This document shows positions 1 through 64,000 of a stretch of 64,000 nt of DNA, in pieces. How positions within the stretch are numbered: the first letter of the stretch is position 1; every line of letters starts with the position of its first letter. The stretch spans positions 1 through 64,000 of the forward strand of contig JAGXGS010000031.1 in the NCBI GenBank assembly GCA_024636585.1. The letters are read 5' to 3'. A program made the position numbers and the translations under genes. This DNA comes from Thiogranum sp. GTDB lineage: Bacteria; Pseudomonadota; Gammaproteobacteria; DSM-19610. The notes beneath the pieces are model-generated. The model saw only the letters and a program-made list of their open reading frames with translations. It was not told where the DNA came from and searched no databases.

Positions 1-878
1 GCGTCATAGGCATCGGCAACGCTCACGATGCGAGCGATCAGAGGGATGTCTTCCCCACCCAGGCGGTGTGGATAGCCGGTACCGTTAAAACGTTCGTGGT
101 GATGCAAGGCGATTACAGCGCCCATCTGCAGGTATTCGGACGGGCTGTTCTTGAGTATGTCGTAGCCGATCAGGGTATGCGTCTTCATGATTTCGAATTC
201 GCCATAGGTCAGACGCCCTGGCTTGCGAAGAATTTCGTCGGCAATGCCGATTTTTCCGATGTCATGCATCGGCGCCGCCAGTTCGATGGCTTCACACTCG
301 GCCGGCTGCAAGCCCAGCTGCTCAGCGATGAGGCGTGAATATTTGGCCATGCGAATGACGTGATTGCCGGTTTCCTCATCTCGATATTCGCCGGCTTTGG
401 CCAGCCGCAAGAGCGTTTCATGTTCCCGCAACCGTATTTCGCTGGTGGCTTCGGAAACCTGCTGTTCAAGCCAGCGGGCGCGCTCATGGATTTCTTTCTG
501 CTGATTGCGCTGGCTGAGCAGACAGCTGCAACGTGAGCGGAATTCCAGGTCATCTACGGGCGTGGCAAGCAGGTCAGTGGCCCCGGCATCCAGCGCCTTG
601 CGACGCCGTTCCTGGTCCGCCCAGGGTGCCATGGTGAGCAGTGGCAGATCGGCGCCACCGGGCAATCGACGGATCTGATGAATCAGGTCGCGGGTTTCCA
701 TTTCAGGGAACAGGCTGTCACAGATCACCAGGTCGGCAGTCTGCCAGGATAACCAGAACAGGGCAGGTTCAGGCTGAAGAAAAGCTTCGACGTGAATCAG
801 ACGGTCGATTTTGTGGATAAGCTCAACCAGATATTGTCTCCGGGATGAGTCCCGGTCCAGTATTAGAACTGTCGGCAT
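1..878 (-). CDS. HD-GYP domain response regulator (cyclic-di-GMP phosphodiesterase type), 3' end cut by window
   Basis: Reading leftward from an ATG at 878, the visible 292 codons begin with a receiver-like domain (MPTVLILDRD; candidate phospho-acceptor Asp54 in VICDSLFPE). A helical linker follows, then an HD-GYP domain: MHDIGKIG at about 204-211 and HHHERFNGTGYP at about 259-270, which hold the HD pair and the GYP triad with its metal-ligand histidines. HD-GYP proteins hydrolyse c-di-GMP. The receiver implies control by a sensor kinase not seen here. The C-terminus runs off the left edge. The receiver is degenerate around the usual acidic pair, so phosphorylation is not certain. Confidence 0.88.
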   Translation of the reverse strand, partial: MPTVLILDRDSSRRQYLVELIHKIDRLIHVEAFLQPEPALFWLSWQTADLVICDSLFPEMETRDLIHQIRRLPGGADLPLLTMAPWADQERRRKALDAGATDLLATPVDDLEFRSRCSCLLSQRNQQKEIHERARWLEQQVSEATSEIRLREHETLLRLAKAGEYRDEETGNHVIRMAKYSRLIAEQLGLQPAECEAIELAAPMHDIGKIGIADEILRKPGRLTYGEFEIMKTHTLIGYDILKNSPSEYLQMGAVIALHHHERFNGTGYPHRLGGEDIPLIARIVSVADAYD

Positions 879-1121
879 ACGGTGCCCCTTTCCCCCAACT
901 CGTCACAGCACAAAAATGTCACTGCGGCGCTTCCATGCCAACCGCAAACCGATGGCTACATATAGCTATAACATACTGAAAATAAGGTGTTTTATAAATT
1001 CGTTAGCACGCTGATGTTAACTAACGGCTTGCTCGATACAAACTTAAGTTGCTGAATTAAACCTGTCTCTGCACACTGTTATGAAGCGTTGTGTTTTTTG
1101 AGAATGATTGAGGAGTTAGCT

Positions 1122-1352
1122 ATGCCGTATGAAGACAAGCCGCCAGCCCAGCGCAAGCAGTCGCTGTTCAGCGTGTTTCGCAGCGTGGGAGCGTCGATGT
1201 TCGGGGTTCAGAGCAGCAGCAAACACCGGGAGGATTTCGGTCACGGCAAAGCGTCGACTTATATCGCAGTGGGTTTGATTACGACAATAGTCTTTGTGTT
1301 CATGCTGTGGGGGCTGGTGCAGCTGGTGGTGCGCGTCACGCAGCCCGGCTGA
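1122..1352 (+). CDS. DUF2970 family small membrane protein
   Basis: 76-residue protein starting MPYEDKPP. I chose the ATG at 1122 rather than an upstream in-frame start because a GAGGAG ribosome-binding site lies just before it. The N-terminal half is polar, with an SLFSVFRSVGASMFGVQSS segment. One transmembrane helix follows (about residues 46-70, STYIAVGLITTIVFVFMLWG). This layout matches the small DUF2970 proteins common in gamma- and betaproteobacteria, whose function is unknown. It converges on valS, whose stop is 24 bp away. Confidence 0.8.
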   Translation: MPYEDKPPAQRKQSLFSVFRSVGASMFGVQSSSKHREDFGHGKASTYIAVGLITTIVFVFMLWGLVQLVVRVTQPG

Positions 1353-1375
1353 AGCTCAGCTGCGTGCCGCCGTGG

Positions 1376-4198
1376 TCATAGTGCGGCGATTTTGCTCAGC
1401 TGTTCTTCCAGTTGTCGGATGGCCGCCTGCAGATCCTCGGCGCGGAGCTTTTCCTTGTCCACCACAGCGGCTGGCGCTTTGTCGACAAAGCTGGCGTTCG
1501 ACAGCTTGCCATTAACGCGCTGCACTTCTGCGCGTTTTTTCTCGAGTTCCTTGCCGAGTCGGACCTGTTCGGCTTCCTTGTCGATGAGTCCCGCCATCGG
1601 GATCAGGAGTTTCATTTCTCCGATCAGCGCGGTAGCCGATTCTGGCGCTTCCTGTCCGCCCAGCCATTCAATCGATGCAACCCGGCCCAGCGCCATTACA
1701 TAATGCCGGTTGGTGTTCAGGCGTTGTTCATCCACCTGACTACCGTTCTGCAACAGCACCGGTAACGGTTTGCGGGGATCGATATTCATGCCGCTGCGGA
1801 TCTTGCGCACGCCGAGAACGAACTGTTTGACCCAGTCCATTTCCTCGCTGGCCTGCTGATCGATGCGCGACGTATCGGCTTCCGGATAAGCCTGATGCAT
1901 GATAGTCGCGCCATCGACTCCAGCTAGCGGTGCCACGCGCTGCCAGATTTCCTCGGTGATAAAGGGAATGATCGGGTGCGCCAGGCGCAATACCGTTTCC
2001 AGAACCTGCACCAGTGTCTGACGCGTGCCGCGCAAAGCCTCGGGACTGGCCTGTTCATCTGTGAGCACAGACTTCGACAGTTCGAGATACCAGTCGCAAT
2101 ATTCATCCCAGATGAAGGCATAAATGGCCTGAGCGGCCTGATCCAGGCGATAGTGCTGGACGCTCGTGATTACCTGCTGGACGGTGATCTGTAACAGCGA
2201 GTTGATCCAGCGATCGGCGCTGCTCAACTGCACTTCGCCGCCGCGTTGTCCGCAATCCTGTTCTTCCGTATTCATCAATACGTAGCGGGCCGCATTCCAG
2301 AGCTTGTTGCAGAAGTTGCGGTAGCCTTCGATACGGTTCAGGTCAAAGTTGATATCGCGACCGGTGGATGCCATCGCCGCGAAGGTGAACCGTAGTGCAT
2401 CGGTGCCGAATGAAGGAATTCCGTCGGGAAAATCCTTGCGAGTCTGTTTGGCGATTTTCTCTGCCAGATGCGGCTGCATCATGCCGGCGGTCCGTTTTTC
2501 CACCAGTTTGTCCAGCGTAATACCGTCGATCAAATCGATAGGGTCCAGCACGTTACCCTTGGACTTGGACATTTTCTGGCCGTGGGAATCGCGTACCAGC
2601 CCGTGAATATAAACTTCGTGAAACGGGACGTCCTCCATGAACTTGAGGCCCATCATGATCATGCGGGCAACCCAGAAGAAAATGATGTCGAAACCGGTTA
2701 CCAGCACACTGGTCGGATAGAAGGTCTTCAGGCGGTCGGTATTTTCCGGCCAGCCCAGGGTGCTGAATGGCCATAGCGCCGAGCTGAACCAGGTATCGAG
2801 CACATCCTCGTCCTGGCGCAGTAGCAGGCCTGCGTCGAGCTTGTGCTGTTCGCGTACCTCCTTCTCGCAACGCCCCACGTACACATTACCCTGTTCATCG
2901 TACCAGGCAGGAATGCGATGTCCCCACCAGATCTGACGCGAAATGCACCAGTCCTGGATATTGTGCATCCATTCGTAATAGGTGTTTTTCCAGTTATCCG
3001 GCACAAAGCGAATATTGCCGTTCTCCACGGCTTTGATGGCGGGGCCCGCCAGCGGCGCAACCTTTACGTACCATTGGTCGGTCAGCAAGGGCTCGACGAC
3101 AGAACCGGAGCGATCGCCGCGCGGCACCATCAGTTTGTGGTCCTGAATTTTTTCCAGCAGATCCTGTGTCTGCAGGTCAGCGATGATCTGTTTGCGTGCT
3201 GCGAAGCGGTCCAGGCCCTGATAGGCGTAAGGTATCAGGGTGCCTTCCTCCGGCTCGTTGGCACGGATCGCGGCATCTATCGTCAGCACATTGATCAGGC
3301 CGCCGTGTGCTTGCTCCGCAATGGCTTTTTCATCGCGATGGCGCAGCCACACCTGGTAATCATTGAAGTCATGCGCCGGCGTGATCTTTACGCAGCCGGT
3401 ACCGAACTCCGGATCGACATAGTCATCGGCAATGACTGGAATGCGGCGCCCGGTGAGCGGCAGTTCCACAAGTTCGCCAAGCAGATGTTTGTAACGGTCG
3501 TCACCGGGGTGCACTGCGACCGCGCAATCACCAAGCATGGTTTCCGGACGCGTCGTCGCAACGACCAGACTACCGGTTCCATTGCTGAGCGGATAACGCA
3601 TGTGCCAGAGATGACCGTTCTCTTCCTCGGACAAGACTTCAAGATCGGAGATTGCTGTATGTAACACCGGGTCCCAGTTCACCAGGCGCTTGCCGCGGTA
3701 GATCAGTCCCTCTTCATGCAGGCGCACGAAGACTTCCTTCACCGCATCGGAAAGGCCCTCATCCATAGTGAATCGTTCGCTGGGCCAGTCCAGCGATGCG
3801 CCCATGCGACGCAGCTGGCGGGTAATAGTGCCGCCCGAGGTTTTTTTCCACTCCCAGACACGTTCGATAAAGGCTTCACGCCCAAGATCATGGCGGGTTT
3901 TCTGTTCCGCCTGCAGCTGACGCTCCACCACCATCTGAGTCGCAATGCCGGCATGGTCGGAACCCGCCTGCCACAGTGTGTTGTGTCCCCGCATGCGGTG
4001 GAAGCGAATCAGGGTATCCACCAGCGCGTCCTGGAACGCGTGTCCCATATGCAGACTGCCGGTCACGTTAGGTGGCGGAATCATGATGCAATAGGGCTGA
4101 CCATCACCGGACGGACTGAAATAGCCCTGGTCTTCCCAGACCTGGTACCAGCGTTGTTCTATCGTATGCGGAGCGTATGTTTTTTCCATAGGGATCAA
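1376..4198 (-). CDS. valS: Valyl-tRNA synthetase
   Basis: 940-residue class I aminoacyl-tRNA synthetase that charges tRNA-Val. The HIGH-type motif is [14 protein letters not shown] near the N-terminus and the KMSKS motif is [14 protein letters not shown]. The [10 protein letters not shown] segment and a C-terminal coiled-coil arm ([19 protein letters not shown]) are as in bacterial ValRS. The length is close to the E. coli enzyme (about 951). ATGs at 4198 and 4189 are both usable. It lies downstream of holC and an unknown gene on the same strand, with its own likely promoter in between. Confidence 0.98.
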
Positions 4199-4232
4199 TA
4201 TTGTCGGGAGTGCGCGAAAACGGCGAGCGGCG

Positions 4233-4238
4233 ATTATA
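4233..4238 (-). promoter_or_regulatory. Candidate sigma-70 -10 box for valS
   Basis: On the minus strand the 73-bp gap between the unknown gene and valS holds a perfect TATAAT, about 35 bp upstream of the valS start. No clear -35 hexamer was identified, so this is a motif match only. Confidence 0.4.
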
Positions 4239-4271
4239 CCCTAGTCAGAGAGTCCGGCAGATGTGCTCCGC

Positions 4272-4637
4272 TCAGTCTTTTTCCTGTCTGGCGATGTTCG
4301 CCAGCAACTCGGGGACGGCCAGCTCCAGGTGAGCCCGGATGTCTTTGGCAATTTTCGGCGCCGCGCGCTCGCTGGACTGATGTACCAGCCGACTGATTTC
4401 TTCTTTCAAAATCGCTTCGACATTGAGCGTAATACTCTTTTGCAGGTCTTCCGCCAGCTCGTTCAGCAACTGCTGCACGGATGGCATGTGCAGCAATGCC
4501 TCGATCCGCTGCTGATCGGCCGGTAACACAGCCGAATCTTCCGGTGTCGGCGCGAGACTGGTTAGACGAGTCGGGTCGACCGGCGTGTCCAGCAGCGGTA
4601 CGCCATCGTTATCGAGCTTGATCTGGTCTGTATCCAT
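4272..4637 (-). CDS. Conserved hypothetical between holC and valS
   Basis: 121-residue soluble, acidic protein starting MDTDQIKLDNDG. After a proline-rich N-terminus it is almost wholly helical (LLNELAEDLQKSITLNVEAILKEE and the stretch after it), with no membrane segment or catalytic motif that I recognise. Its ATG overlaps the holC stop region by one base, so the two are probably translated together. Position between holC and valS suggests a housekeeping role, but I cannot name one. Confidence 0.7.
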   Translation of the reverse strand: MDTDQIKLDNDGVPLLDTPVDPTRLTSLAPTPEDSAVLPADQQRIEALLHMPSVQQLLNELAEDLQKSITLNVEAILKEEISRLVHQSSERAAPKIAKDIRAHLELAVPELLANIARQEKD

Positions 4638-5068
4638 TACTTGCTGATCTCATGGGTGCGTAACAGGTAGCCCCGTTCCTTGTAAAAGCCGTAGCGGCTG
4701 CGGCCGCTCTCGCGGATCGCGCCGTCGCCATTGACGAGTTCGGCAACACGTTCGAAATGGCTGAAAAACAGCGGAACGTCATCTGCCAGATTGATCAACA
4801 CCTGGTAACCGGCCTGCGGTTCAGCATCATGTGCGAGCACCACGGGTGGCGGTGCATCGCCGGCATCCTGATAGATCGAGTGCGGCACGAAACTGCTTTG
4901 TTGAAAGGTCCACAGCAGGTCGTCGAGGTGACGGGTCTGCTCTGCCGAGCGGGTATGAATGAAGATCCGATGGCCGAGCCGGTAAGCCTTTTCGGCGAGG
5001 CGGCAGGCGAACTGTTCGCGCTGCTGCTCCGCCTCTCCGGGCAACACATAAAAATCGACCTGCGTCAT
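4637..5068 (-). CDS. holC: DNA polymerase III chi subunit
   Basis: 143-residue protein. It begins with TQVDFYVL and has the chi-subunit segments FACRLAEKAYRLGHRIFIHT, LLWTFQQSSFVPHS and VLINLADDVPLFFSHFERV. Chi links the clamp loader (through psi) to single-strand binding protein at the fork. Length fits E. coli HolC (147). The pepA-holC order with a 4-bp overlap and valS downstream is the common gammaproteobacterial arrangement. Confidence 0.93.
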   Translation of the reverse strand: MTQVDFYVLPGEAEQQREQFACRLAEKAYRLGHRIFIHTRSAEQTRHLDDLLWTFQQSSFVPHSIYQDAGDAPPPVVLAHDAEPQAGYQVLINLADDVPLFFSHFERVAELVNGDGAIRESGRSRYGFYKERGYLLRTHEISK

Positions 5069-6588
5069 TTGGTGCCGGCGCGTTTCCTGCCCGAGCCGCC
5101 GCAGCGGTTCAGCAGGAACTGCATGAGCATAGGCACCGGACGCCCGGTGGCACCTTTGGCGTCGCCCGATTTCCAGGCCACGCCGGCGATATCGAGATGT
5201 GCCCAGCGGTAATGTTTGGTGAAGCGGCTGAGAAAGCAGGCGGCGGTGATGGTTCCGCCACCATTGGATCCGATGTTAGCCATGTCGGCGAAATTGCTCG
5301 ATAGCTGTTCGTCGAACTCTTTCCACAGCGGTAGCTGCCAGGCCCGATCCCAGGAAACCTGTCCGGCCTCCAGCAGTTCGTCGGCCAGTTTCTGATTATT
5401 GCTCAGCAGCCCGGTGGCGTGCTTGCCCAGAGCCACGATACAGGCGCCGGTCAGGGTGGCGATATCGATCACCACATCCGGGTCGAAGCGATCGGCATAC
5501 GTGAGCGCGTCGCACAGGATCAGGCGTCCTTCCGCGTCGGTATTGAGAACTTCAATGGTTTGCCCGCTCATGCTGGTGACCACATCCCCGGGTTTGCTTG
5601 CATCACCATCCGGAAGGTTCTCGGTCGCCGGTACGATACCGACCAGATTCACGGGCAGTCCCAGCTCGGCGACTGCCGCCATGGTGCCGATGACGCTGGC
5701 CGCGCCGCACATGTCGAATTTCATCTCGTCCATGGCGGCCCCCGGCTTGATCGAGATGCCGCCTGAATCGAAGGTTACTCCCTTGCCTACCAGCACTACC
5801 GGCTTGCCCGGCTTCTTGCCACCGTGATATTCCAGCACGATCAGCTTGGGAGGCTGGCGACTGCCGCGCGCGACCGAGAGCAGGGCGCCCATGCCGAGCT
5901 TGTCCATGTCTTTCTTTTCCAGCACCCGCACCTTGAGCGACTTGTACTGGCGCTGCAGCGCGCGCGCCTGATCGGCCAGATCGGCCGGGGTGCAAAGATT
6001 GCCGGGGCGGTTGCCCAGCACCCGCGCCAGATCCATGCCGTTGGCGATCGCAATGCCATTGCGCAGGCCCTTGTTTGCAGCGCCTGACTGAGTCGCGTCG
6101 GCCACGCCCAGCGTGAGTTTTTTCAGCGGGCGTTTAGGAGGTTTGACGTCGCTTTTCAGTTCATCGAAGCGGTATACGACATCGCGACTGGCCTGAGCGG
6201 TATGGGCAGCTTTCCAGGCAAGGTCGCGGTCTTCCACATCCAGTTCGGTCAGCCAGGATACGGCATCGGTAGCGCCACTTTCCTGAAGCGCCCGGGCGGC
6301 GGCGCTGGTGATCTTGCTGAACGCATCCGGCGACAGGTGCTTGTCCTTGCCGCAACCAACGACCAGGATACGTGCTGCTTTGACATGGCCCTGAGGATGA
6401 TGAATCAGAGTGGTCTTGCCGCAGTCGGTGCTGATGTCGCCGCTCTTCAGCAGACTACGCAGTTGTCCATTGCTGGCTTCGTCCAGTCGTTCGGCAGCTG
6501 GCGACAGGTGACGGGGCGCTGTGATTCCGACCACCGTGCAGGCGCCGGTCAATGTTTCGGCGCTACCCGTTTTTACGTTGAATTCCAT
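5065..6588 (-). CDS. pepA: Leucyl aminopeptidase (cytosol aminopeptidase, M17)
   Basis: 507 residues from the ATG at 6588, preceded by AAGGAG at good spacing; an earlier in-frame start at 6618 lacks this. The C-terminal M17 catalytic domain shows VGKGVTFDSGGISIKP (metal-binding Lys/Asp region), KFDMCGAA and the family signature NTDAEGRLIL with the catalytic arginine. The enzyme removes N-terminal residues from peptides using two metal ions; PepA homologues also bind DNA in Xer recombination. It is divergent from lptF and the first gene of the pepA-holC cluster. Confidence 0.96.
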   Translation of the reverse strand: MEFNVKTGSAETLTGACTVVGITAPRHLSPAAERLDEASNGQLRSLLKSGDISTDCGKTTLIHHPQGHVKAARILVVGCGKDKHLSPDAFSKITSAAARALQESGATDAVSWLTELDVEDRDLAWKAAHTAQASRDVVYRFDELKSDVKPPKRPLKKLTLGVADATQSGAANKGLRNGIAIANGMDLARVLGNRPGNLCTPADLADQARALQRQYKSLKVRVLEKKDMDKLGMGALLSVARGSRQPPKLIVLEYHGGKKPGKPVVLVGKGVTFDSGGISIKPGAAMDEMKFDMCGAASVIGTMAAVAELGLPVNLVGIVPATENLPDGDASKPGDVVTSMSGQTIEVLNTDAEGRLILCDALTYADRFDPDVVIDIATLTGACIVALGKHATGLLSNNQKLADELLEAGQVSWDRAWQLPLWKEFDEQLSSNFADMANIGSNGGGTITAACFLSRFTKHYRWAHLDIAGVAWKSGDAKGATGRPVPMLMQFLLNRCGGSGRKRAGTK

Positions 6589-6661
6589 GAATACTCCTTG
6601 ATTGGAATTTGCTTCCACTATGCTGGATGATTGCGTTCGGGTGAATTTAACAGGCTGAGAA

Positions 6662-6676
6662 CAGATTTGAAATCTG
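6662..6676. promoter_or_regulatory. 15-bp perfect palindrome between pepA and lptF
   Basis: CAGATTTGAAATCTG reads the same on both strands apart from the central base. It lies 32 bp before the lptF start and 73 bp from the pepA start. It could be an operator for either divergent gene; no regulator is assigned. Confidence 0.35.
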
Positions 6677-6707
6677 CGCTATCGATTTTGCGGTTTTTGT
6701 CGGTCTG

Positions 6708-7784
6708 ATGGCATCGGTTCTGCGCCGTTATCTCAGTCGCGAGCTGCTCCAGTACTGGGTGGTGTTCACGCTGGTGTTATGGCTGGTGTTGATCGCGGCG
6801 CGCCTGTCCCTGTACCTGGGGCAGGCTGCCGGCGGCGAATTGCCCGCCGATGCGGTGTTGCTCCTGCTGGGGCTGAAGTCGGTTGGTTTTCTGGTGTTCC
6901 TGATGCCGTTCAGTCTGTTCCTGGCCCTGCTGTACCTGCTGGGTCGGCTCAACCAGGATTACGAGTCGCTGGCTATGGCAGTCGCGGGCGCCGGTCCGCA
7001 GCAGCTGTACCGGATGCTGGCGCTGCCGGTGCTGACAGTAACGCTGCTGGTGGCGGTGCTGAGCGGATACCTGGTGCCGCATACCGCGCAACTGGGCTAT
7101 GACGTGCGCGCGAAGGCAGAACAGCAGCTGGATGCAGGCGCCCTGACGCCGGGTCGTTTTCACCGCCTGAGAAACGGACGCTGGCTGGTGTTCGCGCGCG
7201 GCGCCGGAACCGAGCCGGGCAGCCTCGCCGATGTGTTCGTGTATGTCGAACATCCGCAACGTCCACAGGTGCTGGTTGCCGAGGCGGCCAGGGTGCGAAC
7301 CGTGGCGGGCGAGGAACGCTATCTGGTGTTGCAGAACGGTTATCGTTATGACGGACAGCCGGGACAGGCGGATTATCGCGTTTTGCGTTATCGGGAATAC
7401 GCGCTGCGTTTGCAGGCTCCGCCAGCACCGCAGACGCGTCGCGATGCCCTGTCGACCGCCAGCCTCTGGCGGGATGCTTCGCCCGCGGCGCATGCCGAAC
7501 TGCACGGCCGCCTGGCGCGCCCGCTGTCAGTTCTGGTGCTTGGTTTGATAGCGCTGCCGCTGGGGCGTTTTCGCGCCGGCGTGGGGCGGCATTATCCGAT
7601 GTGGCTGGGGGTGCTGGTGTTCGCGTTGTATTTCAACCTGCTGGGTACCGGCCAACTGTGGATCGAGCAGGAGAAAGTGCCGGCCTGGATCGGGTTATGG
7701 TGGGTGCATGCGTTGATGATTGCGCTATGCATTGGCGCTGCTGGGCAGGCGCGCTGGCTGACCGTGCGTCGGGCGGGCGCATGA
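6708..7784 (+). CDS. lptF: LPS export ABC transporter permease LptF
   Basis: 358-residue inner-membrane protein of the YjgP/YjgQ family. It begins VLRRYLSRELLQYWVVFTLVLWLVL and has three N-terminal transmembrane helices, a periplasmic beta-jellyroll region (about residues 125-250) and three C-terminal helices. With LptG and the LptB ATPase it extracts lipopolysaccharide from the inner membrane. It overlaps lptG by 4 bp (ATGA), so the permease halves are translationally coupled. No strong ribosome-binding site precedes the ATG. Confidence 0.95.
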   Translation: MASVLRRYLSRELLQYWVVFTLVLWLVLIAARLSLYLGQAAGGELPADAVLLLLGLKSVGFLVFLMPFSLFLALLYLLGRLNQDYESLAMAVAGAGPQQLYRMLALPVLTVTLLVAVLSGYLVPHTAQLGYDVRAKAEQQLDAGALTPGRFHRLRNGRWLVFARGAGTEPGSLADVFVYVEHPQRPQVLVAEAARVRTVAGEERYLVLQNGYRYDGQPGQADYRVLRYREYALRLQAPPAPQTRRDALSTASLWRDASPAAHAELHGRLARPLSVLVLGLIALPLGRFRAGVGRHYPMWLGVLVFALYFNLLGTGQLWIEQEKVPAWIGLWWVHALMIALCIGAAGQARWLTVRRAGA

Positions 7785-8845
7785 TTCGCCTCGACTGGTA
7801 TGTGGGTAAAACGCTGTTCGCGGCCACTTTGCTGGCCTGGTCGGTGATGATCGTTCTCGATTCGCTGTTTAGGTTCCTCGGCGAACTGGGCGATGTCGGT
7901 CGCGGCGACTATGCACTCGGTGATGCGGCTGTGTACACGCTGTTATCCGTGCCCACCGGTGCCTGGCAGATTTTTCCCATGGCGGTGTTGATCGGTAGCC
8001 TGATTGGCCTCGGCAGTCTGGCGTCACAGCGGGAGCTGACGGCATTTCGGCTGGCGGGTTGTTCGCCGATGCGCCTGCTGTGGGCAGCTCTGCAGGTTGG
8101 TCTGCTGATGCTGATTGCCGCGGCACTGGTTGGTGAATTGCTCGCGCCCCCCTCCGCGCAGCTGGCCGCCGGACTGCGCGCTTCGGCGTTGCACGGCAAC
8201 CTGGGCATGCAAAGTGGTGCGGGGTTCTGGGTGCGCGAAGGTGACCGAATGATTCGGGTCGGCAACAGTGCAGCGGACGGCGATCTGACGGATATCAGGA
8301 TATTCGAACTCGGCACGACGCCCGGGTTACGCAGCGCGACTGCCATCGCGGCGGCTCGTTACCGGGGCGGCGAATGGCTACTGCAGGACGTGCGCGAAAC
8401 GGTGTTCGCGCAGCAGCGGATCGAGATCAGCCGCAGTGCTGAGCAGCGCACCGAGCGCCTGGTACCCTCGGCGCTGGCGCAGTTGCTGAGCCGTGACGTG
8501 CAGACCCTGAATCTGATCGACTTGAGGCGCTATGCACAGTACCTGCATCGCAATGGGTCCGATGTCGGTCCGGCATGGTTAAACTACTGGCAGCGGGTAA
8601 GCGCGCCGCTGGCGGTCATCGCCATGCTGGTGCTTTCGGTGAGTCTGGTGCTCGGTCCGCTGGGGCGCCAAAGTGTCGGCAAACGGGTGCTGAGCGGCGT
8701 ACTGATCGGGCTGGCCTTCAAACTGTTCAATGACATCAGCGCGTACGCGGGGCTGGTGCTGGGTATCCCTCCCTGGATCAATGCCCTCTCGGCGTCATTG
8801 CTGGTGTCGATGATCGGTTTGCTGTTGCTGCGTCGTTTCAGCTGA
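7781..8845 (+). CDS. lptG: LPS export ABC transporter permease LptG
   Basis: 354 residues from the ATG at 7781, inside the lptF stop (ATGA overlap). It begins MIRLDWYVGKTLFAATLLAW. It contains the coupling-helix-like stretch GSLASQRELTAFRLAGCSP, which contacts LptB in this family, a periplasmic domain and C-terminal helices ending SMIGLLLLRRFS. It partners LptF in LPS export. It converges on the RDD-family gene with no gap. Confidence 0.95.
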   Translation: MIRLDWYVGKTLFAATLLAWSVMIVLDSLFRFLGELGDVGRGDYALGDAAVYTLLSVPTGAWQIFPMAVLIGSLIGLGSLASQRELTAFRLAGCSPMRLLWAALQVGLLMLIAAALVGELLAPPSAQLAAGLRASALHGNLGMQSGAGFWVREGDRMIRVGNSAADGDLTDIRIFELGTTPGLRSATAIAAARYRGGEWLLQDVRETVFAQQRIEISRSAEQRTERLVPSALAQLLSRDVQTLNLIDLRRYAQYLHRNGSDVGPAWLNYWQRVSAPLAVIAMLVLSVSLVLGPLGRQSVGKRVLSGVLIGLAFKLFNDISAYAGLVLGIPPWINALSASLLVSMIGLLLLRRFS

Positions 8846-9298
8846 TCAGCGCTGGTCCGGGTTGCGATCCAGTTGCTCGATACAGGTTTCGGAGTAGCGG
8901 TCATGCCAGGTGAGTTTCTGTTTGTCCACCAGCATCCACAGGTAACCGATGCCGAACAAAGCCGCTGACGGCACGGCCACCAGGAACCGCAACAGCGCCT
9001 GCCACCAGCTGATCGGGCCCGGACGCAGATTTTGCAACTGCAATCGCCAGCTGCGCATGCCGAGCGTCTGACCTCCATGCATCCAGAACCAGCCATAAAA
9101 GAAGAAGCTGATAAACAGCAGATAAGTCGTCAGAAGAGGATTGTTTGCACGGATAGCCGCGCCGCCGGTAAGCGGCAGCAGCAGCGCCGTCGCGATGAAC
9201 CACAGCGCCAGCAGCAACAGTGAATCATACAGGAGGGCGGCGAGCCTGCGCAGCAGGTTGGCGGGTTGTGCCGGGCGGATGGGATCGGACATTTTCAT
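8846..9298 (-). CDS. RDD family membrane protein
   Basis: About 150 residues from the ATG at 9298 (MKMSDP). The RDD motif appears as LLRRLAALLYDSLLLLALWF, where the family Arg-Asp pair is R-x-AALLYD. A helix pair and a C-terminal MRSWRLQLQNLRPGPISW segment follow. RDD proteins have three or four helices; some exchange Na+/H+, but most are uncharacterised. Neither 9298 nor 9292 has a clear ribosome-binding site. Its stop abuts the lptG stop. Confidence 0.82.
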   Translation of the reverse strand: MKMSDPIRPAQPANLLRRLAALLYDSLLLLALWFIATALLLPLTGGAAIRANNPLLTTYLLFISFFFYGWFWMHGGQTLGMRSWRLQLQNLRPGPISWWQALLRFLVAVPSAALFGIGYLWMLVDKQKLTWHDRYSETCIEQLDRNPDQR

Positions 9299-9456
9299 GA
9301 GATCAAATATGACTGGGTGAATGTACCTGTAACCACCGTCGCGGCGCAACGGTGACAAGCCTGCAGAGCTATGATATGAAAACAACCGGGGTTCCGCGGG
9401 AACAGAATAGCAATACCGGAAAAGAAGATTCGCGAAGCGAAACTGGGAGGGAGTGA

Positions 9457-9810
9457 ATGACTTTATACGCCGATCTGGCCCTGATGCCGGGAGTGATCGC
9501 GGCGGGCGAATATGCCTATCGCGGCGATCGTTATAATTTCAAAGGCGAGCTCAGCGACGAAATGGCGCGGATGGCATCCATTATGTGTCGTGCGACGACC
9601 CTGGGTACGCATATGCAGGCGGAGATTCTGTGTGCGAACATGGACGACTGCCCGTTCGATCCGGCGCGTGGCTGGGCGGTGCGCGGTCCGCACTTCAGCG
9701 TCTGCGTAGTTGCCAATGTGTTCTGTTTCGTGCGCAATGAGTCCGGCGTATTCAATAAAATCATGAAGCACATGCAGGCTCGGCTGGCTGATGCCGTGGA
9801 AATGGTTTAA
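9457..9810 (+). CDS. DUF2173 family protein, copy 1
   Basis: 117 residues. LMPGVIAAGEYAYRGDRYNFKG, a helical block with MASIMCRATT, then RGWAVRGPHFSVCVVANVFCFV match the DUF2173 pattern as I know it: 'LxGVxAAG...G', a helix, then 'GWxVxGxxxSVCVxGNxxxFV'. The family has a roadblock/LC7-like alpha-beta fold and is frequent in sulfur-oxidising bacteria; its function is unknown. The start follows GGGAGGGAG. It is the first of three tandem family members on this strand. Confidence 0.75.
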   Translation: MTLYADLALMPGVIAAGEYAYRGDRYNFKGELSDEMARMASIMCRATTLGTHMQAEILCANMDDCPFDPARGWAVRGPHFSVCVVANVFCFVRNESGVFNKIMKHMQARLADAVEMV

Positions 9811-9829
9811 TTCAGTGGGGAAGTAAAAA

Positions 9830-10183
9830 ATGAGCAGTATAGAAAGCCTTATGAGTCTCGACGGCGCGGCGGCGGCGTTTGAATTTTCCGACACCGGGGA
9901 ACTGACGGATCATCGGGTCTCCGAGGGTTCGAATCTGTCGGCGGATGCCCTCGACCTGCTGGCACACATGTTTGTCGCCAATATCGCAATTGCGACCATG
10001 CAGGCGCGCGGCTGGGAAAAAGCAACCGGACAGGGCGGTTTTTACCCGGTGCAGGGATTTACTCTGATCGGACTTGAATGGTCGGCGGTCGGTAATGGGC
10101 ACCGCGGTGTGGTGTTGCGTAACGATGCGGCTGACTTCGAGGCGGCTTACGCAGTTCTGGACAGCTACGCCAGCCATGATTAA
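9830..10183 (+). CDS. DUF2173-like protein, copy 2 (divergent)
   Basis: 117 residues, same length as the gene 19 bp upstream. It keeps the family outline: LMSLDGAAAAFEFSDTGEL, a central helix LLAHMFVANIAIATMQARGW, then FTLIGLEWSAVGNGHRGVVL. It lacks the GWxVxG...SVCV signature of copies 1 and 3, so it is either a diverged paralogue or a partner subunit. Its stop overlaps the third copy's start by 8 bp, implying coupling. Confidence 0.7.
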   Translation: MSSIESLMSLDGAAAAFEFSDTGELTDHRVSEGSNLSADALDLLAHMFVANIAIATMQARGWEKATGQGGFYPVQGFTLIGLEWSAVGNGHRGVVLRNDAADFEAAYAVLDSYASHD

Positions 10184-10508
10184 AAAGATGCTGGCACTCG
10201 ATGGGGTTTCCGTGGTCTGTCATTTTCGCGATGATGGTGCGCTGGTGGAAGGCTATGGCATGCTCGGCGATGACATGCTGCTGCGTCTGGCGCGGTTTGC
10301 TCATGACTACAAGCGCATGGTGCAAGGTAACACGGATCAGTTTTCCATGTTTACGCAGTTGCCCGGCTGGGCGCCTCCCAGTGGGTGGATGGTGCGCGGT
10401 ATGGGCGGCACCGTCTGCAGTGTCGGTAACCTGGTGTGCTTCGTCGACAATGCAACAGCCTCTTTGAATGAGGTCATGCGCGAGCTTGCGGAAGTCTCGC
10501 GCTACTAA
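10176..10508 (+). CDS. DUF2173 family protein, copy 3
   Basis: 110 residues from the ATG at 10176, inside the previous gene's end. MLALDGVSVVCHFRDDGALVEG, a helix with LARFAHDYKRM, and PSGWMVRGMGGTVCSVGNLVCFV give a clear family match. Three overlapping or near-contiguous copies suggest a hetero-oligomeric roadblock-like complex, perhaps regulatory. That function is inference. Confidence 0.75.
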   Translation: MIKKMLALDGVSVVCHFRDDGALVEGYGMLGDDMLLRLARFAHDYKRMVQGNTDQFSMFTQLPGWAPPSGWMVRGMGGTVCSVGNLVCFVDNATASLNEVMRELAEVSRY

Positions 10509-10524
10509 TCATGGGAGTGTCGTC

Positions 10525-11061
10525 ATGTACCAGCTGTCACTGCGCCCGGTTGCGGGAATACTGCTGCTGATGATGTGGTTCGGCGCACAGGCGGCGGACT
10601 TGCAGCCGGGAGACGCGGCGCCGGATTTCCAGTTGCTGGATCAGAACAGTCAGCTGCAGCGGTTATCCGATTATGCCGGGCGCTGGCTGGTGCTGTATTT
10701 TTATCCCAAAGACGATACACCGGGCTGTACCACCGAGGCATGCGCCTTCCGCGATGACATTCTGTCGCTCAGGAAAATGGGGGCAGCGGTACTCGGTGTC
10801 AGCACCGATGCGGTGTCGAGTCATCGCGAATTCGCGGACAAGTATCACCTGTCTTTTCCGCTGCTCTCTGACAGTACCGGCGAGGTGGCGCGGCGCTATG
10901 GCGCCCTGCGAAATCTCGGGCTGGTGAAGTTTGCCAAACGTCAGACCTTTATCATCGATCCGGATGGAAAGCTCGCCAGGATCTACCGCAAAGTGGATCC
11001 GTCGGGTCATAGTGATGAGGTGATTGCCGCGCTACGTGCACTGTCCGGACCCGGCCCGTAG
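10525..11061 (+). CDS. Exported peroxiredoxin (BCP/AhpC-TSA type)
   Basis: 178 residues from the ATG at 10525, which precedes a signal peptide (LSLRPVAGILLLMMWFGAQAAD). The mature part is a thioredoxin-fold peroxiredoxin: PGDAAPDFQLLDQNS, then YPKDDTPGCTTEACAFRDD with the peroxidatic cysteine and the BCP-type second cysteine, then VLGVSTDAVSSHREFADKY. It would reduce peroxides, probably in the periplasm given the leader. It is the last chromosomal gene before the integrated element. Confidence 0.92.
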   Translation: MYQLSLRPVAGILLLMMWFGAQAADLQPGDAAPDFQLLDQNSQLQRLSDYAGRWLVLYFYPKDDTPGCTTEACAFRDDILSLRKMGAAVLGVSTDAVSSHREFADKYHLSFPLLSDSTGEVARRYGALRNLGLVKFAKRQTFIIDPDGKLARIYRKVDPSGHSDEVIAALRALSGPGP

Positions 11062-11086
11062 TCGGCTGAATCCGGTGCGCCTGTTA

Positions 11087-11133
11087 TATGGCGCTCCCTA
11101 GGGGAATCGAACCCCTGTTACCGGCGTGAGAGG
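11087..11133 (-). repeat. Left attachment site: 47-bp duplicate of the tRNA-Glu 3' part
   Basis: This stretch is identical over 47 bp to 47521-47567. It reads, on the minus strand, as the tRNA from the anticodon loop through the T arm and acceptor 3' strand to the encoded CCA. The identity stops inside the anticodon loop, so this copy is not a functional tRNA. Such a core is typical of tyrosine-recombinase attachment sites. Confidence 0.95.
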
Positions 11134-11234
11134 GCAAAATAACCGTCTTTTCACGTCTTCCGATGTTTTTCTAAGTATTTGAAACATTGCAAATATAGTT
11201 ATATACGTTCACCATTGTCTCTGGTCGTTTCTGG

Positions 11235-12377
11235 ATGAAGTTTTCAGATAATTTTCAGATGAAGATAAATACCCTCAATCGTCGCAAGCAGTTGAAGCCT
11301 CGTAAGGCGCCGTATTTCCACTCGATCGCCAAAGGAAAGGCCATCGGCTTCTATCGAAGCGCAGACGGCGGCAGCTGGCATGCCCGACTGCGAACCCCGG
11401 AAGGAAAGCAGCTCCACGAGCCACTGGGCGGCGATCTGGATTCCGAATTCGATGATATGGCAGACAAGGCCCGGGAATGGTTCGAGCGTGCTGTCACCCT
11501 GGAGGACGCCCGCTACACGGTCAAACAGTGCGTCGCTGACTACGTCGCCCACCTGAAAGTCGAAAACAGCGAGGACGCCTCCAGGCGCGTCAAGCAGCGG
11601 CTGGAAAAGCACCTGACGCCGAGCCTGGGCAAGGTGGAATTGATCAAACTGACCACCCGGCAGCTGAAGACGTGGCGCGATGGCATGGTGCGCGTCTCGA
11701 GCGATCCCGAGCAGGTGCGCAAGTCGAAGGACTCGGCGAACCGGATACTGGCGCAGGCGAAGGCGGCGTTCAATCTGGCCTATCGGTCGGGGATGATCAA
11801 TTCGGACACGGCATGGAAGCGCGTACCGGCGTTCAGGGACGTAGGCGAAGCCCGCAAACTGTTTCTGACGGATAAACAGGTCAAACGGCTGCTGGAGCAT
11901 ATCGAGGGTGGCTTTCACAACCTAGTGCGCGCAGCGGTCCTGACAGGCGCCCGGTATGGCGAACTGGCCGCCGCCCGTGTGCGTGACCTGGACCTGGCGC
12001 ACGGGTCGCTACGACTTGCCGGAAAAACTGGGACCCGGCATTCTTACCTCGCCGACGATGGGCTGGCATTTTTCCGCGCACTGTCACGCGACAAGCTTCC
12101 GGATGCCTGGCTGTTTGCGAAAGACAACGGCGAGCCATGGGGAAAATCGCATCAGCACCGGCTCATGAAAGATGCCGTCAAGGCCGCCAGGCTGCCGCGG
12201 GAATCGGTGTTCTACAGCTTGCGACACTACTACATCTCGAAGGCGCTTCTGGCTGGCCTCCCCGTCCAGGTGATTGCTGAGAATACCGGCACCAGCATGC
12301 GCATGATTGAAAAACACTACGGTAAATTCATGCCCAAGGATCGGCGCCGGCTGCTGAACCAGGTTGTATTGATGTAA
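11235..12377 (+). CDS. int: Tyrosine recombinase (integrase) of the element
   Basis: 380 residues: an N-terminal arm-binding region, a SAM-like core-binding domain (about 95-190) and a C-terminal catalytic domain. The box I arginine is in LTGARYGELAAARVRDL. Box II is FYSLRHYYISKALLAG, where Tyr takes the place of the usual first His of HxxR. The nucleophile is in MRMIEKHYGKF. This variant box II recurs in proteobacterial island integrases. It lies 101 bp inside attL and should catalyse insertion into tRNA-Glu. An alternative start is at 11259. Confidence 0.93.
   Translation: MKFSDNFQMKINTLNRRKQLKPRKAPYFHSIAKGKAIGFYRSADGGSWHARLRTPEGKQLHEPLGGDLDSEFDDMADKAREWFERAVTLEDARYTVKQCVADYVAHLKVENSEDASRRVKQRLEKHLTPSLGKVELIKLTTRQLKTWRDGMVRVSSDPEQVRKSKDSANRILAQAKAAFNLAYRSGMINSDTAWKRVPAFRDVGEARKLFLTDKQVKRLLEHIEGGFHNLVRAAVLTGARYGELAAARVRDLDLAHGSLRLAGKTGTRHSYLADDGLAFFRALSRDKLPDAWLFAKDNGEPWGKSHQHRLMKDAVKAARLPRESVFYSLRHYYISKALLAGLPVQVIAENTGTSMRMIEKHYGKFMPKDRRRLLNQVVLM
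11242..11260 (+). repeat. Candidate recombinase arm site, left end
   Basis: TTTCAGATAATTTTCAGAT matches 17 of 19 bases of the stretch at 47467-47485, close to the other end of the element. It contains a tandem TTTTCAGAT and overlaps the start of int, so binding there could also repress the integrase. The role is inferred from position. Confidence 0.35.
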
Positions 12378-12940
12378 TGATGACCGATCCAAGCATTCGG
12401 ACGATGATTGAAGCTTTGCCGCTTTGCGAAGATGCCGATGTCGAGGCACTGACAGCAAAACTCGCAAAGTACGTTGAAGAAATGAAGTCGGCGGATGATA
12501 AACGGGCGAAGGAGCCCAGCGCTAAGGCGACGAAACGCCAAAGTCTGAAGTTGGTGACTGCCATTGGCAACTTGAACGCCGCACTGACCGGCCTGCACGA
12601 GGTTACCCGCGATTTTATCTGGGAAGATATTTCTGCGGAGGTTGATGATCTCGGCCGCTATGTGACACCTGACGAAATAAAAGCATTGCTTGCACCGCTC
12701 AGGCAAAGCGCGCAGCGTTTAGCTGATCACAAAGCCCCCAGTGGGAACCGCCTCCGCTTAACCGTCCCATATTTCACCAGTGTTCTGGTAGAGTTATTTG
12801 AAGAGTCCACCGGTCATACAGCCAGCGACGACAAGTTGTCCGTATTGCAATTTGTCAGCAGCGCCTTCGCCGAAGCAGGATTGGCGGCCGATCCCGATTA
12901 CTATTTTAAGGATTTTTATACCCGCCACCCTGGCGCCTGA
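12377..12940 (+). CDS. Hypothetical protein downstream of integrase
   Basis: 187 residues, overlapping the int stop by one base (TAATG), so co-transcribed with int. It is mostly helical and acidic: LTAKLAKYVEEMKSADDKRAK, a middle TLG-free helical bundle, then PYFTSVLVELFEESTG and FAEAGLAADPDYYFKDFY near the C-terminus. No family is recognised. Its place in the int transcript suggests an accessory or cargo role, but I have no evidence for a function. Confidence 0.65.
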   Translation: MMTDPSIRTMIEALPLCEDADVEALTAKLAKYVEEMKSADDKRAKEPSAKATKRQSLKLVTAIGNLNAALTGLHEVTRDFIWEDISAEVDDLGRYVTPDEIKALLAPLRQSAQRLADHKAPSGNRLRLTVPYFTSVLVELFEESTGHTASDDKLSVLQFVSSAFAEAGLAADPDYYFKDFYTRHPGA

Positions 12941-13053
12941 CTTCATTTCCTACTGAAGAAGCCAATTGGACATTTTGCCGTCCATTCAAGTTTAGATTGT
13001 GTCCTAGCATCTCTGTAAATATACAAACCTCCACAGACGATCGAGGTTTAACA

Positions 13054-13230
13054 ATGGATGCCACACACATATATGGCATAAGCAAATGGTTACAGGAAGC
13101 CGATCTTAGTCGTCCATTCTTATACAAATTATGGACACGAGGGGAAGGGCCTAAATCCATCAAGATCGGTCGGCGGCGCCTCATCACAGAAACACCTGGA
13201 GAATGGCTTGGGCGTGTAAAGCCGTCATGA
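13054..13230 (+). CDS. AlpA-like helix-turn-helix regulator/excisionase
   Basis: 58 residues from the ATG at 13054, chosen because GAGG precedes it; an upstream in-frame start adds an unlikely leader. The sequence ISKWLQEADLSRPFLYKLW, then GEGPKSIKIGRRRLI, has the AlpA/MerR-type winged-helix pattern: recognition helix 'SRPFLYKL', then a 'GPxxxKIGRRR' wing. AlpA-type proteins act as excisionases or activators of satellite genes. It heads the replication gene chain, overlapping the next frame by 4 bp. Confidence 0.72.
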   Translation: MDATHIYGISKWLQEADLSRPFLYKLWTRGEGPKSIKIGRRRLITETPGEWLGRVKPS

Positions 13231-13469
13231 CGCGCCAACGCTCACCGTGCGCTGCTGCGCTCACTGAACGGTTGGCCGATACCGCCCACTACCACCGCTG
13301 GGCGGGCACATCACCCGGCTTAAATGAGAACAATCCGACTGCCGAGCGGTTGCGCGTCGCCGTGCAGAACACTGAGGATCAGCCGCGCAACCATGCACCC
13401 GACGTGCGCCGGGCGCTGGCGAACAGCCGGCAGGCTCCGGGTAGGCTGATACGGGGTACGGAGCGGTGA
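13227..13469 (+). CDS. Small hypothetical ORF linking regulator and helicase genes
   Basis: 80 codons from an ATG inside the previous stop (ATGA). Its own TGA sits within the GTGA start of the next gene. The peptide (MTRQRSPCAAALTERLADTA) is basic and lacks a recognisable fold. Support is the overlap pattern, shared with every gene boundary in this cluster, rather than sequence similarity. It may be only a coupling leader. Confidence 0.4.
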   Translation: MTRQRSPCAAALTERLADTAHYHRWAGTSPGLNENNPTAERLRVAVQNTEDQPRNHAPDVRRALANSRQAPGRLIRGTER

Positions 13470-14944
13470 GCGCGACACGACTGGCGAGCACCGTGCAGCG
13501 CGAGCTGATCGAGCGCGCACAGCTTGAGCTGACCGACGCGGGCAATGCTGATCGCATCGTCGCGGCGCATGGGAAGAATCTTTATTACGTTCCGGAATGG
13601 GGCTGGCTGGCATGGGACGGTACCCGCTGGCGGCGGGACGAACTTCTTGCGCGCAAGCTCGCGATACAGGTGGCCAAGGGGATTCACTGCGAAGCCGCTC
13701 AGGCTGGGAATGTAGGCGCGCAAAGAGACATCGCCACTTGGGCGCGAAAGAGTCAACAAGCCCAGCGGGTGCAAGCTGCGCTCTGGCTTGCACAGCCCGC
13801 ACTTGTGGCGCGTGTCGATGCGTTCGACCGTGAGCAATGGCTGCTGCCGGTGCTCAACGGCGCCCTCGACCTGCGGACAGGACAGCTCCATCCGCACAAC
13901 CGGGCAGACATGGCGACGCGGCTGTCACCAGTGCAATTCGACGCGTCCGCTACCTGCCCAACCTGGCACCGATTCCTTCAACGCATACAGCCCAACGTCG
14001 CTGTCCGTGAGTTTCTGCAGCGCCTGGCAGGCTACGCTCTGACCGGCTCGACTGCGGAGCAAGCTTTGGCGTTTTTATACGGCGCCGGTCGCAATGGCAA
14101 GTCCGTGTTTATTGAGACCCTGGCGGCCATGCTTGGTGATTTTCACACGAGCACGCGGATCGAGACCCTGGCCACGAAACAGTCCGGAATTCCTAACGAC
14201 GTCGCCGCGCTGGCCGGTGCGCGCCTGGTGACGGTGGCCGAGACACCCGAGGGCGTGCGACTCAACGAATCCCTGCTGAAGGATCTGACTGGCGGTGACA
14301 CGATTTCGGCGCGATTCTTACGCTGTGAATTTTTCCAATTTCGGCCTCAATTCAAATTACTGGTCCGTGGAAATCATAAACCTCAAATTCGGGGGACGGA
14401 TGACGGCATATGGCGGCGACTGCTGCTGGTTCCGTTCACGGTGCAGATTCCGCAAACCGACGTCGACCCGATGCTGCCGGCCAAGTTGCTCGATGAATTG
14501 CCAGGGATCCTCGCCTGGGCGGTCGAGGGCTGCCTCGCCTGGCAAAAACACGGCCTGCAGGCCCCAGATAGCGTGCTGGCTGCGGGACGCGATTACCGAG
14601 CGGAAATGGATTTACTCGGCGAGTTCATCGCTGAGCGGTGCATTGTCGCGGCCGACGCCTATGCTCAAGCGTCGGAGCTGCACACCGCGTATCGTGAGTG
14701 GTGCACAGATAACGGCCACCAGCCAATCAGTACAACGCGGTTCGGGCTGGCACTTGGCGAGCGCGGTTTTGAGAAACGCAAGCCAAAAAACGTAGTTTGG
14801 CACGGTATTGGTGTGCTCACTATCCGACACTCCGACACTTGCGACACCTCCCCCAGTTCGCGCTATTCACGCGCACACAATCCCGGTAAACCCGAAAAAG
14901 GGTCGGAAAGTGTCGGAGTGTCGGAATTCGAGGGTGAGCTGTAG
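13466..14944 (+). CDS. Phage/plasmid primase-helicase, P4/D5 family (helicase part)
   Basis: 492 residues from a GTG start. The N-terminal part (LYYVPEWGWLAWDGTRWRRD) is the D5_N-type region. An SF3-like ATPase follows, with Walker A FLYGAGRNGKSVFIETL at about residues 201-217, a Walker B-like RLVTVAETPEG, and LLVRGNHKPQIRGTDDGIWRR (sensor/arginine region). The C-terminal part is a winged-helix region (LGEFIAERC, TTRFGLALGERGFEKRK). In phage P4 the alpha protein unwinds and primes at the origin; here the primase activity is on a separate gene (16757). Confidence 0.9.
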   Translation: MSATRLASTVQRELIERAQLELTDAGNADRIVAAHGKNLYYVPEWGWLAWDGTRWRRDELLARKLAIQVAKGIHCEAAQAGNVGAQRDIATWARKSQQAQRVQAALWLAQPALVARVDAFDREQWLLPVLNGALDLRTGQLHPHNRADMATRLSPVQFDASATCPTWHRFLQRIQPNVAVREFLQRLAGYALTGSTAEQALAFLYGAGRNGKSVFIETLAAMLGDFHTSTRIETLATKQSGIPNDVAALAGARLVTVAETPEGVRLNESLLKDLTGGDTISARFLRCEFFQFRPQFKLLVRGNHKPQIRGTDDGIWRRLLLVPFTVQIPQTDVDPMLPAKLLDELPGILAWAVEGCLAWQKHGLQAPDSVLAAGRDYRAEMDLLGEFIAERCIVAADAYAQASELHTAYREWCTDNGHQPISTTRFGLALGERGFEKRKPKNVVWHGIGVLTIRHSDTCDTSPSSRYSRAHNPGKPEKGSESVGVSEFEGEL

Positions 14945-15255
14945 TGAACGCCATCGCCCTGGAGATCCTGCACCGCGCCCAGGCCGCCGGCGTCGAACTG
15001 ATCCCGAACGGCGATCGCCTGAAAATCCGCGCACCTCAGCGGCCTCCGGATGACCTGCTGGAAGCCCTGCGGTTACACAAGGCGGAACTGCTGGCGATGC
15101 TCGATGTACCGCCCAGGCGCTACACGTATCGCTTCCGTCTGCGTGGCGTGGAAGGCGGGGGAGTCGTCGTCACCGATGAGCCCGATCTGGCCAAAGCCCG
15201 TGATAGCCTGCTGCGCCGCTACGGCGCCCGGCTGGCTGCGGTAATGAGCGCATGA
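14944..15255 (+). CDS. TubC N-terminal docking-domain-like protein
   Basis: 103 residues, GTG start overlapping the previous TAG by one base. The N-terminal half (LEILHRAQAAGVELIPNGDR, LKIRAP, LLEALRLHKAELLAML) is the pattern of TubC_N docking domains. These are common as small proteins beside replication genes in islands. The C-terminal half is basic (YTYRFRLRGVEGGGVVV). It probably mediates protein-protein contact in the replication complex; that is inference. Confidence 0.65.
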   Translation: MNAIALEILHRAQAAGVELIPNGDRLKIRAPQRPPDDLLEALRLHKAELLAMLDVPPRRYTYRFRLRGVEGGGVVVTDEPDLAKARDSLLRRYGARLAAVMSA

Positions 15256-16760
15256 GCCAGAGTTTGCGTCCCTACCAGCACGCCGCGGTCGAGGCCCTGA
15301 GGCATTCACTGCAGGCTGGGTATCGGCGTCCGGTGTTGGTGAGTCCAACCGGGTCCGGCAAGACTAACATCGCCGCGGCGGTAGTGAGGGGTGCGCTCGA
15401 TAAGAACAAGCGGGTGTTGTTTCTCGCTCCACGTCGTGAACTGATCGACCAGGCCTGCAACCGGCTGCTGGCGCACGGAATCACGCCAGGCGTCATCATG
15501 GCCGGGGAGCCCCGCAGTCCCTATCAGAGCGTGCAAGTTGCAAGCTTCGATACGCTTCATGCTCGTGGGGTGCGTAGTGAGCGGATGCTGATGCCGGACG
15601 CGGATGTGCTGATCGTGGACGAAGCGCATTTAAGCGTGGCGCCGACGCGCAAGGCGATCATTGACTGCTACCCGAACGCAGTTGTCATCGGTCTGACGGC
15701 AACGCCGGCGCGCAGTGACGGTACCGGGCTCGGCGCGATATACGACCACTTGGTCGAAACCGTAACGATGCGCGAGCTGGTGAATGACGGGTTTCTGGTA
15801 CCGGCACTTTACTACGCACCCAGCAAACCGGACCTGGAAGGTCTGAAGATCGCTCGCGGTGATTATGTCATCAAGGAACTGGGCAAACGTATGGACCAGC
15901 CGCAGCTGGTCGGGGACGTCGTGCGCAACTGGTTTCGTCTGGCGCGAGAACGGCGCACGGTGGTGTTCTGCGTCACGCGTGCGCACTCGCGCCACGTATG
16001 CGCCGAGTTCAAGGCCCGGGGCATAGTGGCGGAGCACCTCGACGGTGAAACACCGCTGGACGAGCGCAAGGCCATTTTGAAGCGCGTCGCGACCGGCGCG
16101 ACTCAGGTTCTGTGTAACGTGTTCGTCGCGACCTTCGGGCTCGATATCCCGGCGCTTGATTGCTGCGTGTTGGCCAGGCCGACGAGGAATATTTCGACGT
16201 ACCTGCAAACGGTGGGCCGCGTATTGCGGTCGTGCGATGGCAAGACCGATGCGCTGATCATTGATCATGCCGGCGCAGTATCTGAGCACGGTTTTGTCGA
16301 CGATCCGGTTCCGTGGTCTCTTGATGGCAAGGAAACAGTCAAAGAGCGCAAGCAGCAGGCGCAGCAGGAGCGCCGCGAACCGAAGGAAATCACCTGCGGC
16401 GACTGCGGCACGGTGTTTCGTGGCGCTCGCGTTTGTCCAAATTGCGGCTATGAAATGATACTGCCGGGCAAGCCTGTGCCGACCTACCAGGCAAACCTGC
16501 AGGAGGTCGGACGCGGCAAGGCCGGCATGAACCGCAATTCAACCTGGGAAGACAAGGTGAAATTCTTCGGTCAGCTCAAATCCTACTGTCTGGCCCAAGG
16601 CTTCAATCTTGGATGGACCTCACATAAATACCGAGAGCGATTCGGTGTCTGGCCAAACGATCCACGCCTGAGAGCCGCGCCGGAAATTCCCGTGACGCCA
16701 GAAGTCGCCAAATGGATCAAGTCGCGCAACATCCGGCACGCCAAGCGGCGGGTAGCGTGA
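15252..16760 (+). CDS. DEAD/DEAH-box SF2 helicase with C-terminal zinc ribbon
   Basis: 502 residues. RecA-like domain 1 has PVLVSPTGSGKTNIAAAVV (Walker A), LFLAPRRELIDQ (Ia), VLIVDEAHLS (DEAH) and VIGLTATPAR (III). Domain 2 has TVVFCVTRAHSRHVCAEF, VLCNVFVATFGLDIPALD and YLQTVGRVLRS (VI). A CxxC...CxxC zinc ribbon (ITCGDCGTVF...CPNCGYE) lies at about residues 377-400. It is a UvrB/Rad25-like helicase of the kind found in phage and island replication modules. ATGA overlap upstream, GTGA overlap downstream. Confidence 0.92.
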   Translation: MSQSLRPYQHAAVEALRHSLQAGYRRPVLVSPTGSGKTNIAAAVVRGALDKNKRVLFLAPRRELIDQACNRLLAHGITPGVIMAGEPRSPYQSVQVASFDTLHARGVRSERMLMPDADVLIVDEAHLSVAPTRKAIIDCYPNAVVIGLTATPARSDGTGLGAIYDHLVETVTMRELVNDGFLVPALYYAPSKPDLEGLKIARGDYVIKELGKRMDQPQLVGDVVRNWFRLARERRTVVFCVTRAHSRHVCAEFKARGIVAEHLDGETPLDERKAILKRVATGATQVLCNVFVATFGLDIPALDCCVLARPTRNISTYLQTVGRVLRSCDGKTDALIIDHAGAVSEHGFVDDPVPWSLDGKETVKERKQQAQQERREPKEITCGDCGTVFRGARVCPNCGYEMILPGKPVPTYQANLQEVGRGKAGMNRNSTWEDKVKFFGQLKSYCLAQGFNLGWTSHKYRERFGVWPNDPRLRAAPEIPVTPEVAKWIKSRNIRHAKRRVA

Positions 16761-17671
16761 ACGCTCTTCAGCAGTCTGCGAAAGGCCGCTGGCCCGGTAT
16801 TCTGCGACAGCTGGGGATCCCCGAGCAGTTCCTGGTCAACCGGCACGGGCCCTGCCCAGCGTGTGGGGGTAAGGATCGGTTCAGGTTCGACGACAAGGAC
16901 GGCAACGGTACCTACTTCTGCAATGGGTGCGGCGCCGGTGACGGCTTCAATCTAATCATGATCTTCTTCGGGTGGGACTTCAAAACGGCAGCGCGCCAGG
17001 TTGAGCAAATCGTCGAGCGGGTTCAGCCGAATCAAGCAAAATCGAAGCCGGATCCCCGCCTGCTGCTGACTCGCATCTACCGGAACGCTGAGAAGCTGAT
17101 CGGAGAAAATCCGGTAAGCCTGTACCTGAAACGCCGTGGTCTTAGCCAAATACCGGCGGAACTGAGGCTTCATCCAAGCATGGCTTATTTTGATGGCGGT
17201 CGGAAACTGGGTGAGTATCCGACCATGCTTGGCCTGATCGAAGACAGTAACCGAAATCGTCTCACTTGGCACGTGACGTACCTCACCAGGACCGGGCACA
17301 AAGCGCACGTGCCGTCGCCGAAAAAAATCATGACTCCAGTCTCGCCCATAACTGGAGCAGCAGTTCGGTTGTTCGGCGCCGGCCCTCATATTGCGGTGAC
17401 CGAGGGTATCGAAACTGCAGTCGCCGTGCATGAAGCAACACGGCTTCCGGTATGGGCCGCCATAAGCGCCGGCGGAATGGAGAAGTTGCAGATCCCGGCC
17501 GGCATTGATTCGGTAACCATCTACGCAGACAACGACAAGAGCTTCACTGGCCAGAAAGCGGCATATGCGCTTGCCAACCGTCTGACAGTCTCCCAGGGCA
17601 TACGTGCCGAAGTCATCGTTGCCGGCATTCCCGGCCAGGACTTTCTCGATGTTTTCACAAAGCCAAAATAA
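16757..17671 (+). CDS. Zinc-finger/toprim primase, P4 alpha N-terminal type
   Basis: 304 residues from the GTG at 16757, overlapping the helicase stop as GTGA. An ATG at 16712 would add 15 residues inside the helicase frame. The zinc finger is HGPCPACGGKDRFRFDDKDG...FCNGCGAGDGF. A linker and a toprim domain follow, with VTEGIETAVAVHEAT (catalytic Glu) and SVTIYADNDKS (DxD). It would lay primers for replication. Together with the 13466 gene it rebuilds P4 alpha as two proteins. Confidence 0.9.
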   Translation: MNALQQSAKGRWPGILRQLGIPEQFLVNRHGPCPACGGKDRFRFDDKDGNGTYFCNGCGAGDGFNLIMIFFGWDFKTAARQVEQIVERVQPNQAKSKPDPRLLLTRIYRNAEKLIGENPVSLYLKRRGLSQIPAELRLHPSMAYFDGGRKLGEYPTMLGLIEDSNRNRLTWHVTYLTRTGHKAHVPSPKKIMTPVSPITGAAVRLFGAGPHIAVTEGIETAVAVHEATRLPVWAAISAGGMEKLQIPAGIDSVTIYADNDKSFTGQKAAYALANRLTVSQGIRAEVIVAGIPGQDFLDVFTKPK

Positions 17672-17766
17672 ACGCTTCAAACCATTGATCGAGTGCCGGT
17701 GGATCGACAGGTTATATGTCGTGACAGTACCCTTTCTGAAGGCTCATTAAGGCAAGAGGTTTTGAA

Positions 17767-17985
17767 ATGACTATGACTGCAGCCGTGCGGAGCAAGCGTA
17801 TGGACGAGCACGAGGCGGCGGAATACGTGAAATTGTCGCCTGCGACCATGGAACGTCGACGACGCCTAAGCCTGCCGCCCGTGTATGCGAAAGTTGGTCG
17901 ACGGGTTATCTACGACGTTGTCGATCTGGATAATTTTATTGAGGCCCATAAGGTAAAGCCAAATCGAGACCTTAAAGTTCCCTAA
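17767..17985 (+). CDS. Excisionase/MerR-type helix-turn-helix protein
   Basis: 72 residues. RMDEHEAAEYVKLSPATMER, then LPPVYAKVGRRVIYDVVDLDNFI, is the standard excisionase-family pattern: helix 'xEAAEYLxLSxxTLxR', wing 'KxGRRVxYxxxDLxxFI'. It probably controls excision or the replication genes. In the next reading frame the sequence continues without a stop for about 29 codons of Ala/Gln/Ser-rich peptide to 18073, so the present stop may be a recent frameshift. Confidence 0.75.
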   Translation: MTMTAAVRSKRMDEHEAAEYVKLSPATMERRRRLSLPPVYAKVGRRVIYDVVDLDNFIEAHKVKPNRDLKVP

Positions 17986-18132
17986 CCCTGCCCAGCAGGC
18001 GGCGCCAGCCAGCGGTGCGCAGCAGGAAAACAACACTGGCAGCAAGAGCTCGATGTCTCCTGAAAGCGGGTGATCTTGCCGGTCTGGCGACACGATACGT
18101 CGCCTCCTTTTCTGAATTTTAGGAGAATGATT

Positions 18133-18537
18133 ATGTCTTTCGAAGTACTGCTAAATGAATTGAGCAACCTGCACGATCGCGATGGCAACTTGATCGGTGA
18201 TCAGTCGTTCCGAAAATCGCAATTCGCGCAGCCAGAGCGGCCCCAGGGCGCAACTGCTCGCATACCTCGCTCGGTCGGCCACGGGGCATTCGACGCGATC
18301 AGTCAGGATTTTCAACGTATGGGCAAGAATCTGAGAGCGGAAAGTGCCAGAAATGCGCACCGTGCCGAGAGCGAGCGTCAGCAATTTATAAAGGCTTTAC
18401 CGATGCGGCTTTCAGAGTTCAGCGCGAAGCTGCGGCAGGCAACGATATCGGGCGAGCTCAGTGCTGAGCAAGCCTTCCTGCTCGAGACGCAGCGAAATCG
18501 CTTGGCACAAACCTTCGCTAACGCGGGATTGATCTAA
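18133..18537 (+). CDS. Hypothetical protein paired with hub-like gene
   Basis: 134 residues from the ATG at 18133, placed 7 bp after AGGAG; the ATG at 18127 is too close to that site. The N-terminus is MSFEVLLNELSNLHDRDGN. The rest is a charged helical region (FQRMGKNLRAESARNAHRAESER, then FSAKLRQATISGELSAEQAFLLETQ). Its stop overlaps the next ATG (TAATGA), so it is likely a functional partner of the phage-tail-like protein. No family is recognised. Confidence 0.7.
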   Translation: MSFEVLLNELSNLHDRDGNLIGDQSFRKSQFAQPERPQGATARIPRSVGHGAFDAISQDFQRMGKNLRAESARNAHRAESERQQFIKALPMRLSEFSAKLRQATISGELSAEQAFLLETQRNRLAQTFANAGLI

Positions 18538-19982
18538 TGATCACCACCAGCAGGCCTGCGATCCGACTGACGCTGGTGAAAACGATTCGCCGGCGCGCCA
18601 ACCAGGCAGAGCGGTATCGGGGCCTGCGCAAGCAGATCGACCTGACGCCGCTGCTCGATGACTCATCGAGCGTGATCACGAGAAAAAACATAGACCAGTC
18701 GCTTGGCAGTTTCACCATCACTCTGCCGGATAAATCAATACAGCCGGAGCCTGGCGCCTTTCAGGATTCCCTCTACGGCTGGATCGAACCCATGGACGTG
18801 ATTGAGATACGCATGGGGCGGGACCTGCATACGAAGAATCTGCCGTCAGGCGGGATCCCGATCGTGATGAGGGGCTTTGTTTCCAGTATCCGCCAGGAAA
18901 AAACCGTCTCCGGCGATGGGAAGCCGACGAGATCTATCGTCATCGACGGACAGGACTATGGCAAGCTCCTTGGAATCGTTCAGGTCTTTTATCAGAAGAC
19001 ATACGGCATCAGCCAAGACCTCCTAACCGCTTTCAAGATGACGACGAATCATAACATTACGTTCCAATCGTTCACGACCGCGGATTTTGTCCGGACTGTT
19101 TTGGATGATGTCGTCAACCCACATTTGCAGAACCTGCAGCGCGATAGTGCGCTGGATTTCACGCCGCGCATTATCCCGGATACGTCCGGCGTCAAGGATG
19201 GCATCGTCATGCCTTACGGCTTTCAGAGTTTCGAGGGGCCTATCTGGACACTGCTGCGCCAGCAGTCCGACCGATTCTGGAACGAGCTGTTCATCGAGGA
19301 TCGCGAGGACGGCGTTTATCTGGTGTGCCGGCAGTTTCCTTTTAAAGACATAGACGGGAACTACATCGATGATGCCACGGATCCAGGACACGTCGATATT
19401 AGCTACGACCATGTGAAATCAATGTCCGTCAGCCGCAGCGAAAGAAACATCGCCAATTTTTATTGGGTTGGTGCGCCGCGTTCGGTATTGATCCACCAGT
19501 CAATGCTGAAAATGGCTGCTTATCAGAAGCCGGAGGACTTCTATATCAGGGACTATCCGAATGCGGACGTCGATCTGTATGGAATCCGCAAAATGGAAGT
19601 GAATACCGAGCAGGGTCCGGCGGTGCCTGGGCTCGATGAGGCAGATCATGAGAAAGCAAAAGCGGGAAGCGGTACGTGGGTCAACAATCGTGTGCAGAGA
19701 CTGATCAAATTTAATCGTGATAATGTTCTTTTCGAGGACGGTTCGGCAACTCTTCGCGGCGACGATAAGGTTAAGCCTGGCCGGTATCTGCGCATGCACA
19801 TCGGTGAAGGGCAGAGCGGGTACGTCGCTGAATATTACTGCCTCGGCGTTGTCCAGGAATACCTTCCGTATCGATCATGGGTGAGTCACGTCGATCTGAT
19901 ACGCGGCACTGGATTTATTGAACGCTCGAAGATGTTTGGATCCCCTTACCTGGCCGAGCGTGGGAAGGGCGCCTACAATTGA
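18537..19982 (+). CDS. Phage baseplate hub-like protein (gp27/GPD superfamily candidate)
   Basis: 481 residues, no signal or membrane segment. The N-terminal half shows features of tail hub proteins: IDLTPLLDDSSSVITRKNID, SFTITLPDKS, WIEPMDVIEIRMGRD, GIPIVMRGFVSSIRQEKT, and IVIDGQDYGKLLGI. These correspond to the 'oblique definition, domain, ... deviation, ligand' beta-barrel pattern of gp27/gpD proteins. The C-terminal third ends in a return to barrel-like strands (GYVAEYYCLGVVQEYLPY). No tube, sheath or tape-measure gene is nearby. The superfamily call is by pattern only. Confidence 0.6.
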   Translation: MITTSRPAIRLTLVKTIRRRANQAERYRGLRKQIDLTPLLDDSSSVITRKNIDQSLGSFTITLPDKSIQPEPGAFQDSLYGWIEPMDVIEIRMGRDLHTKNLPSGGIPIVMRGFVSSIRQEKTVSGDGKPTRSIVIDGQDYGKLLGIVQVFYQKTYGISQDLLTAFKMTTNHNITFQSFTTADFVRTVLDDVVNPHLQNLQRDSALDFTPRIIPDTSGVKDGIVMPYGFQSFEGPIWTLLRQQSDRFWNELFIEDREDGVYLVCRQFPFKDIDGNYIDDATDPGHVDISYDHVKSMSVSRSERNIANFYWVGAPRSVLIHQSMLKMAAYQKPEDFYIRDYPNADVDLYGIRKMEVNTEQGPAVPGLDEADHEKAKAGSGTWVNNRVQRLIKFNRDNVLFEDGSATLRGDDKVKPGRYLRMHIGEGQSGYVAEYYCLGVVQEYLPYRSWVSHVDLIRGTGFIERSKMFGSPYLAERGKGAYN

Positions 19983-20089
19983 AGCGCAAGCTGTGACTCG
20001 CTGAGGCTTGCCAGCGTCGTAGGATTTACCACATCCTGCCGGCCTCAGAGAGTCACCCAGCTGTCCGCTCTGCCGCCGTGTTGAGCTGC

Positions 20090-20490
20090 CATCAAGGCCG
20101 CTTTTTTTTCTTCTGTCGCTTGGCGCTATTTGATAGCGCTGAGATCCACTTTCGCTCACAGTTCCATATACGAAGTTCGCGAATGATACTTGGCGCTCTC
20201 CATATGGCCAACGCAAGTATCGATGGCCGAAGATCACGCAATATGAATACGACAAGATTAATTAGTTCATCCAAGGTGCCGGTTCTCCAGAACGAGTCGA
20301 GATCCTTTCCGGCTTCAGAGGCTTTCCTGGCCCCATACCTTGTTAACGAGGGTTCCAAATGTAACTACGGATGCGATGCAAAACAACGGGGGATAATGTT
20401 GTATGCCGCCGGCAATCAGTCAGCGGTACAAATGGAGTGGACTGCCCGCCTGCAGCTGGGGAGGGGGTAGGCCAGAGGGCGAGGCAGTGG
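20090..20490 (+). repeat. Diverged duplicate segment, copy A
   Basis: This stretch aligns in the same orientation with about 28190-28660. Shared blocks include TTCTTCTGT, GATAGCG.TGAGATCC, AGTTCCATA, GGCTTC.GAGGC, and GATGCAAAACAACGGGG (identical). The right end of copy A is directly followed by the IS. The other copy is directly preceded by an IS-end relic. It carries a small minus-strand ORF in both copies. Confidence 0.6.
20092..20358 (-). CDS. Small protein, paralogue of 28195-28377 (possibly decayed)
   Basis: 88 codons. The C-terminal part, IIRELRIWNCERKWISALS then NSAKRQKKKKRP, closely matches the end of the 28195-28377 protein (IRLWNCNRKRISALSDRVK). The middle is hydrophobic (LINLVVFILRDLRPSILALAIW) but broken by charged residues, unlike the clean helix of the other copy. 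It may therefore be a degenerate copy. Function unknown. Confidence 0.35.
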   Translation of the reverse strand: MEPSLTRYGARKASEAGKDLDSFWRTGTLDELINLVVFILRDLRPSILALAIWRAPSIIRELRIWNCERKWISALSNSAKRQKKKKRP

Positions 20491-20491
20491 T

Positions 20492-20499
20492 AAATGATC
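20492..20499. repeat. Target-site duplication, left (AAATGATC)
   Basis: The 8 bp AAATGATC immediately precede the left IS end, and the same 8 bp follow the right end at 23775-23782. A matching flank of this length is what recent insertion of an IS1-family element leaves. Confidence 0.9.
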
Positions 20500-20515
20500 G
20501 GTAGTGGCTCAGTTC
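20500..20515 (+). repeat. IS terminal inverted repeat, left
   Basis: 16 bp, perfectly complementary to 23759-23774. The same sequence with one change (GGTAGTGGCTCAGTTT) recurs twice at 28032 and 28057. Confidence 0.92.
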
Positions 20516-20610
20516 AAGTCATTGATTTTACTTAAAATCACGAACTAATAGCCAAAATAAGGTCTATTCTGATATTCCCACGTTCTACCTTATTTTCACA
20601 AAGTGGGAAA

Positions 20611-21432
20611 TTATTCTGATAAGGCGGCTATTTCTTCCAAACTCCAGACATGATCCGAGACTTTTGCCTCCATTGCTGGAGTAACTCGTAACGTTTTATG
20701 GATTCGCCCAAAATTGTAGTACATGTAATGCAGTGATATGGCGTGAATGTGGTTCTCGATCTTCTTGTTGAATCCGTTGGTTAGCCTGGTGAACCGGCGC
20801 ATGCTCATCCGCATGGTCAGGTTCTGGCGTTCGATACAAGACGTCGAAACATCCGCCTTGTTGGGATTTCCAGTGATCTTACGTTTAGTCGCGCAGACGA
20901 ACTCAGACGGGCTGTAGCGGGTTTCTGTCTGTCCCTGGCCATACATCTTCACCAGCATGGCATAGTCGACATCCGCTCCGAAAGCGCCATTCACCGCCTC
21001 AAGATAGGCTTTATGACCGTCTGTGGTCAACTGAACGCGGTGCTTGAACCGGCCCGCGAGGTTCAGCATAAACTCATTGGCTGAGTCCGCATCCCGGCTA
21101 CCGACCAGCCAGCACGGCACAACCTTGGAATCCGCACACATACCGACCCAAGTCCAGACGTCGCCATAGCCGAACTGGCCTTTCTTATCTTCAGGGACAT
21201 TCTTTTGCTTGGAATAGCAGAAAGACCAGATTTCGTCGCACTGAACGCGCTTGCACTCAAGGTCACGCAGGTGTTCATCCTGGTAGTCCAAACAAGCAGA
21301 ACCTACGTCATTCAAGAGCTTATCGACAGTATTCCGGCTGACATCGGCTATCCGGGCCGTAGCACGAAGGCTATTCCCCTCAACCAGCAGGTGAAGGATT
21401 TGCGCTCTTGTTTTTATGTCTAGCCGGTTCAT
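20611..21432 (-). CDS. IS1-family transposase (DDE)
   Basis: 273 residues from the ATG at 21432 (MNRLDIKTRAQ), the usual start in this group; in-frame ATGs lie further upstream at 21471. An N-terminal HTH (LRATARIADVSRNTVDKLL) is followed by the catalytic core: CDEIWSFCYSK (first Asp), LTTDGHKAYLEAV (second Asp) and CIERQNLTMRMSMRRFTR (Glu). The single-frame gene, without the -1 frameshift of classical IS1, fits the ISMhu11-like group. It lies next to the left inverted repeat. Confidence 0.9.
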   Translation of the reverse strand: MNRLDIKTRAQILHLLVEGNSLRATARIADVSRNTVDKLLNDVGSACLDYQDEHLRDLECKRVQCDEIWSFCYSKQKNVPEDKKGQFGYGDVWTWVGMCADSKVVPCWLVGSRDADSANEFMLNLAGRFKHRVQLTTDGHKAYLEAVNGAFGADVDYAMLVKMYGQGQTETRYSPSEFVCATKRKITGNPNKADVSTSCIERQNLTMRMSMRRFTRLTNGFNKKIENHIHAISLHYMYYNFGRIHKTLRVTPAMEAKVSDHVWSLEEIAALSE

Positions 21433-21438
21433 AATGAA

Positions 21439-21475
21439 CATTATGCTTGAGTGCGTTAAATTGTCAAGCATTATG
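21439..21475. promoter_or_regulatory. Inverted repeat before the transposase gene
   Basis: CATTATGCTTGA (21439-21450) and TCAAGCATTATG (21464-21475) pair at 11 of 12 positions around a 13-bp spacer. They overlap the transposase 5' end and face the HigB operon. TCAAGCATAAT recurs near the right end of the IS (23732-23742). It could bind the transposase or the HigA antitoxin. Confidence 0.4.
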
Positions 21476-21544
21476 AATCAGTTTGACCTTACGCGTTATA
21501 CAGTCTATATTTATATCTCGAACAGAAAAAAACGTATTTGAGTC

Positions 21545-21841
21545 ATGGAATATGAATTTACTGACCCGGAGTTGGAGGGCTTGGCTACTGACCCGTCATT
21601 TCGCTCGAGATGGCCGGATGCAGTGGCCAGGGCGTTTAGAAAGCGTGTACAGCAAATTGGAGCAGCGGTAGATGAGCGAGATTTACGAGCACTCAAATCG
21701 CTGCATTTTAAGAGATTAAAAGGCGATCGATCAGATGAGCATTCGATACGGTTGAATAATCAATGGCGACTTATTGTGGTGGTGGTTAGTAAGGGTCAAG
21801 ACAAGGTATTGCAAATCGTTAAAGTCGAAGATTATCACTGA
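21545..21841 (+). CDS. higB: HigB-type mRNA interferase toxin
   Basis: 98 residues of the RelE superfamily: FRKRVQQIGAAVDERDLRAL, HFKRLKGDRSDEHSIRLNNQWRLIV. The 'LKGDR...EHSIRLNNQWRLIF' segment is the HigB signature. HigB cleaves mRNA in the ribosomal A site. The antitoxin follows 4 bp downstream, the toxin-first order typical of higBA. It lies inside the IS as cargo, where it could stabilise the transposon. Confidence 0.88.
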   Translation: MEYEFTDPELEGLATDPSFRSRWPDAVARAFRKRVQQIGAAVDERDLRALKSLHFKRLKGDRSDEHSIRLNNQWRLIVVVVSKGQDKVLQIVKVEDYH

Positions 21842-21845
21842 GATC

Positions 21846-22985
21846 ATGACAATGAAAAACACATATGCAGAAATATTTCCGCCTGGAGAATTCCTTCGAG
21901 AGGAACTTGAGGCCCGTAACTGGACGCAACAGGATTTCGCTCGTATTTTGGGCAAGTCCTCTCGTCTAGTGAATGAAATTCTAAATGCAAAGCGTGCTAT
22001 CACGCCGGAAACAGCTACCGTCTTATCCAGCGCTCTAGGTACATCAGCGCAGTTTTGGATGAACTTAGAAAGCATGTGGCAGCTATTTCAGCTTGACCAG
22101 CTTGATGATGCTGTACCGCGTAGAGCCAAGCTTTACGAAACATTCCCAGTAAGCGATATTCTCAAGCGTGGATGGGTAGAAGATAGCGAATCTATAGAGG
22201 TTCTGGAAACGAGATTCTGTGAATTCTTTGGTGTCAGTTCCATAACCGAAACTCCGAGATTGACCGCCTGTTTCCGCAGAACAGATGAGGATGAAGGTGT
22301 AAATGGATTGTTGCTTTCCTGGTTATATCGGGTGAGGAATATAGCTAAAGATATAGCAGCCCCGAAATATTCTCGCAAAAGTTTGCTTCAAGCTGTTCAG
22401 AAATTAGAACAGTTAAGAAATGAACCTGAACAGGTTAGACATGTTCCGCGCATTTTAACTGAGAGTGGTGTTAGATTTGTGATCGTAGAGAAGTTTTTAG
22501 GCACTAAGATCGATGGGGTATGTACTTGGTTGGACAAATCTTCTCCTGTAATAGGTATGTCTATTAGATTCGATAGAATTGATAACTTTTGGTTTGTACT
22601 TAGGCACGAGATTGAGCATGTTTTGCAAAAGCATGGCCAAGACGAGCAGGCAATAATTGATGTTGGTTTAGAGGGGGAAAATGCTGGTACTGGCGAGTCC
22701 GTGCCAGAAGAAGAGCGCATCGCTAATGCGGCAGGCGCAGATTTCTGTACTCCAACAACGGAATTTAAATCTTTTTATGCCAGAAAGTATCCGTATTTTT
22801 ATGAGCGCGATATAACTGGTTTTGCTGCGAAATTGGGCATCCATCCTGGGCTTGTGGTTGGTCAGCTGCATAACAAAACGGAGAAATACAATTTCCTTCG
22901 TAAATATTTAGTAAATGTCAGAAAACATATTCTTCCTTATGCGATTGTCGATGGATGGGGAGAAGAGGCGTTAATCGAAATATAG
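21846..22985 (+). CDS. higA: HigA antitoxin fused to an ImmA/IrrE-type metallopeptidase
   Basis: 379 residues. An N-terminal HigA/XRE domain (IFPPGEFLREELEARNWTQQ, then ILGKSSRLVNEILNAKRAIT) is followed by a long region with the ImmA/IrrE zinc site RHEIEHVLQKHG at about 254-265. Such long HigA proteins with an IrrE-like domain form a known subclass. The peptidase could control antitoxin turnover or act on another repressor. The start is ATG 21846 or 21852; neither has a strong ribosome-binding site. Confidence 0.85.
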   Translation: MTMKNTYAEIFPPGEFLREELEARNWTQQDFARILGKSSRLVNEILNAKRAITPETATVLSSALGTSAQFWMNLESMWQLFQLDQLDDAVPRRAKLYETFPVSDILKRGWVEDSESIEVLETRFCEFFGVSSITETPRLTACFRRTDEDEGVNGLLLSWLYRVRNIAKDIAAPKYSRKSLLQAVQKLEQLRNEPEQVRHVPRILTESGVRFVIVEKFLGTKIDGVCTWLDKSSPVIGMSIRFDRIDNFWFVLRHEIEHVLQKHGQDEQAIIDVGLEGENAGTGESVPEEERIANAAGADFCTPTTEFKSFYARKYPYFYERDITGFAAKLGIHPGLVVGQLHNKTEKYNFLRKYLVNVRKHILPYAIVDGWGEEALIEI

Positions 22986-22993
22986 GTGAAGCG

Positions 22994-23473
22994 ATGTCTT
23001 ACCATGAAAAATTACAGCATATCTGGGTAAAGTATGAAAAAGCAGGCATGCCTACGCCTGCGACTGCCAGGGATGTAGCCGCATGGGCAATTAGAGAGAG
23101 ACTCTGGGCGCCAAAACCCGCAGATATAATTTCCCAGTGCGCCGAGGACATGGCGAAAGCCCTTCGCGATGAATATCGCACTGACAAGCATGGCCGAAGA
23201 TACAGAGCCAAGCATGCAGTACGATCAACATGTGATGGGAAACAGATCAGTTTCTGGGCGGATATAGATAGTGCGCCGCGAAGCCATATGGTCAAAGCCT
23301 TTTCTCAAAGGAGGAAACAAATAGTTGGCGATTGCCATCAGCTGAAAAATGACGTTGATTACTATAATGAGGCGAATAAGAAGGAAGACCCTATCCAAAT
23401 CATTTTGGACTTCAGTGAAGACGTCGCTGAAATTCAGTACGCTGAGAGCATTGAGAAAAAAGCGGCAAGTTAG
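22994..23473 (+). CDS. Hypothetical passenger protein of the IS
   Basis: 159 residues from the ATG at 22994 with AGGTGAAG before it, 8 bp after the HigA-IrrE stop, so in the same operon. It begins MSYHEKLQHIWVKYEKAGMP. The middle (AEDMAKALRDEYRTDKHGRRYRAKHAV) is basic, and HMVKAFSQRRKQIVGDCHQLK is helical. Not recognised; operon position suggests it belongs to the toxin-antitoxin module. Confidence 0.7.
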   Translation: MSYHEKLQHIWVKYEKAGMPTPATARDVAAWAIRERLWAPKPADIISQCAEDMAKALRDEYRTDKHGRRYRAKHAVRSTCDGKQISFWADIDSAPRSHMVKAFSQRRKQIVGDCHQLKNDVDYYNEANKKEDPIQIILDFSEDVAEIQYAESIEKKAAS

Positions 23474-23709
23474 CTTTCAGATTTCTTCCATCGAGCTTCA
23501 GCAGCGAGGCGAGCTATTTCGCTGCGCTGTTCTGGTGTAAGCTTCGTCGCTCTGGCTTTGCCACCCTTCAAGCCACCTTTCCGGCCAAGAGCAACCGCCG
23601 CCGGGTCTTTCCCTTCGTCTGGGTTTTCTTCCTCGGCCTCGCCAGTAGTCAGGTCCACAATGGACTTGGCTAGCTGATTCGTGTCGCGGGGTCGTTTCGG
23701 TTTAGTCAT
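23470..23709 (-). CDS. Small basic histone H1-like/RNA-binding-type protein (IS passenger)
   Basis: 79 residues. It has an acidic middle (TTGEAEEENPDEGKDP), then AVALGRKGGLKGGKARATKL and LTPEQRSEIARLAAEARWKK. The GRKGGLKGGKAR motif is a recurrent small-protein pattern found beside transposases and in stress genes, with nucleic-acid binding presumed. It converges on the preceding gene with a 4-bp overlap and lies 49 bp from the right inverted repeat. Confidence 0.72.
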   Translation of the reverse strand: MTKPKRPRDTNQLAKSIVDLTTGEAEEENPDEGKDPAAVALGRKGGLKGGKARATKLTPEQRSEIARLAAEARWKKSES

Positions 23710-23758
23710 GCGCTTATTCTAGCATGACCGCTCAAGCATAATCAGGGCGGGGGATTTC

Positions 23759-23782
23759 GAACTGAGCCACTACCAAATGATC
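23759..23782. repeat. IS terminal inverted repeat (right) plus 8-bp target duplication
   Basis: Positions 23759-23774 (GAACTGAGCCACTACC) complement the left end exactly. Positions 23775-23782 (AAATGATC) repeat the left flank. Together they fix the right boundary of the element. Confidence 0.92.
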
Positions 23783-23956
23783 AGATGGCTGCTATACGCG
23801 CTTGCGAAAGCGCAAGCTGGGGACACTGAAAGTAACATTGGACACGAGTGTGGCTTATGGCCGATGCTGTAGAATGTCGGGCACCGTAAACTACGCCCGC
23901 ACCGACTTCGGTTTCACTGTTACAGTTGGAGTATACGCAGCATCCTCGGCACAGTT

Positions 23957-25429
23957 ATGAGTGAAAGAACCATATATTTATTCCCCGACACCAATTTTTT
24001 CGTCCAATGTTACGTTCCCGACCAGCTCGACTGGTCAGCTTGGTTGCACTTCGAAGAAGTGCGTTTGATCGTCACGCGCCCAGTCCAACGGGAGATCGAT
24101 AGACAGAAAAATCAGGGAAACTTCCGGGTGAGTCGTCGTGCGCGAAAGACAGCCAGCATGTTCCGTCATCTTATTTTGAGCGATTCGGACGTCAAGGTCA
24201 TTAGGGAGGCTGCACCGTGCGTCAAGCTGCAGATCTGCCCCAAGTATGTTCCCAGTAAATCAGTTGGCGATCGCCTGAATTATCAGGAGTGTGATGACCA
24301 GTTGGTGGGAACAGTCAAATTCTTCATTGAAGAGCATCCAGGTTTGGACGGCCGTTTGCTGACGCACGATACCGGGCCTATGGCCTCTGCGCAGTATGTC
24401 GGTGTCCCGTTCGTAGCTGTCCCTGATGAATGGTTAATGCCACCGGAAACGACCCGAACAGACAAACGACTGGCAGAACTGCGGGCGGAAGTCGATCGGC
24501 TGAAAAAGACGGAACCCGAGTTCCACATTAAATGCATAAATGCAAAGGGGCGCGAAATCGCCGTACTAAACGAGGATTCTGTTTGCTATCGACCACTCAA
24601 CAGCGATGAGGTCAGCGAACTCATGGGCCTGGTAAGGAGCCGGTGTCCAATGGAAACAAACTTCGGCGAGCGTGAATCGCAGAAACGTCCATCCCGAGAG
24701 TGGGGGCTTGTTGCGCCCGGAATGAAGGATGTGTTCGTGCCAGCCAGCGATGAAAGTATCGCAGCTTATGGCGATGAAGACTATCCAGGGTGGCTTGAGC
24801 GATGTGAGCAGTTTCTTTGTAACTATCATCAGACATTACAGCGTGACGTTGTTCTCCCGCGATTTTGCTTTATGGTGACCAACGAGGGGACGAGGCCCGG
24901 CAAAGACGCGCTATTAACGATTGAGGCTAAGGGAGGGATCCACATTACGCCTGCGTCGCGTGTCAACGCCACCGCAGAAAAGAAACGACGTAGTACAAAT
25001 CTTCCCGCGCCACCAGAACCGCCGCAGGGTAGGTGGCATAATCCCTATTCCGATGCGGTTAACGCAAGCGCCTCTTTTGCCTTGGGGCTGTCTCACCTGA
25101 CCCCCGATCTTGGTTCTCGGTTCGACGCGGCTGTTCGTCGCGAGAGGGATCCGAATGAGCTTTATTGGGCAGAAGGTCGACCTGTCGTGAGTCAATCTTT
25201 GTTTGAGCTTAAATGCGAACAGTGGCGCCATGGCGTTGCGGCACACCATGTTGAAGGCGCTATTAATGTCACCTGCGATGAAGACGTGGCTAGTGGCGTT
25301 CTGGAATGCTGCGTTCACGCCGAGAACATGTCGGATGCGGCTGTAATCCGCGTTCCTGTGCGCATTGCTATCACACATGTTCCAGTTTTAGAAAGCGCAC
25401 GCAAGCTGGTGGCAGCGCTCACAGGATAG
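23957..25429 (+). CDS. Large protein with N-terminal PIN-like nuclease domain
   Basis: 490 residues. The PIN fold is supported by YLFPDTNFFVQCY (first Asp), VQREIDRQK (Glu) and LLTHDTGPMASAQYVGVPFV (last Asp) within about 160 residues. This is followed by a coiled coil (RLAELRAEVDRLKKTEP) and a roughly 300-residue C-terminal part of unknown fold. PIN domains cleave RNA. Stand-alone PIN proteins of this size occur in defence islands. A single gene with no obvious antitoxin partner argues against a simple VapBC pair. Confidence 0.8.
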   Translation: MSERTIYLFPDTNFFVQCYVPDQLDWSAWLHFEEVRLIVTRPVQREIDRQKNQGNFRVSRRARKTASMFRHLILSDSDVKVIREAAPCVKLQICPKYVPSKSVGDRLNYQECDDQLVGTVKFFIEEHPGLDGRLLTHDTGPMASAQYVGVPFVAVPDEWLMPPETTRTDKRLAELRAEVDRLKKTEPEFHIKCINAKGREIAVLNEDSVCYRPLNSDEVSELMGLVRSRCPMETNFGERESQKRPSREWGLVAPGMKDVFVPASDESIAAYGDEDYPGWLERCEQFLCNYHQTLQRDVVLPRFCFMVTNEGTRPGKDALLTIEAKGGIHITPASRVNATAEKKRRSTNLPAPPEPPQGRWHNPYSDAVNASASFALGLSHLTPDLGSRFDAAVRRERDPNELYWAEGRPVVSQSLFELKCEQWRHGVAAHHVEGAINVTCDEDVASGVLECCVHAENMSDAAVIRVPVRIAITHVPVLESARKLVAALTG

Positions 25430-25637
25430 GGGCCGGGACTTTGCCAGGGACGGCGCCATCGGACCACGACGTCATCGGATCGGGGAATGCTGCAGGTTCT
25501 CTCTCCCGTATTTCATGCCTGCGTCGTACATTGTTACTGTTTCTGGCGGCACCGTTGAGGCCACACGCGCTCCAGCCAGGCCACTGCGGCATCCGTGTGC
25601 AATGTGTTGATGGAAGCTCTGTTTGGCGCTCAGGCGG

Positions 25638-25823
25638 TTAACATTGCGATGGCCACTCGTCGCCAGCAAAGGCCTTGGCCTCGTCCTCTTCCATCGGTGA
25701 GCCGTTGGCCCGGACTTTGGAGCTGTTGAAGTTCGGGACCCACTTACCGCCTACGAGTTTTCCGCCGAAGAAATAATCATCCTCGGCCCGATAGAGTACG
25801 TTATCGAGTTCTGCGTATTTCAC
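25638..25823 (-). CDS. Small acidic protein, tandem paralogue 1
   Basis: 61 residues from a GTG at 25823 with GGAGGGA just upstream; longer ATG-started frames lack such a site. VKYAELDNVLYRAEDDYFFG opens the protein and MEEDEAKAFAGDEWP closes it. The same opening and closing blocks occur in the neighbouring paralogue. The acidic ends resemble small anti-restriction or DNA-mimic proteins only superficially. Function unknown. Confidence 0.6.
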   Translation of the reverse strand: MKYAELDNVLYRAEDDYFFGGKLVGGKWVPNFNSSKVRANGSPMEEDEAKAFAGDEWPSQC

Positions 25824-25935
25824 ATTCCCTCCAAGCACCTCGCCGAAGTTGGGTCGTTGGTGATCAGGATCGGCGTATGCTGCTCCATCGGCGGTATGGC
25901 AGCGGTGCCAGGCTGGTTCTACTGTCACCATCACT

Positions 25936-26133
25936 TCAGGTTGGCCGCGATTCTGCGGGCCACTCGTCGCCCGCGAGTTCATTGGCTTCGTCTTCTTCAA
26001 GGACCATCCCGTCCCGGGCAACCTTGGACATATCTACGCCCTTGCCGGTCCACTCGCTATTCATGAGGCGTTCATCGAAGTGCTTGTCGTCTTTGGCGCG
26101 GTAGAGTACGTCATTAAGTTCTGCGTATTTCAC
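25936..26133 (-). CDS. Small acidic protein, tandem paralogue 2
   Basis: 65 residues from a GTG at 26133 preceded by GGAGG at the same spacing as in the first copy. VKYAELNDVLYRAKDD and VLEEDEANELAGDEWP match the first copy at about 70% in these blocks; the middles differ. A 112-bp gap separates the two. Matching starts and ribosome-binding sites show that both copies are kept as genes. Confidence 0.62.
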   Translation of the reverse strand: MKYAELNDVLYRAKDDKHFDERLMNSEWTGKGVDMSKVARDGMVLEEDEANELAGDEWPAESRPT

Positions 26134-26250
26134 ATTACCTCCAGCAGAATACATGGGCGGCAAGATAGCGTCGCCCGGCGGATTAGGCAGAGCATACAGA
26201 TAAAACCCCGCCGAAGCCGGAGCGTCGACGGAGTTGTGGTGGGTGGCGGG

Positions 26251-26748
26251 TTACTTCACCAGCTGTAAGAGACTACCGCCATCGCACCGTTCAATCGTCG
26301 CCTTATTGATAACATTGGTGATTTGGCATTGAAGGGCCCGTAGCTTGTCCAGATCGGCGGCACTCAGTCTGTGGGTTGCTTTGCTGTTTCCACACTTAAA
26401 GTGCTCGCATGCCCCCGACGCCTGATCCAGAAGAAATAAACTAAAAACGCGCCCATACCCTAACAGGCTGACCTTGAATGCTGCCGGGTCCCACGGTGCA
26501 GGCTCTTTCCTCGATTCCTTCGGATCGTGCCAGCGCTTCAGGGTAAACCGCCCGCCCTTACGATAAGTGATCCCATATCGCTGGTCCTGCGGTGTATCGC
26601 GGAAACAGTTACGGGTGGTCCGTTTCGGCCAGACCGGAAATGTCACGCCGCCCGCTACGCCCGCTGCGATCAGTTCCTCTTTCGTGCCGGTGTACCGTGT
26701 ACAGAATTCGGATTTCTCGATCTCCAGGCGGTTGCGAACGCATTTCAT
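26251..26748 (-). CDS. Hypothetical protein
   Basis: 165 residues, basic. It begins MKCVRNRLEIEKSEFCTRYTG and has GVTFPVWPKRTTRNCFRDTPQ, a middle KGGRFTLKRWHDPKESRKE and a C-terminal helix (LSAADLDKLRALQCQITNVI). Several cysteines are spread but not in a zinc pattern I can name. It is transcribed toward the paralogue pair and may share their transcript. No family recognised. Confidence 0.6.
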   Translation of the reverse strand: MKCVRNRLEIEKSEFCTRYTGTKEELIAAGVAGGVTFPVWPKRTTRNCFRDTPQDQRYGITYRKGGRFTLKRWHDPKESRKEPAPWDPAAFKVSLLGYGRVFSLFLLDQASGACEHFKCGNSKATHRLSAADLDKLRALQCQITNVINKATIERCDGGSLLQLVK

Positions 26749-26908
26749 GGGTGTTGATCCGCATGGTTGTTGGGGTCAACACTGATCCGCGATTGCGGTA
26801 TGCTGGTTGTGTTCATTGGCTGATCTCCGGGGTCGGTTGATGGGAAGTCTGCCGGGGTGTTGCAAGCACCTCCGGCGGGCGTCTTCGGTCTGTCGCTGCA
26901 TCTGCCAA

Positions 26909-27073
26909 TCAGGCCTGCTTTCCTCCCTTCTTTCGTTTTTCGATATGCAACTTGAGAACCTGTTCCACATAGTTGGAAACCGTGCGGCCCTCCCGATCAG
27001 CGGCCTGCGCCAGTGCGTCTTTCAGGTCGCAGCTGATGCGGATTCCTAGGGTGCATTCGCGGGTTTTGGCCAT
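26909..27073 (-). CDS. Ribbon-helix-helix (Arc-like) regulator
   Basis: 54 residues. TRECTLGIRISCDLKDALAQ gives the ribbon strand and first helix; ADREGRTVSNYVEQVLKLHI gives the 'GRTVSNYV' turn and second helix, the hallmark of Arc/CopG-type RHH proteins. The tail is lysine-rich. It is divergent from the 27178 gene, and the shared spacer holds two AAACAATGTT repeats, so it probably represses itself and its neighbour. Confidence 0.75.
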   Translation of the reverse strand: MAKTRECTLGIRISCDLKDALAQAADREGRTVSNYVEQVLKLHIEKRKKGGKQA

Positions 27074-27093
27074 TCCGTTTCTTTATAAAAGTT

Positions 27094-27152
27094 AAACAAT
27101 GTTTGACATTATGTGGGGTGGGATCAATAATAGCAAGCGTAAAACAATGTTA
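27094..27152. promoter_or_regulatory. Two AAACAATGTT repeats: candidate RHH operators
   Basis: AAACAATGTT occurs at 27094-27103 and again at 27142-27151. Each is near-palindromic (AAAC/GTTT around AAT). They lie in the 104-bp region between the divergent RHH gene and the 27178 gene. RHH dimers usually bind short repeated sites at their own promoter. Confidence 0.45.
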
Positions 27153-27177
27153 AATAATTCCGATGCAGGAGGCGATC

Positions 27178-27423
27178 ATGAGCAAACATAAAGGCCTTCG
27201 GTTATCACCTTCTCAGCTGGCCCTGGTGCGGTTGATTGGTGGACATCCGGAGTGGTACAGACACTCGAAACCCAGGATAACCGAGGCGACCTGGGGCAGC
27301 CTGTATAAGCGAAGTCTGATCCAGGACATAAACGGGAACCCTTGCGGCATCCGGCAGGCGGTGTGGCTGACGGGACGGGGGCTGGCTGCTTATTGCAACG
27401 AGGCTGCGGGTCGGCTCGCATGA
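27178..27423 (+). CDS. Hypothetical protein (winged-helix-like)
   Basis: 81 residues from the ATG at 27178 after GGAGG. LRLSPSQLALVRLIGGHPEW, then TEATWGSLYKRSLIQDINGN and VWLTGRGLAAY, has the spacing of a small winged-helix 'reads growth state of template' type phage protein (helix, helix, 'L...GLI', strand, 'T..G'). This is a pattern guess. Its stop overlaps the next ATG (ATGA). Confidence 0.6.
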   Translation: MSKHKGLRLSPSQLALVRLIGGHPEWYRHSKPRITEATWGSLYKRSLIQDINGNPCGIRQAVWLTGRGLAAYCNEAAGRLA

Positions 27424-27659
27424 ACAAGGAGGCTAAAATCAGCCAGGCACAGAGATTGTTTGATGCGGCATTTGCCGAGGAAACCTATAGGGACCAGCGG
27501 AGCGACGCCTACAAGCGCGGTGTTCTTGATGCGCTGCGCTTCAAGACTGGTGAGGGGCCGAGTCCCAAAGCGACCCGGCCCTATGAACTTGGGACGGCTG
27601 AGTGTGATGCGTGGTTTTCAGGGCTGAACGAAGGGTATTCACGCGGGAAACACGCATGA
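27420..27659 (+). CDS. Hypothetical protein
   Basis: 79 residues from the ATG overlapping the previous stop. KISQAQRLFDAAFAEETYRD, then SDAYKRGVLDALRFKTGEG and DAWFSGLNEGYSRGKHA. The 'DAYKRGVLDAL' and 'AWFSGLNEGY' blocks look like a repeated motif (aromatic-xxG-hydrophobic) found in small phage/island proteins. Not named. Part of a three-gene plus-strand run. Confidence 0.6.
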   Translation: MNKEAKISQAQRLFDAAFAEETYRDQRSDAYKRGVLDALRFKTGEGPSPKATRPYELGTAECDAWFSGLNEGYSRGKHA

Positions 27660-27678
27660 CGGTTGGAGATTTTAACTA

Positions 27679-28074
27679 ATGTCAAAATTTCAAAAAGGAC
27701 GAGGCGACTGGGTTCAGTACCGGACACTGCCTAATCTAAACGAAGTCGACTTTCACTGGTCTGATAACGGTCCACGTGAGGTTGATTATTATGAGGGAAT
27801 GGGGCAGGTGTACAAGGTTGCGCTGGAATCGATAGAGCGTGCTTATGAGTCAGGCGAAACACAGTATGTAATGTTCACACATGGCTGGTCGACTTCCCGT
27901 CCAGGCAGGACCACTTCCAGGTCAGTGATCAGGGGATTAATGCGTAGCAAAGCGGCCACTCCATATATCTGCAGGAAGGAGTGCATCCAGCATGGAAGCG
28001 TCTTTGTTTCTGCAATAAGACCAGGTGGAGGGGTAGTGGCTCAGTTTGAAATCCCCGGTAGTGGCTCAGTTTGA
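27679..28074 (+). CDS. Conserved island protein whose C-terminus runs into an IS-end relic
   Basis: 131 residues. The core has WVQYRTLPNLNEVDFHWSDN, YYEGMGQVYKVALESIERA and QYVMFTHGWSTSRPGRTTSR, then IRGLMRSKAATPYI and SVFVSAIRP. The 'HGWSTS' and 'MRSKxATP' blocks look like a Smr-like or other alpha-beta fold. The last 15 or so residues (GVVAQFEIPGSGSV) are encoded by two tandem copies of the IS inverted repeat, so the native C-terminus has been replaced. Confidence 0.65.
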   Translation: MSKFQKGRGDWVQYRTLPNLNEVDFHWSDNGPREVDYYEGMGQVYKVALESIERAYESGETQYVMFTHGWSTSRPGRTTSRSVIRGLMRSKAATPYICRKECIQHGSVFVSAIRPGGGVVAQFEIPGSGSV

Positions 28075-28109
28075 AAATTAACTGGTCTTGGATGCTTGAG
28101 CGGTCATGC
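28032..28109 (+). mobile_element. Relic of IS ends (two inverted-repeat copies and a subterminal block)
   Basis: GGTAGTGGCTCAGTTT occurs at 28032 and 28057. From the second copy, ATGCTTGAGCGGTCATGC starts 35 bp in (28092-28109), the same distance and same 18-mer as inside the right end of the intact IS (23722-23739, other strand). Beyond it the match stops. So an end of a related element remains here, beside a second nested end. Confidence 0.75.
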
Positions 28110-28189
28110 CGTTTGATGGGCCGTCTTCCTGAACTGGATTCATCCATTGTGCGGCCATTGCCTGCACTTCCGCCGTGGCGAGCGGCCAT

Positions 28190-28660
28190 GCAGTTCAGGG
28201 TCGCTTTTTGTTCTTCTGTTGTTTCACCCGATCCGATAGCGCCGAGATCCGCTTGCGATTGCAGTTCCATAGCCGGATTTCACGCGTAAAGGGAACGATC
28301 TGCGTTATCGCCAATGCGATGACGGCCCAGGGAGCGTTAGGGGGTACCTGGATAACTACCGTTATCAAAATATTCATCGTGCCGGGTCCTCTTGAACCGT
28401 TCTCGGGTTCCCGGCTCCCTGCCGTGCACTCGGTGCGAGGCAGAAATAACGATCAAGCCGGGGCGAAAGATCCGTTCCCGGCTTCGAGGCATCCTTGCCC
28501 CATACCTTGAAAATGGGTGGCTACGAATTTAATGGCGCATGCGATGCAAAACAACGGGGAATCATGTTCTGTCCCGCCGGCGATTCTTCGTCGGTATGAA
28601 TGTAGAGGTCCGGCAGATCCGGATCGTGTGGGGGGAAGATCAGACGGTGAGGCGGTGGCG
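28190..28660 (+). repeat. Diverged duplicate segment, copy B
   Basis: Counterpart of 20090-20490, in the same orientation. It shares GATGCAAAACAACGGGG and several shorter blocks, plus a homologous minus-strand ORF. Both copies touch an IS end, so an IS-mediated duplication is a possible origin. Confidence 0.6.
28195..28377 (-). CDS. Small single-span membrane protein
   Basis: 60 residues. A hydrophobic N-terminal segment (ILITVVIQVPPNAPWAVIAL) runs to about residue 30 and a very basic tail (REIRLWNCNRKRISALS, ending KQQKNKKRP) follows. AGAGGA lies upstream of the ATG. The tail is shared with the 20092-20358 ORF. A single helix with a cationic tail fits small toxins or membrane-anchored modulators, but no such role can be shown. 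Confidence 0.5.
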   Translation of the reverse strand: MNILITVVIQVPPNAPWAVIALAITQIVPFTREIRLWNCNRKRISALSDRVKQQKNKKRP

Positions 28661-28725
28661 CTTGTGGCTTCGGTCGAATCGCGGTTTAATCGTCTGGTAG
28701 CTTGTCCCGCTAAACAGCGTCGTTA

Positions 28726-29385
28726 TTATTTCTTGAGAAACGGCCGAACAAGTTCCAATCGGATTCGCGCCCCTTTTGAGTCCGTTCGCCCATCCCGGAA
28801 ATCTAGCCATACTTCGCGAGTTGCCGGATGCATGTTTTCTGGAACCATGCAGCCGGTCCCGGCTGAACTCATCTTCTGCCATAAGGGTTCAATTATCCCC
28901 GCAGCTTTGCGCAGCATTGCGCTTTGCCAGCCAGAGTGCTCCGTTGTGTGTGCGTGTGCACCGCTCCAATGCAGTAATGAAGAAAGCACACCCCAAGACT
29001 TCATAAGCTTGCCGGTGTCCCACTGGTTGATTGACGGCGCGTCTGGCTGAAGCGATACAATGATGCCGGTGAACGTCAGAAGTTTTTCATAGTGCGGGTT
29101 GATGCGTTTGAGCAGGTTGGCAAGCTTTCTCGGTTCGCACAAACAGCGTTCGTATTCTTCATTCGTGAAGCTTTCCCCGCTGGTAATCACGGTTAACTCA
29201 AATATTAGATGCTCGATCGCTAATCTTGCGTCGATACAGGCATAGTGGATAGTCGCGAAATGTCCCGTTCGTCTTGCCAGATCCAGCCATGATGCAGCAC
29301 GAAAGCCGAATCCGTACGCATCGTGGAAGATGTTTTCTGTAATAATCTGTTCAGCCGCTCTACCACGATAGTCGGGAGTGCCCAT
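28726..29385 (-). CDS. HEPN-like hypothetical protein
   Basis: 219 residues starting MGTPDYRGRAAEQ, with GGGGA upstream. The block HYACIDARLAIEHLIFELTV resembles the first helix of HEPN-type proteins. It is followed by a helical bundle (LANLLKRINPHYEKLLTFTG, WGVLSSLLHWSGAHAHT), but no clear RxxxxH is present at the usual place. The tail is basic. HEPN proteins often serve as RNases or as antitoxin-bound toxins in defence loci. The call is tentative. Confidence 0.55.
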   Translation of the reverse strand: MGTPDYRGRAAEQIITENIFHDAYGFGFRAASWLDLARRTGHFATIHYACIDARLAIEHLIFELTVITSGESFTNEEYERCLCEPRKLANLLKRINPHYEKLLTFTGIIVSLQPDAPSINQWDTGKLMKSWGVLSSLLHWSGAHAHTTEHSGWQSAMLRKAAGIIEPLWQKMSSAGTGCMVPENMHPATREVWLDFRDGRTDSKGARIRLELVRPFLKK

Positions 29386-29468
29386 GGATTATTCCCCGCT
29401 CGTCAGAAATGGCTCAGAAGCGGCGCATGGCAGGATGACGCTGGTTTCGAAGCAAAAAGAAGTCGGCC

Positions 29469-29564
29469 ATGCTCATCCTCCCCCGCCGCATAGCCGAAAC
29501 GGTCATCATTGAACCGCCAGCCGGCGAACGTATCGAAGTCGTATCGCAGCGCCGGCTGAAGTAA
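29469..29564 (+). CDS. CsrA-like minigene (truncated)
   Basis: 31 codons. MLILPRRIAETVIIEPPAGE aligns with the CsrA start (MLILTRRxGETLxI). The second beta strand is ERIEVV, then the frame ends. The RNA-contact strand is kept but the C-terminal half of CsrA is missing. It is most like the 45825-45989 copy (both have 'IIE.PAG'). It may be a decayed gene or an RNA-binding fragment. Confidence 0.45.
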   Translation: MLILPRRIAETVIIEPPAGERIEVVSQRRLK

Positions 29565-29627
29565 TGGTGTTGCGCCTGCGCCAAGAATTGGCCGATGCGA
29601 GGCACGAACATTAACCCTCGCTTTCCA

Positions 29628-30221
29628 TCAGCCGACTGGGTAAATCCGATGATGTCTCTCCCACCAGACCATGTGGAAGTGCGCTTGGACGATGTATCCC
29701 CATGCTCTTTTTGTTGCGCCTAGGCGAAACCGGAAAACGGTGTCGTATTCTTCTAACTGAAGTTCTAGCCACCGCCGCTGGGCTTCGTCCACAAGGTCAC
29801 TGATCTCGTGGTCATGGTGCATCTTGTGCCCTGATTCAGAGGATTGTCGGTCGATTTCGCCCCAAGTCAGCTGCGCAAAATGCCCGAGTTGAGGGGAGAT
29901 GTAACTGTCCCATTCTACCCGTTGCCATGCGCGAGGCTCACCCCATGTCCACTCACCCTGAGTGTCGGCTTTCGCGATACACCAAGTGACACGAGCGCCA
30001 AAGCGGCTACCGTCTTTGCTAGCCTTCGGTGACTTTTCTTGCTGTGCGGCAGCCTGGGCTAAATGGGGTGCGATCTTTGGGGAAAAAGATTGGGCCGGTT
30101 GAGCGCGTAGCTTGGGCTCGGGTGCATCATTGACCCTAGCAACGAAATCAGCCTTCTTGGCTTCAAATCTTTGGAGTTTAAGTGCTTTCCTGCGCTGGCG
30201 TTCTTCGCTCTTCTTGCTCAC
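29628..30221 (-). CDS. Putative toxin of a Panacea toxin-antitoxin pair
   Basis: 197 residues from a GTG, 9 bp downstream of the Panacea gene. The N-terminus is strongly basic (SKKSEERQRRKALKLQRFEA). A low-complexity linker and a C-terminal domain follow (VTWCIAKADTQGEWTWGEP, RRWLELQLEEYDTVFRFRL, YIVQAHFHMVWWERHHRIY). No known toxin domain is recognised. Because Panacea antitoxins neutralise many unrelated toxins and are encoded next to them, this partner is the likely toxin. Confidence 0.6.
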   Translation of the reverse strand: MSKKSEERQRRKALKLQRFEAKKADFVARVNDAPEPKLRAQPAQSFSPKIAPHLAQAAAQQEKSPKASKDGSRFGARVTWCIAKADTQGEWTWGEPRAWQRVEWDSYISPQLGHFAQLTWGEIDRQSSESGHKMHHDHEISDLVDEAQRRWLELQLEEYDTVFRFRLGATKRAWGYIVQAHFHMVWWERHHRIYPVG

Positions 30222-30230
30222 ATCGAACAG

Positions 30231-30665
30231 TTAGAGCGACGAGTAGTATTCGTGAATGCCTGCTTTTGAAATCACTTCGTTGGAGGGATCGCCAGGCGCC
30301 AAACCATGTCTGGCATTAACCCACGGATCTTCCTGATGCGTGAGGTTACTGAGCCACTGAGCGCTCTTGCTGCCGTAGAAGATCAACACCCGGTCAATGG
30401 TGTCGCGCTGATTTGGCAACAGCCTCTCCGAGCTGCTGTCCTCGAAAAGGTTGAGATCAACCTTAAACCTGCCCCGGTGGCGATGGTAAAGGTCAGGCAA
30501 CACCGGGCCATTAGCCCAAGCCTGAAAGTCGTCCTCAAACAGAGTTTCCTCGTCCCAGACCATGTACCAAGCCTGCGCATAGTACATAAGCTTCTGAAGC
30601 TTCATTGCGGTCATTTCGCCGCTCTTCTCCAGAATGTACCTTGCCACTTCGAAAATAGATGCCAT
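30231..30665 (-). CDS. Panacea-domain antitoxin (SocA/DUF4065 type)
   Basis: 144 residues from the ATG at 30665. MASIFEVARYILEKSGEMTA and MKLQKLMYYAQAWYMVWDEE, then FQAWANGPVLPDLYHRHRGR, are the conserved Panacea blocks (as in SocA/GepA). A longer TTG start at 30707 is possible but adds an unlike leader. The family acts as a versatile antitoxin; SocA also serves as a protease adaptor. It is transcribed together with the 29628 gene. Confidence 0.85.
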   Translation of the reverse strand: MASIFEVARYILEKSGEMTAMKLQKLMYYAQAWYMVWDEETLFEDDFQAWANGPVLPDLYHRHRGRFKVDLNLFEDSSSERLLPNQRDTIDRVLIFYGSKSAQWLSNLTHQEDPWVNARHGLAPGDPSNEVISKAGIHEYYSSL

Positions 30666-31296
30666 TTCAATATACCCGCGGATGTATGCTCTTTGCGACT
30701 GACTCAATTGAACTTTAGCTCAATGTAACGAACGCGTCCCGCTGCTCAGTGTGTTGGCCCTGCCGTACAAGTAGCGCCAAATTAGCGGCAGAAACAGAAA
30801 AATATTCTGTGCATATTCGAGGTCTAATCACCTGTTTTTACTAGCAAAACTCATACCCATTAAGAATGTCTTTTTTAAACAACGCATTAGGGAGACCCGT
30901 GGAGCGCGGGAGTATAGATATGTAAAGCTTTACAACACAAGAAGATATTTCCTATAGGCCCAATAAAACGCATATATCAAAGGCTTATCGTGATTTTCGG
31001 TTTAACTCGGGGTCCGTCGAGGAACCTAACACCTTTGACAAACCGCTATGTAAATGTTGCATTTACGCCAAAGCAGGGTCTGTTGCCGTGACTTGACGAG
31101 GTTCAGGTCTCACAATCTTTAGGATTCCGCGAAAGTCCCCAATTCCGCCTTCCGGACCAGAAGCAGACGGTTGTGCGAGCTATCGTGCAATTCTGCTGTC
31201 GGTCCCGGAGTGGTGTGAACTGCAGTGCTGTGTCATGCCGGTGCGCGTTGAGGGCTCCTAGTCACCTGAAAGAACGCTGATCACGGAGCTGCGGTT
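30666..31296. other. 631-bp region without a recognised gene
   Basis: AT-rich in its left half, with the palindrome-like GTAAAGCTTTAC near 30922. No frame in it resembles a known protein and no tRNA-like or terminator-like fold stood out. It should contain the promoter of the Panacea pair (minus) and of the 31297 gene (plus). Confidence 0.5.
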
Positions 31297-31491
31297 ATGC
31301 CGGATTATACTGTCCGCGTAGATGACAACTTCCATTACATGGACTCAAGCGAGCGATACACCGCTGGAGAATACGACACTTGGGACGAGGCGTTGGCGAA
31401 GGCACAATCGATCGTCGATGACTACCTGCTGAGGGATTTGCGGGAGAATCCAGATATCATCGCCGTGACGCCGGTACACGATGTTCGGTGA
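31297..31491 (+). CDS. Small hypothetical protein
   Basis: 64 residues, acidic. MPDYTVRVDDNFHYMDSSER, then GEYDTWDEALAKAQSIVDDY and PDIIAVTPVHD. The layout (strand, then 'Y.taeEAi..ck.iVd..L' helix) resembles small conserved proteins of unknown function found in many proteobacteria. GGAGCTG precedes the ATG. It converges on hsdR with a gap of about 240 bp. Confidence 0.68.
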   Translation: MPDYTVRVDDNFHYMDSSERYTAGEYDTWDEALAKAQSIVDDYLLRDLRENPDIIAVTPVHDVR

Positions 31492-31729
31492 AGATCCCTT
31501 CATTCGCAGGAAGGTCACCGGCAATGACGCGTGCCTGTCTGTTGTGAAGTTCCAGTATTAGGTTTTGCTCCAAGTTTACTCTCGGTAGAAATCGGCTATG
31601 CGCTTGTAGTGACAGGGTGATCTTGCATCACTCGAAAAGCAATTGAGCGGCAGATAGTGCCTTTTAGATCACCGCAGATTCTCTGCTAGTTGAGTGTCAA
31701 ACCGTCCATTCAAAGTGGACGATAATTCG

Positions 31730-34700
31730 TCACCAGATAGCGCATTCAGATCCCCTCGCATACACCCCCACGTTCCGCTCCGGGTAGCTCTCATACACAT
31801 GCTCGAACACCGCCGAGCACTTCTGGTTGTAGATCTCTGGGGTGTAGGCACGTGGTAGCCCAATGTCGAGAGCATCTTCAATCGTCAATTTCAACTGCGA
31901 ACGGGCAGCGGCTTTTTGTCGCCAATTCAACACCAGTAACTCCTTGAGACGAGCCAGTAAGTCACGGGCGACTTTTTTCACCTCGGCGCGTTCCTCAGTG
32001 TTCAACTCCGGGGCTGGGCGGGTGAGGATGTCGAAGATGACCAGTTCCTCCTCGCTCATGTTCTCGCGCACATGGCGTTCCTGCTCGTCGTTCAGGCTGT
32101 TGGAGAGCTTTACCAGCTCCTCGAACAGATCCTCGATGCTGCGGCTGCCGGCGTTGTAGCTTTCGATCAGTGCCTCGAACTTCTCGGCAAAGTCGGCGCG
32201 GGTGCGGTTCAACTGGATCATTTTTCCCAATTGCGCACGGATCGCGGCCTTGAGGACTTCGAGGTCGGTGTTTTTGTGTTTGGATTCCTTGAAGCGTTGT
32301 GCCAGTGCCTCGAAGTTGATCGTGGAAAGGTCGAGCGCCGGCGGCCCTGACTGGCGAATTTCGTGGCCGGTGATAGATTCGTCGAGCAGGTCATTGATCT
32401 GCCCTATTACCTGCGAGATGTCCGGCGGGTTTGGGTTTAGCTTGATGCGGATGGATTCAGCCAGAGTCGTTATACAGGCGACGCGGCTCGAGAATTCCAC
32501 CGCAGTCGGATCGGGTTTCACGGCACGATAGAGCATACTCACCAGACGCTCATGGGCAAAGAAATCACGGCGCAACGGATCTGGGGATATTAGTGCGTTC
32601 ATGCCATCTTCAATGCGTGCGAGGCGTTCCATGCTGCCTGCTGCAAGTGATTCTATTTCCGTAAGCATTACACTGTGCGAGGCGCAGAACGTTGTGGCAT
32701 TAATCAACGATTTACGCAGATCCTCTACCAGTTGCTGCTTGTCCTTGACTGGAGTTTTCCCATCTTTGCCGGCACCGTAGATAGCCAATGCCTTTTCGAG
32801 CGAAGCGAATACGTTGGCATAATCGACGATGACGCCGCTGTGCTTGCCAGGGAACACTCGGTTGGCACGTGCAATCGTCTGCATCAGCGAGTGATTCCGC
32901 ATCGGTTTGTCCAGATACACCGTCGAGCAGCTTGGTGCATCGAAGCCAGTCAGCCACATGGCGCAAACGAACACCAAACGCAGCGGGTCATCGGTATCCT
33001 TGAACTTTTCGTCCAGCCCAGGCTGCGATTCGTTCATGCGCTTGCGGTGTGGCTCGATGTCGAGTCCCTGCTTTTGCATCTGCTGTATTTCATTCTGACC
33101 CGGCGAGACGATCACTGCCATGTCAGTGCTGGTCAGCACCTCCAGCCGTTGCTTCAGCTCGGCTATGCGCAGGTCGCGCCGCGCTTGCTCGGGTGTCATA
33201 TCGCCGCCGGGGTGATAATGAAGCGCACCCAGTTCCTTCTGCGCGGACTCGGTCTCTGTTGACCAATATTTCCTAACCTTGTCGTGCATCCGCAGCGCGG
33301 TAGCCTTGTCTATGGAGACCACCATTGCCTTGCCCACAAACCCTCGGCCCAGGAAGTGCCGCACGATGTCCTGTGCAACGGTTTCCAACCGGTCGTCTCG
33401 GGTGATCAAGTGGTATTGCCGCCCTAGTACCTTCTCCAGCTTGGTCTCTTGATCCGCGTCGAGTTCGGCGTCCTCGATCAGGTGGTAGATGTCCTCGTTC
33501 AAGTCCGGGTTGGTGAGCTGCAATTCCGGCGTGCGGTTCTCATAGAACAGCGGCACGGTGGCGCCGTCTTCGATGGACTGCTGGAAGTCGTAGATCGACA
33601 CGTAGTCGCCGAAGACCTCCTTGGTGCGCTCCTCGCCGGCTATCAGCGGTGTGCCGGTAAAGGCCAAGAACATCGCCTTGGGCAGGGCGGAACGCATATT
33701 CAGCGCCAGCGTGTCGTACTGGCTGCGGTGTGCCTCGTCGGTCAGCACGATTACGTCGGAGCGGTCGCAGAGCAACTCCGGCGTTTGGAACTTGTGCACC
33801 AGTGTAAAAACGTAGCGGTGATTACCACGCAACAACTCGCGCAAGTGGGCGCCGCTGGCGGCATGACATTCATCGCCCTCGGCGTCGCTGACCGCGCCGG
33901 TAGTCTTGAAGGTCTTGGCGATCTGCTCGTCGAGCTCCACGCGGTCGGTGACGACTACGAAGGTCCAGTTGCCGGCCAGCTTGCGCAGCACTTTCTGCGC
34001 GAAGAACACCATCGAAAAGCTCTTGCCGCTACCCTGCGTCTGCCAGAACACGCCGCCGCGACCGTGGCCCTGCGTACGCGCTTCTAGCATTGAGCCGATG
34101 GCGTTATTCACCCCGAGGAACTGATGGTTCTGGCCGAGAATCTTGACCAGCCCGCCTTTGTGCTCGGAGAACAACGTGAAGTTCTCCACCAGATCGAGCA
34201 GTCGGTCGGGGTCACAAGTGCCGCGCAGCATAACTTCCAATGACACACGTCGTGGTTCGTCCTCGCGGGCTATACGCTTCCACTCAAAGAAGCGATCCCA
34301 GTCAGCGGTGAGCGACCCAACACGACTATCAGTTCCGTTGGAGGCAATCAGCAGCGCGTTGCTCCAGAACAGCGAAGGGATCTGCTGTTTGTAGTGGGTG
34401 AGGTTTTCGTCGAAGGCGGCCCGCGCAGGCACGCCGGGTTTCTTAAGTTCGATCACCACCCAGGGCAGACCATTGACGAAGCCGACCAGATCGGGCCGGC
34501 AGGTGTAGAGATTGCCGACAACGCTGAACTGGCTGACCAGCAGGAAGTCATTGTTGTTCGGATGTTCCCAATCCACCACGCGCAGGCGTTCGGTCTTCTG
34601 GCCGCCGTGCTCCTTGTCAGGCACTGATACAGCAATACCCTCCTTGAGCAGCCGATACACCTCGCGGTTTGCGGCCTCTAGACTCGTCGCCGAGCGGTCG

Positions 34701-34936
34701 CGGATCAGTTCATCGACGGCATTGCTGATCGCCTCCGGCGGCAGCGTAGGATTGAATTTTACAAGCGCGGCGTGCAGGCGCTCTATTAACACCACCTCAC
34801 CCTTGGTTTCGCGCCCCAGCGTGCCACTCGCACCGAAGGTCTCTTCCAGCGCCGACACCGTCTGCCAGCCAAGGCCGACAAACAGTCCGATGGCGGGCTG
34901 TTCTACGAGTTGGTCTTCGGAGTAGGCGTGAGTCAT
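31730..34936 (-). CDS. hsdR: Type I restriction endonuclease, R subunit
   Basis: 1,068 residues from the ATG at 34936 with AAGG upstream. It has an N-terminal nuclease domain (RVVDWEHPNNNDFLLVSQFS, VIELKKPGV: the D...ExK site) and an SF2 translocase with Walker A WQTQGSGKSFSMVF, DEAH box VIVLTDEAHRSQYD, AFTGTPLI, and motif VI-like TIARANRVFPG. The C-terminal domain is helical. It translocates and cuts DNA at unmodified HsdS targets. It is the last gene of the five-gene operon. Confidence 0.96.
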   Translation of the reverse strand: MTHAYSEDQLVEQPAIGLFVGLGWQTVSALEETFGASGTLGRETKGEVVLIERLHAALVKFNPTLPPEAISNAVDELIRDRSATSLEAANREVYRLLKEGIAVSVPDKEHGGQKTERLRVVDWEHPNNNDFLLVSQFSVVGNLYTCRPDLVGFVNGLPWVVIELKKPGVPARAAFDENLTHYKQQIPSLFWSNALLIASNGTDSRVGSLTADWDRFFEWKRIAREDEPRRVSLEVMLRGTCDPDRLLDLVENFTLFSEHKGGLVKILGQNHQFLGVNNAIGSMLEARTQGHGRGGVFWQTQGSGKSFSMVFFAQKVLRKLAGNWTFVVVTDRVELDEQIAKTFKTTGAVSDAEGDECHAASGAHLRELLRGNHRYVFTLVHKFQTPELLCDRSDVIVLTDEAHRSQYDTLALNMRSALPKAMFLAFTGTPLIAGEERTKEVFGDYVSIYDFQQSIEDGATVPLFYENRTPELQLTNPDLNEDIYHLIEDAELDADQETKLEKVLGRQYHLITRDDRLETVAQDIVRHFLGRGFVGKAMVVSIDKATALRMHDKVRKYWSTETESAQKELGALHYHPGGDMTPEQARRDLRIAELKQRLEVLTSTDMAVIVSPGQNEIQQMQKQGLDIEPHRKRMNESQPGLDEKFKDTDDPLRLVFVCAMWLTGFDAPSCSTVYLDKPMRNHSLMQTIARANRVFPGKHSGVIVDYANVFASLEKALAIYGAGKDGKTPVKDKQQLVEDLRKSLINATTFCASHSVMLTEIESLAAGSMERLARIEDGMNALISPDPLRRDFFAHERLVSMLYRAVKPDPTAVEFSSRVACITTLAESIRIKLNPNPPDISQVIGQINDLLDESITGHEIRQSGPPALDLSTINFEALAQRFKESKHKNTDLEVLKAAIRAQLGKMIQLNRTRADFAEKFEALIESYNAGSRSIEDLFEELVKLSNSLNDEQERHVRENMSEEELVIFDILTRPAPELNTEERAEVKKVARDLLARLKELLVLNWRQKAAARSQLKLTIEDALDIGLPRAYTPEIYNQKCSAVFEHVYESYPERNVGVYARGSECAIW

Positions 34937-34941
34937 CAACC

Positions 34942-36060
34942 TTACGTCCCTATTTCGAAGAGGATAGCGCTGATTGGCCCACCCTCAGGCGGCTCTCCAG
35001 TTACTGATTTATCGCCGTCATCCGTTGAGTTCCCGCTACCTGAAATTGAAGTTTCGTTATCAAGGCTACCGGGCTGCCAATTACTAGTTTCAGCTACTCC
35101 ACCTTGGGAAAAATACTGCATGGCCATCGAGTTGGTCATTTCATAACCAAGGAAAAACATTGGGCGGCCAGATGAATTCTTTGCAGTTAAATAAAGGACA
35201 TCTTCCTGCCCGCGACTGGAGCGGCCCATCGACGCGCTGTGAGTGGCCGTTAATGGTTTTGCAAATGTCGCTTCGAGGAGATAGTTGATTAAGGTTGACC
35301 AATCATCACGTGGAGATGCTGCATCAATGGTTTTCCAGCCATTTCCTTTGGGAGGAAGATCGAATTCCCATCCAAATTTTCCTGGCAACATCCCTGTTAG
35401 CAGATACGCAAGGCAGTCTTCACCAGTAACCTTGTAAGTTCCCGCTGACCCACTAAGGCCATCGGTAGTTAACCAATGATGTACTCCAGAATGACGACTT
35501 GGCAAATGTGTTGAACTCGAACTGGTGAGTCCATAAACGAGCGCCGAATCTGGAGAGAGATGACTCAAGTCAATTTTAGTGGGAGCTAGCGCCGCGTCCA
35601 CATCGAATTTCGGGCGAGTTGATAATAAATCAAACTGATTTTTCTCCGACCTTGAAGAAAGAGTGACACTGCCGGCCGTAGAATTTTTTGCTTGAACCAG
35701 AACGGCAACACCCTTCGGGGTGCTTGATGTTCGGTCAATTACCACTAACAGCACATCAGCCAGTTCACACCGCCTCCTGATCGCACCATTCACCCATTTC
35801 ACGTAGGGTGTTTGATGGGTAAACACCGTAGCCATGCTTAGCCCTAGTCCAGGAGCAGCTTTAGTAAATACATTTTTCCATCTATGTGCGACGTTAACCA
35901 TGGCCCTGCATAAATGGGCGACGAATATGGTTTCCCACTGGGTCGGACTCAGTTTTTTTGCAGTGATTTCACTGAAAGCTTTTGCGTGCGATTGTGTGAT
36001 TGCATTACAGGCGAGCGCATGTAGCTGGGACATATCGCTACCGCTGAGAGTGCTGATCAT
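34942..36060 (-). CDS. Unrecognised protein inside the type I R-M operon, PD-(D/E)XK-like
   Basis: 372 residues. Around residues 98-128, RRRCELADVLLVVIDRTSS is followed by GVAVLVQAKNS. An acidic residue, a hydrophobic strand and then Q-x-K fit a degenerate restriction-endonuclease-like active site (E/D...D...QxK). The remainder includes DALAYLLTG-like helical stretches and an Ser/Gly-rich tail (ETSISGSGNSTDDGDK). It overlaps the DUF4268 gene by 4 bp and ends 5 bp before hsdR, so it is co-expressed. I recognise no family. Confidence 0.75.
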   Translation of the reverse strand: MISTLSGSDMSQLHALACNAITQSHAKAFSEITAKKLSPTQWETIFVAHLCRAMVNVAHRWKNVFTKAAPGLGLSMATVFTHQTPYVKWVNGAIRRRCELADVLLVVIDRTSSTPKGVAVLVQAKNSTAGSVTLSSRSEKNQFDLLSTRPKFDVDAALAPTKIDLSHLSPDSALVYGLTSSSSTHLPSRHSGVHHWLTTDGLSGSAGTYKVTGEDCLAYLLTGMLPGKFGWEFDLPPKGNGWKTIDAASPRDDWSTLINYLLEATFAKPLTATHSASMGRSSRGQEDVLYLTAKNSSGRPMFFLGYEMTNSMAMQYFSQGGVAETSNWQPGSLDNETSISGSGNSTDDGDKSVTGEPPEGGPISAILFEIGT

Positions 36061-37106
36061 GGCTCAGCGCCTAAGATGGTAGCGACCTCGACATCCATTT
36101 GACGCGAGATCGGGCATTGCAAGTGCAGTAGGTCGTATACTCCATGCAGGCTTTTAGTCATGGTAGAGTTTTGACGCCGTAGCACTTGATCCTTCTTTAC
36201 CAATTTCTGCGTCAGCCAGTTCAGATACTCATCCCATCGGCTTTCGTCCTCGATGGATGCTTGCGGATACCAGGCGGCGATTCGACACGCCATGGCATCG
36301 GGGAGTTCTTGCCAGTCCAGCTCAAAGCCCAGCTGGTCTTCGATGGTCTGCTTCTGCGCGACGAGGTTGGCGAAATGCTGCTTGCCCGCCGCGCCCGGAA
36401 TCCACAGCTCCACGCTCAGTCGCTCGTCGCGGGTGTTGGCTGTGATGTTTAGCCCGGAACCAGAGCGCCCGATCCTATTGTTCAGCCAGTGCTGGGGGCG
36501 GGGTTTCTGCGGGCGGATGTGCGGGGCGTTGGCGGCCAGCCGTTCGATAAGCGCGATCCAGAATTTCTGCTGCATTTGTTTGGTGGGCGAGGTGGCAGAC
36601 GCGGCGCGTGCCTGTTCGCGGCCGGACTTCACCCAGTTGTTGGGTTTCACCACCACCTCGAATTTCGGCGCGAGCGGCGAATCGCCGACGCGCCACAGCT
36701 CCACCTCGACAGCGAAGAAGTCCAGCTCGTCGGTTGTGTTCTCGTTGAGGAAATCCAGCGCGGCGGCGTGCTCGGGCCGGAACGACTCCGCCACCCAGAT
36801 CACCTTCTTCGCGCCCACGCCGGCGGCATAGGCGATGACCTGGCCCAGGTGCGCGTGGTTGGTTTTATCCAGCTGGTTCTCGATGATGACCTGGTTGTCG
36901 CCGTCCGTGCAGAGAATGTCCAGCTTGAAGTCGCCCACCCAGTGCTCGGTGGCTACGTGTACCAATTCACTCAGGCCCAGCGCGTCGGCCAGCGCGTTCA
37001 AGTTGTCGGTTTCTGCCAGCCAGGGCTTGAAATCGTTGGCTTCGTGTCTCCATGCCTCGCGCAGCGATACGGACACCAGTTTACCGAGGTTCTTTTTCAT
37101 GCTCAT
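36057..37106 (-). CDS. DUF4268 protein with PD-(D/E)XK nuclease-like domain
   Basis: 349 residues. The N-terminal nuclease-like core is WVGDFKLDILCTDGDNQVII, then ENQLDKTNHAHLGQVIAYAA. The D...ExQ pattern is standard for DUF4268. The C-terminal DUF4268 part has LSVELWIPGAAGKQHFANLV, then QKQTIEDQLGFELDWQELPD. It lies between hsdS and the unknown gene with 4-bp overlaps on both sides. DUF4268 genes accompany defence loci; a second nuclease or an anti-phage sensor role is inferred. Confidence 0.82.
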   Translation of the reverse strand: MSMKKNLGKLVSVSLREAWRHEANDFKPWLAETDNLNALADALGLSELVHVATEHWVGDFKLDILCTDGDNQVIIENQLDKTNHAHLGQVIAYAAGVGAKKVIWVAESFRPEHAAALDFLNENTTDELDFFAVEVELWRVGDSPLAPKFEVVVKPNNWVKSGREQARAASATSPTKQMQQKFWIALIERLAANAPHIRPQKPRPQHWLNNRIGRSGSGLNITANTRDERLSVELWIPGAAGKQHFANLVAQKQTIEDQLGFELDWQELPDAMACRIAAWYPQASIEDESRWDEYLNWLTQKLVKKDQVLRRQNSTMTKSLHGVYDLLHLQCPISRQMDVEVATILGAEP

Positions 37107-38290
37107 GCGAGGGTTCCCACGTCGATCTGGCCGGAGAGCAGGCGCGGCAGCAGCAGGTCGCGGGTGCGGCTGAGGTTTTGGACTGCACGTGCGAGCCTCA
37201 TAATCTGGCGCGATATTGGAGCAGCGAAATCGCCGAACTGTTGGGATATGTCCTGTGGTGGAACAACCAACGGTTTAGCTGAAAATTCTGGCCAATGTCC
37301 CTTGTAATCGTTGAACGCAACAAGTCCGTTCGTCGCCCAATGTAGCCAATAGATATTTCTTGCCATTGAAGGGTGGGGAACGAACGGCAGCACATTTTGG
37401 ATTGCCGAGAATGGAAAGTGAATGAGCCGCTGGTAGCAGGTGTGGTTTGCGAAAACTATTACCGGAGAATTCTCAGACGCCTCAACGCCAGGTTCATCGT
37501 CGTGGTAGCCGATGATGCCTGACTTGCCTTGGTCGAAAACTGGAACAGAGCCCGTTGAGCTTACCGTCTTTTGGTTGTATTTCTTGCCGACCGGAATACG
37601 CTTCACGATTTCCTCAACAGTCTTCACCTCCCATCCCTGCGGAATCTCGCCGAGGGGGGAGGCGACGCGGGGGTGGTTCTCAAAGCCGGGGAAACGGAAG
37701 TGGACGAACCACTCGCGGTAGAGGGCGCGGGCCATCGACTCCAGAATCTTGATGCGCCGCTGGCTGTTCTCGATGAGTTCGTCGTAGGCCGACAGGATGC
37801 CCGCGATGCGGTCTTGGACGGGTCTGGACGGGAGGCCAACCACAAGTTCTTTTGCAGCACCGACGTTGAAATGTTGCTGTGCGACTCCAACCAAATTGCC
37901 TGCGACCGATGCCATCCCCCAAGCTGAATTAAAGATGGCAGCGAGATAATGTGGATTGAGTTCTCCTGATGGGGTAATAACGACCAAGTCAGCACAATTC
38001 AATTCCGAGAATGTGTTTGGTATTACACAGGCTGTTCCGGGGTAGCCGGTTCGGACAACTGCCACGTCACCAGGGTGTAGTGCAGACTTGCGGAGTTTTA
38101 CGTGAAATTCACGCGGCACATATTTGATGTCATCGACACTGAGTCGAAACGGCGTGATGTTCTGCGAGCGAAGAAATGGAACGCCTTCGGGGGTGTATTT
38201 GTCTGCCATCGGGCCTACATGACCAACCGTAATTCGGTCACAAACGTCTTTCAGTTTAACCTTGCGCATATTGGTCGTGCCCATCATCAC
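37103..38290 (-). CDS. hsdS: Type I restriction system specificity subunit
   Basis: 395 residues. Two target-recognition domains are separated by helical conserved regions: [20 protein letters not shown] ... [12 protein letters not shown] (TRD1), [20 protein letters not shown] (central coiled coil), [20 protein letters not shown] (TRD2 start), and [19 protein letters not shown] at the end. It determines the DNA target of the methylase and restriction complex. It overlaps hsdM and the DUF4268 gene by 4 bp each. Confidence 0.95.
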
Positions 38291-39906
38291 GCCCCCAAAA
38301 TCCCCGCCACATTTGCGGCGATGGTCTGCTCCAGTTCCCGCGCCTGGGCGTTCAGCGATTCCAGTTCCTCGTTCAGTTCTTCGAACTGTTCCTTGAAGTC
38401 CTCGTCGCTCACGTCTTCGCCCGGCGCGACGCCGACATAGCGGCCGGGGTTGAGCGACCAGCCCTGGGCTTCGATCTCCTTAAGCGTCGCAGCTTTGCAC
38501 AGGCCGGGCACGTCGGCATAGGACGGCTTCTTGCCGAAGACTTCCTTGATCTTCGCCTCGGCCTCATCCCCGCCGAGGGTGTAGTCGAGCGCCTCGCCGC
38601 GATACAGGCGCACCAGGTTGGCGATGAAGCCGATCTGCGCGGGTGGCCAGTCGCGGTGGGCGCGATCCACCTGCCGGTAGATGTGGCGGGCGTCGATGAA
38701 GAGCACTGTGTCGGCGCGCTTCGATTTGGCCTTGCCCTTGTCGAGGAACCACAGCGTGCAGGGCAGCGTGACGGTGTAGAACATGTTGGGGCCGACGGCG
38801 ACCATCACATCGACAGCGTTCGCTTCGATAAGTTGTTGCCGCAACTCCTGCTCCGAGGCGCGGGCGTCGGAGGCCGAGTTGGCCATGACGAAGCCGGCGC
38901 GGCCTTTGGCACTCAGCGACGAGTAGAAGAGCTGAATCCACAGATAATTGGCGTTGTCGGTGCGCGGCAGGCCGAAGGGAAAGCGTCGGCCGGCGCCGAC
39001 CATGTCTTTCAGGCGTTCCTTGTCCACCGCGTTGACGTTGAACGGCGGATTGGCGAGGACGAAGTCGAACTGGCCGGTGGCGGTGTGCGGGTCGTCGTAG
39101 TAGCTGTTGACGTTGCCGCCGTGGCGGATGTCGCCTTCCAGCCCGTGCACGGCGAGGTTGAGGCGGCACAGGCGGCCGGTTTCGTCGGTCTTCTCGACGC
39201 CGCAGATGGCGAGCTCGGCGGCGGGGTTCTTCTGGTGCTCCGCAACGAAACGCGCCGATTGCACGAACATGCCGCCGGAGCCGCAGGCGGGGTCGAGGAT
39301 GCGGCCGTGGAACGGTTCGATGACTTCGGTGAGCAGGCGCACGATGCTGCTCGGCGTGTAGAACTCCCCGCCCTTCTGGCCTTCGGTGCGGGCGAACTCG
39401 CCGAGGAAGTATTCGTAGATGCGGCCGAAGGCGTCGTAATCGACGCTGGCGGGAATCTCCGAGACCTTCTTCAGCAGTTCCTTGAGCAGGGTGCTGGTGA
39501 ACAGGTTGTAGGTCTTGGGCAGCACGCCGGCGAGTTGCGGGTTGTGCTTCTCGATGTCGCGCATCGCCGCGTTGACCTTGGCGCCGATGTTGGCCGCCTC
39601 CGGCAGTGAGAGCAGGTAATCGAAGCGCGCCTCGGGGCTGAGATAGAGGATGCCCTCGGCGTGATAGGCGGCGGGCTCATCGACCCGGCTGCCGCGCCGA
39701 GAGGAGGCGCCGGCCTTTTCGAGCTTGTCGCGCTGGGCGGTGAAGCGAAGCTCGGCAAAGCGCAGGAAGATCAGGCCGAGGATGGGGCCGGAGTATTCCT
39801 GTGCCTTAAGGCCGGAGTTGGCGCGGAACTGATCGGCGGCATCCCAGAGGCGCTTTTCGAGCGTGGCGGCGGCGGTGTCTTTTTCGGAAGGGGCGATCCA
39901 GTGCAT
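38287..39906 (-). CDS. hsdM: Type I restriction system N6-adenine methyltransferase
   Basis: 539 residues. The N-terminal HsdM_N region has [20 protein letters not shown] and the methylase domain has [38 protein letters not shown] (SAM-binding) and [14 protein letters not shown] (NPPF catalytic motif IV). The C-terminal coiled coil interacts with HsdS. As the first gene of the operon it follows a 468-bp region with the likely promoter. The GC-rich sequence differs from the AT-rich 43-46 kb genes. Confidence 0.97.
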
Positions 39907-40374
39907 AGTTTTCGAGTTATCTTGTTTATTGTTGAACTAAAGATGCAGAGTCTACATGCTCCGTGTGGGAAGGGAGTTTAGCAATCAATAGCAGTCCGCC
40001 ACTACATTGAAGTTCCTTTCCTCCAGGGATAGACCGCTTAGCCTGCTTTACCTAACCCTTATAACGATTACTATGCCTGCATTATGAGGCAGGACGAGGA
40101 GTCAGTTGGACCTACAGTGCACCTAAACGTGTAGCTGAGCGTGTAGCTGGGTAGGGACGCTCTGATTGAAATCATATATATTATAATAACCTATTGAAAT
40201 TCTTGGTGAAAAGAAGCGGTACGGCATCGACACTGGATTGGCGAGAAAAATAGCCGCGAACATCAGCGCGACAGCTACGGCGGCAACCGAAACTCCGCCT
40301 ATGGAACCTACGGCCCAATCTGGATTGTGCCAGAATAAAGCTGAGGCGGTTATACTCTTCCGCGTGAGGTGACC
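39907..40374. other. 468-bp region upstream of hsdM
   Basis: It should hold the hsdM promoter. I see a short direct repeat (GTGTAGCTG twice, near 40131 and 40143). The right part also reads on the minus strand as a hydrophobic frame (VGSIGGVSVAAVAVALMFAA), which I could not accept as a gene with confidence. Confidence 0.4.
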
Positions 40375-40572
40375 ATGTTCGGATTCTTCAGAAAGCATCA
40401 GAAACCGAAAGATTGCGAAAAAAAGGACGATGATTTCAGCAAGTTCTGCGAGGAACATGCTGAGGCGCTAGATTACCCGGACGTGCCCGACGTCAAGCGG
40501 CATTACCGGCTGGATGACTCACACCTGCCGGAGCACCTGCGCAAACGCGTGGATAAGAAAAAATCAGTCTGA
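40375..40572 (+). CDS. Small charged hypothetical protein
   Basis: 65 residues from the ATG at 40375 after GAGGTG. FGFFRKHQKPKDCEKKDDDF, then CEEHAEALDYPDVPDVKRHY and LPEHLRKRV. Composition is soluble and strongly charged. The opposite strand carries a competing membrane-protein-like frame over its first 84 bp. I prefer this one for its ribosome-binding site. No family recognised. Confidence 0.5.
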   Translation: MFGFFRKHQKPKDCEKKDDDFSKFCEEHAEALDYPDVPDVKRHYRLDDSHLPEHLRKRVDKKKSV

Positions 40573-40588
40573 CCCGACGCGTTTGACG

Positions 40589-41191
40589 CTATGGAATCAC
40601 CTCGCGGTTGAGCTTTTCCAACCGGTCAAGAACGCGCTCCGCCAGTGCGGGATCAATATCACGTAACTCGTTCAAGATGGTCATGTGGAATTCTTCGACC
40701 CGCTGCGCATCCATGAGCTGCCCAGCGATATAAGAGGCCGTCTTCATGGCGTCGAGAATGTGCTTCGACCCGAGAAGATACAGTTTTGGATTTCGAATTC
40801 GGCCGTCGCTGGCCTGGCACATGTCGATTACGTTCCTCGCGTGCTGAATGCAGTCTCGGATGCGGTCCATGACAGATATCAGGCCACTGCCGGCAATGTC
40901 CCCCGGCCTGACGACCGACGGTAATTGATTCTGGATATCAGTGGCGATCGATCCCTGCGGGTCCGGCTGCTGCGCACGCTGTGTCGCTCGCTGTTTGATC
41001 CGCTTTGCTGCCTTCCGGCCTGGCGCGCCCGACTTGCGCACGGTGGCGACCCAGCGGTACCAGGAGGAAGATGGGACCTCAGCGTATCGACGCTGCCGCA
41101 GCGCGCTCAGGTCGAACGCAGGGCCGTGTTTTGCCAAGCCATCGGCAATCTCCTTCATCGCCCGCAGTCGGATTTTCTCAGGGACTGCCAT
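40589..41191 (-). CDS. Phage-type hypothetical protein (helical)
   Basis: 200 residues from the ATG at 41191, two bases after the upstream stop; a TTG at 41197 is also in frame. The N-terminus has PEKIRLRAMKEIADGLAKHG and a helix-turn-helix-like segment with SSSWYRWVATVRKSG. The C-terminal half is a helical bundle (LLGSKHILDAMKTASYIAGQ, LNELRDIDPALAERVLDRLE). The shape resembles small-terminase-type or DNA-binding phage proteins. It is last in a three-gene operon. Confidence 0.62.
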   Translation of the reverse strand: MAVPEKIRLRAMKEIADGLAKHGPAFDLSALRQRRYAEVPSSSWYRWVATVRKSGAPGRKAAKRIKQRATQRAQQPDPQGSIATDIQNQLPSVVRPGDIAGSGLISVMDRIRDCIQHARNVIDMCQASDGRIRNPKLYLLGSKHILDAMKTASYIAGQLMDAQRVEEFHMTILNELRDIDPALAERVLDRLEKLNREVIP

Positions 41192-41193
41192 AA

Positions 41194-41484
41194 TCAAGCC
41201 TCTTCTTGCTGCGGGTGCCTGCTGGCTAGCTGCAACAGCTGCGAGCCCTGCTCGCCTGTGATCAACCCTTTGGCGATGGCCCTGCGAATGGATTCAGGCT
41301 CCAGCTTGACCGGCAGGTGCGCCGGTGGCGGCCAGACTCGATCCAGCAGCGCGGACAGCATTCGCGAGTCGCCCATAAGTGCCACTTGAAGGCCCTTTTC
41401 GACGAGTTTTGGCAGGTTATCGTCGATGAGCGCCTGCGCCGCTGGTATGTGATTCGCGGGTCGGCCGGGTCTGCGGGACGCCAT
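41194..41484 (-). CDS. DUF5681-like phage/island protein
   Basis: 96 residues from the ATG at 41484 (MASRRPGRPANH). The 'GRP' N-terminal basic motif, LVEKGLQVALMGDSRMLSAL, RVWPPPAHLPVKLEPES and AKGLITGEQGSQLLQLAS follow the order seen in DUF5681-type proteins: GRP.., A...G....L..ci.ri.P, ..G.ittgea. Those genes often lie beside phage packaging genes. Its start is one base from the preceding stop. Confidence 0.62.
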   Translation of the reverse strand: MASRRPGRPANHIPAAQALIDDNLPKLVEKGLQVALMGDSRMLSALLDRVWPPPAHLPVKLEPESIRRAIAKGLITGEQGSQLLQLASRHPQQEEA

Positions 41485-41485
41485 C

Positions 41486-42280
41486 TTAGCGCCCATGCGC
41501 GAAAATGCTTTTGAGCTCGGCACTGGGTCGCCACAGGTATGTCGCGGCGTCGACCCCGAGGTTGTAGTTCGCATTCGCGGCATTGACCACCCTGACTAAA
41601 CAGCGGTCCACTTCGATGGCCAGCGTATCGAGCGCCCGTTTGAATTCGGCTCCATGAATCGTGGAAAACTGCTGCTGGGCCTGGTCGAACGCTGCCTGCG
41701 CGCTCGACGAGGCGGCCACGGCTCGGCTGAGGGCTTCCGTTGAATTGGTGATAAGTTTCTCGACACCCTCGGTATCCGCAGCGATCAAGTGGAGTCGCGG
41801 GCCGTCAGCAGTGTCGTCACCCTGACCACCTTGGCGGCGGTTGACGATAGCGCGGCGCTCGGATTCAAGTTCATCCAGGCGTTGACGGAGACGTCTGTGC
41901 TCAGACTGGGCAGCCGCTTCGACCTCACGCGCCAGCTGCAATTCGCGGCCGGCCCGTTGAACGTTTTCCGCGACACCGGTGAGAAGGCCGACATCAGGCA
42001 GACTTATCTGGGCCAGCTCTGCCAGTTGAGCGCGCAAATGGTCGCGGGCGGTCTCCGCCTCCCGGGTAGCATGTTCAAGGATTTCAGCATTGATATCAGC
42101 TTGCGAGGCACTCTGATTGCTCGCTTCCTCGTCGTTGATGGCCTGCAGATCGCGTTCGGCGGCGGCGACTGCATGCCGAAGTTCGATGGTACTGCTGTCC
42201 CCAGATGCAAGAGCGCTGTTGAGTTCCCCTCTTGCCCGCTGGAGCCGTTGTGCTATTTCGTCTTTCAGATTCGTGTTCAT
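41486..42280 (-). CDS. Coiled-coil hypothetical protein, first gene of the 40.6-42.3 kb operon
   Basis: 264 residues, starting MNTNLKDEIAQRLQRARGEL. Nearly the whole chain from about residue 5 to 200 is predicted coiled coil (AAAERDLQAINDEEA, ATREAETARDHLRAQLAELA, EHRRLRQRLDELESERRAIV, AAFDQAQQQFSTIHGAE). The C-terminal end is less polar (NANYNLGVDAATYLWRPSAE). Similar proteins occur in P4-like islands next to DUF5681-like genes. Function unknown; a scaffold or structural role is possible. Confidence 0.65.
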   Translation of the reverse strand: MNTNLKDEIAQRLQRARGELNSALASGDSSTIELRHAVAAAERDLQAINDEEASNQSASQADINAEILEHATREAETARDHLRAQLAELAQISLPDVGLLTGVAENVQRAGRELQLAREVEAAAQSEHRRLRQRLDELESERRAIVNRRQGGQGDDTADGPRLHLIAADTEGVEKLITNSTEALSRAVAASSSAQAAFDQAQQQFSTIHGAEFKRALDTLAIEVDRCLVRVVNAANANYNLGVDAATYLWRPSAELKSIFAHGR

Positions 42281-42396
42281 GGTGTGACCTCGCTAAGCCA
42301 GAATTAATAAAATTCAGTTCCCGGTGGTTTAACCCCGGGTATTCCAAATTATTCTGTCACGACAGGCTGCAGGCCAGCTGAATGTCCGATTTGAGG

Positions 42397-42730
42397 GTGA
42401 GAAAAATATGAGACAGTTCATAAGAACTGTGGATTCTCACTCAATGGCCCAGTTTCGACTGGCTGTGTGAAGCCGGGTATACAAGCCGCCGAAGCTCAAA
42501 GAACCGAAGCCGATAGAGAGAGCCATGAAGACTTGCCCATAAAGGACGAGTCGAGAGTGCAAGGTTCGCTGGGAACTCTACTGTGTTGGCAGCCGCAGAG
42601 GGTGAACAGCCTCCCGAGTGTCTCGATAGTGGAGATAAAGACGCTACCGCCCAGTGATGAGGGAGATTTGTAGGAAGGCGGTGGCTTAAGGCGGGCAGCG
42701 CCTGGCGGCGGTGTCGGTAGCACGCCCGCC
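42397..42730 (+). ncRNA. Candidate large structured RNA (strand tentative)
   Basis: Non-coding stretch with many perfect helices checked by hand: GTGAGAA/TTCTCAC (42397-403/42434-440) enclosing ACAGTTC-ATAA-GAACTGT; CCAGT-TTCG-ACTGG (42449-462); CTTGC/GCAAG (42532-536/559-563); GTTC/GAAC (564-567/573-576); GAGG/CCTC (598-601/610-613); CGAG-TGT-CTCG (615-625); GCTACCGCC/GGCGGTGGC (42643-651/677-685, one G-U); and GGCGGGC/GCCCGCC (690-696/724-730). CTCCC (611-615) can also pair with GGGAG (661-665), a potential pseudoknot. The density and nesting resemble large mobile-element RNAs such as HEARO/omega RNAs, but no IscB gene is present. Confidence 0.55.
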
Positions 42731-42766
42731 AGACTTTCCATCAACCAACCGACCGAGGGTCAGACA

Positions 42767-43079
42767 ATGAACAGAAAAAGCATAGCGCATTCGCGCAACG
42801 TGATTCCCTTATTTACTCCCGACCTTCCACTACGAGGACCGCGAATCTCTTTCGTTGGCCGCACATAAAAGGCACGCTTCCGAGCTCGCGGCTTTCGTGG
42901 GGGAGCTGTTCGACATCAATGCGCGGACGGTTGAGAAAGTTCGTATCGAGGCAGAACGTATCCACAAGGTCGAGCCCAGGCGCGAGCGATCGCCGCAGCA
43001 CAGGCCCCACGGCGATCTAAGGTCTCCGCATGAAATTTTAGCGAAGATAGGACATTCATGCTTTCGGAATAAGGGATGA
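42767..43079 (+). other. Two short overlapping reading frames after the RNA candidate
   Basis: An ATG at 42767 opens 33 codons (MNRKSIAHSRNVIPLFTPDL, ending at 42868). A TTG at 42855 opens 74 codons in another frame (HASELAAFVGELFDINARTV). Neither has a strong ribosome-binding site or a family match. They could be a decayed, frameshifted gene belonging with the upstream RNA. Confidence 0.3.
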
Positions 43080-43106
43080 TATTTATCTGCAACTACATGT
43101 CGCGCC

Positions 43107-44828
43107 TTAGCTATTTTCAAGTCTTGCTATAGTGGTTTCAATTATATTTTCAATGACATCATATCTAACCAAAAAGAATTCGCGCCCATCATTTACACGA
43201 TACGGCGCAAGCATCATATGAACCTCTGTTTCCAAAGCTTCTGCATCCGGATGTTGCCAGGACCTTACAACAACAAATGATAACGGAACACCTGTCGCCG
43301 ACGAAAGTTGTTCGGCACGTTCATTTGAATTACCTTCGGTGAACCCCACCTTAAATATTGTCTCCTTCATTCCCGCGCAACGCATTACATACAATTCCCC
43401 ATGATTTTGTTTTCTTGTATTGCTGTTTGCAGTTGCATTCTCCTCGATCTCCTTGGCAACCTTCAAATATTCAGAGATCTTAAGCTTGGCAGATTCAATA
43501 GTATCTTTAACAAATATTGTCCTTGAATATGTTTTAGGCGCTTTCCATTTGCTTGACGAGTTGACCCACGTTTTTTCAATCACGGCACTTCCATTCCGAT
43601 CATATCCAATTGCGCCCTGCGGCAATCGCCTCCAGTGACCCTCCGTCTCAGTTGCATAGTGCGGTAAATCAATTCGGAGGATTGTTGACGCCGGTTTAGC
43701 GTCGGTGACTTCGATCGCTGAAACCACTTTGTAACTTTTGTTTATTCCCCGGCCACCCTTTTTTTGAGAAAGGCGTTTTCTTGATTTGGCTAACACTTCT
43801 TTATCTAAAGGTAGTCGACAACGAAAATAATTTGGCAACTGAAGAAAACCCTCCGCCAAATTCCACAACACCGCGGATTTATTAATATAATTCATCGCAT
43901 GATTTATAGTGGCTTCCCGCTTCTCTTCATCCTCAATGCTTGAGTGAATCTCAGGGTCATCACAGAATACAGGAAATGCATTTTCGTACTCTGTCATGTG
44001 GCAACGAGCTAGATGTTTTTTTGTTTTTATATCTATTTCACCAGCAATGATTGTTCTAATCGCCGTACTTGTCCCCTCCAAAGGTAGCGGCGGCCCAGCG
44101 CGGAAATTACTTTCTTCAATGCTTTCTCTCAAGAAAGCGCGCTTTGAGGGATTGATGCTTTGGAGGTCAATTTCAGGCTGTTTAGAACAACGAATTTCCC
44201 ATTCGTCTTCACCTAATACTTCACCACCAATAAGGTACCAATATAGAGAATTTCCGCGTCTGATCATAGAAAATCCAGAAACAAGAAACTCCTTATTCTC
44301 ACCATTAAGAAAACTAATATCTGCCACATTTCCATTTGCCGAAAAATGGAATGTCTTTTCTTCACGTAATTCGTATAAAGACTCTAAATCAAAGCCATCA
44401 CTGTCCGGTGACGTAAGATAATCAAAAAAGTCAGAGGCATAGAATAAATGATCAAACTCCTCCACCAGCTCGGTATAAGGAGCGACGGTTTGAATAAGCT
44501 TTATGTGGAGGAATGGCTCAAAGTAGTTAAAGCTTACCGGCTGATTATTAGTTCCAGAAGATGCGTATCTGTGCGTGTACTCCGTAGCCATCTGCCTTAA
44601 CAATTGGTCAGTAGGAAAGCCGGCCCCAGAAGTGGCCAGACTTTTTAGAATCTTTCCATATTGGCGAACAAGTTTTTCACTTTCTGTCGCCAGCTTTCTT
44701 CTTTCTGCTCTTGGTAATTTAGCGACATATGGCAATTCACCTTTCTCGTTCAAATGGTGACGATGATCTACTCTGGCGAACGGAGGTATCTTTGCAAGCT
44801 CCCGCAATCTTTTATTTTTATCAGTCAT
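43107..44828 (-). CDS. T5orf172/GIY-YIG-like nuclease-domain protein
   Basis: 573 residues, AT-rich. The C-terminal ~100 residues form a T5orf172-type (GIY-YIG superfamily) domain: GELYVMRCAGMKETIFKVGF, then NSNERAEQLSSATGVPLSFV and EALETEVHMMLAPYRVNDGR, FFLV. The N-terminal 450 residues are unknown (FEPFLHIKLIQTVAPYTELV; a DNA- or protein-sensing part is possible). Such multi-domain T5orf172 proteins occur as single-gene defence candidates. No partner gene is adjacent except the HEPN-like one upstream. Confidence 0.72.
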   Translation of the reverse strand: MTDKNKRLRELAKIPPFARVDHRHHLNEKGELPYVAKLPRAERRKLATESEKLVRQYGKILKSLATSGAGFPTDQLLRQMATEYTHRYASSGTNNQPVSFNYFEPFLHIKLIQTVAPYTELVEEFDHLFYASDFFDYLTSPDSDGFDLESLYELREEKTFHFSANGNVADISFLNGENKEFLVSGFSMIRRGNSLYWYLIGGEVLGEDEWEIRCSKQPEIDLQSINPSKRAFLRESIEESNFRAGPPLPLEGTSTAIRTIIAGEIDIKTKKHLARCHMTEYENAFPVFCDDPEIHSSIEDEEKREATINHAMNYINKSAVLWNLAEGFLQLPNYFRCRLPLDKEVLAKSRKRLSQKKGGRGINKSYKVVSAIEVTDAKPASTILRIDLPHYATETEGHWRRLPQGAIGYDRNGSAVIEKTWVNSSSKWKAPKTYSRTIFVKDTIESAKLKISEYLKVAKEIEENATANSNTRKQNHGELYVMRCAGMKETIFKVGFTEGNSNERAEQLSSATGVPLSFVVVRSWQHPDAEALETEVHMMLAPYRVNDGREFFLVRYDVIENIIETTIARLENS

Positions 44829-44913
44829 TATTATTTATAATGCATACACATGCACATATTGCCACTTGTGAGTAATAAAACATTTCACGGTTTTGCTCTA
44901 CGTTGTAAATCAT

Positions 44914-45477
44914 TTACTTTTTATCTAAGCACCTGGCCAATGATAAAGCGATATCAATATACATCTCAATTGGGCGCCCACGTAAATCAAAATTATCAGA
45001 ATGTGCAGCGGCGTTTCTAAGGCGTCTAAGCACTTCATAATCTCGATATTCATCTTCATCTAAAATGCTGCCCTGCATTAATTCAGCCATTTGACGGGGA
45101 GTATAAAGTTTAGGAGGTGGTAAATCTGGATAAGTACGCGCAATTGCGTTTGCAGCAGCGCCCTCAAGACGCCTCCACGCCTCAACTACCGCCGATCGCG
45201 GCGATATTCGCGCCAACTTCAACATAAATGCGATTTCGTCTTCGTCTTCAGGTTCGGTTGGAATTAATGCTTCTATTAGTTGTCTATCTTGCGAAATATC
45301 AGCTTCTAATTTCTGTATAGCCTTGGAAAATTCGATTTCTGTTTCTTTGTGTTTGAATCTCTCTAATCTAGGAATCAGCGTTACAATCGTATCGCGAAAG
45401 ATAAAAAGTACGAAAACGACTACCGCAGGCCAAATTACCGCCTCGATAATTTCAACTATAAAAGTTTTCCAATCCAT
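44914..45477 (-). CDS. Membrane-anchored HEPN/DUF4145-like protein
   Basis: 187 residues from ATG 45477 (MDWKTFIVE; an earlier ATG lies at 45507). One transmembrane helix (EAVIWPAVVVFVLFIFRDTI) is followed by a coiled coil (ETEIEFSKAIQKLEADISQD) and a C-terminal HEPN-like domain: AVVEAWRRLEGAAANAIA, ending in YEVLRRLRNAAAHSDNFDLR, which holds the RNxxxH-type motif. HEPN domains with RxxxxH are RNases. A membrane-bound HEPN near a nuclease gene suggests an abortive-infection type pair. Confidence 0.68.
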   Translation of the reverse strand: MDWKTFIVEIIEAVIWPAVVVFVLFIFRDTIVTLIPRLERFKHKETEIEFSKAIQKLEADISQDRQLIEALIPTEPEDEDEIAFMLKLARISPRSAVVEAWRRLEGAAANAIARTYPDLPPPKLYTPRQMAELMQGSILDEDEYRDYEVLRRLRNAAAHSDNFDLRGRPIEMYIDIALSLARCLDKK

Positions 45478-45507
45478 ATTTTTGTCAACTCTAACGTCGA
45501 GGTTCAT

Positions 45508-45824
45508 CGGCAGGTTAGCTGGAGCGGCGAAATCGCGGAAGCAGAGATGTCCGTTGGAACCGATTTTTTGATGTGCTGGTCAGTGCCTCCCGAATGAAGC
45601 GTTCTAAAGCTCATCCTTCACCGGGCAGCGCCTATATCAATGAACATCATAAACACCCTGCGGAGTAGCTCAAACTTGCAAACAGATCGTCGGGGTTTAT
45701 GGTTATGTTTTCCAGGCGCCGCCGCTGATCGTTTGTCATATAACTTTCCAATGTTTCGCTTGAGTTCCATGCACTCCCCGCCAGGAGCCTCAAGATATGC
45801 GGCAATTAGAGATAAGACTCCAAA
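45508..45824. other. 317-bp region without a recognised gene
   Basis: Short frames here have no ribosome-binding sites and do not resemble proteins. The left part would hold the promoter of the HEPN-like gene. No repeat or terminator stood out. Confidence 0.4.
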
Positions 45825-45989
45825 TTAGGGTTCTGACGGTGACGGAGAGAATAGTGCATCAAGGGCGCCCCACAAGGATACCGGTGTAACTGTGCGGACC
45901 TGATCGCTTTTCACCGCGACTTCGATATGCCCACCGGCTGGTGTTTCAATGATGAGTGTTTCGCCTATACGGCGGGTGAGGATGAGCAT
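45825..45989 (-). CDS. CsrA-like small protein with divergent C-terminus
   Basis: 54 residues. MLILTRRIGETLIIETPAGG matches CsrA (MLILTRRVGETLMIG) and HIEVAVKSDQVRTVTP aligns with the next strands (EVTVTVLGVKGNQVRIGV). The final part (SLWGALDALFSPSPSEP) is unlike the CsrA C-terminal helix, so the Arg44-type RNA contact is missing or altered. CsrA proteins bind GGA motifs in mRNA leaders. This one may form RNA-binding hetero-dimers with host CsrA. It is a relative of 29469-29564. Confidence 0.62.
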   Translation of the reverse strand: MLILTRRIGETLIIETPAGGHIEVAVKSDQVRTVTPVSLWGALDALFSPSPSEP

Positions 45990-46638
45990 GTTTGGCGCCC
46001 TTGCCTGCTGGTGGCCGTCTATTTCTATTCCACTATGCGTTTGGCAACCTAATCGATCGCGTCAATTGTGGCGGCGCCGACAAGAAAGAGTGAGGAAATC
46101 AAGCCGAGCAAAAGAGGCTCGATACTTGCCGTACCGACTAAAGTCGAACCCGCTAGGGCGCCGGCGCCAGATTTCCATCACACGAGAACGCCGCCGGCGG
46201 ACTCGGATGGGTTGTGCACCGAGAGCCAAATGGCTTCAGTGTGCCATACAAGCACAATTCTCTGGGCTTGATGTTTATTCGAAGTGCGAGCAGGTGCTCT
46301 GAGGCGGTATCAATTCACGACGAGCCCGCTTCGGCGGAGTTCTCATTCCACCCTATTTTGTGTCGAATTTATTTACGCTATGAAAGAAGTGCGTAGAATC
46401 GCGTTAAACTCTACATATAGGCTCTATAGATACTTTTGATGAGTTTTGTGTTGTGTTGGTGCACCTTACACGTTTAGAATCCGCTGCCCTTTTGAGATCA
46501 GTATGCTGTTGTTTTTTATGGATGTTGGATCTCGGCATATTTATTGCTACAGAATAGCAAATTTTGGTGGGTAGTCTAAAGTAGGGGTAGTCTTTGGTCG
46601 CTCTACGTTAATGCGTCCACTTACAGGAGCAAGCGAAA
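45990..46638. other. 649-bp region with no recognised gene
   Basis: Moderately GC-rich to about 46320, then AT-rich toward the GNAT module. Overlapping plus-strand frames in the first part are arginine-rich and look non-coding. The AT-rich end (TTTTGATGAGTTTTGTG..., TATTGCTAC) probably contains the promoter of the 46639 operon. Confidence 0.45.
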
Positions 46639-46812
46639 ATGGCGAGAGAAGTTAAAGAGACACCGGTTCTTTCTGGTAAAGATGCGGAGATATTCGCTCG
46701 CACGATTAAAGCCAATGAGTCTCGGAGAGTCCCCAGCGCCGAATACGAGAGAGCGAAGGCGGTATATGAGCGGGTTCACCACTGTAGCCACCACCATTTG
46801 AACTCCAAGTGA
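46639..46812 (+). CDS. Putative antitoxin partner of the GNAT gene
   Basis: 57 residues with AGGAG 10 bp upstream. MAREVKETPVLSGKDAEIFA, then KANESRRVPSAEYERAKAVY. The pattern 'TPvLxGkDAxxFxxxixxNxxRxVpxxExxRAxxxY' is shared by small proteins encoded before GNAT or PIN-type toxins. It ends 23 bp before the acetyltransferase start. Antitoxin function is inferred from this arrangement. Confidence 0.6.
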   Translation: MAREVKETPVLSGKDAEIFARTIKANESRRVPSAEYERAKAVYERVHHCSHHHLNSK

Positions 46813-46835
46813 TCTGACGTAGCAATTACCCACAT

Positions 46836-47363
46836 TTGGATTGGACCCTTCGACGACTAGAACCAGATGAAGACCGCCCTGCGTTTAATTGCGGGGACGG
46901 TGATTTAGATGAGTTCTTTGCCAACGATTCAATATTGAGCGGCCGCCAACTTCTATCGGTAACTTATGTTGCTGAGATGGAAGGGGGCGTTGCGGCGTTC
47001 TTTAGCGTCTCCAATGACTCTATTCGACGTAAAGATGCTGGCAGGTCTATGTGGGACAGGCTTCGTCATCCGATACCAAGCGAGAAACGGTACCACAGCT
47101 TACCAGCAGTAAAAATTGGCAGATTGGCTACATGTAATGAGAGGCAATGCAATGGCATAGGCGCTGAGTTGCTTGATTACATTAAGTATTTATTCACGCA
47201 TGGAAATAAAACTGGATGCCGGTTTATTGTTGTTGATGCTTACAACAATGAAAGGACAATCAACTTCTATAAGAGAAATGGATTCAATTTCCTGGCAAGT
47301 GGGGACGAGCAAGACGATACTCGCCTGATGTATTTCGACCTAATCATCTTCGCGCCACCATAA
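46836..47363 (+). CDS. GNAT-family acetyltransferase (putative toxin)
   Basis: 175 residues from a TTG start; no better start exists before the upstream stop. The fold shows a PAVKIGRLATCNERQCNGIG motif (motif A, R/QxxGxG/A, ligates acetyl-CoA), AELLDYIKYLF, and FIVVDAYNNERTINFYKRNG (motif B). CxDxxLDxFxxxDS-like text (FNCGDGDLDEFFANDS) at the N-terminus is typical of TacT/AtaT-related toxins that acetylate aminoacyl-tRNAs. Paired with the 46639 gene it forms a likely toxin-antitoxin module. Confidence 0.8.
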   Translation: MDWTLRRLEPDEDRPAFNCGDGDLDEFFANDSILSGRQLLSVTYVAEMEGGVAAFFSVSNDSIRRKDAGRSMWDRLRHPIPSEKRYHSLPAVKIGRLATCNERQCNGIGAELLDYIKYLFTHGNKTGCRFIVVDAYNNERTINFYKRNGFNFLASGDEQDDTRLMYFDLIIFAPP

Positions 47364-47466
47364 GTTACACGAGCAACTAAAACGCATTCGCGCTTTCTGT
47401 TCCGCGAAAACTTTCGCCAGCTGGTGCCTGGATAACATGTTCGGCTTCCTCGCTTGGCGATACAAT

Positions 47467-47485
47467 TTCCAGATTATTTTCAGAT
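47467..47485 (+). repeat. Candidate recombinase arm site, right end
   Basis: TTCCAGATTATTTTCAGAT matches 17 of 19 bases at 11242-11260. It lies 36 bp inside the right attachment core. A near-identical sequence near both ends of the element suggests a binding site for the integrase or its partner. Confidence 0.35.
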
Positions 47486-47520
47486 CACCGCAACTCGAAC
47501 TGCTATAAGCGCTTGAAATG

Positions 47521-47567
47521 TATGGCGCTCCCTAGGGGAATCGAACCCCTGTTACCGGCGTGAGAGG
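47521..47567 (-). repeat. Right attachment site (47-bp core within tRNA-Glu)
   Basis: Identical to 11087-11133. It covers the tRNA from the anticodon loop to the CCA end plus two downstream bases. Insertion here keeps the tRNA whole, because the element supplies the same 3' sequence. Confidence 0.95.
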
Positions 47568-47597
47568 CCGACGTCCTGACCGCTAGACGAAGGGAGC
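47523..47597 (-). tRNA. tRNA-Glu (CTC anticodon)
   Basis: 75 nt including an encoded CCA. Acceptor GCTCCCT pairs with AGGGAGC, then discriminator G and CCA. The anticodon arm is TCGGC-CTCTCAC-GCCGG with CTC in the loop, and the T arm is CAGGGG-TTCGATT-CCCCT. It reads GAG codons. It is the integration target of the 36-kb element and is divergent from pcnB. Confidence 0.96.
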
Positions 47598-47669
47598 GTA
47601 CTGAACGCTGAATGGATTTCAGTGCGGTGGTATTATACGCTTCAGTTATTTAGGAACAAGCGAATTAGA

Positions 47670-49013
47670 GTGACTAATCAAGGCGATATCGAAAGCGGTA
47701 ACGTCCAGGCCATTATTCTTCCCCGGGCTGAGCATGGGCTTTCGCGGGCCAGCATCAGTTCCAGCGCTCTCAAGGTGTTGTATCGGCTCAATGAAGCTGG
47801 ATTTCAGAGCTTCCTGGTAGGGGGTGGTGTACGCGACCTGTTGTTAGGTCGTGAACCCAAGGATTTTGACGTGGCCACGGATGCGCATCCGGAGCAGATT
47901 CGGCAACTGTTCAACAGCTGCCGGCTGATTGGGCGCCGTTTTCGCCTGGCGCATGTGCGTTCCGGTCGTGATGTTATAGAGGTCGCAACTTTCCGTGCCG
48001 CCAACGAACTGCCTGGCGGAGTCGAGACGGTGCAGGTCGAGCACAACGATGAAGGGCGCATCCTCCGTGACAACGTATACGGAACCCTGGAGGAGGACGC
48101 CTGGCGCCGTGATTTTTCAGTCAATGCCCTGTACTACGACATCAGCGATTTTTCAGTCGTCGACCATGTCGGCGGGCTGGAGGACCTGAAGGCCGGCATG
48201 CTGCGACTGATCGGCGACCCGGAGCAGCGTTACCGCGAAGACCCGGTGCGCATGCTGCGCGCGGTGCGTTTTGCCGCCAAACTGGGATTCCGCATCCATA
48301 CCGACAGCGAAGAGCCGCTCTGGGAGCTCGGGCACCTGCTGGACGATATTCCGGCAGCGCGACTTTTTGAAGAAGTGCTGAAACTGTTTCTTGGAGGTTC
48401 GGCGCTGGCGACCTTTGAACTGTTGCGTCGCTACGACCTGTTCCAGTTCCTGTTTCCGCTGACTGATGATGCACTCGAACTGGAAGAACAGGGCTTTCCC
48501 ATCACCTTCGTTGCCCGGGCTCTGGAAAACACCGATAAACGGCTGGCGGAAAACAAGCCGGTCACACCAGCTTTTCTGTATGCGGCATTGCTATGGGAGC
48601 CAATGCGTTTGCAGATGCAGAAGCTGATGGCCGAAGGCATGGGCGAACTGGAAGCCGCGCAAGTCGCCGGCAATCGGGTGACCGCCGAACAGATACAATA
48701 TACTTCCCTGCCCAAGCGATTCAGCTTTCCGATGCGTGAAATCTGGATGCTGCAGTCGCGTCTGGAACGGCGGCGCGGCAAGGCGCCGCACCGCCTGCTG
48801 GAACATCCGCGCTTTCGCGCCGCCTATGATTTCCTGCTGTTGCGCGCGGAGGTTGGTGAAGCCGATCCTGAGCTGGCAGACTGGTGGACGTCATTTCAGG
48901 AACTCAACAAAGTCGAACAGCCGCCAGCAGTCGAGCCGACGGAACCGAAGCCGCGCCGTAACCGCCGACCGCGCAAGCGCAAACCCGCCGGTCAGCCCGA
49001 TGCTGGAAGCTAG
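47670..49013 (+). CDS. pcnB: Poly(A) polymerase I
   Basis: 447 residues from a GTG at 47670. An upstream GTG at 47622 is in frame but sits on a likely -10 box (TATTAT at about 47629). The nucleotidyltransferase core is FLVGGGVRDLLLGREPKDFD (GG...DxD) with FDVATDAHPEQIR. The middle is the RNA-binding part (RYREDPVRMLRAVRFAAKLG). The C-terminus is basic (PKPRRNRRPRKRKPAGQ). It adds A tails to RNA, aiding decay. It overlaps folK by 14 bp. Confidence 0.94.
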   Translation: MTNQGDIESGNVQAIILPRAEHGLSRASISSSALKVLYRLNEAGFQSFLVGGGVRDLLLGREPKDFDVATDAHPEQIRQLFNSCRLIGRRFRLAHVRSGRDVIEVATFRAANELPGGVETVQVEHNDEGRILRDNVYGTLEEDAWRRDFSVNALYYDISDFSVVDHVGGLEDLKAGMLRLIGDPEQRYREDPVRMLRAVRFAAKLGFRIHTDSEEPLWELGHLLDDIPAARLFEEVLKLFLGGSALATFELLRRYDLFQFLFPLTDDALELEEQGFPITFVARALENTDKRLAENKPVTPAFLYAALLWEPMRLQMQKLMAEGMGELEAAQVAGNRVTAEQIQYTSLPKRFSFPMREIWMLQSRLERRRGKAPHRLLEHPRFRAAYDFLLLRAEVGEADPELADWWTSFQELNKVEQPPAVEPTEPKPRRNRRPRKRKPAGQPDAGS

Positions 49014-49509
49014 TGCCTACGTCGGTCTGGGCAGCAACCTTGATAATCCACAGCTACAGATTACCAGAGCCCTGGAGGCGCTGGCGCAGCTGCCAGGCAC
49101 CCGGCTGGACGCCTGTTCTTCGCTGTACCGCAGCGCACCCATGGGCCCGCAGGACCAGGCGGATTACCTGAATGCGGTGGTGCGGCTGATGACCAGTCTG
49201 GCGCCGGAAGACTTGCTGGACGAACTGCAGGCTATCGAGCAGGTGCAGGGCCGGGTGCGGGTACAGCACTGGGGGCCGCGCACCCTGGATCTGGATATTT
49301 TGCTGTACGGCGACGCCGTGATCCAGACCGAACGTTTGCAGGTCCCGCATCCAGGTATCCCGGAGCGCAACTTTGTGCTGTATCCGCTGGCGGAAATCGA
49401 CAGTCAGTTGAGCATTCCCGGTCTCGGCGAGCTGCAGGTTCTACTGGAGCAATGTCCGGCCACCGGAATCGAACGTGTGCATGCAGCTTCGTCTGCCGTG
49501 TCACCATAA
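49000..49509 (+). CDS. folK: HPPK: 2-amino-4-hydroxy-6-hydroxymethyldihydropteridine pyrophosphokinase
   Basis: 169 residues from the ATG at 49000. YVGLGSNLDNPQLQITRALE, RSAPMGPQDQADYLNAVV, GPRTLDLDILLYGD (the LDxDxLLyg signature with both metal-binding Asp) and VPHPGIPERNFVLYPLAEI. It pyrophosphorylates the pterin in folate synthesis. pcnB-folK-panBC is a conserved gammaproteobacterial order. Confidence 0.96.
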   Translation: MLEASAYVGLGSNLDNPQLQITRALEALAQLPGTRLDACSSLYRSAPMGPQDQADYLNAVVRLMTSLAPEDLLDELQAIEQVQGRVRVQHWGPRTLDLDILLYGDAVIQTERLQVPHPGIPERNFVLYPLAEIDSQLSIPGLGELQVLLEQCPATGIERVHAASSAVSP

Positions 49510-49521
49510 CAGGGACGTAGT

Positions 49522-50196
49522 ATGGAAAATCCCGGTTTTATCGTAGTAGAAGGTCCCATAGGTGTTGGCAAAACCAGTCTGGCGCGGCGTCTCGGGGAAA
49601 CCTTTGGCAGTGAACTGCTGCTCGAGGGCGCGGCTGATAATCCGTTCCTGGAACGTTTTTATCGTAATCCGCGCGCGGCCGCCTTGCAGACCCAGTTGTT
49701 TTTCCTGTTGCAGCGAACCCAGCAACTGCAGGAACTTCGCCAGGGCGATATGTTCGAGCCCGTGCGGGTGGCAGATTTCCTCATGGACAAGGACCAGCTG
49801 TTCGCCCGTCTGACGCTGGACCACGAGGAATACAAGCTGTACGAACAGGTTTACTCGCACCTCACCGTCGATGTTCCGAAACCGGACCTGGTGATATATC
49901 TGCAAGCTCCAGTGGATGTATTGATCAAGCGCATCGGCAAGCGCGGGATTGCCTGGGAACGCAATATGGGCGCGAGCTATCTGGAGTCCCTGTGCGATGC
50001 CTATACACGTTTTTTTCACTTCTATGATGAAGCGCCACTGCTGATCGTGAACGCCGCAGAATTCAATCCGCTCGAAAACGATTCAGACTATCAGGCCCTG
50101 CTGGAGCGTATGGCAGTGGCTACCAGCGGTCGTCATTACTTTAATCCATTGCCGGAAGCGTTATCTCCGGCAACGCCGGGAGCGAAACATGGCTGA
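49522..50196 (+). CDS. Deoxynucleoside kinase (deoxyadenosine/deoxyguanosine type)
   Basis: 224 residues. FIVVEGPIGVGKTSLARRLG is Walker A. DRFLMDKDQLFA-like text (VADFLMDKDQLFARL) and RGIAWERNMGASYLESL (lid/ERS-like) follow the dNK pattern. It phosphorylates deoxynucleosides in salvage. Between folK and panB, with 12 bp upstream and an 8-bp overlap into panB, it is part of the same operon. Confidence 0.88.
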   Translation: MENPGFIVVEGPIGVGKTSLARRLGETFGSELLLEGAADNPFLERFYRNPRAAALQTQLFFLLQRTQQLQELRQGDMFEPVRVADFLMDKDQLFARLTLDHEEYKLYEQVYSHLTVDVPKPDLVIYLQAPVDVLIKRIGKRGIAWERNMGASYLESLCDAYTRFFHFYDEAPLLIVNAAEFNPLENDSDYQALLERMAVATSGRHYFNPLPEALSPATPGAKHG

Positions 50197-50995
50197 CTCT
50201 GAAGCCATCACCAGTCTATCGCTGCTGCGATTGAAGGAACGCGGCGAAAAAATTGCCTGCGTGACTGCTTACGATGCGAGTTTCACCCGTTTGCTGGAAG
50301 ACGCCGGCACTGAAATCGTGCTGGTCGGCGATTCACTGGGTATGGTGGTCCAGGGCCAGGATTCGACTTTGCCTGTGACCATGGAGCAGATGATCTATCA
50401 CGCGTCCTGTGTCGGGCGCGCGGGACGTCGCGCATTGCGTGTCGTCGATATGCCATTCATGAGCTACAGCAGTACCGCCCAGGCACTGGATAACGCCGCG
50501 CGCCTGATGCGCGAAGGCGCGGCCCACATGGTGAAACTGGAAGGCGGACGTGAACTGGAAGCCACGGTTCGGGCGCTGACCGAGCGTGGCATACCCGTAT
50601 GTGCGCACCTCGGTTTGCTGCCGCAGTCTGTGAATCAGCTGGGCGGCTATCGGGTGCAGGCGCGCGAGGCGCAGGCCGCGAAGGCGTTGCTGGATGATGC
50701 GCGCCTGCTGGAACAGGCGGGTGCATCGTTGCTGGTGCTGGAGTGCATCCCGGCCGAGCTGGCCCGACAGGTGACCGAGAGCCTGCATATCCCCACCATC
50801 GGTATAGGTGCCGGTCCGCATTGCGACGGACAGGTGCTGGTGCTGTACGATCTGCTCGGGATTACGCCCGGCAAACGCCCGAAGTTCTCGCGTAATTTTC
50901 TTGCCGATGCGCCGGACATCCCCGGGGCGCTGAAGGCTTTCGTGACGGCGGTGAAAAGCGGAAGTTTTCCGGCCACCGAACACAGCTTCTCCTGA
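50189..50995 (+). CDS. panB: Ketopantoate hydroxymethyltransferase
   Basis: 268 residues. IACVTAYDASFTRLLEDAGT, VLVGDSLGMVVQGQDSTLPV and DMPFMSYSS with EGAAHMVKLEGG carry the metal-binding Asp and Glu of PanB. IGIGAGPHCDGQVLVLYDLL follows. It makes ketopantoate for pantothenate and CoA. It overlaps the kinase gene by 8 bp and precedes panC by 22 bp. Confidence 0.97.
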   Translation: MADSEAITSLSLLRLKERGEKIACVTAYDASFTRLLEDAGTEIVLVGDSLGMVVQGQDSTLPVTMEQMIYHASCVGRAGRRALRVVDMPFMSYSSTAQALDNAARLMREGAAHMVKLEGGRELEATVRALTERGIPVCAHLGLLPQSVNQLGGYRVQAREAQAAKALLDDARLLEQAGASLLVLECIPAELARQVTESLHIPTIGIGAGPHCDGQVLVLYDLLGITPGKRPKFSRNFLADAPDIPGALKAFVTAVKSGSFPATEHSFS

Positions 50996-51017
50996 TATAC
51001 GCGCCGCGGAATTCACT

Positions 51018-51866
51018 TTGCATACCGTTACTTCAATTTCCGGGCTGCGCGCTGTCAGCGAGACCTGGCGATCAGCCGGACAGCGCATTGCTTTCGTGCC
51101 GACGATGGGTAGCCTTCATGCCGGACATCTGCAGCTGGTGAAACGCGCCCGCGCGCTGGCAGAACGGGTAGTGGTGAGTGTGTTCGTCAATCCGACGCAG
51201 TTCGGTCCGGGCGAGGATTTCGAAAGCTATCCGCGCACACCGGAAAAGGATGTGCAGCAACTGGCGGAACAGAATGTCGACCTGTTGTTCCTGCCTTCCG
51301 TTGACATCATCTATCCGTATGGTGTCGACCGGGCTGTGCGGATCGAGATTCCGGAAGTCAGCGAAGGCCTGTGTGGTGATTTTCGTCCCGGTCATTTCGC
51401 CGGTGTCGCAACCGTGGTGCTGCGGCTGTTCAACCTGGTGCAGCCGCATGTCGCCCTGTTCGGTGAAAAGGATTATCAACAGCTGGCAGTGATACGGCGC
51501 ATGGTGCAGGACCTGTATCTCCCGGTGGAAATCGAGGGGGTCGCAACCGTACGCGAGGCGGATGGCCTGGCCATGAGTTCCCGCAACCAGTATCTGACTG
51601 ATGAACAGCGTCGCCAGGCGCCGTTGCTGTATGCAACGCTCAGGGAAATCGCCGAGCAGGTGCGGCTGCAGGCGCGCCCGTATCCGGAGCTCGAAGCGCA
51701 GGGCCTGCGACAACTGGAGCAGGCCGGCTTCATCCCCGATTATTTCAGCATCCGGCATGCCGACACGCTGCAGGTTGTAGCGCCGGGCGAGCGGCAATGC
51801 GTGGTGCTGGCAGCGGCGCGCCTCGGCAAGGCGCGCCTCATCGATAACGTTCGGGTTCAGTTATAA
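51018..51866 (+). CDS. panC: Pantothenate synthetase
   Basis: 282 residues from a TTG start (MHTVTSISGL); no in-frame ATG or GTG suits better. VPTMGSLHAGHLQLVKRARA holds the HxGH motif. FGEKDYQQLAVIRRMVQDL and EADGLAMSSRNQYL (KMSKS-like SSRN) follow. It condenses pantoate with beta-alanine. It overlaps mltF tail-to-tail by 6 bp. Confidence 0.96.
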   Translation: MHTVTSISGLRAVSETWRSAGQRIAFVPTMGSLHAGHLQLVKRARALAERVVVSVFVNPTQFGPGEDFESYPRTPEKDVQQLAEQNVDLLFLPSVDIIYPYGVDRAVRIEIPEVSEGLCGDFRPGHFAGVATVVLRLFNLVQPHVALFGEKDYQQLAVIRRMVQDLYLPVEIEGVATVREADGLAMSSRNQYLTDEQRRQAPLLYATLREIAEQVRLQARPYPELEAQGLRQLEQAGFIPDYFSIRHADTLQVVAPGERQCVVLAAARLGKARLIDNVRVQL

Positions 51867-53252
51867 GGCGGGAGAGGTAATAGTCAAGGCCGGAGAGGGG
51901 AGTGTCGGCGTATGTTCGCGCTCGTCGATCCACACGAGAATGTCATAGTAGCTGCGGATGTTTTCCACGTAGCGCACGGGTTCACGACCGCGCGCATAGC
52001 CGTAGCGGGTCTGCTTGTACCATTCCTTCTGTTGCAGCAGTGGCAGGTATTTTTTTATTTCCGCCCACTTGTCGGGATTGGCCCCATCGCCCTGCGCCAG
52101 AATCCGCGCATCCTCCAGATGTCCGAAACCGACATTGTAGGATGCCAGCGCCATCCAGCTGCGGTCCGGCTCCGGGATGCGTTCGGGAATCTTTCTCTTT
52201 ATCGAGGCAAAATAACGCGCGCCGCCGGTGATGCTGGCGCGCGCATCGTGGCGGTCATCATTCATGCCGAGCTGGTCCATGGTATTGCGGGTCAGCATCA
52301 TCAGGCCGCGCACCCCGGTTGGTGATACCGCTTGCGGGTCCCAGTGCGATTCCTGATAACCGATGGCAGCCAGCAGGCGCCAGTCTTCTCCGGTCTCGAC
52401 ACTGGCTTCCTGGAACCAGTCCTGGTATTGCGGCAGGCGCTGTTCGATGTGTCTCATGTAGCGCCGCGTGCCGACATAATCAAAGTCAGTCACGTAACCG
52501 TAGTAATGTTCCAGTATCCGGTCGAGCGTGCCCGAGTTGTGCAGCATGGCGAAATATTCTTCTGCCTTCTCTATGAGGCTGCGGTCTTCGCCCGGCGGGA
52601 ATGCCCAGGCGAGAAATTCAGCGGGGCTGATATCGAAGGCAACTCTCAGCTCCGGATAAAAACGACGGCTGATAGCAACCTCGTTCGAATCGGCGATGGT
52701 GTAGTCGACCACCTGTTCCCAGACCAGGTTGAGGAGCTGTTCGCTGTCCAGATTGCCGCTTTCCTCGAACATCAGTTCCGGATATTCGTCCTGCAGGTAT
52801 TCGAGACGCTCGGCATGGCTGCTTTTAGCCACCACTTCCACAATGCCATGCAACTCATCCAGGTTTTTCGGCGATGGCGAACCCTGGCGATATACCAGCT
52901 GTGGCGTAATGCTCTGGTAGGGCGGCCCGAAATGAATTCGCGCTTTTCTCTGTTCTGTAACGGTGAGACCGGCCGCGGCGAAATCAGCGGCTCCGAGTTC
53001 TATCAGTGCCAGCACGTCGGAGAGGGAGTCAGGCACAGTAATTTCCAGTTCGACGCCCAGAAATTCTGCGAAGCCAGTGGCCAGTTCGTATTCCAGACCG
53101 GTGGGTCCGAATGGACCCTGATAATAGGTGGTGGCGCCGTAACGGCTCAGAACCTGCAAGGTGCCACGTTCCTGGACACGTTGCAGATGAGTGCTGGGGA
53201 TCAGATCGCATCCCAGCAACAGCAGGACGACCAGTGGAAGAAGTGCGCGCAT
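51861..53252 (-). CDS. mltF: Membrane-bound lytic transglycosylase F
   Basis: 463 residues. A lipobox LLLLGC gives lipid attachment at the N-terminus. A periplasmic SBP-like domain (TLQVLSRYGATTYYQGPFGP, LGAADFAAAGLTVTEQRKAR) is followed by the SLT catalytic domain with AAIGYQESHWDPQAVSPTGV (Glu in ESHW) and GLMMLTRNTMDQLG. It cleaves peptidoglycan glycan strands. The two-domain MltF architecture is complete. Confidence 0.95.
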   Translation of the reverse strand: MRALLPLVVLLLLGCDLIPSTHLQRVQERGTLQVLSRYGATTYYQGPFGPTGLEYELATGFAEFLGVELEITVPDSLSDVLALIELGAADFAAAGLTVTEQRKARIHFGPPYQSITPQLVYRQGSPSPKNLDELHGIVEVVAKSSHAERLEYLQDEYPELMFEESGNLDSEQLLNLVWEQVVDYTIADSNEVAISRRFYPELRVAFDISPAEFLAWAFPPGEDRSLIEKAEEYFAMLHNSGTLDRILEHYYGYVTDFDYVGTRRYMRHIEQRLPQYQDWFQEASVETGEDWRLLAAIGYQESHWDPQAVSPTGVRGLMMLTRNTMDQLGMNDDRHDARASITGGARYFASIKRKIPERIPEPDRSWMALASYNVGFGHLEDARILAQGDGANPDKWAEIKKYLPLLQQKEWYKQTRYGYARGREPVRYVENIRSYYDILVWIDEREHTPTLPSPALTITSPAL

Positions 53253-53418
53253 GGAGAAAATCTGTAGCTTCAGCTCCTGTCTGCCAACGGTATGCTTAGC
53301 GGCACCGGGCGGGAAGGTTTAGCCTTTCCAGTGGTGCATGGGTTACAATACCGCCAGCGTTCGAGAGCACGTCAGAATGGTGTAATTGCCATTGATTTGC
53401 AAGTAGAAAGCGCTATCT

Positions 53419-53509
53419 GGAGAGGTACCGAAGCGGTCACACCGGCACCGACTCGAAATCGGTTGGGGGCGTTAGCCCCACAAGGGTTCGAATCCCTTCC
53501 TCTCCGCCA
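53419..53509 (+). tRNA. tRNA-Ser (CGA anticodon)
   Basis: 91 nt with encoded CCA. The acceptor GGAGAGG pairs with CCTCTCC, the anticodon loop is in GACTCGAAATC with CGA, the long variable arm is TGGGGGCGTTAGCCCCA, and the T arm is AGGGTTCGAATCCCT. The extra arm identifies serine. It stands alone between mltF and the PEP-CTERM gene. Confidence 0.95.
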
Positions 53510-53782
53510 TCTTCCACAAAAATCCTGAAAAAACATGGAAGCGTGTCGTTTCAGGTCTCTATCCCAATGCGATTGTTTAGCCGCTTCTTATATAACCATG
53601 ACTTAGAGGCAAAGAAAGACCCGAAGCCAAAGGTTACGGGGCGGGTTGGGGCACCTTTAGCTATTGATTGTTCATCAACGATTGCCTATAAATAGTCACG
53701 TAACCCATGGAGGGCGTGAACGATGTGCTTGTCATTTCCTCGAAATTAAGAATCGACAATACAAAGCATTGGGGGGAAATTC

Positions 53783-54598
53783 ATGAAGAATTTATATAAA
53801 GCTGCTGCGTCAATGATACTGTTGCCAGGCGCTGCCTTGATAACTGCACCTGTATCTGCTGCGGTTATTGAGTTCCACTTTACCGGTCAATATACCCTGG
53901 TGGACCCAGCTGGTCTTCCTATGGAGCAGCAGCCGATTGAATCAACGCTTACGTATAACAGTAATTCAGGTGTTGGTTCATCGCCTGAACTGGCCATCAG
54001 CAATTTTGATACCTTTGGTAATACGGCGACCATTTACGATATCTCACTTGAGCACGTAACCGGCACCAACTTTATCATTGGAAACATGTTGGTAGACTGG
54101 AATTTCAGTTTTGGACTGCCGGTATCGATGGTCTGGGATGCAAGCGGTTTGATCAATGCAATAGACTTTGGTCTGGAGGCGGGCGATATCATCAGCGGTA
54201 CTGACTTGAAGCGCAACGGAACCAGCATATTCGATGTCGGTAGTGCGATACCGGCCTCAGATGGCTTGTCTTCAACTGCATTGGGCACCCTTAACCAGGG
54301 ACCAGCACCGTTGGCGGTCACGACATTGAATACTGCAACACTGTGTTCACCAGGTTCTGATTGTATCGGCAACGCACTATCAGGCGGCGCTCCGTTTACT
54401 GATGACGGTATAGCGGGCTCTCCAATGATTGACGGCCCATTTCCGGGGTTGAATGTCAACTTTGATATTGGCAGTGGTAATAGCTTGACGGTGGTAAGTG
54501 TCAGGGAGGTGCCGGTCCCTGGGGCTATCTGGTTATTTGGCTCCGGTCTGCTGGGAATGATCGGGATAGCCAGGCGAAGGAAAAACGGAGCGCGTTAG
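53783..54598 (+). CDS. PEP-CTERM-type secreted protein
   Basis: 271 residues. A signal peptide (LYKAAASMILLPGAALITAP, SAA cut) is followed by a beta-rich mature domain (FHFTGQYTLVDPAGLP, NATIYDISL-like) and a C-terminal sorting region: VPVPGAIWLFGSGLLGMIGI, then ARRRK. The motif reads PVPGA where PEP is usual. This 'VPxPGAxWLFGSGLLGL.G.ARRRK' form is common in marine and sulfur gammaproteobacteria. Exosortase/exopolysaccharide export is presumed. A terminator follows. Confidence 0.88.
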   Translation: MKNLYKAAASMILLPGAALITAPVSAAVIEFHFTGQYTLVDPAGLPMEQQPIESTLTYNSNSGVGSSPELAISNFDTFGNTATIYDISLEHVTGTNFIIGNMLVDWNFSFGLPVSMVWDASGLINAIDFGLEAGDIISGTDLKRNGTSIFDVGSAIPASDGLSSTALGTLNQGPAPLAVTTLNTATLCSPGSDCIGNALSGGAPFTDDGIAGSPMIDGPFPGLNVNFDIGSGNSLTVVSVREVPVPGAIWLFGSGLLGMIGIARRRKNGAR

Positions 54599-54608
54599 CG
54601 TAAACGGA

Positions 54609-54634
54609 ACGGCGGCTTTAGGGCCGCCGTTTTT
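54609..54634 (+). terminator. Rho-independent terminator after the PEP-CTERM gene
   Basis: ACGGCGGC-TTTAGG-GCCGCCGT is an 8-bp perfect stem followed by a T run, 10 bp after the stop. Confidence 0.88.
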
Positions 54635-54680
54635 CAGAATTTGTGGCAGGTTTCGGGTTTCCCTTTCTCGGCGCCAAATC

Positions 54681-54705
54681 AAAAGGCCCCAATCGGGGCC
54701 TTTTT
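54681..54705. terminator. Bidirectional terminator-like hairpin
   Basis: AAAAGGCCCC-AATC-GGGGCCTTTTT has a perfect stem and T runs on both strands. It follows the first terminator by about 46 bp and isolates the next gene. Confidence 0.8.
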
Positions 54706-54997
54706 GCTGTGATATGCCAGTTCGGTCATACAGGAAAGCAGCTGAATCATCCTGCTTCGATATCCGGGCCTCTACCTCTGGCACTGCCATATCCTCCCGA
54801 TTGCCACGGGCTCTGATCTGGCAGACCTGATTGCACCGGGACCGCCCGGGCCGGATTTTCCACATCCCCCTCCGGTCAGCCTGCCCGGCAGCCTGGGCTA
54901 TTATCTCCTCATGTATTATCCAATTGGCGGAAATCCCGGTATGGTTCGCCAGGAAGGGGAGAAATAAAAACAATGAATCAGCAGGATACTTTAGACC

Positions 54998-56803
54998 ATG
55001 CTGCAGTCCGGTAACGACAAAGAGCAGCTCGATGTAGAAAAGCCGCGCTGGCACAAGGCGCTGGATAATCTGAGGCAATTCGCTTCGCTACAGGCGCGGC
55101 TCGAAGGTGAACTGTCGGATGCTCACCGTGAGCTGGCGCAGGTGCGGGAGGATTATCTGCATCTCGGCGCGCGCTGCAGCGCGCTGGCCAGCGAACGCGA
55201 TGCGCTGCGCCGGCGGGTGGTTGAGGCGGAGCAGTACTTCGAGACGCCGGCCGCTGCGCCGCAGTCGCTCACTGAGGATGAACTTCAGGACCTAAGCGCA
55301 CTGCGCGAACTGCTGGGTTCACGGGAGCAGGAACTGCAGGAGACGCAAAGCCGATACCTTGCGATGGAAGCGGAATTTCAGCAACGCGATCAAACTATCG
55401 AAGCCCTGCATGACCAACTGACGGCGAGCCAGGCGCGGGAAGCCGGACTTGCCGCCGAGCTCGAACAGGCGCAGCAGCGCCTGAATGAAATGCAGCAGAA
55501 TGGCTTGCCCGATGCTGAGGCCTACCAGGCATTGATGGATGAGCTCGATGCGCTGCGGACCGGTGCAGCGGACGCGGCAGATCAACAGCGCAAGCAGGTC
55601 GATGAGCTTCGCCGGCGTCTCAACGAGTCGCGGGCTTTTCATGCGGAGTTGAGTGATTCGTGTCGGGAGCGCGACGAAGAACTGGAAACGCTGCGGGATG
55701 AATCTGTCGATCTGCGCGCCCGACTCACTGAAGTGGAAGGCCGCCAACGGGATAGCGAAACCCTCCTCGCCGAGCGCGATCAGTCGCTGGACGCGCTGAA
55801 TGAGCGGCTGACACAGTTGCGTGCGCACGAAGCCGCTCTCGAGGCACAGAATACCGAGTTGAGACGTTCTCATGGCGCCGTTGAACGCGCGCGGGCGGCT
55901 GCCGCCGACGAGCACCGGCAGCAGCTCGATGCCCTGCAGCAACATATCGATAAGCTGCAGGCCGAGCAGCGCGCAACTCTGGAACAGGTGCATTCGCGCG
56001 AACGATCGCTGACAGCGGCGCAGGTCGAGGCTGAAAACAGCAGAGCGCTGGTTGTGGCTCTCGAAAAAAGGCTTGGCGAGGCGGCTCGTGGGCGCGAGAT
56101 ATTTCATGAGCGGCTGCTGGAAACCGAGCGCGAGCACCAGCAACTGCTGGCGAATGAATCGGGGCTGAACGAATCGCTCAGGAACACACGCAACCAGTTG
56201 CACCAGGCAGAGCATGACCGCGAGGTGCTAAAAAGCGGCCGCCGACGCGAGCGCCGCGTACTCTGGACGGCCCTGGCTGTTGTGCTGGTGCTGATGTCGC
56301 TGTTGCTGTTAAACGGTCTTGACGCCTTGCGGGAAGCTCCGGTGCAGTCCAGTGATGTCGTCGCTCCAGTGGACATCAGCAGCATGGCCCTCCCGGAAAG
56401 CGCCTGTCCGGAATGGGCCGTTGCAGCCAGTGAATGCCCGCAACTCGATGCCGGTGGGTTCGACGACAGTGTCGTGCGTCTGGAGAGCGGAGTCAGGTAC
56501 AGGATAATGCAGGACGGCGCGGGGCCGGTGCCGCAGTCAGGCGACGAGGTAACCATGAGCTATGTCGGCAGCCTGCTGGACGGAACGGAATTCGATAACT
56601 CTGCTACGCACGGAGGGCCGGTGACAGTGGGGCTCGACGAGCTGATTCCGGGACTGCAGGAAGCGCTGCAGCGGATGGCGGAAGGCGCTCGATGGCGCGT
56701 TTATATCCCTGCGCAACCTGGCTACCCGGTGCCTGGCGTGTCGGTTGCACAGGCTGTGGTATTCGATGTCGAACTGCTGGCGGTAAGAAGGAATGCAGGC
56801 TGA
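54998..56803 (+). CDS. Coiled-coil, single-span protein with C-terminal FKBP-type peptidyl-prolyl isomerase domain
   Basis: 601 residues. A long cytoplasmic coiled coil (about 15-415; e.g. ALDNLRQFASLQARLEGELS, QQRKQVDELRRRLNESRAFH) leads to a basic stretch (GRRRERR) and one transmembrane helix (VLWTALAVVLVLMSLLLLNG, about 425-444). The periplasmic C-terminus is an FKBP domain (GDEVTMSYVGSLLDGTEFDN, VTVGLDELIPGLQEALQRMA, and ARWRVYIPAQPGYP, about 505-600). FKBP enzymes assist protein folding. This order is unusual. Confidence 0.85.
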   Translation: MLQSGNDKEQLDVEKPRWHKALDNLRQFASLQARLEGELSDAHRELAQVREDYLHLGARCSALASERDALRRRVVEAEQYFETPAAAPQSLTEDELQDLSALRELLGSREQELQETQSRYLAMEAEFQQRDQTIEALHDQLTASQAREAGLAAELEQAQQRLNEMQQNGLPDAEAYQALMDELDALRTGAADAADQQRKQVDELRRRLNESRAFHAELSDSCRERDEELETLRDESVDLRARLTEVEGRQRDSETLLAERDQSLDALNERLTQLRAHEAALEAQNTELRRSHGAVERARAAAADEHRQQLDALQQHIDKLQAEQRATLEQVHSRERSLTAAQVEAENSRALVVALEKRLGEAARGREIFHERLLETEREHQQLLANESGLNESLRNTRNQLHQAEHDREVLKSGRRRERRVLWTALAVVLVLMSLLLLNGLDALREAPVQSSDVVAPVDISSMALPESACPEWAVAASECPQLDAGGFDDSVVRLESGVRYRIMQDGAGPVPQSGDEVTMSYVGSLLDGTEFDNSATHGGPVTVGLDELIPGLQEALQRMAEGARWRVYIPAQPGYPVPGVSVAQAVVFDVELLAVRRNAG

Positions 56804-56823
56804 AACAACCGGCTAAAGACGTC

Positions 56824-57570
56824 GTGACAGGCGGTCACCCTGGAGCTTCCCGCCGTCTCATCGGCATCGATGTGCTGCGCGGCGTGGCGATTCTGCTGAT
56901 GGTGGCATTTCATTTCTTTTTCGATCTGAGTTATTTCGGGCTTGCCGATTTCGATTTCTATCGCGACCCGTTCTGGCTGCACGCGCGCACCTTCATACTC
57001 AGCCTGTTTCTGGGCCTGGTTGGCGCAAGCCTGGTGCTGGCGACTCAACGCGGCCTGAATGCGCGACGCTTTCTGCGCCGTCTCGGTTTGCTGGTGGCAA
57101 GTGCGGCACTGGTGACCCTGGCCACCTGGTGGTTGTTCGACGAGCGTTTTGTGTTTTTTGGCGTGCTGCATTTCATCGCACTCGCCAGTGTTCCTGGCCT
57201 GGCTTTTGTGCGCTTCCCATGGCTGGCGCTGGTTTCCGGTGTGGTCCTGATTCTGTTCGCCAACCGTTACCAGTTCAGCTGGTTCGATACACCCGGCTGG
57301 CGATGGATCGGGCTGATGACGCATAAGCCGGCGACTGAGGATTATGTGCCGCTGTTGCCCTGGTTCGGCGTGGTGTTGCTGGGGATTTTTGCCGGTCACC
57401 AGCTACACAGGCCGTGGCTCAGGCGGGTGCTCGAATCGCCGAATCCGGCGCGCCGCAGCGTGCGTTACCTGAGTCTTGCCGGGCGTCACAGTTTGCCTGT
57501 GTATCTCGTTCACCAGCCGGTGTTGCTGGGACTCCTGTCGGTGTGGACATCTATTCCATGGTCGGCATGA
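56824..57570 (+). CDS. DUF1624 (heparan-alpha-glucosaminide N-acetyltransferase-like) membrane protein
   Basis: 248 residues from the GTG at 56824. [20 protein letters not shown] carries the family signature (R-x-x-x-x-D-x-x-RG...M...H). It has seven or so transmembrane helices (e.g. [59 protein letters not shown]). This acyltransferase-3-like family is thought to move acyl groups across the membrane, substrate unknown. It converges on mmsA with a 20-bp overlap. Confidence 0.82.
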
Positions 57571-59047
57571 CAAACGCGGCATCCGAACCTGCACCGGTCG
57601 GCCAACGAGATGTGACCGTCTTCATGCGGGTGTAGAAACGCACGCCTTCGGGCCCGTGCATGTGATGCGCCCCGAACAACGAACGCTTCCAGCCGCCGAA
57701 GCTGTGCCAGGCCATGGGGACAGGAATCGGCACATTGATGCCAACCATGCCTGCCTGAATCGCCTGAGTGAACTGCCGGGCTGTGTCGCCGTCGCGGGTG
57801 AAAATCGCAGTGCCGTTGCCGAATTCATGTTCATTGATGAAGCGCACCGCGGTGTCGAAATCCGCAACCCGCACGACAACCAGCACCGGGCCGAAAATTT
57901 CTTCCCGATAGATTTGCATCTCCGGTGTTACCTGATCGAACAGGCAACCGCCAAGGTAGAAACCTTTTTCGTGCCCGGCGACGCTGAGCTTGCGGCCGTC
58001 CACGATCAGTTCAGCACCTTCCTCTACGCCGAGTTCGACGTACTGGCGCACCCTGTCGCAATGTTCCCGCGTGACCAGTGGCCCCATTTCTGCCGTATTA
58101 TCGGTACCTGGCCCGACTTTCAGGGACTGCACGCGCGGCTTCAGTGCCGCTATCAGCGGATCGGCAACATCACCGACGGCCAGTGCCACGGATATCGCCA
58201 TGCAGCGTTCACCGGCGGAGCCATAGGCGGCGCCCATGAGGGCATTCACCGCCTGGTCGAGGTCCGCATCGGGCATGATCACCATGTGATTTTTGGCGCC
58301 GCCGAGTGCCTGCACGCGTTTGCCGTGCGCACTTGCAGTACGGTAGATGGTTTCGGCTACCGGCGTGGAGCCAACGAAACTGACTGCCTGGATGCGTGTA
58401 TCCGTCAGCAGCACCTCTACGGCTTCACGATCACCATTGACCACGTTGAACACCCCGTCCGGGAGCCCCGCTTCGCTGAACAGTTCGGCGATGCGCAGCG
58501 GGCAGGAGGGATCTTTTTCGGAGGGCTTGAGTATGAAGGTATTGCCGCAGGCTATTGCTACCGGGAACATCCACATCGGGACCATGGCGGGAAAATTGAA
58601 TGGTGTGATACCGGCACAGACGCCCAATGGCTGCTGCATGGACCAGCTGTCGATACCGGTGCCAACGTTCTGTGAATGCTCGCCTTTGAGCAGGTGTGGA
58701 ATGCCGCACATGAACTCCACCACTTCGATGCCACGCGCCAGTTCGCCGCGCGCATCGGTCAGAATCTTGCCGTGTTCGCGGGTGATCAGTTCCACCAGTT
58801 CATCGGCGTGCTGTTCCAGCAGTTCGCGGAAGCGGAACAGGATACGCGCGCGGCGCAACGGCGTGGTGGCCGCCCAGCCGGCGAAGGCCTGTTGTGCCGC
58901 GTCGATGGCGGCACGCATCTGGTCGCCGGAGGCCAGGGCAACCTCGGCGATCTGTTCGCCGGTCGCCGGGTTGTAGACAGCCGCATAGAGACCGCTCTCG
59001 CCGGTTGTCGTGCGGCCCGCAATATAATGATCGATGCGCATCACCAT
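57551..59047 (-). CDS. mmsA: Methylmalonate/malonate-semialdehyde dehydrogenase (CoA-acylating)
   Basis: 498 residues of the aldehyde dehydrogenase superfamily. [40 protein letters not shown] and [18 protein letters not shown] with the catalytic Cys are the MmsA-type motifs. [16 protein letters not shown] closes it. It oxidises (methyl)malonate semialdehyde to propionyl- or acetyl-CoA. Next to an omega-aminotransferase and ald it fits beta-alanine breakdown (malonate semialdehyde to acetyl-CoA). Confidence 0.93.
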
Positions 59048-59061
59048 GTCAGATCACCACT

Positions 59062-60198
59062 TCAGGCTGGGGTATCAGGGCTGCCCTGCAGCGCCTTGAG
59101 AGGGTCGGTGTGGTTGTATCCCTGCGCACTGGCGACAGCGCTGTGGGTAATTTGGTGGGCGTGGATGTTCAGGCCATTGCGCAGGTGCGGATTGTCGATC
59201 AGTGCCTGCGTTACGCCCTTGTTTGCCAGCTCCAGTGCAAAGGGCAGTGTGGCGTTGGTCAGGGCGTAGGTCGAGGTGCGGGCAACGCCACCAGGCATGT
59301 TGGCCACGCAGTAATGCACCACCTCATCGATGATGAAGGTCGGTTCCTGGTGAGTGGTGGGTTTGCTGGTTTCGAAGCAGCCGCCCTGATCGATAGCGAC
59401 ATCGACAATCACGGCACCGCGTTTCATGCCTTTGAGCATGGCGCGCGTCACCAGCTTCGGTGCGGCGGCGCCGGGGATCAGTACTGCGCCGATGACCAGG
59501 TCAGCACCGTAGACATATTCCTCGATGGTATCCCGGGTCGAGAAGACCGTGCGCAGCAAGGGCCCGTGACGTTCGTCCAGTTCCTTGAGGCGATTCAGGT
59601 TCCGATCGAGAATGGTGACGTGCGCGCCAAGGCCCATCGCCATGCGTGCGGCATTGATGCCGACCACACCGCCGCCGAGTACCGTCACATGTCCGGGTGC
59701 CACGCCCGGTACACCGCCGAGCAATACTCCGCTGCCGCCCCTGGATTTCTCCAGCGCGTGGGCACCGGCCTGAATCGCCATGCGACCGGCCACTTCGCTC
59801 ATCGGCGCCAGCAGTGGCAGCCCGCCATGCGCATCAGTGACAGTTTCGTACGCAATTGCAGTGCAACCGGATTCGACCAGCGCCCGGGTCTGCGCAGGGT
59901 CCGGCGCCAGGTGCAAATAGGCATATAACAACTGGCCGGGGCGCAGCATGCTGCATTCCTCGGGTTGTGGTTCCTTGACCTTGGTGATCATCCCGGCGCT
60001 GGCGTAGATTTCTTCCGCGCTGTCGACGACCCTGGCGCCCGCCGCCTGATACTGCTCATCATCCATGCCGATGGCATGCCCGGCACTCCGCTGCACCATC
60101 ACCTGGTGCCCATGCTCAATCAGTTCACGCGCACCACCGGGGGTGAGGCCAACGCGGTATTCGTGATTCTTGAGTTCTTTCGGGACTCCGATCAGCAT
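59062..60198 (-). CDS. ald: Alanine dehydrogenase
   Basis: 378 residues. [20 protein letters not shown] is the family N-terminus. Catalytic Lys/His are in KVKEPQPEE and [11 protein letters not shown]-like text ([13 protein letters not shown]), and the NAD Rossmann motif is [20 protein letters not shown]. It interconverts alanine and pyruvate plus ammonia. Together with the upstream omega-aminotransferase it would recycle the amino acceptor pyruvate. 14 bp from mmsA. Confidence 0.95.
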
Positions 60199-60231
60199 GC
60201 AGTCTCTCCGGGAGTGATAATGGCGGTGACT

Positions 60232-61575
60232 CTAGTTCCGTTTCAGGACCTCGGCAAGGGTGCTGAACAGTTCGTCGATTTGCGATTTCTCGATGATCAA
60301 CGGGGGTGACAATGCAATGGTGTCGCCCGAGGCACGGATCAGCACGCCTTTTTCGAAACAGTCCAGGAACACCTGGTAGGCCCGCTCGCCCGGTTGATCG
60401 GGCAGGGATTCGAGTTCGATGCCGGCGATCAGCCCCTGGTTGCGGATGTCCTTTACCCAGGGCAGTCCGCGCAGGCTATGGGCGGCGTCTTCCCAGTAGT
60501 CGGCGAGTTCCGCTGCGCGTGTAAACAGGCCTTCCTGCTCGTAGATATCCAGCGCTGCAAGCCCGGCAGCGCAAGCCACCGGATGGCCGGAATAGGTGTA
60601 GCCGTGGAACAGTTCGATAGCGCTTTCCGGCCCGTCCATGAATGCGTCGTAAATTCCCTTGCGTACGAATACTGCGCCCATCGGGATCGCGCCGTTGCTG
60701 AGACCTTTGGCAGCGGTGATCATATCCGGGACAACGTCGAAGTGTTGCGCGCCGAACGGTTTGCCCAGGCGCCCGAATCCGGTAATGACTTCGTCAAAAA
60801 TAAGCAGAATGCCATGCCGGTCGCAGATCTCGCGCAGCCGCTTCAGGTATCCCTGTGGCGGAACGATCACCCCCGCGGAGCCGGCAACCGGTTCGACGAT
60901 GACGGCGGCGATATTCGAAGCGTCATGCAGGGCGACGATATTTTCAAGCTCATCGGCAAGCTCTGCGCCCTGGGCAGGCTGACCGCGCGTGAAGGCATTG
61001 TGCTCAAGGTTTAGCGTGTGCGGCAGGTGATCGACACCATTCAGCAACGCACCGAAATATTTGCGGTTGTTGAGCATGCCGCCTACCGAAATGCCGCCAA
61101 AGCCGACGCCGTGGTAGCCTTTTTCGCGGCCGATCAGGCGCTGGCGCGTGCCTTCGCCGCGCACCCGGTGCCAGGCAATAGCGATTTTCAGCGCCGTATC
61201 CACCGCTTCCGACCCCGAGTTGGTGAAAAAGACGTGGTCCAGGTCGCCGGGCGTATGCTGAACCAGGCGGGTCGCCAGTTCGAATGCGGTGGGATGTCCC
61301 ATCTGGAACGGCGGCGCGAAGTCCATAGTAGCGATCTGCTGGTGAACCGCCTCGGTGATCCGCTCCCGACTGTGGCCGAGATTGACGCACCAGAGGCCGG
61401 CAACACCGTCGAGGATCCTGCGTCCCTCGATGTCCTGGTAGTACATGCCTGAGGCGCTGGTCAGCAGTCGCGGCGCAGCCTTGAAACGGCGATTGGCGGT
61501 AAATGGCATCCAGTGGGCCTGGAGGTCCGGGCGCTGATCGTGGAAGTCGGCGCTGGTGTGTCGTTTGTTGCTCAT
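60232..61575 (-). CDS. Omega-amino-acid:pyruvate aminotransferase (class III)
   Basis: 447 residues, PLP-dependent. HWMPFTANRRFKAAPRLLTS at the start is typical of beta-alanine:pyruvate transaminases. NSGSEAVDTALKIA, EKGYHGVGFGGISVGG, LIFDEVITGFGRLGKPFG (PLP-pocket Asp) and ITAAKGLSNGAIPMGAVFV (Lys Schiff base in AAKG) complete it. It moves the amino group of beta-alanine or a similar omega-amino compound to pyruvate. With mmsA and ald it forms a minus-strand operon (33-bp gap to ald). Confidence 0.9.
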   Translation of the reverse strand: MSNKRHTSADFHDQRPDLQAHWMPFTANRRFKAAPRLLTSASGMYYQDIEGRRILDGVAGLWCVNLGHSRERITEAVHQQIATMDFAPPFQMGHPTAFELATRLVQHTPGDLDHVFFTNSGSEAVDTALKIAIAWHRVRGEGTRQRLIGREKGYHGVGFGGISVGGMLNNRKYFGALLNGVDHLPHTLNLEHNAFTRGQPAQGAELADELENIVALHDASNIAAVIVEPVAGSAGVIVPPQGYLKRLREICDRHGILLIFDEVITGFGRLGKPFGAQHFDVVPDMITAAKGLSNGAIPMGAVFVRKGIYDAFMDGPESAIELFHGYTYSGHPVACAAGLAALDIYEQEGLFTRAAELADYWEDAAHSLRGLPWVKDIRNQGLIAGIELESLPDQPGERAYQVFLDCFEKGVLIRASGDTIALSPPLIIEKSQIDELFSTLAEVLKRN

Positions 61576-61666
61576 GGGGTCAAACTCCCGGACAAAGGGG
61601 TGCAGTAGGAAGGCTGCGCGGGCAGTGTTTCAGCATAATCGCAGTATTTATAAAGATGATAGCATG

Positions 61667-61681
61667 GTTAATAAAATTAAC
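61667..61681. promoter_or_regulatory. Palindrome GTTAAT-AAA-ATTAAC, candidate operator
   Basis: A perfect 6-bp inverted repeat around a 3-bp spacer, in the divergent promoter region of the aminotransferase and the XRE-cupin regulator. A second half-like site (TTGTTAATTATAT) follows at about 61727. A PuuR-type regulator would be a natural ligand. Confidence 0.5.
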
Positions 61682-61759
61682 AATAATGTGTAGAATGCGC
61701 CTTTAAATGCCTTTACGTGTAAGTTTTGTTAATTATATGATGAATCTGAGGGGCGCTTG

Positions 61760-62308
61760 ATGGATGTGAACGTGGGTGCGCGTTTGCGTACTTTGCGAAA
61801 AATGCATGGCTTGTCGCAACGTGAGCTGGCCAGGCGCGCGGGCGTCACCAACGGCATGATTTCCCTGATCGAGCAGAACCGCGCCAGCCCATCGGTGAGT
61901 TCCCTTAAAAAGGTGCTGGATGGTTTTCCGATTTCGCTGGCCGACTTTTTCATCGGGGAATTAGTCGCGGAAAATCAGGTCTTCTACAGGGCCGGAGAAT
62001 TACCCGATATGGGCGCCGGCGATGTAGCATTTCGTCTGGTGGGTTATAACCGTGCCGAGCGCAGCATGTCGATTCTGCATGAGATCTATCCGGCACATTC
62101 TGACACCGGAGACGAAATGTTGCGGCACAATGGTGAGGAGGGCGGTGTCGTGGTGCGCGGCGAAATAGAAGTGACGGTCGGTGGCGAGACGCGGAAACTG
62201 GGTGTCGGTGATGCCTACTATTTCGACAGCCGCACGCCGCACCGTTTCCGCAATGCGGGTGATGAGGCGTGCGAAATCATCAGCGCCAATTCACCGCCTA
62301 CTATTTAG
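61760..62308 (+). CDS. XRE-cupin transcriptional regulator (PuuR-like)
   Basis: 182 residues from the ATG at 61760 after GAGGGG. The HTH is LRTLRKMHGLSQRELARRAG, then MISLIEQNRASPSVSSLKKV. The C-terminal cupin (about 110-180) has HNGEEGGVVVRGEIEVTVGG and YYFDSRTPHRFRNAGDEACE. PuuR-type proteins repress polyamine or amine genes until ligand binds. It is divergent from the aminotransferase operon and precedes the aldehyde dehydrogenase. Confidence 0.9.
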   Translation: MDVNVGARLRTLRKMHGLSQRELARRAGVTNGMISLIEQNRASPSVSSLKKVLDGFPISLADFFIGELVAENQVFYRAGELPDMGAGDVAFRLVGYNRAERSMSILHEIYPAHSDTGDEMLRHNGEEGGVVVRGEIEVTVGGETRKLGVGDAYYFDSRTPHRFRNAGDEACEIISANSPPTI

Positions 62309-62337
62309 GGAACTTTCCAAAGGTACAGACAAAGCCT

Positions 62338-63840
62338 ATGAGTGACGCAGCCACCTTGTACGACTGGCAGCAACGAGCCAGACAACTCGATTTTCGTAAC
62401 CAGGCATTCATCGACGGGAAATTCGTAGCTGCGGCCTCCGGTAAAACCTTCGACTGCATCAATCCGGCCGATGGAACGGTGCTCACCGCGGTGGCCGAGT
62501 GCGGCGAGGAGGATGTAAACCGCGCTGTAACGGCGGCGCGCAAGGCCTTCGAGCGCGGCGAGTGGCGAGACATGGCACCGCGCGCGCGCAAGCTGGTGAT
62601 GCTACGTTTCGCCGATCTGATCGATTCGCACAGTGATGAGATCGCATTGCTTGAATCGCTGGACGTGGGTAAACCGATCCGCGACTCCACGGTCATCGAT
62701 GCGCCCGGTGCCGCACGCTGCATTCGCTGGTACGCGGAAGCGATCGACAAGATCTATGACGAAATCGCCCCGACGCCCGAGGGCACTCTGGGCATGATCA
62801 CCCGCGAACCTGTTGGTGTCGTGGCCTGTATCGTGCCGTGGAATTTTCCGATTCTGATGGCGGCCTGGAAAATTGGTCCGGCACTGGCCGCCGGTAACAG
62901 CGTGATCCTGAAGCCTTCCGAAAAGTCACCCTTGAGCGCGTTGCGGGTTGCGGAGCTTGCCGCAGCCGCCGGCATTCCCGACGGTGTGTTCAATGTGGTG
63001 CCTGGTTTCGGCGCTGTGGCCGGCAAGGCGCTGGCGCGTCATCTGGATGTCGATTGCCTGGCTTTCACCGGATCGACGCTGACCGGCAGACAGATCATGA
63101 AAGATGCTGCGGAAACAAATCTGAAACGGGTGTGGATGGAACTCGGCGGGAAAACGCCGAATATCGTGTTCGCTGATTGTCCGGATATGGATGCCGCTGC
63201 GCAGGCCGCGGCATTCGGTATTTTCTTCAATCAGGGCGAAATGTGCACGGCCGGTTCAAGATTGCTGATCGAAGCCTCCATCCAGGAGGCTTTTCTGGGC
63301 CGCGTCATGCATCTCGCGGACGCCATGTTTCCCGGCGCGCCGCTGGACCCCGTCACTCGAATGGGCGCAATTGTCGATACCGCGCAACTCGACCGGGTGC
63401 TGGGCTATATCGCAGCCGGTCAGGCGGAAGGTGCGCGCCTGCGTCTCGGCGGTGAGCGCGTGCTCACCGACAGCGGCGGCTACTTCATTGCGCCGACAGT
63501 TTTTGACCAGGTCGATAACAGCATGAAGATTGCACAGGAGGAGATTTTCGGTCCGGTGCTTTCAGTCATGACTTTCACGACTCCCGAGGAGGCGCTGCAG
63601 ATTGCCAATGCGTCACCGTATGGACTGGCGGCAGCCGCCTGGACCGGCAATCTGCGCAAGGCGCACCAGCTGGCGCGCGGGCTGCGAGCCGGCTCGGTAT
63701 GGATCAACTGCTTTGATGAGGGCGACATAACAGTTCCATTCGGCGGCTATAAACAGTCCGGCAACGGCCGTGACAAGTCGTTGCACGCAATTGACAAGTA
63801 CGTCGAGGTGAAAAGCACCTGGATGAATTTTTCGCTGTGA
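62338..63840 (+). CDS. Aldehyde dehydrogenase (PuuC/gamma-aminobutyraldehyde-type)
   Basis: 500 residues from the ATG at 62338. ITREPVGVVACIVPWNFPIL, LAFTGSTLTGRQIMKDAAET, MELGGKTPNIVFADCPDMDA (catalytic Glu) and FFNQGEMCTAGSRLLIEASI (Cys) mark the class. It probably oxidises gamma-aminobutyraldehyde-like products of polyamine transamination to the acid. It is transcribed with the XRE-cupin gene, 29 bp upstream. Confidence 0.92.
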   Translation: MSDAATLYDWQQRARQLDFRNQAFIDGKFVAAASGKTFDCINPADGTVLTAVAECGEEDVNRAVTAARKAFERGEWRDMAPRARKLVMLRFADLIDSHSDEIALLESLDVGKPIRDSTVIDAPGAARCIRWYAEAIDKIYDEIAPTPEGTLGMITREPVGVVACIVPWNFPILMAAWKIGPALAAGNSVILKPSEKSPLSALRVAELAAAAGIPDGVFNVVPGFGAVAGKALARHLDVDCLAFTGSTLTGRQIMKDAAETNLKRVWMELGGKTPNIVFADCPDMDAAAQAAAFGIFFNQGEMCTAGSRLLIEASIQEAFLGRVMHLADAMFPGAPLDPVTRMGAIVDTAQLDRVLGYIAAGQAEGARLRLGGERVLTDSGGYFIAPTVFDQVDNSMKIAQEEIFGPVLSVMTFTTPEEALQIANASPYGLAAAAWTGNLRKAHQLARGLRAGSVWINCFDEGDITVPFGGYKQSGNGRDKSLHAIDKYVEVKSTWMNFSL

Positions 63841-63888
63841 CAGTCTGATGCAGACAATGCCGGATGCGCAGCAACTATGGGAGAGTCG

Positions 63889-64000
63889 ATGACGATGGGG
63901 CGCACAGTAGTAGTAGCGGCGACGCAAATGGCCTGTGACTGGAATCTGGAGGCCAATGTCGACCGTGCCGAACGTCTGGTGCGCGATGCGGCACAACAGG
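63889..64000 (+). CDS. aguB: N-carbamoylputrescine amidase-like nitrilase, 5' part only
   Basis: Starts at the ATG at 63889 after GGGAGAG (an earlier ATG at 63877 is less well placed). The visible 37 codons read MTMGRTVVVAATQMACDWNL, then EANVDRAERLVRDAAQQ. The VxVAATQMxC.WDxxxNxxxAExLVRxAA pattern is that of N-carbamoylputrescine amidases, which release putrescine from agmatine-derived N-carbamoylputrescine. The catalytic Glu-Lys-Cys lie beyond the window. The neighbours support an amine pathway. Confidence 0.8.
   Translation, partial: MTMGRTVVVAATQMACDWNLEANVDRAERLVRDAAQQ

Follow-up and report, generated by a model that had tools for sequence, protein, structure and literature searches.

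The window analysed here is a stretch of 64,000 nucleotides from a draft genome of Thiogranum sp., a gammaproteobacterium (GenBank assembly GCA_024636585.1, contig JAGXGS010000031.1), and on its minus strand lie two adjacent genes, here called panA and panT. The first gene of the pair, panA, runs from an ATG at position 30665 down to 30231 and encodes a predicted antitoxin of 144 amino acids; the second, panT, lies downstream, running from a GTG at 30221 down to 29628, and encodes a predicted toxin of 197 amino acids. Nine bases separate the stop of panA from the start of panT. The positions agree with an initial annotation of this DNA, which had been made from the letters alone. When both genes are compared with those of three relatives (L055, L020 and L056), to which PanA and PanT are 48–65% identical, differences fall at the third codon position about twice as often as at the first two, and because of this the two open reading frames are judged from their sequence to be protein-coding, not chance. 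Scans for promoters, terminators and repeats around the pair found none, including any promoter-like or repeat sequence upstream, and the predicted RNA fold across the junction of the two genes is unremarkable (z −1.77). A short open reading frame on the plus strand (about 29469–29564), convergent with panT and perhaps a remnant, contains LILPRRIAETVIIEPPAGERIEVVSQRRLK, which we take to resemble the start of CsrA.

Residues 23–115 of PanA match the Pfam family SocA_Panacea (PF13274) with an E-value of 4.8e-19 and 69.8 bits, against a cut-off of 25.7, which bears out the Panacea identity first given to this gene. The Pfam scan found no further domain in PanA, and it is therefore regarded as a stand-alone Panacea protein. 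A second Panacea gene was not found in this draft genome of 2.6 Mb. The Panacea domain is shared with the type VI system SocAB; PanA, however, scores 47.8 bits against the NCBIfam SocA model, below the equivalog cut-off of 190, and so falls outside the SocA equivalog.

Upstream of panA, and best regarded as context and not as part of the module, is a type I restriction operon on the same strand (31730–39906; Pfam and PADLOC). It comprises hsdM (38287–39906), hsdS (37103–38290) and hsdR (31730–34939), and between hsdS and hsdR lie a PDC-S11/DUF4268 gene (36057–37106, 349 amino acids) and a gene of 372 amino acids without a Pfam or PADLOC match (34942–36060). On the other side, about 7 kb from panA–panT, the window contains a second toxin–antitoxin pair, in which a gene for a HigB toxin of 98 amino acids (21545–21841, plus strand) overlaps a gene named HigA-like by eye (21774–22985, plus strand); an insertion-sequence transposase, also recognised by eye (20611–21471, minus strand), adjoins this HigBA pair. 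Two overlapping minus-strand open reading frames (25638–26021 and 25936–26163) encode similar proteins, a pattern that tandem duplication of a small gene would leave, and a protein of 490 amino acids (23957–25429, plus strand) has a sub-threshold match to PIN_4 (E 5e-4, 20.8 bits against 21.9).

The partner of PanA was initially described as an unrecognised protein, and at the level of sequence this description stands: no Pfam, PDB-sequence or profile–profile match rises above threshold. Pfam scans of PanT and 15 family members found no family above cut-off, which leaves PanT outside the HigB (PF05015), ParE (PF05016) and YoeB (PF06769) families. The matches of these proteins to PAPA-1, dGTP_diPhyd_N, Sororin and other Pfam families are sub-threshold and composition-like; an NCBIfam match of PanT to XopJ (E 0.11) was taken as chance, and its one match among PDB sequences, at E 0.04, is unrelated. 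By eye, PanT has no long hydrophobic stretch, and a membrane toxin was set aside. The models that do respond are phrog_8366 (PHROG, function unknown), matched by all 15 members, and the PADLOC model NsnC, matched by the C-terminal part of 13 of the 15. Relatives of PanT also match the NCBIfam model MAG6450 (NF046006, 103 residues), the best at 1.1e-6 and 29.1 bits, all of them below the curated cut-off of 40 bits; PanT itself is unlisted at E-values up to 1.

The family falls into a main branch, with 44 distinct toxins, and a divergent branch, with 24, and a profile–profile comparison by hhalign joins the two at 99.0%. The divergent branch, searched against PDB sequences, found no match. For comparison, profiles of known toxins were built from genomes of the same class, leaving out partial, broken and weak rows (HigB, 21 of 25 loci; ParE, 23 of 25; PemK, 22 of 25; YoeB, 17 of 25). 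Against HigB, ParE, YoeB and PemK the PanT family gives probabilities of 0.5, 0.3, 0.1 and 0.3%, while in the same test HigB and YoeB find each other at 94.8% and ParE and YoeB at 85.9%. Because its values stay below 1% where HigB–YoeB and ParE–YoeB score high, PanT is placed outside the HigB, YoeB and ParE sequence families, and its predicted RelE-like character, described below, links it to them by fold only.

Every search for relatives was queried with the toxin, and the Panacea gene had no part in choosing the loci. Among 274 genomes of the same class, the family was found at the window locus and at one more. Alignment searches found it in 15 of 398 genomes of the phylum, and at six loci in a species-genome collection, in Paracoccaceae, Desulfococcaceae, another alphaproteobacterium, Actinoplanes, Thermoanaerobaculia and a gammaproteobacterium. 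A search of plasmid proteins gave one record, from Rhizobium (H1), and a search of phage proteins likewise one, from a faecal phage (H2). Viral contigs scanned with the single PanT protein gave no relative; alignments were needed to find them, and with these, searches gave 6, 18, 3, 9 and 40 loci. A Panacea open reading frame stood beside the toxin in all 15, 15, 30 and 47 loci of successive sets, the last of which includes three annotated records from branch queries and four re-fetched places from a search with MAG6450. Together with the window, these 107 loci, which span several phyla and many phages, keep the Panacea gene just upstream and on the same strand in 108 of 108 cases; some of the loci overlap or are near-copies, and the number of distinct toxins is 68.

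The initial annotation had stated that a Panacea gene is always encoded next to a toxin. This was too strong, since Kurata et al. (2022; PMC8832971) place about half of Panacea proteins in conserved two-gene loci. In 39 related genomes there are six other Panacea loci, which have other neighbours and none of which adjoins a member of the PanT family; the specificity of the linkage thus lies with the toxin. The reading that panT is a chance or non-functional neighbour of the Panacea gene could appeal to one broken relative (L028), in which both open reading frames are truncated; the 108 linked loci, this one-sided specificity and the protein-level constraint on both genes exclude it to a very high probability. 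A degraded gene was likewise rejected. In the 16 other genomes of the genus there are one Panacea gene above cut-off and one weak fragment. Because neither adjoins a toxin of the PanT family, the sequences suggest that panA–panT was gained by transfer.

The two proteins have also diverged together. Among 59 pairs with toxins less than 85% alike, distances between PanA proteins follow those between the toxins with a Mantel r of 0.73, and none of 5000 permutations reached as high a value; by branch, r is 0.46 for 43 main-branch pairs and 0.86 for 16 divergent-branch pairs. In other words, panA and panT are inherited as a unit, although co-variation of this kind is alone no proof of contact. The locus shows two of the marks of a PanAT pair, namely an antitoxin with a Panacea domain and two genes that lie on one strand, less than 100 nt apart, and are kept as a pair in at least two species. 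The toxin–antitoxin reading, for which conservation of the two genes as neighbours had been proposed as a check, is strongly supported, as a prediction from sequence, by obligate linkage and co-divergence.

The distribution and the setting also bear on what such a pair may be used for. It might be a phage-defence or exclusion system with Panacea as sensor, and not a plain addiction module: panA–panT adjoins the type I restriction operon, related pairs are carried on contigs of phages and prophages, most of the 15 members match the PADLOC model NsnC, and Ernits et al. (PMC10440598) hypothesise a sensing role for Panacea. However, prophages carry addiction modules too, and in PanT the NsnC match spans only positions 207–280 of the 284 in the model, whose name comes without a description; among the literature matches listed, the abbreviation led only to unrelated uses. 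A defence role is plausible from gene context and homology, and we put its chances a little below even. It concerns the use of the pair, not its biochemistry, and is compatible with the RelE-fold RNase account given below.

Structure prediction, which had also been proposed, changes the picture of PanT. An AlphaFold2 model from an alignment of 35 sequences has a mean pLDDT of 89.2 and a pTM of 0.67, and consists of a basic helix (residues 3–32; 30126–30215, minus strand; pLDDT 91–97), a loose linker and a RelE/HigB/YoeB-type core (residues 76–197; 29631–29996, minus strand). The basic N-terminus noticed at the outset is real: residues 1–76 have a net charge of +10, and the charge is positive in 34 of 35 aligned members. 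The core is modelled in the order strand-helix-helix-strand-helix-strand-strand-strand, and between helix 2 and strand 2 it carries a beta-alpha insertion (residues 136–153; 29763–29816, minus strand) with conserved H136, A147 and R150. Because of this order of elements, the insertion appears in the model to be an addition to the plain RelE topology. The C-terminus does read HFHMVWWERHH, as first described, and this aromatic-rich end is modelled as the last strand of the RelE-type fold, carrying W186, D/E188 and H191.

When the PanT model was compared with the PDB by Foldseek, HigB, RelE and YoeB chains ranked first, with weak E-values (best 1.4), and nothing in the viral structure library matched with an E-value of 0.001 or lower. 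In VIA-align the top row is RelE of Thermus thermophilus, with an rmsd of 2.8 over 83 residues and a Z of 7.1, in a range (below 8) where, by the program's own warning, a score can reflect a common arrangement. Of the 34 rows listed, 27 are named RelE, HigB, YoeB or ParE, and the other seven are Cami1, PfiAT, an unnamed toxin–antitoxin complex, Txp40 and three unrelated helices. Because the Z for PanT was below 8, the divergent branch was modelled from a separate alignment of 16 rows headed by L142; 12 of these belong to that branch and four to the main branch, and the two models are therefore not fully independent. This second AlphaFold model (pLDDT 83.9) matches RelE with a Z of 8.8 and an rmsd of 2.6 over 86 of 89 residues; of the 50 rows listed for it, nearly all are toxin chains of RelE-type fold, and Foldseek places YoeB and HigB at the top with an E-value of 0.1. 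Both predicted models are thus best matched by the RelE/HigB/YoeB/ParE fold, and the earlier statements that the partner matches no toxin fold and is unrecognised are not supported at the level of predicted structure.

These comparisons also bear on the reading of PanT as a MazF/PemK-type RNase. It has a precedent, as Kurata et al. (2022; PMC8832971) proposed this type, by HHpred, for two Panacea partners without a CDD hit, from P. moraviensis and B. ruminantium. On the other hand, the profile comparison found no sequence link to PemK, and no PemK chain is among the structural matches listed for either model, where RelE-type chains fill the lists; such an absence does not exclude the fold, and together with the profile result it leaves this reading very improbable.

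The conserved residues of the main branch point to a candidate active site on the RelE-type core. R172 (29706–29708, minus strand) and, 19 residues further on, H191 (29649–29651, minus strand) are invariant in all 44 main-branch toxins, W186 is also invariant, every one of these toxins has D or E at position 188, and R150, H136 and R166 are conserved in 93, 82 and 80%, respectively. In HigB the commonest distance from the Arg to the terminal His is likewise 19 residues (17 of 20 matches). An R-x17..19-H pattern near the C-terminus occurs in 42 of 44 main-branch toxins, against a shuffle mean of 14.2, and in 19 of 21 HigB and 17 of 17 YoeB proteins, where we take the Arg and the terminal His positions to be catalytic, as against 5 of 23 ParE (shuffle mean 5.4) and none of 22 PemK proteins. 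When another Arg is required six residues before the first, the pattern is found in 33 of 44 main-branch, 9 of 21 HigB, 17 of 17 YoeB, 0 of 23 ParE and 0 of 22 PemK proteins. By their spacing, R172 and H191 may be equivalent to the catalytic basic residues and C-terminal His/Tyr of RelE-type toxins.

In the 24 toxins of the divergent branch, by contrast, R172 is mostly replaced by Ala or Pro, and Phe mostly takes the place of H191, and because of these replacements the candidate active site is, as judged from the alignments, not conserved across the whole superfamily. R166 and D188 are kept by every toxin of that branch, W186 by 96% and H136 by 92%. The R-x17..19-H pattern occurs in 21 of the 24 (shuffle mean 7.2) at other positions, which is why it is not exclusive, and the two-Arg pattern occurs in 1 of 24.

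Two further readings turn on these residues. PanT could be a RelE-fold toxin that is not an RNase and instead inhibits DNA gyrase like ParE or acts on another target. RelE/ParE members are known to cleave RNA or inhibit gyrase (Ernits et al., PMC10440598), ParE is among the structural matches listed (rows 28 and 30 for PanT; 41, 47 and 49 for the divergent branch), and the divergent branch does without R172 and H191. We consider this unlikely, since the invariant R172 and H191 and the strongly conserved D/E188 and H136 of the main branch suggest catalysis, and since the Arg/His pattern in ParE is not above chance. Also rather unlikely is that these toxins have turned the RelE fold to a new reaction or target, such as cutting tRNA or a phage RNA, with Panacea sensing infection; because R172 and H191 are absent from the divergent branch, and H136, R166, W186 and D/E188 persist, such a reaction might rest on the insertion His and the strand Asp in place of RelE-type residues.

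The account that we favour, with moderate confidence, is that panA–panT is a type II module in which a divergent RNase toxin of predicted RelE fold is held by a stand-alone Panacea protein. RelE, HigB and YoeB cut mRNA on the ribosome. For the pair described here we infer toxicity, neutralisation, RNase activity, ribosome dependence and trigger alike, and the course of events would be as follows. PanA would bind and silence the neighbouring PanT, whose predicted structure combines a small antiparallel sheet and two helices with an inserted beta-alpha unit and, at the N-terminus, a basic helix. If the antitoxin were lost or sensed a trigger, probably infection by a phage or loss of the element, the toxin would be freed and would most likely cut RNA. 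As with RelE, HigB and YoeB, its target would probably be mRNA on the ribosome, and translation would stop. Catalysis would proceed via R172 and H191, with R166, D/E188 and H136 as further candidates. Because PanA has no added neutralising domain, the simplest account of neutralisation is that it would directly block the RelE-fold core or the N-terminal helix of PanT. Panacea alone neutralises toxins directly in two characterised pairs, those of B. choladocola and G. mesophilus (PMC10440598), which have a stand-alone Panacea protein as here.

The locus is probably a relative, itself uncharacterised, of systems of a known kind, the published PanAT pairs (Kurata et al. 2022, PMC8832971; Ernits et al. 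2023, PMC10440598), with which its predicted organisation agrees: a Panacea gene first, with a toxin gene only a few bases away on the same strand, conservation across species, and mobility. The validated PanAT toxins include membrane toxins, toxSAS, Fic/Doc, MazF-like RNases, a putative nucleotide cyclase, MqsR and an FtsL-like protein (PMC8832971, PMC10440598); a RelE-fold partner other than MqsR, of the PanT family, is not named in the main texts. MqsR, whose RelE fold is taken here from the title of a cited paper, is the toxin beside an MqsA–Panacea fusion in B. fungorum (see also Makarova et al. 2009; PMC2701414), and this too combines a RelE-fold toxin with a Panacea-containing antitoxin. 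There, however, a separate zinc-binding domain neutralises, whereas PanA is Panacea alone, and the Pfam scans did not match PanT to MqsR. With the ribosome-dependent interferases RelE, HigB and YoeB, PanT shares the predicted fold and the Arg/His spacing near the C-terminus; it differs in having no detectable sequence link to them, in its extra basic N-terminal helix and beta-alpha insertion, and in its antitoxin, which is Panacea in place of RelB, HigA or YefM.

The PanAT datasets hold 88 toxin clusters, 41 of them without a domain (PMC8832971, PMC10440598), and in Kurata et al. (2022) 938 of 1,268 Panacea partners have no recognised domain. A description of the PanT family was not found in the main texts of the Panacea literature, and the family may be among the unnamed toxin clusters of the PanAT datasets; within the literature searched, its RelE-fold assignment was not found in print. 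One domain-less family of Panacea partners, spread over several phyla and phages, can thus be placed, by prediction, on the RelE fold with candidate residues named, and it becomes possible to ask how a single small domain would neutralise a toxin of RelE fold in place of RelB, HigA or YefM. Should PanT prove to be an mRNA interferase of the ordinary sort, the gain would be a modest one.

The pairing may reach further still. A search of 150 genomes of the phylum with the MAG6450 model found four places, all of them already found with the toxin family. In Mycoplasma agalactiae, MAG6450 is a conserved hypothetical protein and MAG6440 a putative prophage protein ps3 (2011; PMC3179502). Because a Panacea gene of a Pseudomonas phage bears the same name, ps3, the Panacea–toxin pairing may extend to Mycoplasma as MAG6440–MAG6450.

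The divergent-branch pair (L142, 2008–2920, and relatives) is common in prophages of E. coli and Pseudomonas, and it is also present in phages of Pseudomonas aeruginosa. It occurs in 48 of 5,426 complete E. coli genomes, at 51 places of which 50 are on chromosomes, and five among the matches listed are annotated as a Panacea protein and a hypothetical protein; this prophage-derived version offers a tractable species. In another gammaproteobacterium (L214, 125–1195), a Panacea gene lies near an open reading frame of 356 amino acids on the opposite strand, which presumably resembles a DarG-type macrodomain protein.
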